Of a DNA stretch of 33,632 nt, positions 1-33,632 are shown one piece after another. Both the position numbers and the translations under genes were made by a program. The DNA is taken from the NCBI GenBank assembly GCA_022710775.1, contig JAKLGH010000011.1, positions 1 to 33,632 on the forward strand, in the 5' to 3' direction. The notes under the pieces are model-generated. The model did not search any database. It saw nothing but the letters and a program-made list of their open reading frames with translations, and had not been told where the DNA came from. Positions within the stretch are counted from its first letter, which is position 1, and every line of letters begins with the position of its first letter. This DNA is from Patescibacteria group bacterium (GTDB lineage: Bacteria > Patescibacteriota > Minisyncoccia > Minisyncoccales > UBA5738).

Positions 1-1
1 T

Positions 2-130
2 TACACATGGGAATCGATCTCAAAACTCCGGAAGAAATACTTCAAAAGTGATTCCAAGGTGCTGGTTAGAAAACGGGCCGATTATCCCCAGGCATCCGCC
101 GCAAAGGAAAAACCGGTGAAATTGCGGTAA
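2..130 (+). CDS. C-terminal fragment of an unrecognised protein
   Basis: An open frame enters from the left edge and runs 42 codons to a TAA at 128-130. The visible tail is strongly basic, with many Lys and Arg around the segment SKLRKKYFKSDSKVLVRKR. I recognise no family, and the start lies outside the window. It converges on the next minus-strand gene, and the hairpin at 135-155 lies between the two stops. The frame is short enough that a chance ORF cannot be excluded, but its amino-acid composition and its position beside a terminator favour a real gene end. Confidence 0.4.
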   Translation, partial: YTWESISKLRKKYFKSDSKVLVRKRADYPQASAAKEKPVKLR

Positions 131-155
131 AAAAAATCGGGTATAATTCCCGATT
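128..155 (-). terminator. Rho-independent terminator of the 158-679 gene
   Basis: A 7-bp stem (AATCGGG 135-141 with CCCGATT 149-155) has a 7-nt loop and, read on the minus strand, is followed by about eight T residues. The T tract overlaps the stop codon of the convergent plus-strand gene. On the plus strand the following sequence is only weakly T-rich, so plus-strand termination is less certain. Confidence 0.75.
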
Positions 156-157
156 AT

Positions 158-679
158 TCAATGTATCCGCTTGGCAATGCTCGCCATGGCAACCGTCGAT
201 GTTCCCATCCTATTCAGGATTACGACGCAGAAGCACAGCTTGTATCCATCATTTTTCTTTTTTAACGAAGAAAAAAAGTTTTCCCTTTCCCGGTCGATGA
301 ATTCCTCCAGCCTCTCTTCGGTCATAACGGCCGGCGAACGGCTGTTGACAAAGCGCTCAACGCTAAAAATATAGGTATCGCATTTTTCAAGATACAAAGG
401 TTGATCCGAATTGACCGAACCGGTAAAAACCGGATTTCCCGCGAGCGGCTGGTCCGCGTAATTAAGCAGATCGCCAAGCCTCCTTGGATAAAACGGCTTG
501 TAAAAGTCTAAGCAAACCGCGAGCTCCCCGGCGCCGATGGCCAACCGGCCTTCCAGCATCTCCAGGATCTCGGGAGCCACGATCTCAATATGCTCATATA
601 CGGTACTTTTTTTAGCTCCAAAGGCGGTTCCTTTAGGTTCGCGCTCCAAAGCCAAAACTTCGCAAGACATTCCTGCCAT
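158..679 (-). CDS. hypothetical protein, 173 aa
   Basis: No family recognised. The frame extends upstream to an ATG at 766, but I choose the ATG at 679 because AGGAGG (693-688) lies 8 nt upstream of it, whereas the longer version would translate through a terminator-like hairpin. The protein is soluble-looking, with no signal peptide or membrane helix; the N-terminal part contains ALEREPKGTAFGAKKSTVYEH and the C-terminal third is charged and rich in Glu and Lys. It has one of the few strong Shine-Dalgarno sites in the window. A hairpin with a T tract sits in its leader (728-754) and a terminator follows it. Function unknown. Confidence 0.75.
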   Translation of the reverse strand: MAGMSCEVLALEREPKGTAFGAKKSTVYEHIEIVAPEILEMLEGRLAIGAGELAVCLDFYKPFYPRRLGDLLNYADQPLAGNPVFTGSVNSDQPLYLEKCDTYIFSVERFVNSRSPAVMTEERLEEFIDRERENFFSSLKKKNDGYKLCFCVVILNRMGTSTVAMASIAKRIH

Positions 680-727
680 TTTTTTCTCCTCCTTTTTAAA
701 GAACAATAAGGCAATAAGCTTATAAAA

Positions 728-754
728 CAAAAAATTCTCATTGCCTGAGAATTT
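728..754 (-). terminator. hairpin plus T tract in the leader of the 158-679 gene
   Basis: A perfect 9-bp stem (AAATTCTCA 732-740 with TGAGAATTT 746-754) has a 5-nt loop and is followed on the minus strand by a T-rich run. It lies 35 nt upstream of the Shine-Dalgarno sequence. It either stops readthrough from upstream or works as an attenuator if the promoter lies beyond 755. No convincing promoter was found on either side. Confidence 0.6.
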
Positions 755-766
755 GCCGTTTGCCAA

Positions 767-936
767 TTATTGATCTAGCCGTTACAAACGAAAATTTCCC
801 AGACAACGAGTCCGTATAAAGTAATAGCTAAACCAAAAATTTTTCCTGGCGCGTAAATTCATTTATTTTGTTTACAAAAATAATTTAACAAATATATCTT
901 TAAAATGCAAGCTTTCGCGCGTTGCGGCTAAAAAAA
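767..936. other. gene-free AT-rich intergenic stretch
   Basis: No plausible ORF or RNA gene was seen between the two flanking hairpins. It is AT-rich and presumably carries the promoter of the 158-679 gene, but no -35/-10 pair with proper spacing stood out. Confidence 0.5.
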
Positions 937-958
937 AGCGGCATTTTATGTTGCCGCT
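935..958 (-). terminator. terminator of the 957-1283 gene, overlapping its stop codon
   Basis: AGCGGCA (937-943) pairs with TGCCGCT (952-958) over 7 bp, and on the minus strand a run of T residues follows. The TAG stop codon (957-959) is part of the 5' arm, so the end of the gene is embedded in its terminator. Confidence 0.8.
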
Positions 959-1283
959 ACTCCCGGATCCATTTTATCGCGCTTGCCATCAAAACCAGTT
1001 CCCGCCTTTTCAAAACATCTCTCCTTGTAAAGTACGCGGAAAATAAAATCATCAATCCAACAATAATCAAAAAAGCGGCGGATTTGAAAGCATGTAGGTC
1101 TGCCGGCTTTGTGAAAAATACAAAAACCGCAACGAAGACGTATGCAATCAAATATATCCCGGGGCCTTTAATATATTCTTCTATGGCGCTTTTCCGCCAT
1201 TCATTTTTTTGCTCCCCGGTCAACCCGGGAAACAACCCGTTTTTGTCCAGGTTCAAACCAAGATCAAATAAACCATCGAACAC
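957..1283 (-). CDS. small membrane protein, paralogue of the adjacent 1376-1912 gene
   Basis: A 108-residue protein, starting at GTG 1283. The open frame reaches an ATG at 1376, but that would pass through the terminator of the upstream gene and through a consensus promoter, so the GTG is preferred; a GGTGA precedes it by 5 nt. The N-terminal part (FDGLFDLGLNLDKNGLFPGL) aligns with that of the neighbour (YGLTDFGFELDPKWIFPELA), and both then have a charged segment, two hydrophobic helices and a charged tail. This copy lacks the Cys-containing C-terminal extension of its neighbour. Function unknown; the paralogy is read from the sequence. Confidence 0.7.
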   Translation of the reverse strand: MFDGLFDLGLNLDKNGLFPGLTGEQKNEWRKSAIEEYIKGPGIYLIAYVFVAVFVFFTKPADLHAFKSAAFLIIVGLMILFSAYFTRRDVLKRRELVLMASAIKWIRE

Positions 1284-1299
1284 TTCTCTCACCGCCAAG

Positions 1300-1328
1300 A
1301 TTATAAATTTATTTATAACATTTGTCAA
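1300..1328 (-). promoter_or_regulatory. consensus sigma70-type promoter for the 957-1283 gene
   Basis: Minus-strand TTGACA (1328-1323) and TATAAT (1305-1300) are separated by exactly 17 nt, a perfect consensus. The expected start is near 1293, only about 10 nt upstream of the GTG start codon, so the leader is almost absent. Confidence 0.85.
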
Positions 1329-1346
1329 TCTTTGAAGGTTATTATC

Positions 1347-1373
1347 AAAAAAAGAAAACGGCTGTTGCCGTTT
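1347..1373 (-). terminator. terminator of the 1376-1912 gene
   Basis: AAACGGC (1356-1362) pairs with GCCGTTT (1367-1373) with a 4-nt loop. The minus strand continues with TCTTTTTTT. It lies immediately behind the TAA stop and just in front of the next gene's promoter, showing that the two paralogues are separate transcription units. Confidence 0.85.
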
Positions 1374-1375
1374 CA

Positions 1376-1912
1376 TTATTTAAACTCGCAGGCCCCGAAA
1401 TGCTTTGCCAGCTCTTCTTTGATCTCCTTGGTCAGGCTAACGCCCGATAAAAGGCCGTGTGTAAAAGCGCCAGGCTGGCCGCATTGGGAGCATTTCCTGA
1501 AATGCGCTTCCAGCTTCTCTTTGCCCGTAGCAGTTGTCGGATAACCGGACACCGAAACCATCAAATAGGCAAGGTTGCAAAGCGTAGTATCGATGCCGTT
1601 CTCGTCTGCAACGATTTTTTTAACCGCCAGGTTCTGCCAAGCTGCCTCTCTTAATTTAAGGGTTTTCTGCCTGGTATACCCGACAAGGAACAAAGTTCCG
1701 GCAAAAGCCGCAATCGCCGCAATCGCGTAATATCCCGGATCTTTGAACCAAGCTATATAGACACAGCTGGCCAGAACAAATAATATCGGTATCAAGGTTA
1801 TGGAATATTGCCGAATGATTTTGTTTCTCCAATGCTGTTTCTGGCCGTCGGCTAGCTCCGGAAATATCCATTTAGGGTCAAGCTCAAAGCCAAAATCCGT
1901 CAGTCCGTACAC
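1376..1912 (-). CDS. membrane protein with Cys-rich tail, paralogue of the 957-1283 gene
   Basis: A 178-residue protein starting at GTG 1912, with GGTGA 6 nt upstream. Layout: a short polar N-terminal segment (YGLTDFGFELDPKWIFPEL), two hydrophobic helices at about residues 38-80 connected by a short loop, a basic stretch (YTRQKTLKLREAAW), then a soluble tail with CNLAYLMV and a CSQCG motif. The Cys pair could bind a metal or form disulfides; no partner is known. Same N-terminal plan as the downstream paralogue, plus an extra tail of about 80 residues. No family recognised. It has its own promoter and terminator. Confidence 0.75.
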   Translation of the reverse strand: MYGLTDFGFELDPKWIFPELADGQKQHWRNKIIRQYSITLIPILFVLASCVYIAWFKDPGYYAIAAIAAFAGTLFLVGYTRQKTLKLREAAWQNLAVKKIVADENGIDTTLCNLAYLMVSVSGYPTTATGKEKLEAHFRKCSQCGQPGAFTHGLLSGVSLTKEIKEELAKHFGACEFK

Positions 1913-1929
1913 CTAAAATCACCATAATT

Positions 1930-1957
1930 ATTATAATATAATTTTGGAATATGTCAA
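1930..1957 (-). promoter_or_regulatory. promoter of the 1376-1912 gene
   Basis: Minus-strand TTGACA (1957-1952) and TATAAT (1935-1930) with a 16-nt spacer. The predicted start near 1923 gives a leader of about 10 nt before the GTG, the same design as for the downstream paralogue. Confidence 0.8.
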
Positions 1958-1966
1958 ATAAACGGC

Positions 1967-3406
1967 TTAACTTTTTGTTTCTTCCGCCAGGCGGGGAAAC
2001 AACGTCATTTTTTCGCCGCTGGCCATCTTCGCGATCTTGCCTGAAGTTTCGGGCATAAACGGAGCAACCAGCTTCCCTATTTCCTCTAGGGCATACATCA
2101 AGTTGCCAACGCTGTTTTTGTCATTGGTCTTCCAAGGCTGTTTTTGTTCAATGTAGCGGTCGCAAAATCCGATCAAGCCCCAAATGCCGGCCAGCGCTTC
2201 GTTGAATTTATATTCCTCCATGGAACGGCCAACCTGGTCCTTGGCTTTGGCAATTTCGGCCGCCACATCGCCCTGCTCGCGGACATCCATCGCTTGGTTT
2301 TTGGCGGCAACAGTTGTTATCCGCGAAGCCAGGTTGCCCAAGCCCTTGGCCAAGTCGGCGTTATAGCGTTCTTCAAAGCGCGCAACGCTGAAATCTCCGT
2401 CTTCGGTTGACGGAATTTCGCGCAAGACGAAATATCGCACCGCGTCCGCGCCGTATTTTTCAACCAGCGCGAACGGGTCAACCACGTTGCCCAGGCTCTT
2501 GGACATTTTTTGGCCCTCGCTGGTAATGTAGCCATGCACGAAAATGTCGCTTGGAACCCGCAAACCGGCCGAAAGCAGCATCCCGATCCAGTGCACGGCG
2601 TGGAAACGGACTATTCCTTTGCCTATGACATGGACGATCCGCGGATTATTCTGCCACCACTGCTCGAACAACGATTCGTCGCCGCCATAACCCAGAGCGC
2701 TGATATAATTGGCCAAAGCGTCAAACCACACCCACAGGATCTGCGTTTCGTCTCCGGGCACGGGAATGCCCCAGCCCTTGGCGCGCTCGGCCGATCGGGA
2801 GACGCAGATATCCTCTACGCCCGAATTCAGAAAACTCATGATCTCGTTTTCCCTCCCTTTGGGGGTAATCCGCAGCGCGCCGCTTTGAATCAGCTCCTTG
2901 ATCCCTCCCTGATAAGAAGAAAGCCGGAAAAAATAATTTTCCTCTTTGACCAATTCGGGCCTTTTTTGATGCTCGGGGCACAAACCGTTAACAAGCTCCT
3001 CTTCTTTGTAATATTCCTCGCACCCAACGCAATAAAGGCCGCTGTAGGTCTTTTTATAAATGTCTTTGGCGCAGGCCTGCCATAATTTTTTAGCCGCGGC
3101 AAAGTGGCGCTCCTCGGTAGTTCGGATGAAATCATCGTATGATAAGCTGAGCGCTTCGCCCATAGACCGGAATACGCCCGCGTTGGCGTCCACCAGCTCC
3201 CGCGCGGATTTGCCGGCGCGTTCGGCCGCCAGCACGTTTTTTAAGCTGTTTTCATCGGTACCGGAAACAAAACGAACATCTTCCCCGGCAAAACGGCGGT
3301 AGCGCGCCAGCGCGTCCGCCTGGATCTTCTCCATAGCGTGCCCCAAATGGGGAAAGGCGTTCACGTAATCGATTGCGGTAGTTATATAATATTTTCCTTT
3401 AGGCAT
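1967..3406 (-). CDS. metG: methionyl-tRNA synthetase
   Basis: Charges tRNA-Met with methionine in the cytoplasm for initiation and elongation. Class I features are clear: the HIGH-type motif HLGH at residues 20-23, the KMSKS loop at 300-304, a zinc knuckle C126-x2-C129 with C143-x2-H146, and the tRNA-binding WFDA region near 227. At 479 residues it is a short form without the C-terminal EMAP-like domain seen in many bacteria. The open frame extends to 3463, but the start at MPKGKYYITT (3406) matches where family members usually begin; there is no Shine-Dalgarno at either position. A stand-alone gene or first in a short unit; the terminator of the preceding orphan gene lies just upstream. Confidence 0.95.
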   Translation of the reverse strand: MPKGKYYITTAIDYVNAFPHLGHAMEKIQADALARYRRFAGEDVRFVSGTDENSLKNVLAAERAGKSARELVDANAGVFRSMGEALSLSYDDFIRTTEERHFAAAKKLWQACAKDIYKKTYSGLYCVGCEEYYKEEELVNGLCPEHQKRPELVKEENYFFRLSSYQGGIKELIQSGALRITPKGRENEIMSFLNSGVEDICVSRSAERAKGWGIPVPGDETQILWVWFDALANYISALGYGGDESLFEQWWQNNPRIVHVIGKGIVRFHAVHWIGMLLSAGLRVPSDIFVHGYITSEGQKMSKSLGNVVDPFALVEKYGADAVRYFVLREIPSTEDGDFSVARFEERYNADLAKGLGNLASRITTVAAKNQAMDVREQGDVAAEIAKAKDQVGRSMEEYKFNEALAGIWGLIGFCDRYIEQKQPWKTNDKNSVGNLMYALEEIGKLVAPFMPETSGKIAKMASGEKMTLFPRLAEETKS

Positions 3407-3480
3407 GGCTTTGGCCGTTATGGCGGCTATTGTTTCTCTTATCATAAACCAAATATTTATCAAAATGAAAGGCTGAATAA

Positions 3481-3503
3481 AAAACGCGCTTTTTCCAAGC
3501 GCG
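3481..3503 (-). terminator. terminator of the 3527-3913 gene
   Basis: CGCGCTT (3485-3491) pairs with AAGCGCG (3497-3503), with a T-rich tract following on the minus strand. It lies 24 nt beyond the TAA stop and separates the orphan gene from metG. Confidence 0.8.
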
Positions 3504-3526
3504 CAAATTCCGGCATCTAATAAAGA

Positions 3527-3913
3527 TCAACAGCAATAAGAGCGGAAAACTTCAAGCGAGGACATATCCGCCACCTTATACCAGACGTAGTTATCGTAAT
3601 TATCGATTCCGGCTCCGCTGGCAACCTTGGCCGCCGATGCCCCGTCCAAAACCCTGCCGTTTAAAAAATCGGAAGGTTCAAGAAAGTCCATACTCTTGGG
3701 CCAAAATACCACCTTGCCGCGGGCTATGCTGCTGATCAAATACAGCGCCCTTTGTTCGTCCGGAAAAAACATTTTTCCCCTTTCAAATTTTTCCGTGTTT
3801 AAAAGAAAAACTCCCGGCTTGATCTCCCGATACCGAATGGTTATTGCCCTGTATGCCGTCGCTCTGCCGAATTTATTTCCGTTTGTGCCCGGCCTTTCAA
3901 TCTCAACCAACAT
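3527..3913 (-). CDS. hypothetical protein, 128 aa
   Basis: No family recognised. It is a soluble-looking protein of mixed composition with no signal or membrane segment. The middle part (IKPGVFLLNTEKFERGKMFFPDEQ) alternates hydrophobic and charged residues as in a beta-rich fold, and the C-terminus ends in a Cys pair (SYCC). An AGGAG element lies about 12 nt upstream of the ATG, longer than ideal, so the start is only moderately certain. It is flanked by terminators on both sides, so it is probably transcribed alone. Confidence 0.65.
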   Translation of the reverse strand: MLVEIERPGTNGNKFGRATAYRAITIRYREIKPGVFLLNTEKFERGKMFFPDEQRALYLISSIARGKVVFWPKSMDFLEPSDFLNGRVLDGASAAKVASGAGIDNYDNYVWYKVADMSSLEVFRSYCC

Positions 3914-3945
3914 GCGATTTTCACTCTCCTTATGTTAAAGAACCA

Positions 3946-3970
3946 ACAAAAAACCCTCTTTACGAGGGGT
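3946..3970 (-). terminator. terminator downstream of rsmI and the 24-codon ORF
   Basis: CCCTC (3954-3958) pairs with GAGGG (3964-3968) with a 5-nt loop, and at least six T residues follow on the minus strand. Confidence 0.75.
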
Positions 3971-3995
3971 ATATTTTCGAATTATGTTATTTTCT

Positions 3996-4070
3996 TTATT
4001 GTTCGAAAAGACGCCCCTCAAAAAGAAGGTCAATAATAATTTGATTAATGGCGTTAATTGCGTATTCCAT
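3996..4070 (-). CDS. possible 24-residue small protein downstream of rsmI
   Basis: An ATG-to-TAA ORF in the 120-nt gap between rsmI and its terminator. The peptide begins MEYAINAINQIIIDLLFEGR and ends in LFEQ; hydrophobic and charged residues alternate in a way compatible with an amphipathic helix. A promoter-like pair at 4082-4110 would start transcription about 5 nt upstream of the ATG, giving a nearly leaderless message, and a terminator follows. There is no clear Shine-Dalgarno. ORFs this short occur by chance, so the claim rests on the promoter-ORF-terminator arrangement. It could instead be a small RNA or simply the rsmI 3' untranslated region. Confidence 0.3.
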   Translation of the reverse strand: MEYAINAINQIIIDLLFEGRLFEQ

Positions 4071-4081
4071 GTTCCAATATT

Positions 4082-4110
4082 TTATTACTCTGTCTAACCG
4101 CCTTTGTCAA
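4082..4110 (-). promoter_or_regulatory. possible promoter at the 3' end of rsmI
   Basis: A perfect TTGACA (minus, 4110-4105) is followed after 17 nt by TAATAA (4087-4082), a weak -10 element. The -35 lies inside the last codons of rsmI. It would serve the 24-codon ORF or a small RNA ended by the terminator at 3946-3970. Confidence 0.4.
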
Positions 4111-4792
4111 CCCTGCCTTCGAGCACAAAAACGAACTCCCCTTTGATAATCCCCTTTTTCAAATCATTAGCCGCTTCTTCGATCGTTCCCCGGTAAATGG
4201 TTTCGAATTTCTTGGTCAATTCGCGGCAAATCACGATTCGCCTCGATTTATCGGGCTCAAGCGCTTTAATATCCTCCAGCGTCCTGATTATCCGGTAGGT
4301 TGATTCATAGAATAGGGCCGTAAAAGAATAAGCTAATGCCTCCTCGAAAAATTTCTTCCGCTTGTTCTTGGCCGGCGGAAATCCGGCAAAGATAAAGCGG
4401 TCGCTTCCAAAACCGCAGATACTCAAGGCGGCGGTAACGGCCGACGGACCAGGTATGGGAATGATTTTGATTTCGGTTCCAAAAACCTGGATCAAGCTCT
4501 CGATCAGTTGATTGCCCGGATCCGATATTCCGGGCGTTCCGGCATCCGAAACCAAGGCCAGATTTTTTCCTTCCCGCAAAAGGCCGGCAATGCGGCCGAT
4601 TTTTTTTAGCGTTGAATGCTGGTGGTAGCTTTCGGTGGTTTTTTCGATCGCAAAATGGTTAAACAGCCTAAGGGCTACCCGCGTATCTTCGCACAAGACC
4701 AAATCAACGCTTTTTAACGTTTCGACCGCGCGGAAGGTCATATCTTCCAGATTTCCGATCGGCGTCGCGACGATATATAATTTACCCGGCAT
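4094..4792 (-). CDS. rsmI: 16S rRNA (cytidine(1402)-2'-O)-methyltransferase RsmI
   Basis: Methylates the ribose 2'-O of C1402 in the decoding centre of 16S rRNA using S-adenosylmethionine. The 232-residue protein shows the tetrapyrrole-methylase fold signatures typical of RsmI: the N-terminal YIVATPIGNLEDMTFRAVETL, the LCEDTR motif near residue 34, the SDAGTPGISDPG loop near 83, and the IPIPGPSAVTAAL loop near 115. The usual C-terminal RsmI extension is short. It lies 14 nt downstream of the AI-2E-family gene and is likely cotranscribed with it. No Shine-Dalgarno is visible at the ATG. Confidence 0.95.
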   Translation of the reverse strand: MPGKLYIVATPIGNLEDMTFRAVETLKSVDLVLCEDTRVALRLFNHFAIEKTTESYHQHSTLKKIGRIAGLLREGKNLALVSDAGTPGISDPGNQLIESLIQVFGTEIKIIPIPGPSAVTAALSICGFGSDRFIFAGFPPAKNKRKKFFEEALAYSFTALFYESTYRIIRTLEDIKALEPDKSRRIVICRELTKKFETIYRGTIEEAANDLKKGIIKGEFVFVLEGRVDKGG

Positions 4793-4806
4793 AGATCGTT
4801 TTTCTT

Positions 4807-5841
4807 TTATCTGTCTTTATTTTTTTCCAGATACAAACGGGCAAGATCAAAAAATATGCCAAAAAGCGGGATAGCCAGGATCGCCCCGGCAAGGCCCATC
4901 AAGCGTTCTCCGACCAGCAACGAGCCTAGAACCAAAATCGGAGGCAATTCGGTAAATCTTTTGGCCAAAATAGGCGTTAAGATATTGCTTTCGATCTGCT
5001 GGATCAGGATAAAAACAGCTATGAACAGCAAAGCCGTCTCCCACGAATAAATAAGGGTAAAGAGCCCGATAATAAAACCGGCGAAAACCGGTCCGATAAA
5101 GGGAATGATATCTAAAATTCCGGCGAATACTCCGAAGATTATCGGATATTTGATGCCCAAAACAAAGCAAGTAATGCTTGTCGCCACCCCGACCAGAGCC
5201 ATCATTATGGCTTTGGCCGCGAACCATCCCGAAATCTTTACCTTGGTGCGGCTCCAAACATCCAGATAAAATTCTTCGTATCTTTTCGGAGAAACAACTT
5301 TTACCAGTTTTTCAACCGCACTCTCTTCCAGGGAAATAAAGAGCGCTATGGTAAAAACCGTAATCGATATCAGAATGTTGCCGAATATCCCGGCAATAGA
5401 GCTCACAATGCTGGAAGTCGAACCTACAAACCACTGGCGCGCCGCCTCTGTGAACGCTTCCATGTTCGAAAAAACCTCGAATCCCAGCCCCGAGAGGAAT
5501 GGCGATATTTTTTCGAAATAGATCGGGAAAAGGACCGAGAACTGTTCTATTTCCACAATAAAAACCGGGGCAATAAGGTAAACGAACGAACCGAGCATTC
5601 CCAAGATCGCAACGTAGACCAAGAAAACAGCCAGTGTCCGCGCTACGCGCAGCCGCTGCAAAAAATCAATGGCCGGACTGAACAACACCGAGATGACCAA
5701 CCCGAACAAAAACAAGATCAAAATGTCCTTAATGATCCAAATGACATAGGCGGAAAAGAAAACAACAACCAATTTAAAAATAGCCCGCCATGAGATATCC
5801 AGCTTTCCATCTTCTTGTTTTGAAAAGATATTCGGGATCAT
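4807..5841 (-). CDS. AI-2E/PerM-family membrane protein
   Basis: A 344-residue polytopic inner-membrane protein of the AI-2E exporter (YdiK/PerM) family. It has a pair of helices near the N-terminus (residues 20-70), a long connecting segment, and a C-terminal block of several helices. The hallmark stretch near residues 240-260 (IFGVFAGILDIIPFIGPVFA) is present, as is the late GPLVGE-like region seen here as GSLLVGERLMGLAGAILAIPL. Family members have been linked to export of small molecules or to Na+/H+ antiport; the substrate here is unknown. It is placed between an M16 peptidase and rsmI with short gaps (39 and 14 nt), suggesting one operon. Confidence 0.9.
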   Translation of the reverse strand: MIPNIFSKQEDGKLDISWRAIFKLVVVFFSAYVIWIIKDILILFLFGLVISVLFSPAIDFLQRLRVARTLAVFLVYVAILGMLGSFVYLIAPVFIVEIEQFSVLFPIYFEKISPFLSGLGFEVFSNMEAFTEAARQWFVGSTSSIVSSIAGIFGNILISITVFTIALFISLEESAVEKLVKVVSPKRYEEFYLDVWSRTKVKISGWFAAKAIMMALVGVATSITCFVLGIKYPIIFGVFAGILDIIPFIGPVFAGFIIGLFTLIYSWETALLFIAVFILIQQIESNILTPILAKRFTELPPILVLGSLLVGERLMGLAGAILAIPLFGIFFDLARLYLEKNKDR

Positions 5842-5880
5842 TGATTTTTGAATTTATACCCTGAATTCTGAGAAAATTTT

Positions 5881-7146
5881 TTAAATCTTAAGAAGGTCTC
5901 TGAACCTTTTTTCATCGTCGAAAGCTCCGATTATGGCCATATTCAATTTTTCAGGCCTGAATATATCGCAAGCAACTTCCTGGATATCTTTAGAAGTCAC
6001 TTTATTGATCTTCTTAAACATATTTTCCGGAGTTTCGATCTTTCCTTCCATCAATTCCTGTTCGGCATAAAACGAAGCCAGGTTGTCTGACGCTTCCAAA
6101 GCCAGGATCGTCTTTCCGATCATATTGTCCTTTGCCCTTTTTAATTCCTGAACCGAGACTTTTTCTTCCTTGATTTTTTTGAACTCGTTTAAAATCGTGG
6201 TTATACCCAGATCAATCCTTTTTGAATCAAGGCCCGCCATCACCGCTAAGCTGCCGGTTTCCGGGTCCATCGTGTTGTCAACCCGGATATGGTAAGCCAG
6301 CCCCAGTTTCTCGCGAACTTCGATGAACAGCCGAGAACTCATCATTCCGCCCAGAATCGTCGCCATCACTTCCAAAGCGTAGCGTTTGGGATGGAACACA
6401 TTGTATCCGCGGACGCCCAAGGCCACATGGGTTTGGTCGCACGCCCTTTTTTGCAAAAGAAATCCCGGTTTATCCTGGGATTCTGAAACCGCAACTTTTT
6501 TCTTCGGTTCGCTGCTTTTGATACCCGCAAAGTATTTACGCGCCTTTGATAAAGCTTGGGGTACGGCCACGTTGCCGGCTACCACAACAATTGTGTTCGA
6601 CGCGACGTATTGAAGCGCCCGGTAATCAAACATCTGGCCCCTGGTCATATTTTTTACCGTTTCTTTGGTGCCGGCGATATCCCATCCGGCTGGCTGGTCG
6701 CCATAGAGCAATTCCTGCCAGAGGTTGCCGATGTAGCGCATCGGATGGTCGTAATACATATTGATTTCCTCGATGATCACCCCCCGCTCCTTATCTATTT
6801 CATCGGCCGGCAGCAGAGAATTCAAATAAATATCGGAAACCCAGTCCATAGCCAGATCGAATTTCTGGTAAGCGACCTTGGCCCAATAGCCCGTGTAATC
6901 CGTTCCGGTGAAAGCGTTGAAATTTCCGCCCACCTTGTCCACATCTTCGGCGATCCGAACCTTATCGGGGCGCTTTTTAGTTCCCTTGAAAAACATATGC
7001 TCCAAAAAATGGGAAATGCCGCTGATCTCCTTTGTTTCATATTTCGAACCGGTTCCGACCAACGCCATCACGGTTACCGCCTTGGTGCTTTTCGCGGGCA
7101 CAACTAAAATCCTCAATCCGTTCTTTAATGTGATTTTTTTGTACAT
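5881..7146 (-). CDS. M16-family zinc metallopeptidase
   Basis: A pitrilysin-type zinc protease or processing-peptidase homologue, 421 residues. The inverted zinc motif H46-x2-E49-H50 (HFLEH) is intact, and the third ligand glutamate (E126 in the EEINMYYDHP segment) lies 76 residues on, as expected for the family. The C-terminal half carries the second, non-catalytic M16 domain, with the R/Y-type region GLAYHIRVDN. This matches single-chain, homodimeric bacterial peptidases such as YmxG. There is no signal peptide, so it is probably cytoplasmic, degrading oligopeptides or processing a small peptide. First gene of the peptidase, AI-2E protein, rsmI cluster. Confidence 0.93.
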   Translation of the reverse strand: MYKKITLKNGLRILVVPAKSTKAVTVMALVGTGSKYETKEISGISHFLEHMFFKGTKKRPDKVRIAEDVDKVGGNFNAFTGTDYTGYWAKVAYQKFDLAMDWVSDIYLNSLLPADEIDKERGVIIEEINMYYDHPMRYIGNLWQELLYGDQPAGWDIAGTKETVKNMTRGQMFDYRALQYVASNTIVVVAGNVAVPQALSKARKYFAGIKSSEPKKKVAVSESQDKPGFLLQKRACDQTHVALGVRGYNVFHPKRYALEVMATILGGMMSSRLFIEVREKLGLAYHIRVDNTMDPETGSLAVMAGLDSKRIDLGITTILNEFKKIKEEKVSVQELKRAKDNMIGKTILALEASDNLASFYAEQELMEGKIETPENMFKKINKVTSKDIQEVACDIFRPEKLNMAIIGAFDDEKRFRDLLKI

Positions 7147-7185
7147 ATTGATTTATCGTTCAATTACGCATCTATATCAGAAAAA

Positions 7186-7617
7186 TTAAAACTTTATATC
7201 TAGAGGAATACTTGAAACTAATTCGTATTTATCCGCTTCTTTTTTTTGATACAAGTTAAATCTGTATTTTCCAGGCACAGTAAAAGGCAAACCTTGAAAT
7301 TTTGCCCGATGTCTGAACATCGATGAGCCTTGTTTAATTGAAAAAGTATTTTCGAAGGTTTTTAATATTTTATTCGCTGGATCCACTATCTCAATTTTAA
7401 ATTCTAGTTTATTGTCTTTGCTAGCATCAATTATTTCCCAAGAGCTTAGAATTTGATAATCAGCCGGAAAAGCCAACGGATTAACCTGACTTGCGGAATT
7501 TAATTTTGTTTTATCAACAGAAAATTCCACTTTTTCCAAGCAGTTAAAAACACTAACTAAATTGTTATCGACATCTATCGACGAATCTCTGCATAATATT
7601 GCCCAAATTAACTTCAT
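7186..7617 (-). CDS. DUF6941-like hypothetical protein
   Basis: A 143-residue protein starting MKLIWAILCRDSSIDVDNNL and continuing with alternating hydrophobic residues, as in a beta-sandwich. The N-terminal pattern (cytosolic 'AxLCxxSxIDxxxNxLSxFN' type) resembles the DUF6941 group, as I recall it; I hold this loosely. There is no signal peptide or membrane helix. It lies 5 nt downstream of the antitoxin gene and shares its low GC, so it is likely the third gene of the toxin-antitoxin transcript. Whether it takes part in the toxin-antitoxin system is unknown. Confidence 0.65.
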   Translation of the reverse strand: MKLIWAILCRDSSIDVDNNLVSVFNCLEKVEFSVDKTKLNSASQVNPLAFPADYQILSSWEIIDASKDNKLEFKIEIVDPANKILKTFENTFSIKQGSSMFRHRAKFQGLPFTVPGKYRFNLYQKKEADKYELVSSIPLDIKF

Positions 7618-7622
7618 AAATT

Positions 7623-8009
7623 TTAATTAAGTACGCTAGTTTCCTGCTGCCCACTACCACTAGATTTAAAATCACGCTCTCTTAAAATTGTTACAACGCT
7701 TTGATAACCTGATTGCCTAGAAATTACCGCGTCGCCAAATAAAAGTTTGATTCCTAAGCTTTTTGCTAACCTTGTCAACAAATCAACTCCGATTTTATAA
7801 TCTCCATTTTCTACTTTTGAAATAATCTTTTGGGTAGTTTTAGCCTTTTCGGCAAGTTTTTCTTGCGTCATTCCAATAGCAAGCCGAGCACAATTAATTT
7901 CTATCGCAATTTTCATACGGGCTTCAATTTCTTGTTCTAAATGGCCATATAAAGGGTATTTTTTAATTGCCTTTATTGGATCCTTATTTTTTTTAATCAA
8001 ATTCTTCAT
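7623..8009 (-). CDS. XRE-family antitoxin (HigA-like)
   Basis: A 128-residue protein with a helix-turn-helix domain at about residues 40-95: ARLAIGMTQEKLAEKAKTTQ followed by KIISKVENGDYKIG and LTRLAKSLGIKL, a standard Cro/CI-type HTH_3. The N-terminal part (DPIKAIKKYPLYGHLEQEIEAR) probably contacts the toxin. The start is taken as the ATG at 8009 (MKNLIKK), overlapping the 3' end of the toxin gene by 17 nt; the longer frame to 8072 is entirely inside the toxin. The toxin-first order is that of the higBA group. It presumably neutralises the toxin and represses the promoter at 8469-8497. Confidence 0.85.
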   Translation of the reverse strand: MKNLIKKNKDPIKAIKKYPLYGHLEQEIEARMKIAIEINCARLAIGMTQEKLAEKAKTTQKIISKVENGDYKIGVDLLTRLAKSLGIKLLFGDAVISRQSGYQSVVTILRERDFKSSGSGQQETSVLN

Positions 8010-8427
8010 AATTTCCCGGGTTTTTAATAAAATCTTGGTAATATTGCTGCCCTTCTCGATACTTTTCTTCAATCATTTTTTCGGTTTTTTTTCCTTTTCC
8101 CCCTTCATATGGAACACCTTTATCAAAACCATTTAATAAAACTAGTTTCCCGAACCGGCAGAAATATAAAAGCCTAATCGCCCTACCGCTTTTCTTAATT
8201 GTGATTTCTTGAACATCGTATCCTTTAAGAGCCGAAGTATAATCCCCCACACCGATTCCTCCCTTATCTGCCACTATTTTAATAACAGCTTTAATTTTAA
8301 GTAAAGTTTTCACTTTCTTTTCACTAGTTTTGTTTTTATCACTTGAACTAGGCGCATATTTTTCAACATAAGCATTGAACGGAACATGGCCAAACTTTGA
8401 GCGATAACGCACAATTTCCAATAACAT
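7993..8427 (-). CDS. HigB/RelE-type toxin (Gp49-like)
   Basis: A 144-residue protein with the C-terminal signature of the phage-derived Gp49-like/HigB toxins: YDVQEITIKKSGRAIRLLYF, then KLVLLNGFDKG, then a basic linker and an acidic-aromatic helix (YREGQQYYQDF). Family members are ribosome-dependent or free mRNA interferases. At about 144 residues it is longer than most RelE proteins; the extra N-terminal 35 residues (FGHVPFNAYVEKY) are also seen in Gp49-like relatives. No Shine-Dalgarno is visible. It is translated from a promoter about 35 nt upstream and overlaps the antitoxin gene. AT-rich relative to the housekeeping genes on either side. Confidence 0.83.
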   Translation of the reverse strand: MLLEIVRYRSKFGHVPFNAYVEKYAPSSSDKNKTSEKKVKTLLKIKAVIKIVADKGGIGVGDYTSALKGYDVQEITIKKSGRAIRLLYFCRFGKLVLLNGFDKGVPYEGGKGKKTEKMIEEKYREGQQYYQDFIKNPGNYEEFD

Positions 8428-8460
8428 AATTTTTCATTAGCCGCCGTCCCAACTATATTA

Positions 8461-8497
8461 ATATATTCAATATATCCGATTGGATATAATATGTCAA
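8461..8497 (-). promoter_or_regulatory. promoter and likely operator of the toxin-antitoxin unit
   Basis: Minus-strand TTGACA (8497-8492) and TATATT (8474-8469) are separated by 17 nt. The -10 element lies inside an AT inverted repeat (ATATTGAATAT and neighbouring copies), which is a natural position for the antitoxin to bind and repress. The repeat is simple and AT-rich, so the operator part is an inference. Confidence 0.7.
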
Positions 8498-8545
8498 GCA
8501 TTACTACGCTAGCCCCTTTCATAAGAGCAATTTCAAGCCATTGAC

Positions 8546-9943
8546 CTATTTTCGCTGAAGATAATCTGCCAAGGTATCAATCTTTATTCGGTCCTGTTTC
8601 ATGGTATCGCGATCGCGGACCGTTACGTCGCCGTTAGCAAGCGTATCGAAATCAATCGTGACGCAATAAGGCGTACCGATCTCGTCCTGGCGCCGGTAGC
8701 GCCGGCCGATAGTCCCGGCTTCGTCGTATCTGCACATAAAATGCGGCTTCAATAGCTGGTAGACTTCCCTGGCCTTATCGACCAGGTCGGGCTTGTTTTT
8801 TAACAGCGGAAGGATAGCGATCTTGACCGGAGCCATGGCTCTGGAAAAACGCAAAACGGTTTCCGCTTCCTTGGTTGCCTCGGTTGTCGTTGTCCGTCCG
8901 CCTTCGATCTCCAGGTAAGCGTCGCAAATCACCGCAAACATCAGCCTTTCCACGCCGCAAGACGGCTCGATTACGAAAGGAAGATATTTTTCCTTGGTTG
9001 TTTCGTCAAAATAGCTTAGATCAACCCCGGAGAATTTCTGATGCTGGGTCAGATCGTGGGCTTGCCGGTTGGCGATGCCTTCGATCTCGGACCAGCCGAA
9101 CGGGAATTTGTATTCTATGTCGCTGCAGGCCTTCGCGTAATGGGCCAGTTCCGATTTCTCATGTTCCCTGATCCGCAAATTCTCTTTCTTTATTCCAAGC
9201 GATTCGACATACCAGCCAAGCCTTCTTGCGATCCATTCTTCATGCAGTTGTTCATCGGTGCCGGGTTTACAAAAATACTCCATTTCCATCTGTTCGAATT
9301 CGCGCTGGCGGAAAATGAAATTTCCGGGAGTGATCTCGTTGCGGAAAGCCTTGCCGATCTGCGCGATGCCGAAAGGCATCTTGACCCGTTGCGTATCAAG
9401 AATATTTTTGTAATTGGTAAAAATACCCTGCGCGGTCTCCGGCCTCAAATAAACTTGCGACGCGCTATCCTCGGCCGGACCGGCATAGGTTTTAAACATC
9501 AAATTAAAAAGGCGGGGGGCGGTAAGCTCCCCGGAGCAATCCGGGCATTCCACCCCTTCTAAAACCTTGCCCCAGTCTTTGGCATCTTCAACGCTTAGGC
9601 TTCGTTTTTTGAATTCCTCGGTCTCTTTGATCTTGTCGGCCAGATGGTCGGCTCTAAACCGCTTGTGGCAAGCTTTGCATTCTACCAGCGGGTCGGTAAA
9701 GTTGGAAACGTGGCCCGAAGCCACCCACGCGGTCGGATTCATGATAATAGCCGCGTCCAAACCGAAAATATCGTCGCGTTCCTGGACCATGGAGCGCCAC
9801 CAGGCGTTTTTGATGTTGTTTTTCAACTGGACTCCCAACGGGCCGTAATCGTAAAAACCCTGGATTCCTCCGTAGATCTCCGATGACGGGAAAATAAAAC
9901 CTTTCTGCTTGGTAAGTGAAATAATTTTTTGCGTTAAATCCAT
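8546..9943 (-). CDS. glyS: glycyl-tRNA synthetase, alpha2 type
   Basis: Charges tRNA-Gly; a class II synthetase of the single-chain, homodimeric type rather than the alpha2beta2 type. The 465-residue protein shows motif 1 in GGIQGFYDYGPLGVQLKNNI, a class II motif 2 in FRNEITPGNFIFRQREFEQM, and the motif 3 region near VIEPSCGVERLMFAV. Zinc-type cysteines are present in CKACHKRF and CPDCSG, in the insertion after motif 1. The C-terminal anticodon-binding domain (KIAILPLLKNKPDLVDKA onward) is complete. A loose AAGGGA element lies about 10 nt upstream of the ATG. The gene is followed on the minus strand by the toxin-antitoxin block and preceded by the surface-protein gene. Confidence 0.96.
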   Translation of the reverse strand: MDLTQKIISLTKQKGFIFPSSEIYGGIQGFYDYGPLGVQLKNNIKNAWWRSMVQERDDIFGLDAAIIMNPTAWVASGHVSNFTDPLVECKACHKRFRADHLADKIKETEEFKKRSLSVEDAKDWGKVLEGVECPDCSGELTAPRLFNLMFKTYAGPAEDSASQVYLRPETAQGIFTNYKNILDTQRVKMPFGIAQIGKAFRNEITPGNFIFRQREFEQMEMEYFCKPGTDEQLHEEWIARRLGWYVESLGIKKENLRIREHEKSELAHYAKACSDIEYKFPFGWSEIEGIANRQAHDLTQHQKFSGVDLSYFDETTKEKYLPFVIEPSCGVERLMFAVICDAYLEIEGGRTTTTEATKEAETVLRFSRAMAPVKIAILPLLKNKPDLVDKAREVYQLLKPHFMCRYDEAGTIGRRYRRQDEIGTPYCVTIDFDTLANGDVTVRDRDTMKQDRIKIDTLADYLQRK

Positions 9944-9978
9944 TGTATTCTTTCCCTTCTTAGAGGACGTTATGAGAA

Positions 9979-10013
9979 CAAATGCCTGCCTGCCGGCAGG
10001 CTATTTGCTTTTT
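9979..10013 (+). repeat. GC-rich palindromic hairpin between glyS and the DUF11-like gene
   Basis: Contains the perfect 14-nt palindrome GCCTGCCGGCAGGC (9988-10001), extendable to a stem CAAAT-GCCTGCC / GGCAGGC-ATTTG with one bulge. A T6 run follows on the plus strand, so it looks like a terminator for plus-strand transcripts, although the genes on both sides are on the minus strand. It could be an antisense terminator or a dispersed REP-like element; only one copy is seen here. Confidence 0.5.
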
Positions 10014-10049
10014 TATGCAATTTAATTTTAGCCAATGCTTACAGGATCG

Positions 10050-11726
10050 CTATTCGTTTCCGCTTATAACTTTGCCTTTCTCTTCGGACATATTCTGATC
10101 GGAAAGGGATACGGTGTCAAGGGCCGCGGTTTCAGCCTCCAAAACCATATCCGTCCAATTGTCATCCCCGGAAATCCTGGCTTCCCCCATAAGCTGGACG
10201 CTTTTGGCGACATCATCCCTGGTCGGAGTGATCGATACCTGGAACGATACGTTTTCCGGCGCCGTGATCACGCCCTGCCCCGTCTTGAGGTCGCCGATAT
10301 TCCAGGTCAGCTTGCCTGATTCCTGGTCATAGACTAATTTTCCGGCCTGCTGTTCGGGAAAAATTTGTCCGGTGAATTTAACGTTTTTGGGCATCATGGC
10401 CGTAGCCACGACGTTCTTCACGTCGGAATAATAATTCTTTGCCTGCCAGGTAATGGTATAGGTTGTAGTCTCTGAAACGGCCGGCGGAATCGGCCCGGTA
10501 TTCCCGAAGATCTCATCCATATAATAAACCTTCTGGACCAATTCCAGCTTGGAACTGATCTTGGTCGTGAAATACTGGGTCGCCTGGCCGACCATAACCC
10601 GATTCGATAACGAAGGTTTCTTGATCTGGCTGAGATCGTCTTTAAGTTTTATCCAAAATTCGGCCTTGCCTTCTTCCATTGGAGCAAGGTATTGCAGTTT
10701 TGAATTCTTCCGCCAGTCAAAGATAATCGAATTGTCTCCTTGCTCAAAACTTCCCGTTTCGGATTTGATGGCGTTGAAATCGAAGAGGTCGCCATCCAGT
10801 TTGTTGATCATATACAGGTTGTATCGGTCTTCTCCGGAAATATTCTGGAAAAAGATCTCATAATGCAGCCAATCTCCGGGTTTTGCCACATATTTCGGAT
10901 TGCCGTTGATTTCCTGGCGGATCGAAACCGAAGGCTTTTGGATCTCAACGCCTTTTTCTATCTCTTTGAGCAAAGTGAATTCCCCGTCCTTCCAAACACC
11001 GAGCTTGGCGCGAAAAACCTTCGCATCTCCGATATTCCCGGAAAGCCGCCCGGTCACGTCGATGCTTCCCGCCTCGTTTTTGTTTAAAACCGGGATATCC
11101 CACTCCGTTTTGTCCAACGACTTCGGCAATGATTCAACAAATTCAAAACCCGACGGATACTCGACTTGGGCGCGCAAATCGGTCAGAAGCCAAGGTATAT
11201 TGGAAGAATAGTTCAGCTTGAAGTTGAAATTCTTATCGGCCTCCAGTTTTGAAGGAAGGTCGAATTCAAAAGTAAGCGGAACCGATTTGATCACGGTAGT
11301 AAAGCTTGTGGTCGATTCATAAGTAACCTTCAGGTTTTTCGGCTGGTAATTCAAAGTTGCCTTGGCGATCTTGGGATCGCCTTCCTTCCCGATAAGCTTC
11401 ATTTTAAAAGAAAACGTTCTTTCCTCGCCCGGATAGATCGCCCCGCCCAGCTTATCGCTGGTTAAAATCTCTTTTTGGTAGATTTTGTCGTCTTTTACGG
11501 AAAAAGCGGGCGGCTCGAACAGCAAGGTCGGATTTTCCAGACGGAAATCGCCGTTGTTCTTATATTTAACGACGTACTCGGTCTCTTCTCCCAGGGAAAT
11601 TTCCTGGGGACCAATGATCTCCAGCTTTAAAACTTCTTTGGAATAAACGTTCCGCTGAAACAAAACATATCCCACAACGGTCAGGATCAAAACAGCGAAA
11701 AGCAAAACTTTGATTAATTTGCTCAT
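10050..11726 (-). CDS. membrane-anchored surface protein with DUF11-like repeats
   Basis: A 558-residue protein with one N-terminal helix (LIKVLLFAVLILTVVGYVLF) and a long extracytoplasmic part made of beta-sandwich repeats. Recurrent features are 'GEETEYVVKYKNNGDFRLENPTL', 'KPGDWLHYEIFFQNIS' and 'VSETTTYTITWQAKNYYSDV', matching the DUF11/S-layer-associated repeat family, in which each repeat has the pattern G-D-x-x-Y-x-I-x-x-x-N. It probably acts as a cell-surface adhesin or wall component. Its ATG overlaps the TGA of recO by 4 nt (ATGA), so it is translationally coupled to a repair gene of unrelated function. Confidence 0.8.
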   Translation of the reverse strand: MSKLIKVLLFAVLILTVVGYVLFQRNVYSKEVLKLEIIGPQEISLGEETEYVVKYKNNGDFRLENPTLLFEPPAFSVKDDKIYQKEILTSDKLGGAIYPGEERTFSFKMKLIGKEGDPKIAKATLNYQPKNLKVTYESTTSFTTVIKSVPLTFEFDLPSKLEADKNFNFKLNYSSNIPWLLTDLRAQVEYPSGFEFVESLPKSLDKTEWDIPVLNKNEAGSIDVTGRLSGNIGDAKVFRAKLGVWKDGEFTLLKEIEKGVEIQKPSVSIRQEINGNPKYVAKPGDWLHYEIFFQNISGEDRYNLYMINKLDGDLFDFNAIKSETGSFEQGDNSIIFDWRKNSKLQYLAPMEEGKAEFWIKLKDDLSQIKKPSLSNRVMVGQATQYFTTKISSKLELVQKVYYMDEIFGNTGPIPPAVSETTTYTITWQAKNYYSDVKNVVATAMMPKNVKFTGQIFPEQQAGKLVYDQESGKLTWNIGDLKTGQGVITAPENVSFQVSITPTRDDVAKSVQLMGEARISGDDNWTDMVLEAETAALDTVSLSDQNMSEEKGKVISGNE

Positions 11727-12433
11727 AGGATTGTGTCTAGAAAGCCGGTTGATATCGCCTCTAGTTTGTTTTTTTGGCTCTCCGTCAATTTTATTCTTGA
11801 CGCGGTTTCAACGTTGCTCTCCTCGAAAAACTTGAGAATCCTCAATATACCGGAGTCGATTTGAAAATCCCGCGCATCCGGAGGGCGGCAAGCCTTGCAG
11901 CTTATTCCGCCGTCGCCGGGTTCGAAATAAATAATGCCGCAAGCCGGCTTTAGCTTGCAAAAACAGCATACATCAAGTTGGGGGCGATAGCCAAGCCCAG
12001 CCAGTAAATTCCAGAAAAAATAATGATAAACCGCGGCAGTTTCCCGCAGGTCCGTTTTTTTTAAAAATAGCAGGGTTTCTAGCAGCAGGCTCCAGGATTT
12101 TTCGTCCCGTTCCTGGCCTCTCAACGCTTTCGCCATCAATTGCGCGATCTTTTTTGCGGTTTCCGTTTTATTTAGATCGGCGCCTATTTCCCCGAATTTA
12201 TCCCTGATAATGGATCCGGTCAGCGTTTTCCCGGCTTTGCCTTGAATAAACTCAACGTCGGAAAGGCTCAAAATCCGGGTTTGCGAGCGCAGTTTGGAAG
12301 TCATCTTTCTTATCCCTTTTCCCATAACTTCCAAACGCCCGAAATCCTTCGTATAAATTGTAAATAGCTGATCGGCCTCTCCTTTGTCAATTTCTTTTAA
12401 AAATACGCCGCTGGTCTTGTAATTAACAAACAT
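11723..12433 (-). CDS. recO: DNA repair protein RecO
   Basis: Loads RecA on SSB-coated single-stranded DNA with RecR in the RecFOR pathway. The 236-residue protein has an N-terminal OB-fold (YKTSGVFLKEIDKGEADQLF followed by TIYTKDFGRLEVMGKGIRK) and a helical C-terminal domain with the RecO zinc site: C156-x2-C159 and C179-x2-C182. Typical of the family in length and organisation. It is cotranscribed with the disordered protein upstream (25-nt gap) and overlaps the surface-protein gene downstream. Confidence 0.92.
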   Translation of the reverse strand: MFVNYKTSGVFLKEIDKGEADQLFTIYTKDFGRLEVMGKGIRKMTSKLRSQTRILSLSDVEFIQGKAGKTLTGSIIRDKFGEIGADLNKTETAKKIAQLMAKALRGQERDEKSWSLLLETLLFLKKTDLRETAAVYHYFFWNLLAGLGYRPQLDVCCFCKLKPACGIIYFEPGDGGISCKACRPPDARDFQIDSGILRILKFFEESNVETASRIKLTESQKNKLEAISTGFLDTIL

Positions 12434-12458
12434 TCTTTTTTAATATCAAAGCAACCGT

Positions 12459-13271
12459 TTAGTATATTTTTTTCTGCTTTTCGCCGATCATTCCGCGCAA
12501 AACATTGGTTGCCCGGGTTCTGCCCATCCGCCCCGTACCCAGCGATTTAGGCGGCTTTATCTGGCCTTTTTCGATTCCGCGAATCGTTTTTTGGACATCT
12601 TCTTTCCTGACAAAATTCCGATCCGGAAAAAATTCCTGCGCCAGCCCCGACCGGTCTTTCCGGCCAAGCTTGGTCATTTGTTTCAGATTGTCGTTTTTCC
12701 ACAAGGAATATTTCAAATCGTCTTTTTTGACAAAATCCTTTGTCCCGAAAACGGTTTTTGGGATCTCAATTTTTTTTCCGGCTTCGATCTGTTTTTTTTG
12801 GGGCAAACCCGCCGTCTTCTCCGGAGTTTTCGACAAAGCGGCTTTTATCTTCTCTTTCGCTTTAGCTTTTTCCTGCGATACATCCTGTTCCGACGGCTGG
12901 ATTTTCTCCTTCTTTTTTTCCTTAAACTCCGGCGCGTCGAAAACGTCCGTTTCGCCTTGCGATCCTTTTGGCCGGGTCAGGCGGGAAAAAATACTTTGCC
13001 TGACTTCCGTTTTGGGCGGAATGGATGGGGAAACATTCGCCGTGCCTGAAGAGCTGTTTGGCTGGCCGGAAGCCGTATTGGGAGACGCAAACGGATCACC
13101 GGGCGCGGGCGCTCCGGGAACAGAGCCCGGGGCGCCGGGTACAGCTTCAAGGCCCGGGCGGGCATCGATATTCTGTTGGCCGTGGCGGACAGGCTCGTTC
13201 GCCTTCTCCAATTTCTGGACATCAGCCGGCTTATCTCCCGACAGGTTGCGATTATCAGCGATCGGACACAT
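12459..13271 (-). CDS. disordered Pro-rich/Lys-rich hypothetical protein
   Basis: A 270-residue low-complexity protein with no recognised domain. The first third is rich in Pro, Gly, Ala and Ser (GAPGSVPGAPAPGDPFASP), the middle third is highly charged and Lys-rich, and the C-terminal third has a more structured basic segment, with two copies of a phrase: FGTKDFVKKDDLKYSLW and FPDRNFVRKEDVQKTIRGI. The basic C-terminus could bind nucleic acid, but nothing proves it. No signal peptide. The gene sits 9 nt downstream of the antiporter gene and 25 nt upstream of recO, in one minus-strand unit. Confidence 0.7.
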   Translation of the reverse strand: MCPIADNRNLSGDKPADVQKLEKANEPVRHGQQNIDARPGLEAVPGAPGSVPGAPAPGDPFASPNTASGQPNSSSGTANVSPSIPPKTEVRQSIFSRLTRPKGSQGETDVFDAPEFKEKKKEKIQPSEQDVSQEKAKAKEKIKAALSKTPEKTAGLPQKKQIEAGKKIEIPKTVFGTKDFVKKDDLKYSLWKNDNLKQMTKLGRKDRSGLAQEFFPDRNFVRKEDVQKTIRGIEKGQIKPPKSLGTGRMGRTRATNVLRGMIGEKQKKIY

Positions 13272-13280
13272 AAAGAATAG

Positions 13281-14306
13281 TTAAAATAAATCAAAGACTT
13301 TAACAATAAACAGAAAATAAACAAGCAAATACATTATCCCTTCCCAATAGTGGATCCTTCTCGATATGCCAGAAATGATCAGCAAAGCCGCCGAAGCCAT
13401 TAAAAAAGGCAGGCCGACAGCGTAAGTAACCGTATCCAGAATGACTTTCCCGAACATGGAACTTGCTCCCAAAACCAAAGAAAGGTTGATAATGCTTGAA
13501 CCAAAAACATTTCCAAGCGCCATACTTCCCATCCTTCTGGCAGCCGCGTTTACCGCAACCAGAAGTTCCGGTAAAGCCGTTCCGATTGCCAGCATCGTCA
13601 TAGCCAAAATTGATCCATCCGCGTTTAAAAGATCGGAAACATTCACCAGCGAATCGATAGTCAGTTTCGCTCCGATTGCCAAACCCGCAAAACCGAAAAC
13701 GAGCTGTAAAAAAGCCTTCAGGGAAAATTCTGATTCGTTTTTTGCGGCCAGGCTCTTTTCGATCCGGCCGGGCAGAATTTCAACCAGTTTGGCTTCATCT
13801 TTTCCGCTCAAAAGATCGGGGGTCAGCAAGCTGTCCGATGTAAGCTCATCATCCTTTCCGGCCCCCATGACATAAAAAATGCAAACAAGAAATCCGGCCA
13901 AAAGAATTATTCCTTCCAGCGCGTTTATCGCCTGGTCGCGGGCCATAAAATAAAATAAGACCAAACTGATCGCAAATAAGGAAGCGTCGAGGTCAAGCAA
14001 TCTTTTCCGGACCGAAAGCATTTTTGCCGATATTACGCTCGCTCCAACCACCAGCAGGATCCCGGCTATAGTGGATCCGATTGCCAGCGCCGCGGCCAGC
14101 TCCCCCCGGCCGCGCAAAACCGCGGCGATCGAGGCGGACAATTCCGGAAGCGATGTGCCAAGCGACACAACGGTCAGTCCCATGATAAAAGCCGGAATCT
14201 TCAGATTGGCAGCCAGCTTTATCGCAGAACCGGTCAAAAGATCGGCCGATTTAACCAAAAGCAGCAAGGCTGCCGCAAAAACCAATGACCAGAAGAATAA
14301 AAGCAT
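13281..14306 (-). CDS. calcium/sodium antiporter (CaCA family, YrbG-like)
   Basis: A 341-residue membrane protein with about ten helices in two homologous halves. The alpha-repeats are visible: GTSLPELSASIAAVLRGRGE at about residues 51-70 followed by ALAIGSTIAGILLV, and GTALPELLVAVNAAARRMGS near 245 followed by ALGNVFGSSIINLSLV. The conserved acidic residue of each GTxLPEL segment, needed for cation transport in this family, is kept. The first repeat has GST in place of the usual GSN, a mild departure. It probably exchanges Na+ or H+ for Ca2+. First gene of the unit that continues with the disordered protein, recO and the surface protein. Confidence 0.92.
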   Translation of the reverse strand: MLLFFWSLVFAAALLLLVKSADLLTGSAIKLAANLKIPAFIMGLTVVSLGTSLPELSASIAAVLRGRGELAAALAIGSTIAGILLVVGASVISAKMLSVRKRLLDLDASLFAISLVLFYFMARDQAINALEGIILLAGFLVCIFYVMGAGKDDELTSDSLLTPDLLSGKDEAKLVEILPGRIEKSLAAKNESEFSLKAFLQLVFGFAGLAIGAKLTIDSLVNVSDLLNADGSILAMTMLAIGTALPELLVAVNAAARRMGSMALGNVFGSSIINLSLVLGASSMFGKVILDTVTYAVGLPFLMASAALLIISGISRRIHYWEGIMYLLVYFLFIVKVFDLF

Positions 14307-14374
14307 TTTTTTTTAAATCTGAAGACTGCTGTTTGACAATTATTTTTTACCAGGATTTTTTATTTTAACATTTT

Positions 14375-14388
14375 TTGCCGGCCGGCAA
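14375..14388. promoter_or_regulatory. 14-bp perfect palindrome upstream of the antiporter gene
   Basis: TTGCCGGCCGGCAA lies 69 nt upstream of the antiporter start in an otherwise AT-rich intergenic region. It may be an operator or a small hairpin. No well-spaced promoter could be assigned around it. Confidence 0.35.
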
Positions 14389-14414
14389 CAGTATGATTTT
14401 CATATCCGAAAAAT

Positions 14415-14441
14415 CAAAAAAAATCCCTTGCTTAAGGGGAT
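14415..14441 (-). terminator. terminator of ileS
   Basis: ATCCCTT (14423-14429) pairs with AAGGGGAT (14434-14441) with one bulged G, and the minus strand continues with eight T residues. It lies 20 nt beyond the ileS stop. Confidence 0.75.
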
Positions 14442-14460
14442 ATTTTTTGCCGGGCTAAAA

Positions 14461-17400
14461 CTAAATTTTTTTGATTGCCAGCGACACTTCGCCAAGCTCG
14501 GTTTTGAATTTATCCGCTACCGCGCTTTTGGGAGGATTTTTGAAATCAAGGCTTTTGGCTTTGGTTTCCGATATAATTTGTTTCTGGTTTTTTTGAATCA
14601 GCTTTTTAAGCTCATCAGTTGTTTTAACGTAAATGTTAATGGCGTCTCTTGGGGTGTAACGGGCGGTTTTGCGGGCATCCTGTATATGCCGCAAAATTTC
14701 CCGAACCGTTCCCTCTTCCTTTAATTCCGGCGTAAGCGCGTAATCGAATTCCATCTCGCCTTCTTTAACCGGCTCAAAAACCACGGCTTTCACGTTCAGC
14801 TCTTCGGAAAGCAGCGCGCACAGCTCTTTGCTCAAGGGCTTCTTGTCATTGATCGTGATCTTGTTCAGCGGCTGCCGGATCTTTACGGCGTGTTTGGCCC
14901 GATCAGCCAAAGCTAAAGTTACTATTTTGCGCGCTTTTTCCATATCAACGCCTAAACCGGAATCCAGCAAATTTTTGGGAAAAACCGGCCAAAGTTCCAG
15001 ATGCACCGACTTCTGATTTTTGTAATTGTTATTGCTCAATTTTTGGTAGATATCCTCGCTTAAGAAAGGAACGAAAGGAGCTATAATCTTAGAAAATTCC
15101 ATTAATACGTAAGCGAACACGGATGAAGCCTGCTTAAGCTCGGCGGCATTCCTGGGTTGCTGAAGGCGGCGGCGCGAACGGCGGACATACCAGAGCGACA
15201 GGTCGTTTATCGCAAAATTTTCGAGCAACCGGGCCGCGGCAGTAATGTCGTATGCATCCAAAAGCTTCTTGGCTTCTTGGGCGGTTCCGGCCAGCCGCGA
15301 CACGATCCAGCGGTCAAGCACGTTTTTTGGCGCCACGCTTTTAGGCGCCTTGATCCCGGGAGCGTAGGTCTCAAGGAATACCAGGCAGTTAAAGACGGTC
15401 AGAATGAATTTCTTCATCGCCTGGTCAATATCTTTTTCGGCGAACAGTTTATACTCGCCCGGATTGTTGACAGTATAAAAATACCAGCGGATGGCATCGG
15501 CGCTGTATTTTTCGGCTAACAGCCAGAAATCAACGATATTGCCTTTCGATTTGGACATCTTCTCTCCTTTTTCATCAAGGACGTGTCCCAGCGAAACAAC
15601 GTTCTTGTAAGGCGCGCCGAAACCCATCATGGTTGAGATTGCCAGCAAGGTGTAAAACCAGCCGCGCGTCTGATCGATCGCCTCGGAGATAAAATCGGCC
15701 GGGAAAAGTTTCGGCCAAGCAAGCTTGGCGCCGCGCGGTTGGCCGGCGTCGGTTTCTCCAAAGGGCCAGCCGGCCTGGGCAAACGGCATCGCCCCGGAAT
15801 CGAACCATACATCCAAAACATCGGGAATCTTCTTGGCCGTACCGCCGCACTTGGGACATTTAAACTCCACTCCGTCCACGTATGGCCGGTGAAGATCGAT
15901 CTCCATGTTTTCGTTGAAGGGCAGTTTCTTGAATTCAACTTCGCGCCACTCGCCGGTTTTGATCTTGGTTTTGGGTTTTAAATATCTTCTTTGGGCGATC
16001 TCCTTAACGTCCTCGCCGTTTAAGGTTCCCTCAAGAACGGTAAGCGGAATTTCGTGGGAAACGATAACGATATTCTGGTCGCGGTATTTCGCGTCGATGG
16101 AGCTGATAAGATCATACATCCTTTTTTTAACGGCATTGAAGCTCTCGCCTTTGGGCAAAACCGTTTCCAAAGGTTTTTCATGCTTGTTCAGATAATCCCA
16201 CGCAAGCTTCGGATATTTCCCGTTAAAAATGCCGACGTTGAAATCCCTTAGCCGCTTGTCATAGACGACCTTGGCTCCGCTTGCCTCCGAGATGATACGG
16301 GCCGTTTGCTTTGTCCGCTCAAGATCGGAAGAAATGATCAGATCAATCCTTGCCTTGCAAAGCCTGCCGGCGCTCTTTTTAACTTCATTCCGGCCGGCCT
16401 CCGTCAGCGAAAGCAGTTTCTTCTCGGGCCAGCAACTGGATATTTTTTTTATTTGCCTTTCGGAATCTCCATGCCGGAAAAGAAAATAACGGTTACTCGA
16501 GTATTTGTAAGAAACCAGATCGCCAACCGAGCCAACCACCGAATTCCGATTGCAGTTAACGCACTGCCAGATCGGCAGCGGCGTTCCCCAGTAACGCTCG
16601 CGGGAAATCGCCCAATCCTTGGCTTCCTTAAGCCATTCCCCGAACCGGCCTTCTTTAATATGGGCCGGGATCCAGTTGATCGATTTGTTATTAGCGGCAA
16701 GATCCGAACGCAATCTCGACATTTCGATGAACCAGCTTTTTTTTGCGTAATAGATCAGCGGCGTTTTGCAGCGCCAGCAGAAAGGATAATCGTGTTCGTA
16801 GGGCTCAACCTTGAAAAGCAGGCCGCGGCCTTTAAGATCTTCGATGATCAGCGGATCAGCGGCTTTCACGAACAAGCCGGCCCATTGCTTGACATCAAGG
16901 CTAAACTTCCCGTCCTCGTTGACGGTCATGATAACCGGAAATTCCGGTTCGCCCTTTTGCTTTAAGACCTTGTTTTGTTCTTTAATGGCGTTCATATCGT
17001 CCTCGCCGAAAGCCGGCGCAATATGAACCAGGCCGGAACCGTCGCTAAGCGATACGAAATCCGCCAGGATTACTTTATAAGCGGCCTGGTCCGCCTCCTT
17101 GGAAAATTCAAAGATCGGCTGGTAACGCAGATCCGCCAGGTCTTTGCCGGTAAATTCGGAAATTACTTCAATTTCCGATTCGGGGCCAAGAACACTCAAA
17201 CGCTCTTTGGCCAAAACCAAAACTTCGCCGCTCTGCCTCTTCAGCCTCGCTTTTACGTATTGAGATTTCCCGTTCACGGCCACCGCCACGTTACCGGGCA
17301 GCGTCCAGGGAGTTGTGGTCCAGACAAGTAATGAACAATTTTTGTGCTCGGGATTAAGAATCCGGAATTTTACAAAGATCGAAGGATCCTTTACCAGCTT

Positions 17401-17976
17401 GTAGCCTTGAGCCACCTCATGGCTGGATAAAGGCGTTCCGCAGCGCGGACAGTAAGGCACAACCTTATAATCCTGGAAAAGCAGCTTCTTCTCCCAGGCC
17501 GTTTTCAAAAGGAACCAGACCGACTCCATATAACGGCGGTCGTAGGTAATGTAAGGATCGGACATATCCACCCAAAAACCGACGCGTTCGGTGAGCGCCT
17601 CAAAATCCTTTTTAAATTCCCAAACCGATTCCTTGCATTTCTTGTTAAACTCGGCTATTCCGTATTTTTCAATATCTTTTTTTTGCGTAAACCCCAATTT
17701 TTTCTCGATCTGAAGCTCTACGGGCAGACCGTGCGTGTCCCATCCGGCGCGGCGGATTACCTTAAATCCGTTCATGGTTTTGTACCGGCAAATGACGTCT
17801 TTGTAGATCCGGGCGAGAACGTGATGAAAACCGGGCTTGGCGTTAGCCGTCGGCGGTCCTTCAAAAAAAACAAAGTCCTTGGCGCGCGGGCGTAAAGTTA
17901 CCGATTTTTGAAAAATCGCGTTTCGGTTCCAAAAAGCTATCGTATCTTTTTCTTTTTGATTAAAATTGCTTTCCAT
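14461..17976 (-). CDS. ileS: isoleucyl-tRNA synthetase with an inserted histidine-phosphatase domain
   Basis: Charges tRNA-Ile and edits Val-tRNA. It is the archaeal/eukaryote-like type: HIGH-type motif FHHVL (residues 50-54), CP1 editing domain with TTTPWTLPGN (220-229), KMSKS at 807-811, and an anticodon-binding C-terminal region. At 1171 residues it is about 200 longer than expected. The surplus, about 490-690, is a complete histidine-phosphatase domain: R501-H502-G503 with the FLFRHG lead-in, SSDLERTKQTA with R554, acidic D578, and H641 in VIVSHEIP. The insert falls between C472-x2-C475 and C707-x2-C710, which flank a short loop in ordinary IleRS. Reading frame is continuous, with synthetase motifs intact on both sides. 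It is downstream of argS; the ATG follows a possible 59-codon ORF that overlaps it. Confidence 0.95.
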   Translation of the reverse strand: MESNFNQKEKDTIAFWNRNAIFQKSVTLRPRAKDFVFFEGPPTANAKPGFHHVLARIYKDVICRYKTMNGFKVIRRAGWDTHGLPVELQIEKKLGFTQKKDIEKYGIAEFNKKCKESVWEFKKDFEALTERVGFWVDMSDPYITYDRRYMESVWFLLKTAWEKKLLFQDYKVVPYCPRCGTPLSSHEVAQGYKLVKDPSIFVKFRILNPEHKNCSLLVWTTTPWTLPGNVAVAVNGKSQYVKARLKRQSGEVLVLAKERLSVLGPESEIEVISEFTGKDLADLRYQPIFEFSKEADQAAYKVILADFVSLSDGSGLVHIAPAFGEDDMNAIKEQNKVLKQKGEPEFPVIMTVNEDGKFSLDVKQWAGLFVKAADPLIIEDLKGRGLLFKVEPYEHDYPFCWRCKTPLIYYAKKSWFIEMSRLRSDLAANNKSINWIPAHIKEGRFGEWLKEAKDWAISRERYWGTPLPIWQCVNCNRNSVVGSVGDLVSYKYSSNRYFLFRHGDSERQIKKISSCWPEKKLLSLTEAGRNEVKKSAGRLCKARIDLIISSDLERTKQTARIISEASGAKVVYDKRLRDFNVGIFNGKYPKLAWDYLNKHEKPLETVLPKGESFNAVKKRMYDLISSIDAKYRDQNIVIVSHEIPLTVLEGTLNGEDVKEIAQRRYLKPKTKIKTGEWREVEFKKLPFNENMEIDLHRPYVDGVEFKCPKCGGTAKKIPDVLDVWFDSGAMPFAQAGWPFGETDAGQPRGAKLAWPKLFPADFISEAIDQTRGWFYTLLAISTMMGFGAPYKNVVSLGHVLDEKGEKMSKSKGNIVDFWLLAEKYSADAIRWYFYTVNNPGEYKLFAEKDIDQAMKKFILTVFNCLVFLETYAPGIKAPKSVAPKNVLDRWIVSRLAGTAQEAKKLLDAYDITAAARLLENFAINDLSLWYVRRSRRRLQQPRNAAELKQASSVFAYVLMEFSKIIAPFVPFLSEDIYQKLSNNNYKNQKSVHLELWPVFPKNLLDSGLGVDMEKARKIVTLALADRAKHAVKIRQPLNKITINDKKPLSKELCALLSEELNVKAVVFEPVKEGEMEFDYALTPELKEEGTVREILRHIQDARKTARYTPRDAINIYVKTTDELKKLIQKNQKQIISETKAKSLDFKNPPKSAVADKFKTELGEVSLAIKKI

Positions 17977-18139
17977 GGATTAAAGCTGAAATTATAAGCG
18001 GACGTCTTGGTACCGGCATCGCAACCGGCTTTGCGGCTAAATTCCATTCGCCGCTTTTTTTATAAACAGGCCGGCTGGAACCGAATACCAAAAGGGATAT
18101 GCTCCCAACGGCGGGCAGCTTAGGCAGCGGAACGGTCAC
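17960..18139 (-). CDS. possible 59-residue ORF linking argS and ileS
   Basis: A GTG at 18139 overlaps the TGA of argS (GTGA), and the frame runs through the whole 159-nt gap to a TAA overlapping the first codons of ileS. The product begins VTVPLPKLPAVGSISLLVFG and contains YKKSGEWNLAAKP; it ends in a Pro/Arg-containing segment. It matches no family I know. Tight overlap at both ends suggests translational coupling, but an open frame of 60 codons could arise by chance in a region with few stops. A non-coding leader for ileS is the alternative. Confidence 0.3.
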   Translation of the reverse strand: MTVPLPKLPAVGSISLLVFGSSRPVYKKSGEWNLAAKPVAMPVPRRPLIISALIHGKQF

Positions 18140-19743
18140 ATTTTTTCCGGAGCGCTTATACCCATCAAATCGAAAGTATTCTTCAAGACTATCTTGGTCG
18201 CCATCACCAGCTGCAATCTGGCAGCCGTAAGTTTCTTGTCTTCGGTTATTACGCGGCAATCGCAGTAAAATTTATGGAAGCTCGTCGCCAAATCCTGCGA
18301 ATACTGGAACAGCCGCTGCACCTGATAATCGGCGGCCGTGTCTTCGACTACTTCCTGCAAGCGCAAAAGTTCTTTGATAAGTTCTATTTCGCTTGAAAAA
18401 ACCAAAAGCCCCGTCGCGGAGCTTGCCGCCGGTTTTACAGCTTTGCTTTTCGCCAAAATGCTCGAAATGCGGGCATAAGCGTATTGCACGTAGAATACCG
18501 GGCTTTTTTCGCTTTTTTCTTTGGCCAGCTCCACATCGAATTCCATTTGCGCGTTAAGCGATTTGACCAAGTAGAAAAACCGAGCCGCGTCCAACCCGAC
18601 TTCGTCGACAAGAGATTCCAAAGTAATGATATTGCCCTCCCTTTTTGACATTTTCCCGCCCTTGAGCCGGACGATCTGCGAGATTAAAACTTCATATTCC
18701 CCTTTATAGCCCAAGATTTTCATTACGGCGTTCATCCGCGGAATATGCCCCTGATGGTCGGCGCCCCAGATATCGATGATCTTTTTGTATCCCCGCTCGA
18801 TCTTATAGCGGTGGTAAGCGATATCGGAAAGAAAGTAGGTCGGACTTCCGTTCTTGCGCAACAGCACCTCGTCTTTCTGCCCGGCATCCGACAGCTTCAG
18901 CCAGTAAGCGTCGTCTTTTTCGAAAACCAGTTTCTGTTTTTTTAAGATGTCATAGGTGCTGATGACCCAGCTTTGCTTGTATAGGTCTTCTTCCGATATC
19001 CAATAGTCGAATTTGATGTCCAATTTTTTTTCGACAAATTTCTTCAGGTCTTTTAACACCGCCTGGGACAGATAATAACCGGCCTCGGTCTCGGAGACCA
19101 TCTTCGACAAACCAGGTTTAAGCTTTTCGATCGTTTCTTTTAAATACGGGGTAAGATAACTCTCCCCGTGTCCTAACGCCGTTTTGCCAAGTTCCTGTAT
19201 CTGTTTGGAAACTTTGGCATCGTTGATGTAAAATTCCTTGTCGGTTTTGTATCCGGCCTTGGTCAGGATCCGGGCCAGAACATCGCCGTAAAAAGCTCCC
19301 CGGCCGTTGCCTACATGCATCTGGCCGGAAGGATTGGAAGAAATGAATTCAACTTGGGTTTTCAGATTTTTACCGATATTGATCGCGCCGAATTTATCTT
19401 TTTCTTTCAGGATCCGGGAAACTTCTTTCTGGAAATAATTCTTAGAAACCCGGAAATTGATAAAACCCGGCCCGGCCACCTCGATCTTCTCGAAAAGCTT
19501 TTTTGACGGGCCGTCCTCGATCCTGGCCTTGATCAGATCCGCCAAATCTTTCGGATTCTTCTTGGTTGCTTGGGCAATCTGCATCGCGATGTTGGAAGCA
19601 TAGTCCCCATGATCCCGGTCTTTCGAGAATTCCACCGCTGCCGCGCCACTGGTCAAGCTAAAACCTTCAATGGAGATGGACTTGTCTTTGGCCAGCGATC
19701 GGACCGCTTCGCATACCGCTTCTTTTATTTCTTGACGAATCAT
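18136..19743 (-). CDS. argS: arginyl-tRNA synthetase
   Basis: Charges tRNA-Arg; class I. The 535-residue protein has the N-terminal Add-1 domain that recognises the tRNA elbow (VEFSKDRDHGDYASNIAMQI), the HIGH-type motif HVGN at residues 143-146 in SSNPSGQMHVGNGRGA, and a KMSKR loop in GGKMSKREGN. The C-terminal DALR anticodon-binding domain is complete, ending in LMGISAPEKM. Slightly shorter than the usual 550-580 residues. Divergent from smpB across a 112-nt intergenic region. No Shine-Dalgarno at the ATG. Followed by ileS, with a terminator only after ileS, so the two synthetases are probably cotranscribed. Confidence 0.96.
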   Translation of the reverse strand: MIRQEIKEAVCEAVRSLAKDKSISIEGFSLTSGAAAVEFSKDRDHGDYASNIAMQIAQATKKNPKDLADLIKARIEDGPSKKLFEKIEVAGPGFINFRVSKNYFQKEVSRILKEKDKFGAINIGKNLKTQVEFISSNPSGQMHVGNGRGAFYGDVLARILTKAGYKTDKEFYINDAKVSKQIQELGKTALGHGESYLTPYLKETIEKLKPGLSKMVSETEAGYYLSQAVLKDLKKFVEKKLDIKFDYWISEEDLYKQSWVISTYDILKKQKLVFEKDDAYWLKLSDAGQKDEVLLRKNGSPTYFLSDIAYHRYKIERGYKKIIDIWGADHQGHIPRMNAVMKILGYKGEYEVLISQIVRLKGGKMSKREGNIITLESLVDEVGLDAARFFYLVKSLNAQMEFDVELAKEKSEKSPVFYVQYAYARISSILAKSKAVKPAASSATGLLVFSSEIELIKELLRLQEVVEDTAADYQVQRLFQYSQDLATSFHKFYCDCRVITEDKKLTAARLQLVMATKIVLKNTFDLMGISAPEKM

Positions 19744-19855
19744 TTCTTTTATGGTGTATTATTTAAAAATCCCTGTTTTTATCAGTTTAGCCCAATATCT
19801 GCTAAAATAAAAGATTGCGAAGAAAAGCCAAGAAATTTTAAGAAAAACATAAGCA

Positions 19856-20320
19856 ATGAAGTTATTGGCGGAAAATAAAAAAGCCCGCTACGATTACGAG
19901 ATCGGCGAAAAATTCGAAGCCGGAATAATCCTTTCGGGACAAGAGGTAAAATCTTTGAAAACGCGAGGCATCAGCTTGGCAGGTTCTTATGTTTTGGTAA
20001 AAAACAACGGAATATTCTGGATCGGCGCCAAGGTCTTGGCCTACCAGCCGAAAAACGTTTCTTTATCGTATGATCCGGAACGAACGCGGAAACTTCTGCT
20101 CAAAAAAAGCGAAATCAGATACCTGACGGGCAAATCAGCCCAAAGAGGCTTGACTTTCGTGCCCATTAGGTTATATACTAAAGGACGTAGTGACGGCTCT
20201 GGAAAAATCAAGCTTGAGTTTGCTGTTGCGCGCGGGAAAAAGAAATACGACAAGCGCGAAACCATAAAAAAACGCGAAACCCAGCTTGAGATCAACAGAG
20301 CCTTGAAACAGTGTCGTTAA
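19856..20320 (+). CDS. smpB: SsrA-binding protein SmpB
   Basis: Binds the tRNA-like part of tmRNA and delivers it to stalled ribosomes for trans-translation. The 154-residue protein shows the SmpB core: ENKKARYDYEIGEKFEAGI, LSGQEVKSLKTRGISLAGSY, and the basic C-terminal tail (RGKKKYDKRETIKKRE) that occupies the empty mRNA channel. The stop codon ends only 3 nt upstream of the tmRNA 5' end, so the two are certainly adjacent and likely cotranscribed, with processing by RNase P expected. A TAAAAT element at 19803-19808 is a candidate -10, without a good -35. No Shine-Dalgarno. Confidence 0.96.
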   Translation: MKLLAENKKARYDYEIGEKFEAGIILSGQEVKSLKTRGISLAGSYVLVKNNGIFWIGAKVLAYQPKNVSLSYDPERTRKLLLKKSEIRYLTGKSAQRGLTFVPIRLYTKGRSDGSGKIKLEFAVARGKKKYDKRETIKKRETQLEINRALKQCR

Positions 20321-20323
20321 AAC

Positions 20324-20684
20324 GGGGATGCAAGGTTTCGATGGATTACGACCTGAAACAGGCAAGCCAAGTTGCTGTATCTTGTAAAAATCAGCGAACC
20401 AATAAGTGTCAACAACTTATTTGAACAACCCGCTTTGGCCTACGCCTAACCGCTAATCCAACGCGTATCCGGATTGCCGAATCTCTCTTAAGCTTTCCGG
20501 GTATAATCAATGGGAGACTAGGCTGCCAGCTAAAACCCTGGCTGGACAGCCGAAATCAAGGGGATAGGTTTATAAGAATTTTGTCCGTTTTTTATCTTAT
20601 GGACCCATACAAATCGGACTAAGCTTGTATCACCTTTTTCAGCCGCTCGTTTTCCAGATACGGGTTCGAGTCCCGTCTTCTCCA
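20324..20684 (+). ncRNA. ssrA: transfer-messenger RNA
   Basis: Rescues stalled ribosomes with SmpB. The 5' end GGGGATG pairs with CTTCTCC at 20677-20683 to form the acceptor stem, including the G3-U70 wobble that alanyl-tRNA synthetase requires; one U-U mismatch is present. The conserved GGTTTCGAT follows the 5' arm, and the T arm is ACGGGTTCGAGTCCCGT (20660-20676). The tag frame most likely begins at GTC 20408 and encodes VNNLFEQPALAYA, ending at TAA 20447-20449. The 3' CCA is not encoded: the discriminator A at 20684 is followed by CAC, so CCA would be added after processing. Pseudoknots could not be verified by eye. Confidence 0.93.
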
Positions 20685-20700
20685 CACGAATATTTTTTTA

Positions 20701-20793
20701 AGCCAGTTAAGCCTATTAAGCTTTTTAAGTGAATTGTTTTTTTACTTAAGAGGCTTAATCAGCTTGATAAACTTAAACGGCTGAATTAACTGA
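20701..20793 (+). repeat. stem-loop element A between tmRNA and infC
   Basis: A long imperfect hairpin. The core pairs TAAGCTTTTTAAGT with ACTTAAGAGGCTTA over 14 bp including two G-U pairs, and the outer parts pair CAGTTAA with TTAACTG. It shares its outer sequences with element B at 21505-21593: an AGCCA-TTAAG-CTATTA 5' arm and a GATAAACTTAAA-GGCT 3' arm. Confidence 0.6.
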
Positions 20794-20801
20794 ATTAAAC
20801 A

Positions 20802-21308
20802 GTGTTTAAAAAACCATTAGTAAATAACCAAATAAGGGCATCGCAGGTAAGATTGATTGATGAAACCGACCGGCAGATTGGCGTTGTAACTCTGAAAGAA
20901 GCCTTGGAATCCGCTTGGGCTAAAAATCTGGATCTTGTCCAAGTGACGGAGAAAACCGTTCCTCCGGTCGTTAAGATCACGGAATACGGCAAATACCTTT
21001 ACGCGCTGCAGAAAAAAGACAAAAGCCCGAAAAGGACAAGTGAAGTTAAAGGCATCAGGTTGAGTTACAATATTTCCCTGCATGACATGGAAATGAGAGC
21101 CGCCCAAGCCGAAAAATTTTTAAAAAAGGGCGATAAGGTAAAAATCGAATTGCGTTTAAGGGGCCGGGAAAAAGCTTTCGGCAATTTATCGAAGGAGAAA
21201 GTCGGCCAATTCCTGGATATGCTGCAAAAACTGGTTCCCTGCAAGATCGACAAGGAATTAAAAAGGGAGCAACACGGCTTTACAATGATAATTTCAAAGC
21301 AAGCGTAA
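20802..21308 (+). CDS. infC: translation initiation factor IF-3
   Basis: Binds the 30S subunit, prevents premature 50S joining and proofreads start-codon/initiator-tRNA pairing. The 168-residue protein has the N-terminal domain opening (NNQIRASQVRLIDETDRQIG, preceded by a short basic lead), the linker, and a C-terminal domain with the EVKGIRLSYNISLHDMEMRA signature. Start is GTG at 20802; many bacteria use a rare AUU start here for autoregulation, which is not the case in this sequence. No Shine-Dalgarno. Heads the conserved infC-rpmI-rplT order; a long stem-loop lies just upstream. Confidence 0.96.
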   Translation: MFKKPLVNNQIRASQVRLIDETDRQIGVVTLKEALESAWAKNLDLVQVTEKTVPPVVKITEYGKYLYALQKKDKSPKRTSEVKGIRLSYNISLHDMEMRAAQAEKFLKKGDKVKIELRLRGREKAFGNLSKEKVGQFLDMLQKLVPCKIDKELKREQHGFTMIISKQA

Positions 21309-21313
21309 AAAAC

Positions 21314-21499
21314 ATGAAAACAAGAAAATCGATCACCAAACGGTTCAAAATCACCAAGAACGGCAAGATCATGAGAAGGCTGACGGGCGCCAACCATTAC
21401 CGCGTAAAAAAATCCGGGAACCGGGTAAGAAAAGGGCGTAAATGGGTTATGGTCAACGAATCGGAAGCGAAAAAAATCAGAAAGCTGATCATCAAATAA
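21314..21499 (+). CDS. rpmI: 50S ribosomal protein L35
   Basis: Structural protein of the large subunit, 61 residues, very basic. It begins with the family pattern MKTRKSITKRFKITKNGKIM and has the RRLTGANHYRVKKSGNR region. Its start lies 5 nt after the infC stop, with no recognisable Shine-Dalgarno, so coupling to infC translation is likely. A 100-nt gap with stem-loop element B separates it from rplT, longer than in most genomes. Confidence 0.96.
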   Translation: MKTRKSITKRFKITKNGKIMRRLTGANHYRVKKSGNRVRKGRKWVMVNESEAKKIRKLIIK

Positions 21500-21504
21500 C
21501 AACC

Positions 21505-21593
21505 AGCCAATTAAGTCTATTAGGCCTATTAAGTCTTTTAAACAATATCAGATACGTTTAAAAGCTTAGCTAACTTAATAAACTTAAAAGGCT
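21505..21593 (+). repeat. stem-loop element B between rpmI and rplT
   Basis: The inner stem pairs CTTTTAAAC with GTTTAAAAG over 9 bp and continues after a one-base bulge; the outer stem pairs AGCC-AA-TTAAGT with ACTTAA-AA-GGCT. Its 5' and 3' arms are homologous to those of element A at 20701-20793. It ends 10 nt upstream of the rplT start codon. Confidence 0.6.
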
Positions 21594-21602
21594 TTTACCG
21601 AC

Positions 21603-21950
21603 ATGACACGCGTAAAAAGAGGCACAATCCATCACAAGAAAAGAAAACACCTTATCGAATATGCGAAGGGTTTCCGCTGGGGCCGAAAATCAAAACTGGC
21701 CGCAGCCAAGCAGGGCGTTTATAAAGCCTGGTCTTACGCTTTCCGGGATCGGAAAAACAAGAAGCGCAGCAACCGGGCCTTGTGGAGCATACACATCAAC
21801 GCTTTAAGCCGCCAAAACGGCCTGACTTACAGCAGGTTGATGGGTTCCCTGAAAAAGAACAACATTATCATCGACCGAAAGATCCTTTCCGAACTTTCGA
21901 CGGCCAATCCGGAAGTATTCAAAAAAATCGTGGAAAAGGTAAAAGAATAG
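21603..21950 (+). CDS. rplT: 50S ribosomal protein L20
   Basis: Binds 23S rRNA early in large-subunit assembly; in several bacteria it also represses its own operon by binding leader RNA. The 115-residue protein has the canonical N-terminus (TRVKRGTIHHKKRKHLIEYA), the KGFRWGRKSKLAAAKQGVYK segment, and the RRDRK-type basic helix (FRDRKNKKRSNRALWSIHIN). Full length. The bidirectional terminator at 21977-21998 ends the smpB-ssrA-infC-rpmI-rplT group. Confidence 0.97.
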   Translation: MTRVKRGTIHHKKRKHLIEYAKGFRWGRKSKLAAAKQGVYKAWSYAFRDRKNKKRSNRALWSIHINALSRQNGLTYSRLMGSLKKNNIIIDRKILSELSTANPEVFKKIVEKVKE

Positions 21951-21971
21951 ATATAGATCCGCCAAAAAATA

Positions 21972-21998
21972 AAAAGCCCCCGCACCAGCGGGGGTTTT
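21972..21998. terminator. bidirectional terminator between rplT and the 22002-22310 gene
   Basis: CCCCCGC (21977-21983) and GCGGGGG (21988-21994) form a strong 7-bp stem with an ACCA loop. T-rich sequence follows on both strands, suiting the two convergent genes. Confidence 0.9.
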
Positions 21999-22001
21999 GG
22001 T

Positions 22002-22310
22002 TTAGCCCTTCAATAAAGCAAAGGCCACATCTTGAGAAACTAATATCTCTATCCGGCGGTCAAGCTCCAAATCCACGTAGCGGTCCAATTCATCCGCGGT
22101 GTTGCATAAAGCCCATTGGTCTAATTCACGAATATCGAAAAGATGCATTTGGTAGAAACGGGCATAAAACAATGCCCTAACCTGGTCAATCGGCATCTGG
22201 CGGAGATCTTTTAGAACCTCGATAATTTCGCCTTTAATGACCCTTGCCGCTAACTCTTTCCGCAAGCCGGTATCAGCTATCTTTCCCCTCATATCCTCCA
22301 ACGATTTCAT
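22002..22310 (-). CDS. hypothetical protein, 102 aa
   Basis: No family recognised. A helical-looking acidic protein with no signal or membrane segment: MKSLEDMRGKIADTGLRKEL, later VLKDLRQMPIDQVRALFYAR and ELDRYVDLELDRRIEI. The start is supported by an AG-rich tract (AAGGAAGAAGGAAC) directly upstream. It has its own promoter at 22355-22383 and terminator, and is convergent with rplT. Three such small promoter-terminator units stand side by side here, and the products share no obvious sequence similarity. Confidence 0.7.
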   Translation of the reverse strand: MKSLEDMRGKIADTGLRKELAARVIKGEIIEVLKDLRQMPIDQVRALFYARFYQMHLFDIRELDQWALCNTADELDRYVDLELDRRIEILVSQDVAFALLKG

Positions 22311-22354
22311 GTTCCTTCTTCCTTATTCTGTTTTACTGGTTAATATAGATAAAT

Positions 22355-22383
22355 AAAATATAACAAAATATCTTAAAAGTCAA
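22355..22383 (-). promoter_or_regulatory. promoter of the 22002-22310 gene
   Basis: Minus-strand TTGACT (22383-22378) and TATTTT (22360-22355) with a 17-nt spacer. A second TTGACC lies 10 nt further upstream and could pair with another TATTTT at the same spacing, so the exact start is uncertain. Confidence 0.65.
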
Positions 22384-22400
22384 TATCGGTCAACCAAAGA

Positions 22401-22426
22401 TAAAAACCCCGGCGTTTCGCGGGGTT
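22401..22426 (-). terminator. terminator of the 22427-22753 gene
   Basis: AACCCC (22405-22410) pairs with GGGGTT (22421-22426), with three further G-C pairs inside; TTTTTA follows on the minus strand. It abuts the TAG stop codon. Confidence 0.8.
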
Positions 22427-22753
22427 CTATTGAGGCAAAGCGGCAGATTTTTGCTCCGCTGGCCGGCGCGCTTCCCTTTCGGTGATCAGACGGTATGGAC
22501 TGCCTTCTTCGCCAGCCCGCTGGCCGGCGGCCGCCATCTTCCCTCTATCTAAAGCCTCGTGTTTAACAAATACGGCGATCCATTCCTCAAAAGGCGTTAA
22601 GGTTTTGCCTTTGGCTAGTAAGTCCTGGGCTAGCGCATCAAGATCATGGTTGTTCAGCCCGGCAACCGCCTCAGCCGCAGAGATCATTCCGCCGATTCGA
22701 TTAATATTCCGCAAGTCCTTCCAAATCCTTTTTCTTTTAGCATTAGTGTCCAT
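22427..22753 (-). CDS. hypothetical protein, 108 aa
   Basis: No family recognised. The start is the ATG at 22753 (MDTNAKRKRIWKDL), because GGAGGT (22767-22762) lies 8 nt upstream; the frame extends 6 codons further without support. The protein is soluble-looking, with a helical middle (ISAAEAVAGLNNHDLDALAQ) and a polar C-terminal tail (EREARRPAEQKSAALPQ). Monocistronic, with a candidate promoter at 22774-22802. Nothing points to a function. Confidence 0.7.
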   Translation of the reverse strand: MDTNAKRKRIWKDLRNINRIGGMISAAEAVAGLNNHDLDALAQDLLAKGKTLTPFEEWIAVFVKHEALDRGKMAAAGQRAGEEGSPYRLITEREARRPAEQKSAALPQ

Positions 22754-22773
22754 TGTTAAAGACCTCCGCAATC

Positions 22774-22802
22774 AATTTATCTTGGAATCACTTTTAAAAC
22801 AA
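22774..22802 (-). promoter_or_regulatory. promoter of the 22427-22753 gene
   Basis: Minus-strand TTGTTT (22802-22797) and TAAATT (22779-22774), 17-nt spacer. The predicted start near 22767 coincides with the first base of the Shine-Dalgarno sequence, giving a leader of about 14 nt. Confidence 0.5.
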
Positions 22803-22807
22803 GAGTA

Positions 22808-22835
22808 AAAAAACGAGACTGATAAAAGCAGTCTC
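22808..22835 (-). terminator. terminator of the 22834-23112 gene, overlapping its stop
   Basis: GAGACTG (22815-22821) pairs with CAGTCTC (22829-22835), 7 bp perfect, with a TTTTTT run on the minus strand. The TGA stop (22836-22834) is shared with the 5' arm of the stem. Confidence 0.85.
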
Positions 22836-23112
22836 ATGGTTCCAAATAAGAAATCTCTTCGATCTCCATCAGCTCGATCTCAAAGCTGTCGAAAAAACGC
22901 CTTACGCTTTTTTTGCCGTCCGTTTCAAATATTTCCGGACCGCACTGCCCCATGCTCACGATCCCGCCCCAAAGGACATACCGCTTTGTTTCCCTGGCTG
23001 ACCAGTCGTAATATAAAATATCTAACTGCCGAAGATTCACTTCTTGGGGCAAGGCCGCGACGATTTCGCGCGTGGAAGCGTATTTTGCTTTGTTAAAACA
23101 TATCATTCTCAA
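22834..23112 (-). CDS. hypothetical protein, about 92 aa
   Basis: No family recognised. The open frame reaches an ATG at 23145, but GGAGG (23124-23120) stands 7 nt before an in-frame TTG at 23112, with an ATG two codons later, so initiation at 23112 or 23106 is preferred. The product has a hydrophobic beginning (MICFNKAKYASTREIVAALP), an aromatic beta-like middle (LDILYYDWSARETKRYVLWG) and an acidic C-terminus. No signal peptide in the shorter form. Probably monocistronic. Confidence 0.65.
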   Translation of the reverse strand: MRMICFNKAKYASTREIVAALPQEVNLRQLDILYYDWSARETKRYVLWGGIVSMGQCGPEIFETDGKKSVRRFFDSFEIELMEIEEISYLEP

Positions 23113-23214
23113 CGATTTGCCTCCGGATAACCTTATACAGAACATAAAGAACAGTGCTGTTTAGATATTCATAGCTCAATTTCTCCCAGCCGTAAAATAT
23201 TGGCCTTAACTGCC

Positions 23215-23241
23215 AAAAAGGGATGCCGCAGGCACCCCTTT
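23215..23241 (-). terminator. terminator of the 23262-25217 gene
   Basis: AAAGGG-A-TGCC (23217-23227) pairs with GGCA-C-CCCTTT (23231-23241), a 10-bp stem with one A-C mismatch; five T residues follow on the minus strand. Confidence 0.8.
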
Positions 23242-23261
23242 AAATCGTTTTATATCTGAAT

Positions 23262-25217
23262 TTAAACAGTCATCATCAGCAATTTGACCGCCAGCCAGGA
23301 AATAGCCAAGAACAGCAGCGAGAAGAAAACAATATACAGCTTCCGGCTCTGGCCTTTCTTACGCATCGTCCAGGTTGAATAGCCTTTTGCTTCCAATTCG
23401 GCGAACAGCGGCGCATCTTCGTACCTGACCCGCGACGCCAGCCATCCGAAAAATACGATGATCAGCGGAAAATACAAATTAAGCGCCGAAAACGGGCTGT
23501 AATAGTATCCGTAAGAATAATTGCCTGAAGTGAATATGTTATAGGCTATTATGAATGCCGCAAAATAAAACAGGATCTGGGCGGTTTTTCTTTTCCATAC
23601 ATAGCCTTTCTGTTTAAGCTTGTCCATCAAATCGGCCTCTTCCTGCTCCGATTTTTTGGGTAAAACATAAAAAGTGGCCACGATCAAACCAATAATCGAC
23701 AAACAGTTGGACACTCCCAGAAGCAGAAGCTTTCCGATATTGGTTCTCAAGTCCTTGAGCAAAGCCAGTCCGGCAAGCAAACCGGCCAAAACAGAGCAAA
23801 GAATCAAAAGAATGACCGAGATGGCTAGAGGATGGGTAGCGACAAGCGTTGCGTAAACAGTCTTAGCCGGTGCGGAATTTTCGATCCAAAGATCATCGGT
23901 AAGGTATTTTGAGGGCGGATTGATTTCGATCTTGGTGTAACCGGTCGCTTTGTTCGTTCCAAAAAAATCATTATTGCTTTGTCCGCCGTTAAACCGGGCA
24001 TTGGTATAATAGCTGACTTTTGAAAAATTCTTGATGCCTTCGAACAATTCCGGAGTAACATGGCCTACAACTTTAATCGTGGCCGGCACTATTTTGCTTT
24101 CATAAACGCTGGTTGGAAGCAGGGGGAAATAAATCTTGTTGGTCGGAAACATCACCAACACCCCTTTAACCCGCTGCCTGGCCGGAACAATAGGATGGTT
24201 CGGATACGGATTCGGATATAAAGACGGCGGCGTCATGCTGTCGCTGGAATCGGGCATTACGTTGCCATACGCATCATCATCGGCCATTTCTTCGACCAGT
24301 CCCATATTTCTGGCCAAGGAAAATAATTCTTTTAAAGCCGGGTTGCCCGCGAACGATTGCAGATAGTCAACCGTAGTTTCCAAATTCATAGCTACCGAGC
24401 CGTCCCCGGCGCGCCGAGCTCCGATCGCAGGATATTTCGCAGTCATACTTACCAGCATGTCTTGAAGTTCCGGAGCCAAAAGAAGTTTGCGCAATGAGCT
24501 TTCCGAATAGTCCTTTAAAACCTGGTCTCCGGCAGTTTTTACCGTTTCCTGTTTGTTTATCCAGGAAGCAACGAAAGAAAAATCTTTTCCAATGTAGCTG
24601 TCCAATACCGGAACCATGCCCGCTTCGATCTTTAATCCCTTCTCTTTAAAGTAATTATATAATCCATCGGCGGTCTTAGCCGTAATAATCTCGGTGGTCA
24701 TGCCTTCCTTGTCCAAGCTTTCGTAGACAACAACGTCCTGTAAAGCGGAATTGCCGGAAACCGGCATCGAAAGGCTCGATTTTAGTCCGGAATCCATTTC
24801 ATAGGAGCCGTAGTAGTTCCTTTGCCTGAAAAACAACGGATAAACCTGGCTGCCATAAAGAAAGTCTTTAGCGCTGGATAAGCTTGTTTTAGCCTTTCCC
24901 GAAACTTCTTCCCCGTTCATTCTCGGAAACTCTGTGGCGATATCAATTACCACTTTGGCCGGATCGGCCGGTACCGGAAAAAGCCAGATCGCGTCTTTAT
25001 CCGCCGCGACGCCCATTTTTACCCCGACGATCATTTTCTGCAAACCATTCTGATAATTGATATATGCCTGCTGGTCGCCTTCATCGGAATAATCCCAACG
25101 GTCGGAATAAGGATCGGGCTTTACAATGATCATACCGTCCGCGCTAGCCGATAAAACGCCCGACAAAGAAAACAATAGCGCCAAAGATAAAACAGCGAAC
25201 CGTTTTTTTATTTTCAT
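23262..25217 (-). CDS. secreted/membrane protein, DUF2330-like
   Basis: A 651-residue protein with a clear signal peptide (FAVLSLALLFSLSGVLSASA, about residues 7-26) and a mature N-terminus DGMIIVKPDPYSD followed by QQAYINYQNGLQKMIVGVKM, which recalls the DUF2330 family; I assign this tentatively. The ectodomain of about 430 residues is followed by about five membrane helices (two from LAISVILLILCSVLAGLLAG, then three in the last 120 residues), leaving a cytoplasmic Lys-rich loop. Function unknown; possibly an envelope sensor or stress protein. Monocistronic, with a promoter and possible operator at 25260-25304 and a hairpin just before the start codon. Confidence 0.75.
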   Translation of the reverse strand: MKIKKRFAVLSLALLFSLSGVLSASADGMIIVKPDPYSDRWDYSDEGDQQAYINYQNGLQKMIVGVKMGVAADKDAIWLFPVPADPAKVVIDIATEFPRMNGEEVSGKAKTSLSSAKDFLYGSQVYPLFFRQRNYYGSYEMDSGLKSSLSMPVSGNSALQDVVVYESLDKEGMTTEIITAKTADGLYNYFKEKGLKIEAGMVPVLDSYIGKDFSFVASWINKQETVKTAGDQVLKDYSESSLRKLLLAPELQDMLVSMTAKYPAIGARRAGDGSVAMNLETTVDYLQSFAGNPALKELFSLARNMGLVEEMADDDAYGNVMPDSSDSMTPPSLYPNPYPNHPIVPARQRVKGVLVMFPTNKIYFPLLPTSVYESKIVPATIKVVGHVTPELFEGIKNFSKVSYYTNARFNGGQSNNDFFGTNKATGYTKIEINPPSKYLTDDLWIENSAPAKTVYATLVATHPLAISVILLILCSVLAGLLAGLALLKDLRTNIGKLLLLGVSNCLSIIGLIVATFYVLPKKSEQEEADLMDKLKQKGYVWKRKTAQILFYFAAFIIAYNIFTSGNYSYGYYYSPFSALNLYFPLIIVFFGWLASRVRYEDAPLFAELEAKGYSTWTMRKKGQSRKLYIVFFSLLFLAISWLAVKLLMMTV

Positions 25218-25224
25218 AAATTTT

Positions 25225-25241
25225 TGCGGCTAACCGCCGCA
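25225..25241 (-). promoter_or_regulatory. 5' UTR hairpin ahead of the DUF2330-like gene
   Basis: TGCGGC pairs with GCCGCA over 6 bp with a 5-nt loop, ending 7 nt upstream of the ATG. No T tract, so not a terminator; it could modulate ribosome access. The message lacks a Shine-Dalgarno. Confidence 0.4.
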
Positions 25242-25259
25242 GTTTCTTGCTTGAGATTT

Positions 25260-25304
25260 ATTTGCCGTTTAAGATATTATACCGGCAAATCAAGAAGAGT
25301 TAAA
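25260..25304 (-). promoter_or_regulatory. promoter with flanking inverted repeat for the DUF2330-like gene
   Basis: Minus-strand TATAAT (25281-25276) preceded at 17 nt by TTTAAC (25304-25299). An 8-bp inverted repeat, ATTTGCCG (25260-25267) and CGGCAAAT (25283-25290), brackets the -10 element with arms 23 bp apart centre to centre, about two helical turns, as expected for a dimeric repressor site. Confidence 0.55.
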
Positions 25305-25340
25305 GAGTGTGACAGCGTTTTTCCGGATTATGAAAACCGC

Positions 25341-25360
25341 AAAAAACTTCAAAAAACTTC
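25341..25360. repeat. tandem direct repeat of AAAAAACTTC
   Basis: Two exact adjacent copies of a 10-mer in the AT-rich gap between the thiouridylase-like gene and the DUF2330-like promoter. The palindrome AAAAACCGGTTTTT at 25378-25391, overlapping the stop of the upstream gene, may be its terminator. Confidence 0.5.
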
Positions 25361-25389
25361 AAAACCATAAAAAATTAAAAACCGGTTTT

Positions 25390-26328
25390 TTAACGCCTCT
25401 CTATTTCGATTCTAGGGTCTTTTGGCGTTTTCTTTGAATATTTGGCCAAATAAGATCTCCCTATCGCCTCTAAGTCCGGCTCCGATAATTTTTTTCCCAA
25501 ATTCCTCACTAAAACAGCCGGGCCGGGGAAATTTCCGGGAGAAAATACCGTATCTCCGGCTTTGGCCAATGCCGGAAGAATCTCGGATTCTGCTTTGTCG
25601 CGGGCAACAACAACTAAAGCTTGTTTTTCAAAAAAAATCCGGCCGCTCTTTAAAGCCAGAACGTCATTCCCGTCAAGATCAGGGTTGATCTTAAGCGCGC
25701 AAGCCAGTTTGTCGCCATAATCTTTTTCGCAAAGGATACAGCCGCCGGACGGCTGGGGAATTTCTTTGATTTTTAATTTATCCGCCAGTTCCAGCTGGCG
25801 CTTGCGCGACCGGCCCGATATGGCTTCTAATTTTTCACGGTTGACCAATCCGCTGGTCTCCGCCTCGGTCGCAGGCAATAATTTGGCCGACAACGGCCTT
25901 AATAGTTTTCCGGCCAATCCGGATTCTTTCTCAATCAAAGCAAGGGACTTTTTGTTTTGGGACATCGGCCGTTCTTCCAGCACTTCTCCGGTGGCAATAA
26001 GATCAAAACCTTCCTTTTCCATTATTTCTCTCGCTTTAAGCAGCATCAATAAATGGCAGTCGATGCAAGGATTGATAGCGGCACCCCGGCCGAATTTGGG
26101 TTTTTTTACGATTTTAAGCTGGTCATCGGAAAAATCGATAACCCTTAAAGGCAAACCCAGATAGTCCGACGCTTTTTGAGCCGCATCGGGGCAGAAAAAA
26201 TAACTTTTAAAACAAAGCGGGGAAACTTTAATCCCTTGTTCCATTAATATTCTTGCCGCAAGAATTGAATCCAATCCGCCCGACATCAAAAGAATAACTC
26301 TTGCGGTTTTACCTTTTTTCCTTTCCAT
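25390..26328 (-). CDS. PP-loop tRNA thiouridylase-like protein with NFACT-R-like C-terminus
   Basis: A 312-residue protein. The N-terminal domain has the ATP-pyrophosphatase PP-loop SGGLDS (residues 16-21) and two Cys pairs, C88-x2-C91 (NPCIDCH) and C197-x2-C200 (GGCILC), as in MnmA/TrmU- or ThiI-related thiolation enzymes. The last 85 residues (ALKSGRIFFEKQALVVVARD onward) resemble the NFACT-R_2 RNA-binding domain found fused to such enzymes. It is therefore likely to thiolate uridine in tRNA, probably with an iron-sulfur cluster or disulfide chemistry via the Cys pairs. It is not MnmA itself. Its ATG overlaps the end of the NUDIX gene by 20 nt. Confidence 0.8.
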   Translation of the reverse strand: MERKKGKTARVILLMSGGLDSILAARILMEQGIKVSPLCFKSYFFCPDAAQKASDYLGLPLRVIDFSDDQLKIVKKPKFGRGAAINPCIDCHLLMLLKAREIMEKEGFDLIATGEVLEERPMSQNKKSLALIEKESGLAGKLLRPLSAKLLPATEAETSGLVNREKLEAISGRSRKRQLELADKLKIKEIPQPSGGCILCEKDYGDKLACALKINPDLDGNDVLALKSGRIFFEKQALVVVARDKAESEILPALAKAGDTVFSPGNFPGPAVLVRNLGKKLSEPDLEAIGRSYLAKYSKKTPKDPRIEIERR

Positions 26329-26770
26329 TGCCGTAATTTTTCGCCAAAAGCAGGTTTGCTTTCGTTAATATTTTTTTCGAGTTGGAAAAAGAAAGCGATT
26401 TGCGGGCTTCATTGAATTCCAACCAATCAAAACCAGTGTGCTCTGAAGATATTTTCACTTCAGCCGTTTCGGTCCTGGCGAGATAAAAAGAAACTATCTT
26501 AAAAATTTTTTTTTCGCCAACAACAAAAAAATATTTGATCGTCTCCCGAAAACCTTTGGCAATCTTAAGGTCGCTGATCCCGGTTTCTTCCGCCACTTCC
26601 CGCCTCATTGCCTCGACATCGCTTTCGCCCGGTTCCAAGTGTCCTTTCGGGAAATCGCAATAATCCTTTTTGGCGCGATGGCTAAGCGCAGGGTAACGCA
26701 AAAGCAGATAATAGATCTTATCCCCGGCTTTCCGGTAAATCACCGCTCCCGCTGAAATTTCTCTGGGCAT
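26309..26770 (-). CDS. NUDIX hydrolase, diadenosine-tetraphosphatase-like
   Basis: A 153-residue enzyme with a full NUDIX box at residues 43-65: G43-x5-E49-x7-R57-E58-x2-E61-E62-x-G64. The preceding KKDYCDFPKGHLEPGES and the N-terminal REISAGAVIYRK are typical of asymmetric bis(5'-nucleosyl)-tetraphosphatases, which remove Ap4A; other nucleoside-diphosphate derivatives are possible. It lies 20 nt downstream of the anchored orphan gene and overlaps the thiouridylase-like gene, so the three are in one unit. No Shine-Dalgarno. Confidence 0.9.
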   Translation of the reverse strand: MPREISAGAVIYRKAGDKIYYLLLRYPALSHRAKKDYCDFPKGHLEPGESDVEAMRREVAEETGISDLKIAKGFRETIKYFFVVGEKKIFKIVSFYLARTETAEVKISSEHTGFDWLEFNEARKSLSFSNSKKILTKANLLLAKNYGNGKEKR

Positions 26771-26790
26771 TTCTTTGTTTTCGTCGAAAA

Positions 26791-27342
26791 TTAATAATCC
26801 CCGTTCCTTATCAACGGCTCACCGGAAAAAACCAGCGTTGCCAGGCTTTTCTTTGCGGCACCATCGATCATCTCCCAGGGATAAGCGGATGTTTTCACTA
26901 AAACCAGCGCTTTTCTTTTTTCAAGGTAAATCCGGCAAGCATCGGCATAAACGCATCCGATCGAGCCCGTCTCCCCGTTCTGCGAAAAACCGATCCCGCC
27001 AAAACCTAAAGATTCGGCTTCAAAAATATCAATAGTAAAGAAAAGCTCCGGGCTTGCTTCGGTTCCCGCTTTTTGGACCAATATTTCTTTCATCGCCCCT
27101 TCCGCGACCGGATGACCAAAATTTTCTATCACCGCGAAGCCTTGCGGATATTTGAACTGAAAGCCAAAATCCTGATCGATATAAGTTTTCCATCCTTCCA
27201 CATCCTTGGCAGCCAGAGGCTTGATAGACACTTCCCGATTAAACGATTTCGCCAAACTCCACCATAAACCGGGCCAGACAATATAAATAATTACGGTTCC
27301 GGCAAGAGCCGCGGCAATGATTAATTTCCTTTTTTTATCCAT
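26791..27342 (-). CDS. membrane-anchored hypothetical protein (PsbP-like pattern)
   Basis: A 183-residue protein with an N-terminal anchor (LIIAAALAGTVIIYIVWPGL) and a soluble exterior domain beginning WKTYIDQDFGFQFKYPQGFA. The phrase 'Y-x-D-x-x-x-G-F-x-F-x-Y-P' followed by an alternating beta pattern is common among small anchored orphan proteins of Patescibacteria, and resembles PsbP-like folds. Two Cys residues near GSIGCVYADACRIYLE may form a disulfide. Function unknown. Second gene after polX, 49 nt downstream of it; a doubled ATGTGTCTTTT lies in the gap. Confidence 0.7.
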   Translation of the reverse strand: MDKKRKLIIAAALAGTVIIYIVWPGLWWSLAKSFNREVSIKPLAAKDVEGWKTYIDQDFGFQFKYPQGFAVIENFGHPVAEGAMKEILVQKAGTEASPELFFTIDIFEAESLGFGGIGFSQNGETGSIGCVYADACRIYLEKRKALVLVKTSAYPWEMIDGAAKKSLATLVFSGEPLIRNGDY

Positions 27343-27357
27343 TTTAATATTAATCTT

Positions 27358-27380
27358 ATGTGTCTTTTATGTGTCTTTTA
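27358..27380. repeat. doubled ATGTGTCTTTT in the polX downstream gap
   Basis: Two adjacent copies of TTATGTGTCTTT form a short tandem repeat between polX and the anchored orphan gene. Probably replication slippage; no function is apparent. Confidence 0.5.
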
Positions 27381-27391
27381 TATTTCTGTTG

Positions 27392-29140
27392 CTAATCTTT
27401 TTTAAAGCATTCCAGCAATAACTGCAATGGCTGAGCATTAACGATATCCCCGATTTCCGCCCAGCCACGCCTAGCTTGGGCAATGCCAAACTCAATGAAC
27501 CGCAGCTGGTCTGCCGAATGGGCGTCGGTATTGATTGCCATTTTCACTCCCGCAGCTTTCGCCCGCCGGATGTTAAGATCATTCAGATCAAGCCGCGCCG
27601 GACAGGAATTGATTTCCAATATGGTACCCGTTTTTTTTGCCGTTTCAAGCAGCTGGTCAAAATCTGCCGGATACTCATCGCGCTGTTTCAAAATCCTGCC
27701 GGTCGGATGGGAAATAATATCAATGTTTGGATTCTCCATGGCTCTTATTATCCGCCTGGTCATAGCGGGCTTCTCCATTTTCATATTTGAATGCACCCCG
27801 GCAATAGCAAAATCCAATTTTCTCAAAGCCTCGTTTGTTATATCGATCGAACCGTCAGGCATAATGTTGGCCTCGCATCCTTTCAAGACCCTGAAATCGG
27901 AACCTTCGGATAAAAATCTCTTATTCAGCTTATCGATATGGCTGTTCCTTTTTTCCAAACCCGCTTCATCCAAGCCGTGCTCGATCTTTAAAAACTTGGT
28001 ATGGTCGGCAATCCCGACATATCGGTATCCGCGAGCCATAGCCGCGGCCGCCAGCTCCTCGATCGAATCGGAACCGCCGTCCCAATCAGAATGGCAGTGC
28101 AAATCGCCAAAAATTTCATCATAGCCTATGATCTTGGGAAGCAACCCGTCTTTGGCTGCTTTAACCTCGCCCTGGTTCTCCCGCATTTCCGGAGGAATAT
28201 ATTGCAAACCAAGCAATTTATATATTTCCTCTTCGTTCCGCCCGGCGATCATTTCCTTGCCGCGAAACAAACCATATTCCGAAAGCTTTAATCCCTTGTC
28301 CTGGGCAATGCGCCGAAGCGCCACGTTATGGTCCTTGGAACCGGTAAAATACTGGAGGGCCGCTCCGTACGACCGCGCCGGAAGCACGCGGATGTCCATA
28401 TCAAAACCCTCTTCCATCCGGACCGAGGCCTTAGTACCGCCTTTTCCCCAAACCTTGGCTACTCCGTCGAGCGCCGTAAAAAAATCCATGATGCGCCCGG
28501 CCCCTCCAGGTCCCGCTTTGGGGGAAAGAATGACCAGAAAATCGGCATCGCCGACGGTTTCTTTCATCCGGCGCAGGGATCCGGCCAGCTCGGCTTTCTT
28601 GACCTCGGGCAGCGCTTCCAGTTTTTTTCTCACCTCCCGCACCTTCGGCAGAATATCCCCCAATAAAAGCCTTCCCTTGGAACGTTTTAAAAATTCTATG
28701 CCTTCCAGAATATTTTTTTCCGTTTTCCCGCCAAACCCGAAAAGCGGGGCGATCCGGCGTTCTTTAGCCGCAGCTTCCACTTCCGCCACCGTCCTTACGC
28801 CTAATTTTTCATAAAGAAATTTGGCGCGCCTGGGGCCCATGCCTTCGATCGCTATAATTTCTTCAAGGTTGACCGGCAAGGTTTTTTTCAGCTTTTCATG
28901 ATATCCGATCTTCCCGGTTTTCAAATACTCTTCGATCTTTTCGGCAATGCTTAAACCTACGCCGGGAATATTTTTTAACGCTTTAATACCGCCATTGGCG
29001 TAAACTTCGGAAATATTTTCCTCCATGGTTTCCAAAGCGATCGCCGCTTTGCGGTAAGCGAAAGGCTTGAAAGCGATGTGGTCAGCTTCCAGGAAATCGG
29101 AAATTTCGTTAAAGATTTTCGCAAGCTCCTGGTTTTTCAT
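27392..29140 (-). CDS. polX: DNA polymerase X with PHP domain
   Basis: Gap-filling polymerase with 3'-5' exonuclease activity, acting in base-excision repair and end repair. Domain order over 582 residues: N-terminal 8-kDa-like region with helix-hairpin-helix motifs (IPGVGLSIAEKIEEYLKTGK, then IEGMGPRRAKFLYEKLGV), the polymerase palm with G187-S188 and metal ligands D198 and D200 in AGSLRRMKETVGDADFLV, a third Asp at about 249 in FDMDIRV, and a C-terminal PHP domain from about residue 340 (DLHCHSDWDGG, GIADHT, SHPTGR, NTDAHSADQL). All PHP metal-ligand motifs are present. Follows the MFS gene by 6 nt. Confidence 0.96.
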   Translation of the reverse strand: MKNQELAKIFNEISDFLEADHIAFKPFAYRKAAIALETMEENISEVYANGGIKALKNIPGVGLSIAEKIEEYLKTGKIGYHEKLKKTLPVNLEEIIAIEGMGPRRAKFLYEKLGVRTVAEVEAAAKERRIAPLFGFGGKTEKNILEGIEFLKRSKGRLLLGDILPKVREVRKKLEALPEVKKAELAGSLRRMKETVGDADFLVILSPKAGPGGAGRIMDFFTALDGVAKVWGKGGTKASVRMEEGFDMDIRVLPARSYGAALQYFTGSKDHNVALRRIAQDKGLKLSEYGLFRGKEMIAGRNEEEIYKLLGLQYIPPEMRENQGEVKAAKDGLLPKIIGYDEIFGDLHCHSDWDGGSDSIEELAAAAMARGYRYVGIADHTKFLKIEHGLDEAGLEKRNSHIDKLNKRFLSEGSDFRVLKGCEANIMPDGSIDITNEALRKLDFAIAGVHSNMKMEKPAMTRRIIRAMENPNIDIISHPTGRILKQRDEYPADFDQLLETAKKTGTILEINSCPARLDLNDLNIRRAKAAGVKMAINTDAHSADQLRFIEFGIAQARRGWAEIGDIVNAQPLQLLLECFKKD

Positions 29141-29146
29141 AACGCG

Positions 29147-29797
29147 TTAAGTAGGACCCTCCCCGCCTTTTTGGATCAAATCTCGAAAATTAAAATAAAG
29201 TCCCCGCCCAACCTTCTTTTCCATGTCATTCTTAAGCAGAAAAAGAATAAATGATCCGGCTAAGCCAAGCAGCCCAACGAACAAAAACACCGTTTTAAAA
29301 CCAAACATCCCGGCCAGCCAGCTGCCGGCCAGCGCGCTCACCCCCGTTCCGATGCCGACCGAAGTGGCGTCCAAACCCCACTCGGTCGCTTCCCGGCCTT
29401 TATCGATATGCCGGGTAAAAAGCGCCGACCAGCCCGTGAAATTGGCAACCATAGCCACGGCGTGAAAAGCCTGCAGCAAATACAGGTGCCACGGCTTAAC
29501 CGCGAAAATAAACCCAAACGATACCAAGGAAGCCGCGAATAATCCGGCAGTCATAAAATAATAATTAATTTTTTCATTTCCCACGCTGTCGAGATAAATA
29601 CCCAGCGGCACTCTCAAAACCGAAAGCAATATCCAGTAAATGGCGGTTGCCATCCCAACAACCAATTCGCTGCCTCCGTCGATCTGCTTAACCACGTAAA
29701 TAGCCAGGATCGGGGAAACCAGGCCCCAACCGCTCCAGAAGACAAAATCGCTGATCAAAAGCCATTTTATAACCCGGTTTATTTTTATATTGAACAT
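29147..29797 (-). CDS. half-size MFS transporter-like protein, six helices
   Basis: A 216-residue membrane protein matching the N-terminal half of major-facilitator transporters: about six helices, with the MFS motif A-like loop between helices 2 and 3 (LRVPLGIYLDSVGNEKINYY), and a polar C-terminal tail (FNFRDLIQKGGEGPT). There is no second half: the frame ends cleanly and polX begins 6 nt later. Possible readings are a functional homodimer of half-transporters, as seen among compact genomes, or a truncated relic. No frameshift is evident. Substrate unknown. First gene of the cluster with polX. Confidence 0.8.
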   Translation of the reverse strand: MFNIKINRVIKWLLISDFVFWSGWGLVSPILAIYVVKQIDGGSELVVGMATAIYWILLSVLRVPLGIYLDSVGNEKINYYFMTAGLFAASLVSFGFIFAVKPWHLYLLQAFHAVAMVANFTGWSALFTRHIDKGREATEWGLDATSVGIGTGVSALAGSWLAGMFGFKTVFLFVGLLGLAGSFILFLLKNDMEKKVGRGLYFNFRDLIQKGGEGPT

Positions 29798-29976
29798 GTC
29801 TTCAATGATTATTGGATTTTTTGCTAATCAGGCAAACGTTTAAAATCGGAACGGCGAAAAACCTTGATCAAAGCTAACAGGTCTTTGACCGCTCCAGATT
29901 CTTACTCGATTGCGGCAATACCGCGGATTAAACCAAGATTATTCCATCATAGCTGAAATATTGTATTTATTTAATA
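29798..29976. other. divergent intergenic region, no gene seen
   Basis: Between the half-MFS gene and the plus-strand orphan gene. No ORF, RNA or repeat was recognised. A minus-strand promoter for the MFS-polX unit is expected here, but only weak candidates were found. Confidence 0.5.
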
Positions 29977-30005
29977 TTGACTTTTTCAATTATTTTAGTT
30001 AGAAT
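29977..30005 (+). promoter_or_regulatory. promoter of the 30027-30557 gene
   Basis: TTGACT (29977-29982) and TAGAAT (30000-30005) with a 17-nt spacer. The start is predicted at about 30012, so the AGGAGG at 30013-30018 begins at the 5' end of the message; the leader is only about 15 nt. Confidence 0.8.
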
Positions 30006-30026
30006 CCAGGCTAGGAGGAATCCCGA

Positions 30027-30557
30027 ATGGTTGATGGTTTTTTGGTACGCCACAATAAAACCTTGAGAATAATCGCTCTTTGCGCCATAGGCATCGGAAC
30101 GTTCTGCTTGTTTATGGTAGCGCTTTTTGACGCGACTACGGATAAATCGCGTTATGAACGCAACGCCGAGATATTAAAAAAAGAGATATCCCTGGGTCTC
30201 ATCCAGCCAACATTGCTTGCCGATAATATCAACCCCGGCTTGCGGTCGGAAATGGACAACGCACAGACAAGAACGCTGATCTATCTGGTCAACGACACCG
30301 AATGCGGGTTCGCCCTGTATCTGGTCACAACTCCCGCTAGCTTAAGCCAGCGGGCGTCGATCAGCGGAGAACGGATCCCGGGAATAAACGCTTCATCACC
30401 CGCCGGATTCAAACAGATCGGCGGATCGATCGGCGACAATCTGGAACAAACTCCGCAAGTCTACCGATATGTTGATTTAAAACGAGAAAGAGTCATATAT
30501 TACCTTGACTGGTACTCCTCTTCCTGCAATTTCGATTTATTTGAGGCCCGAACTTGA
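30027..30557 (+). CDS. single-pass membrane hypothetical protein
   Basis: A 176-residue protein with a short basic cytoplasmic start (MVDGFLVRHNKTLR), one membrane helix (IIALCAIGIGTFCLFMVALF) and an exterior domain of about 140 residues with two Cys (TECGF and SSSCNF) that could form a disulfide. No family recognised. AGGAGG (30013-30018) lies 8 nt upstream of the ATG. The TGA stop falls in the loop of the terminator at 30547-30570, so the last codons form part of the hairpin. Monocistronic. Confidence 0.75.
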   Translation: MVDGFLVRHNKTLRIIALCAIGIGTFCLFMVALFDATTDKSRYERNAEILKKEISLGLIQPTLLADNINPGLRSEMDNAQTRTLIYLVNDTECGFALYLVTTPASLSQRASISGERIPGINASSPAGFKQIGGSIGDNLEQTPQVYRYVDLKRERVIYYLDWYSSSCNFDLFEART

Positions 30558-30571
30558 AGTTCGGGTTTTTT
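30547..30571 (+). terminator. terminator with the stop codon in its loop
   Basis: CCCGAACT (30547-30554) pairs with AGTTCGGG (30558-30565); the 3-nt loop is the TGA stop of the preceding gene (30555-30557). A run of six T residues follows. Confidence 0.9.
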
Positions 30572-30591
30572 CTTCTTTGTTCGAATATGCG

Positions 30592-30620
30592 TTGGCAAAG
30601 ATAAGCTTTCTGATTATAAT
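30592..30620 (+). promoter_or_regulatory. promoter of the methyltransferase gene
   Basis: TTGGCA (30592-30597) and a perfect TATAAT (30615-30620) with a 17-nt spacer. The start near 30627 lies 19 nt upstream of the ATG at 30646, which fixes that ATG as the real start rather than the in-frame ATG at 30505. Confidence 0.85.
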
Positions 30621-30645
30621 TAAAGTAATAATTCCGCGAAGCAAC

Positions 30646-31437
30646 ATGAAAAACGCTAAAGGAAAAACCTACGAAATACTGAAGCCCGGACAGAAAATCG
30701 ACTGGACGCAAAAAAACGGCGAATGGCGCGACAACGCGGATTTTTGGGTCAAAATAATCCGGGAGAATCTCGACCCTTTCCGCTTGCGCCTTACCAATAA
30801 AGCGGTGCTTGAATATTTTAAAGGTAAAATCGGCCTCGCGGTTCTCGATGCCGGATGCGGGGAAGGCTATCTTTGCCGCCTGCTGGCGCGCAAAGGCCAT
30901 AAGATGCGGGGCATCGATCTTGATCCAAAGCTGATAGCGGCGGCCAAAGCAGAAGAAACAAAAAAGCCCTTAAAAATCGAATACTCCGTCGGAAACATAA
31001 AAAAACTGCCGTATAAAAATGGGGCTTTCGACGTTGTTTTATCAAACCATTCCATCAATGAGCTTGATGATCCGAAAAAAGCGCTTTTCGAATTCTCCCG
31101 CGTCTTAAAGCCCAGCGGCCGGATTATTTTGTTCTTTTTGCATCCGTGTTTTGATCTGAACCCGGAAGACATCAAGGAAAAATTCCCTCAATATTATTTC
31201 CAAAACGTTAAAATCACGCGGAAATGTTTTCTGGTTAGCGGCATTATGTCCCCTTCTTCTTATTCGTATTTGCATCTCTCTTTATCGGAATGGACGGCTT
31301 CCATCGCCAAAGCCGGCTTTCTAATCGAGAAAATAGAAGAACCCCATCCAAAAATAGCGGAAATGGAGTTTGATCCCTGGTGGAAGGAAAATTTCAAAAA
31401 ACCGCTTTTTATCCTGATTCAAGCGAAAAAAAATTAA
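30646..31437 (+). CDS. SAM-dependent methyltransferase (class I, Methyltransf_11 type)
   Basis: A 263-residue protein with the Rossmann-like methyltransferase motifs: motif I VLDAGCGEGYLCRLLARKGH, the acidic end of strand 2 in GIDLDPKLIAAA, a motif II/III stretch LPYKNGAFDVVLSNHSINEL, and a post-motif LKPSGRIILFFLHPCF. It resembles UbiE/COQ5- or small-molecule/lipid-type enzymes; the substrate cannot be read from the sequence. The C-terminal 80 residues (SPSSYSYLHLSLSEWTASIA) are typical of these proteins. Transcribed from its own promoter; it converges on the HD gene with only 10 nt between the stops and no recognisable terminator. Confidence 0.88.
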   Translation: MKNAKGKTYEILKPGQKIDWTQKNGEWRDNADFWVKIIRENLDPFRLRLTNKAVLEYFKGKIGLAVLDAGCGEGYLCRLLARKGHKMRGIDLDPKLIAAAKAEETKKPLKIEYSVGNIKKLPYKNGAFDVVLSNHSINELDDPKKALFEFSRVLKPSGRIILFFLHPCFDLNPEDIKEKFPQYYFQNVKITRKCFLVSGIMSPSSYSYLHLSLSEWTASIAKAGFLIEKIEEPHPKIAEMEFDPWWKENFKKPLFILIQAKKN

Positions 31438-31447
31438 CTCCCCCTGT

Positions 31448-32719
31448 TTACGGCTGGTCAGGATCAATGACCAGTTTCCGCGAAAGGAATTTTTTTTCTA
31501 AAATATCCAGAAACCTGATCAGGGCCGGATCGTAAATATACTGGCGCACTTGTTCGTACCATCCCCAGATCGGGAATTTTTTGTTTATTTTATAGTATTG
31601 GAGAGCCTGCAAATAAGTAGTGAGCCAATAGACCTGGTTAACGAAAGTCCCTTCAAAAGTCGTTTGCCGTTTGCATTCATCCCATAGCCCGATTAACTCC
31701 TTTTTAAGCCGAGGGTGAAGATTGGCTGTTAGTTTTTCCAGCGCTTTTTTCTCTTTTTTGTAATCCTGAATAAACAGCCTTTCTTTTTCTTTCTTTAAAA
31801 GCTTGGGCCATCGTTTCAGCACTTCATTCTTATTCCCCCCGCTAATAAGCTTATCGTAAGGGGTTTCATCTCCGGCATAGATTTCGCATATTTCGTAAGC
31901 CAGGCTCATTTTTAACATCTTTTCGTGATTCAACCGCTTCCTCGAGCCTAAAAGCCAAACAGCTAAAGCCGTCAGAAAAGCGTGCTCCACGATGGTTTCC
32001 GGATTCTTGACCTCGCGTAAAACCCAACCGCGCCTGGGCATTTTTTTGAATTGGCCGATTTTCATCAAAAATTCTATTTCTCCAAAAGCCGCTTTCTTTT
32101 TGTAAAAATTCTTTTCCAATTTATCGAGAAAATCCCTCAAGACCGGAATATCGACAACTTCTTCCACCTCTTCCCACCAGCCCATCACGGGGGTGTCCGG
32201 AGCCGACCCCCAATATTCCAGGGCCTGCAATAAAGTCTCAACTTTATCCCCTTGCCTAACAAACCGCCCTTCGCGGTTTCTCATTTTTTCGTAATCCATC
32301 CAAAAATCCATCATTTCCTTCCGGTCTTTTTGGTCAAGACCCTTGATGAGCTTTTGCAATGCCTTCTTTTCTTTATTGTGCTTAACCCTGTCCCTTTTCA
32401 ACTTAACGCCCTTGGGCAGGCGTATGTAGTGTTTTAGCATTTCCAGCCTTTGGACAGGGTCGGCAGGCAAAAGACCCCAATAAGGAGTCATATCTCCGGC
32501 ATAAACTTCGCATATATCGTGAACCAAACTGGTCTTGATCACCTTTTCGATATTCATCTTCCTTTTTTCCTTCATTCCCAAGATCCAATTCATCAGAGCC
32601 ACGCGATAGCTGTGCTGGGCAATAGTTTCCGGTTCCTTGACCCCAAGCCAAACAAATCCCGTACGAGGCATTTTTTTAAGATTTCCGGCTTTTATTAAAA
32701 AATCCAGTATTTTTTCCAT
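31448..32719 (-). CDS. double HD-domain phosphohydrolase, second domain degenerate
   Basis: A 423-residue protein made of two similar halves. Half one (residues 1-200) is an HDDC2/YfbR-like HD domain with all metal ligands: H36 (IAQHSYRVAL), H67-D68 (LVHDICEVYAGD, with E71 and D76) and D158. Half two (about 213-413) aligns throughout (KIGQFKKMPRRGWVLREVKN, IVEHAFLTAL), but the central pair is Y275-E276 and the last Asp is replaced by Y364; H246, E279 and D284 remain. So one domain is probably a 5'-deoxynucleotidase-type enzyme and the other a structural or regulatory copy. It is downstream of greA, with a switch-like hairpin set in the gap. Confidence 0.85.
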   Translation of the reverse strand: MEKILDFLIKAGNLKKMPRTGFVWLGVKEPETIAQHSYRVALMNWILGMKEKRKMNIEKVIKTSLVHDICEVYAGDMTPYWGLLPADPVQRLEMLKHYIRLPKGVKLKRDRVKHNKEKKALQKLIKGLDQKDRKEMMDFWMDYEKMRNREGRFVRQGDKVETLLQALEYWGSAPDTPVMGWWEEVEEVVDIPVLRDFLDKLEKNFYKKKAAFGEIEFLMKIGQFKKMPRRGWVLREVKNPETIVEHAFLTALAVWLLGSRKRLNHEKMLKMSLAYEICEIYAGDETPYDKLISGGNKNEVLKRWPKLLKKEKERLFIQDYKKEKKALEKLTANLHPRLKKELIGLWDECKRQTTFEGTFVNQVYWLTTYLQALQYYKINKKFPIWGWYEQVRQYIYDPALIRFLDILEKKFLSRKLVIDPDQP

Positions 32720-32722
32720 GGC

Positions 32723-32769
32723 GGCTCTATTTGCTTCCTAAGAATAGAGCCAGAAACATCTGGCTCTAT
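32723..32769 (-). promoter_or_regulatory. alternative hairpins between greA and the HD gene
   Basis: ATAGAGCCAGA (32744-32754) and TCTGGCTCTAT (32759-32769) form a perfect 11-bp hairpin with a 4-nt loop. A third arm, GGCTCTAT (32723-32730), can pair with the same middle arm over 8 bp. In the minus-strand RNA the second pairing sits 3 nt before the HD start codon. There is no strong T tract, so this is more likely a structural or translational element than a terminator. Confidence 0.5.
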
Positions 32770-32778
32770 CCCGCTCCA

Positions 32779-33255
32779 CTAGGCAATCGAATATTTAATT
32801 TTCTTGATCTTATAAACGGTTTTATGCGGCGATGAAACAACAATCTCGTCGCCTACCTTTTTCCCCAAAAGCTGGCGCCCAACCGGAGATTCATTGGAGA
32901 TCTTTCCTTCGGCCGGATTGGCTTCCAGGGTGCCCACAATTACAAATTCGTCCTTGCTTCCTCCTATTTCCACCAACACGGTCGCGCCCAGATCAATGGC
33001 GTCCTGCTGGGTCTTGGGAGGCATCTTGATCAATTTGGTATTCTTTAGAATATTCTCCAGTTCCAGCAGCTTCGAATCAAGCATGCTTAAATCCTCCTGA
33101 TAAGCGAGATATTCGGGATCTACGTCTTCGGAATGGAGGATCTTAGGAGCTTCTCCGGTTGTTTTCAGATGTTTTATCTGAAGCAGATCTTCGTACTCTT
33201 TCTTGATCTTCTTTAAGCCTTCCTTGGTTAAATAGAAATTATTTTCGTCTGGCAT
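32779..33255 (-). CDS. greA: transcription elongation factor GreA
   Basis: Rescues backtracked RNA polymerase by stimulating cleavage of the nascent RNA in the secondary channel. The 158-residue protein has the N-terminal coiled coil (YLTKEGLKKIKKEYEDLLQI onward, about residues 8-75) and the C-terminal globular domain (GATVLVEIGGSKDEFVIVGT, then EGKISNESPVGRQLLGKKVG). The acidic tip of the coiled coil is present as SEDVDPEYLAYQ, somewhat altered from the usual D-x-x-E pattern. Its leader of about 220 nt contains a promoter, a possible 28-codon ORF, and overlapping antiterminator and terminator helices. A Shine-Dalgarno-like AAGGGAG lies 14 nt upstream of the ATG. Confidence 0.95.
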   Translation of the reverse strand: MPDENNFYLTKEGLKKIKKEYEDLLQIKHLKTTGEAPKILHSEDVDPEYLAYQEDLSMLDSKLLELENILKNTKLIKMPPKTQQDAIDLGATVLVEIGGSKDEFVIVGTLEANPAEGKISNESPVGRQLLGKKVGDEIVVSSPHKTVYKIKKIKYSIA

Positions 33256-33261
33256 GTTTTT

Positions 33262-33287
33262 AAAAAAATCTCCCTTGGCGAAGGGAG
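33262..33287 (-). terminator. terminator directly upstream of greA (attenuator)
   Basis: On the minus-strand RNA, CTCCCTT (33287-33281) pairs with AAGGGAG (33276-33270), loop CGCC, followed by A and seven T residues (33268-33262), only 6 nt before the greA ATG. The placement inside the leader indicates attenuation rather than gene-end termination. Confidence 0.85.
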
Positions 33288-33331
33288 TTCTTATTACATT
33301 AGACCGCTTTCTTTATTAATTGCTCCCTTCG
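33279..33331 (-). promoter_or_regulatory. antiterminator helix competing with the greA terminator
   Basis: CGAAGGGAG (minus strand 33331-33323) is perfectly complementary over 9 bp to CTCCCTTCG (33287-33279), the arm that otherwise forms the terminator. The two helices exclude each other. When the antiterminator forms, the AAGGGAG arm nearest the start codon is freed. Confidence 0.7.
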
Positions 33332-33418
33332 TTATAATATCCTGGCATAACAAAAAGCCATGGGAACTGTTTTCCCTAAGTGAAGGTTATTAGCAACTTT
33401 TACGGCTATTTTTATCAT
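33332..33418 (-). CDS. possible 28-residue leader peptide ahead of greA
   Basis: An ATG-to-TAA ORF in the greA leader, beginning MIKIAVKVANNLHLGKTVPM and ending in FCYARIL. Its stop codon is immediately followed by the antiterminator arm at 33331-33323, so a terminating ribosome would cover that arm. There is no convincing Shine-Dalgarno and no run of one amino acid as in classic attenuators. A chance ORF is quite possible. Confidence 0.3.
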   Translation of the reverse strand: MIKIAVKVANNLHLGKTVPMAFCYARIL

Positions 33419-33484
33419 TTCGATTTTTATCTTATGACCTTTTAATCTGCTTCTTCTGGTATTTTCCTATGTTATCTTTAATTA

Positions 33485-33512
33485 ATTGTATATGGTGGAA
33501 ATAAATTGTCAA
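33485..33512 (-). promoter_or_regulatory. promoter of greA
   Basis: Minus-strand TTGACA (33512-33507), perfect, and TACAAT (33490-33485) with a 16-nt spacer. The start near 33478 gives a leader of about 220 nt before greA, unusually long compared with the 10-20 nt leaders elsewhere in this window. Confidence 0.75.
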
Positions 33513-33632
33513 GACAAATAATTTAGCAAAATAAAAAGCCAGGTTGTCAACAAATACGTAATGGTTCAGGACCTTGGAATCACCCTCTGGTAGAATCCAA
33601 GTATATGGCATACTCAAAGAATCCGCATCTGG

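Follow-up and report, generated by a model that had tools for sequence, protein, structure and literature searches.

The isoleucyl-tRNA synthetase (IleRS) encoded by ileS of a Patescibacteria group bacterium (JAKLGH010000011.1) contains an insert that, judged from its sequence, constitutes a complete branch-1 histidine-phosphatase (HP) domain whose catalytic set is invariant. We consider it probable, at roughly 0.6, that the insert is catalytically competent and that such domains are a recurrent partner of the branched-chain aminoacyl-tRNA synthetases in Patescibacteria. Few enzymes have been studied as thoroughly as the aminoacyl-tRNA synthetases, and, to our knowledge, it is rare for one of them to have a second complete enzyme inserted in its core. 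HP domains in IleRS and ValRS are widespread in this large bacterial group, appear to have been gained repeatedly at different sites, and are encoded by an adjacent gene when unfused. The pattern of fused, free and recaptured domains, which is of a kind that usually reflects a real biochemical link, points to an unrecognised connection of a phosphatase with IleRS and ValRS. If the link holds, there would be an undescribed phosphate-bearing step or hazard in the charging of isoleucine and valine; if it fails, the pattern would be a remarkable example of essential proteins repeatedly capturing and releasing a domain. We found no published description of an HP-IleRS fusion in the open-access literature, where absence is no proof of novelty.

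The gene was identified in a stretch of DNA of 33,632 nucleotides (the window), where it forms a single, unbroken reading frame of 1171 codons. The gene and its synthetase signatures are as follows.

14461-17976, minus strand: ileS, type-2 IleRS with inserted HP domain, 1171 aa (Pfam, NCBIfam)
17821-17832, minus strand: GFHH, residues 49-52, the non-canonical GxHH form of HIGH
15547-15561, minus strand: KMSKS signature, residues 806-810 (K806, S808 and K809 invariant in alignment A2)

The product scored 875 bits against the NCBIfam isoleucyl-tRNA synthetase profile TIGR00392 (cut-off 621), and Pfam detected the tRNA-synt_1, Anticodon_1 and DUF5915 domains together with an internal His_Phos_1 domain. 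Structure prediction of the full protein, proposed as a check in the initial annotation of this DNA, gave a confident AlphaFold model for all 1171 residues (pLDDT 89.6, pTM 0.82), the closest solved fold being that of Priestia megaterium IleRS2 (32% identity). That annotation had described the synthetase motifs as intact, which is true of KMSKS but not of the HIGH element, where positions 1 and 3 are swapped with respect to the canonical HxGH. The GxHH form has been described in some IleRS2, in which it confers mupirocin hyper-resistance (PMC10485003). With GFHH allowed in IleRS2 and KMSKS intact, the protein bears both of the signatures expected of an IleRS. Among the proteins examined, GxHH was present in 62/86 fused and 20/37 unfused IleRS.

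The insert, its predicted catalytic residues and the cysteine pairs that flank it are located at the following positions.

16552-16563, minus strand: C472-x2-C475, first Cys pair, before the insert (Cys in 44/47 and 40/47, alignment A2)
15907-16509, minus strand: inserted HP domain, residues ~490-690, Pfam core (PF00300) 498-677
16468-16476, minus strand: R501-H502-G503, RHG motif, with His502 the predicted phosphate acceptor
16315-16317, minus strand: R554, predicted phosphate-pocket Arg, invariant
16243-16245, minus strand: D578, predicted general acid/base, always Asp or Glu
16054-16056, minus strand: H641, predicted phosphate-pocket His, invariant
15847-15858, minus strand: C707-x2-C710, second Cys pair, after the insert (Cys in 44/47 and 43/47, alignment A2)

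The initial annotation had proposed a complete HP domain within IleRS and had named a profile search of the insert as a check. The search returned His_Phos_1 (PF00300) at residues 498-677, far above the cut-off (E 8.2e-30; 104-109 bits against 21.7), and a search of the organism's own genome placed the domain at 15940-16485 (E 1.3e-31). Modelled alone with AlphaFold (AF2), the domain reached a pLDDT of 93.4 and a pTM of 0.90, and the nearest solved folds were HP enzymes, including PspA, CobC, GpgP and PhoE. R501, H502, G503, R554, D578 and H641 all occupy the positions originally assigned to them. The proposed insertion at a metal site also stands: the domain lies in the zinc-knuckle loop of IleRS, flanked by C472/C475 and C707/C710, where unfused relatives have only a linker of ~10 residues between the Cys pairs.

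The catalytic set of HP enzymes consists of the RHG His, an Arg, a Glu and a second His (PMC3866925). The insert shows everything by which a branch-1 HP is recognised, namely the profile match, an RHG with the nucleophilic His, a second Arg, an acidic residue and a C-terminal His. Conservation of these residues in homologues, another check named at the outset, was strict: R501, H502, R554 and H641 are invariant in 89/89 distinct fused homologues, and residue 578 is Asp in 14 and Glu in 75 of them. In the free homologues described below, R501 and H502 are invariant in 34 and H641 in 35 (one copy is cut short), and residue 578 is Asp in 19 and Glu in 16. The catalytic set is intact in 34/34 complete free copies, as it is in 26/26 HP domains carried by the IleRS of other groups and in 7/8 of those of ValRS. 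Within residues 490-690 of alignment A2, nine residues are invariant, four of them catalytic. The invariance of the catalytic residues in homologues leads us to reject a decayed or inactive HP domain.

No substrate can be transferred to the insert from a named HP family because all of the NCBIfam equivalog cut-offs were missed. The best NCBIfam profile was that of the archaeal 2,3-BPG-dependent phosphoglycerate mutase, dPGM (NF038349), at 81 bits against a cut-off of 225, and the second dPGM profile (TIGR01258) gave 22 against 82 bits. The alpha-ribazole phosphatase CobC (TIGR03162) scored 74 against 163 bits, and the phosphoserine phosphatase PspA (NF045917) scored 63 against 350 bits, though PspA is the best PDB sequence match. 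PspA (4ij5/4ij6), CobC (6e4b, 6nru), PhoE (1h2e) and GpgP (4pz9) have the same fold and the full catalytic set, but unlike the insert they are free-standing enzymes, with 21-25% identity to it. Among the better profiles (76 bits) was PRK07238, a bifunctional RNase H/acid phosphatase in which an HP is likewise joined to a nucleic-acid enzyme, there as a terminal fusion to RNase H rather than as an insertion inside a synthetase.

The host enzyme can also be compared with known synthetases. Type-2 IleRS (P. megaterium IleRS2 and the relatives of MupA/MupB) have the catalytic, editing and anticodon domains in common with the window IleRS, and some IleRS2 also have the GxHH signature (PMC10485003); unlike the window IleRS, the solved IleRS2 structures among the matches listed are without a phosphatase domain. 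The profile ileS_w_GNAT (NF040702) likewise describes an IleRS with an extra enzyme domain, but that domain is an N-acetyltransferase, not an HP; the window IleRS scored 288 bits against its cut-off of 1999, and Pfam detected no GNAT domain in the protein. The CP1 editing domains of IleRS, ValRS and LeuRS are, like the HP, enzyme domains inserted in class Ia synthetases, and they are the known example of coupled insertion (for the LeuRS editing domain, PMC13114784). In contrast to the HP, the CP1 domains are universal in these synthetases, occupy a single site and act on misacylated tRNA; the HP insert has a different fold, belongs to part of one lineage here and is found at several sites.

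The gene order around ileS is conserved in relatives, where smpB/infC/rplT diverge from argS-[HP]-ileS-recO-DUF11 protein-glyS. The neighbours in the window are listed below.

10050-11726: DUF11-domain protein, also at L038-L056
11723-12433, minus strand: recO (PF02565), downstream syntenic anchor
12459-13271, minus strand: 270-aa protein between recO and ileS, no Pfam match
13281-14306, minus strand: Na/Ca exchanger (PF01699) between recO and ileS
18136-19743, minus strand: argS (PF05746, PF03485), directly upstream of ileS, syntenic anchor
20324-20687, plus strand: tmRNA adjoining smpB, tag peptide VNNLFEQPALAYA

The tmRNA was the only match in an Rfam scan of the window, with no T-box or riboswitch above threshold at ileS. 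A similar-looking membrane protein is also encoded between recO and ileS in one relative (L041). The DUF11-domain protein has ~550 aa, with a hydrophobic segment at the N terminus, and its gene separates recO from glyS at nearly all loci of the order.

To describe the distribution of the domain, HP searches and gene neighbourhoods were combined for 59 related genomes, one per species. The HP was fused in 33 of these and encoded by a free gene directly upstream of ileS in 14; four had argS-HP-recO with ileS elsewhere, one (L039) had the HP elsewhere, and seven were without the HP subfamily, so that the HP is not essential everywhere. In 51/52 of the carriers in the order, then, the HP is found inside ileS or adjoining ileS/argS, and in 28/59 genomes the HP of this subfamily is the sole PF00300 protein. 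Counted across every locus, 28 free HP genes precede ileS in the same orientation, and for 25 the spacing to ileS is -26 to +70 nt. The position of the free HP beside ileS/argS could be inherited synteny instead of a functional need.

A scan of named genomes, from which the best 80 loci were taken, most of them bearing the label of a Patescibacteria lineage, extended the distribution to Nealson-, Portnoy-, Staskawicz-, Wildermuth-, Harrison-, Lipton-, Colwell-, Wolfe-, Sung-, Nomura- and Doudnabacteria and others. Together, the 59 relatives and these best 80 loci yielded the 89 distinct fused domains, and in all but one the insertion loop is the same, between '(V/I)IGSxxEL' and 'DLHRPYID'. By sequence and gene order, the HP thus occupies the same loop in the order and the class, and the same subfamily also occurs free near ileS. 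The suggestion in the initial annotation that similar architectures may exist in other Patescibacteria is borne out by these homologues, and its concern that the insert might be an assembly chimera is ruled out by their occurrence in dozens of independent, unrelated assemblies. One MAG labelled Spirochaetia (L109, QYPD01000003.1) carries a Parcubacteria-like HP-IleRS whose sequence nests among Patescibacteria; this MAG is probably mis-binned.

The HP has not stayed in one state. In the HP tree, free copies are nested in fused clades with bootstrap values of 98-100: the free L041 and L042 group with L018 and L019 (98/95), and the free L039 falls inside the window's own family (99/93). AU tests rejected a single clade of all fused HPs (p 1.5e-4) and a single clade of all free HPs (p 2.5e-5); therefore, the HP passed repeatedly between both states. 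In an IleRS tree built without the HP insert, well-supported branches require nine or more switches between the fused and unfused states, a count that by itself does not distinguish gain from loss, and 15 unfused IleRS formed a clade on a long branch. A single ancient insertion followed by vertical inheritance is ruled out by the AU tests and the IleRS tree. The simplest reading of the trees is a replacement of IleRS genes in which the HP was retained, freed in place.

HP domains also occur at other sites and in a second synthetase. In a survey of 380 genomes, all Patescibacteria, in which hosts were pre-selected by a long reading frame and 30 loci were examined closely, at least 61 genomes from many families had HP domains in very long frames. 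In IleRS of other groups, the HP was located in the metal loop, in the second half of the same knuckle, after WFxSG, or between the catalytic and anticodon domains. Several of these IleRS have two HP domains, and one of 1569 aa (L205:3176-7882) has three. Seven proteins among the survey loci are ValRS in which an HP is inserted either in the metal loop or behind WFSSG, which rules out an insertion specific to IleRS. The sequences thus place HP domains at several other IleRS positions and inside ValRS elsewhere in the phylum. In a wide HP tree, whose deep nodes are poorly supported, some HPs of other groups fell among unrelated HP clades, and several independent captures of an HP are likely. 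Two of the survey proteins contain further inserts: a ValRS of 1275 aa (L203:1833-5657) has an HAD-type hydrolase (PF13419) and an RBBP9-like serine hydrolase (PF06821) in addition to the HP, and an IleRS of 1426 aa (L211:3138-7415) has a GNAT acetyltransferase insert and an HP between the catalytic and anticodon domains.

How might such a domain serve a synthetase? We strongly infer that the inserted HP is catalytic. By analogy with its family, His502 would take the phosphoryl group, Asp578 would act as the acid/base, and Arg501, Arg554 and His641 would bind phosphate; the phospho-enzyme would then be hydrolysed, making the domain a phosphatase and not a mutase. With less assurance, we suggest that the HP may clear a small phosphate monoester that matters where or when IleRS and ValRS work, which would be a house-cleaning or protective role. 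The main benefit of the tether would be to match the amounts of the two enzymes and to keep them locally concentrated, because a free HP made from the same transcript serves as well. If the HP is coupled to isoleucine activation, as the initial annotation suggested it may be, a fixed channel joining the active site of IleRS to the HP is unlikely, since the HP is also found free, at varied sites of IleRS and in ValRS. A bolder proposal, which we put forward tentatively and would not ourselves favour at present, is that the IleRS and ValRS of Patescibacteria depend on a phosphatase of their own, in addition to activation and editing. Different loops of both enzymes would have taken up this third function on several independent occasions, and replacement of a synthetase would have left the phosphatase as a free adjacent gene. 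If this is true, branched-chain aminoacylation would involve an unrecognised phosphorylated inhibitor, by-product or modification.

Alternatively, the HP could be an active enzyme with an ordinary metabolic job unrelated to aminoacylation, housed in the permissive loop of a highly expressed protein or operon. Several different loops of IleRS and ValRS accept an HP, such loops are also occupied by a GNAT in an IleRS and by HAD and serine hydrolase domains in a ValRS, and the HP also occurs as a free gene, in L039 at a distance from ileS. However, the only HP hosts among the large frames examined were IleRS and ValRS, a result to be read in light of the pre-selection by frame length, and nearly every carrier in the order keeps the HP in or next to ileS or argS. 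We regard this explanation as rather unlikely, but it is the most serious competitor of a partnership between phosphatase and synthetase.

One could also envision a built-in protein phosphatase whose target is its own synthetase, or a partner, and which would undo the inactivating effect of a kinase. Such inactivation of class I synthetases is carried out by HipA-type kinases, some branch-1 HPs (SixA, PGAM5) act on proteins, and sharing a chain or an operon with the synthetase would fit such a role. The nearest relatives by both sequence and fold, PspA, CobC, PhoE and GpgP, are small-molecule phosphatases, however, and we consider this role improbable. Neither is the HP needed as a pyrophosphatase or a phosphoglycerate mutase, because dedicated enzymes exist. 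Hydrolysis of the pyrophosphate made by the synthetase might be suggested by the absence of the family I enzyme from the organism's own genome and from many relatives, but a pyrophosphatase of family I, of the membrane type or of the DHHA2 type (family II) is present in 57/59 genomes, with the DHHA2 type in the own genome, and HP enzymes are normally monoesterases, which together make this activity very improbable. The least probable assignment, a phosphoglycerate mutase filling a gap in glycolysis, is suggested by the archaeal dPGM profile and by the presence of enolase in 53/59 genomes with a PF06415 iPGM in only 1/19 tested, but it is already largely refuted by the score far under the dPGM cut-off, by a separate HP adjoining enolase in the own genome (C1:97587 and 98311), and by the presence in most of the other genomes of either an HP adjacent to enolase or a PF01676 enzyme of ~400 aa, which is often encoded next to enolase.
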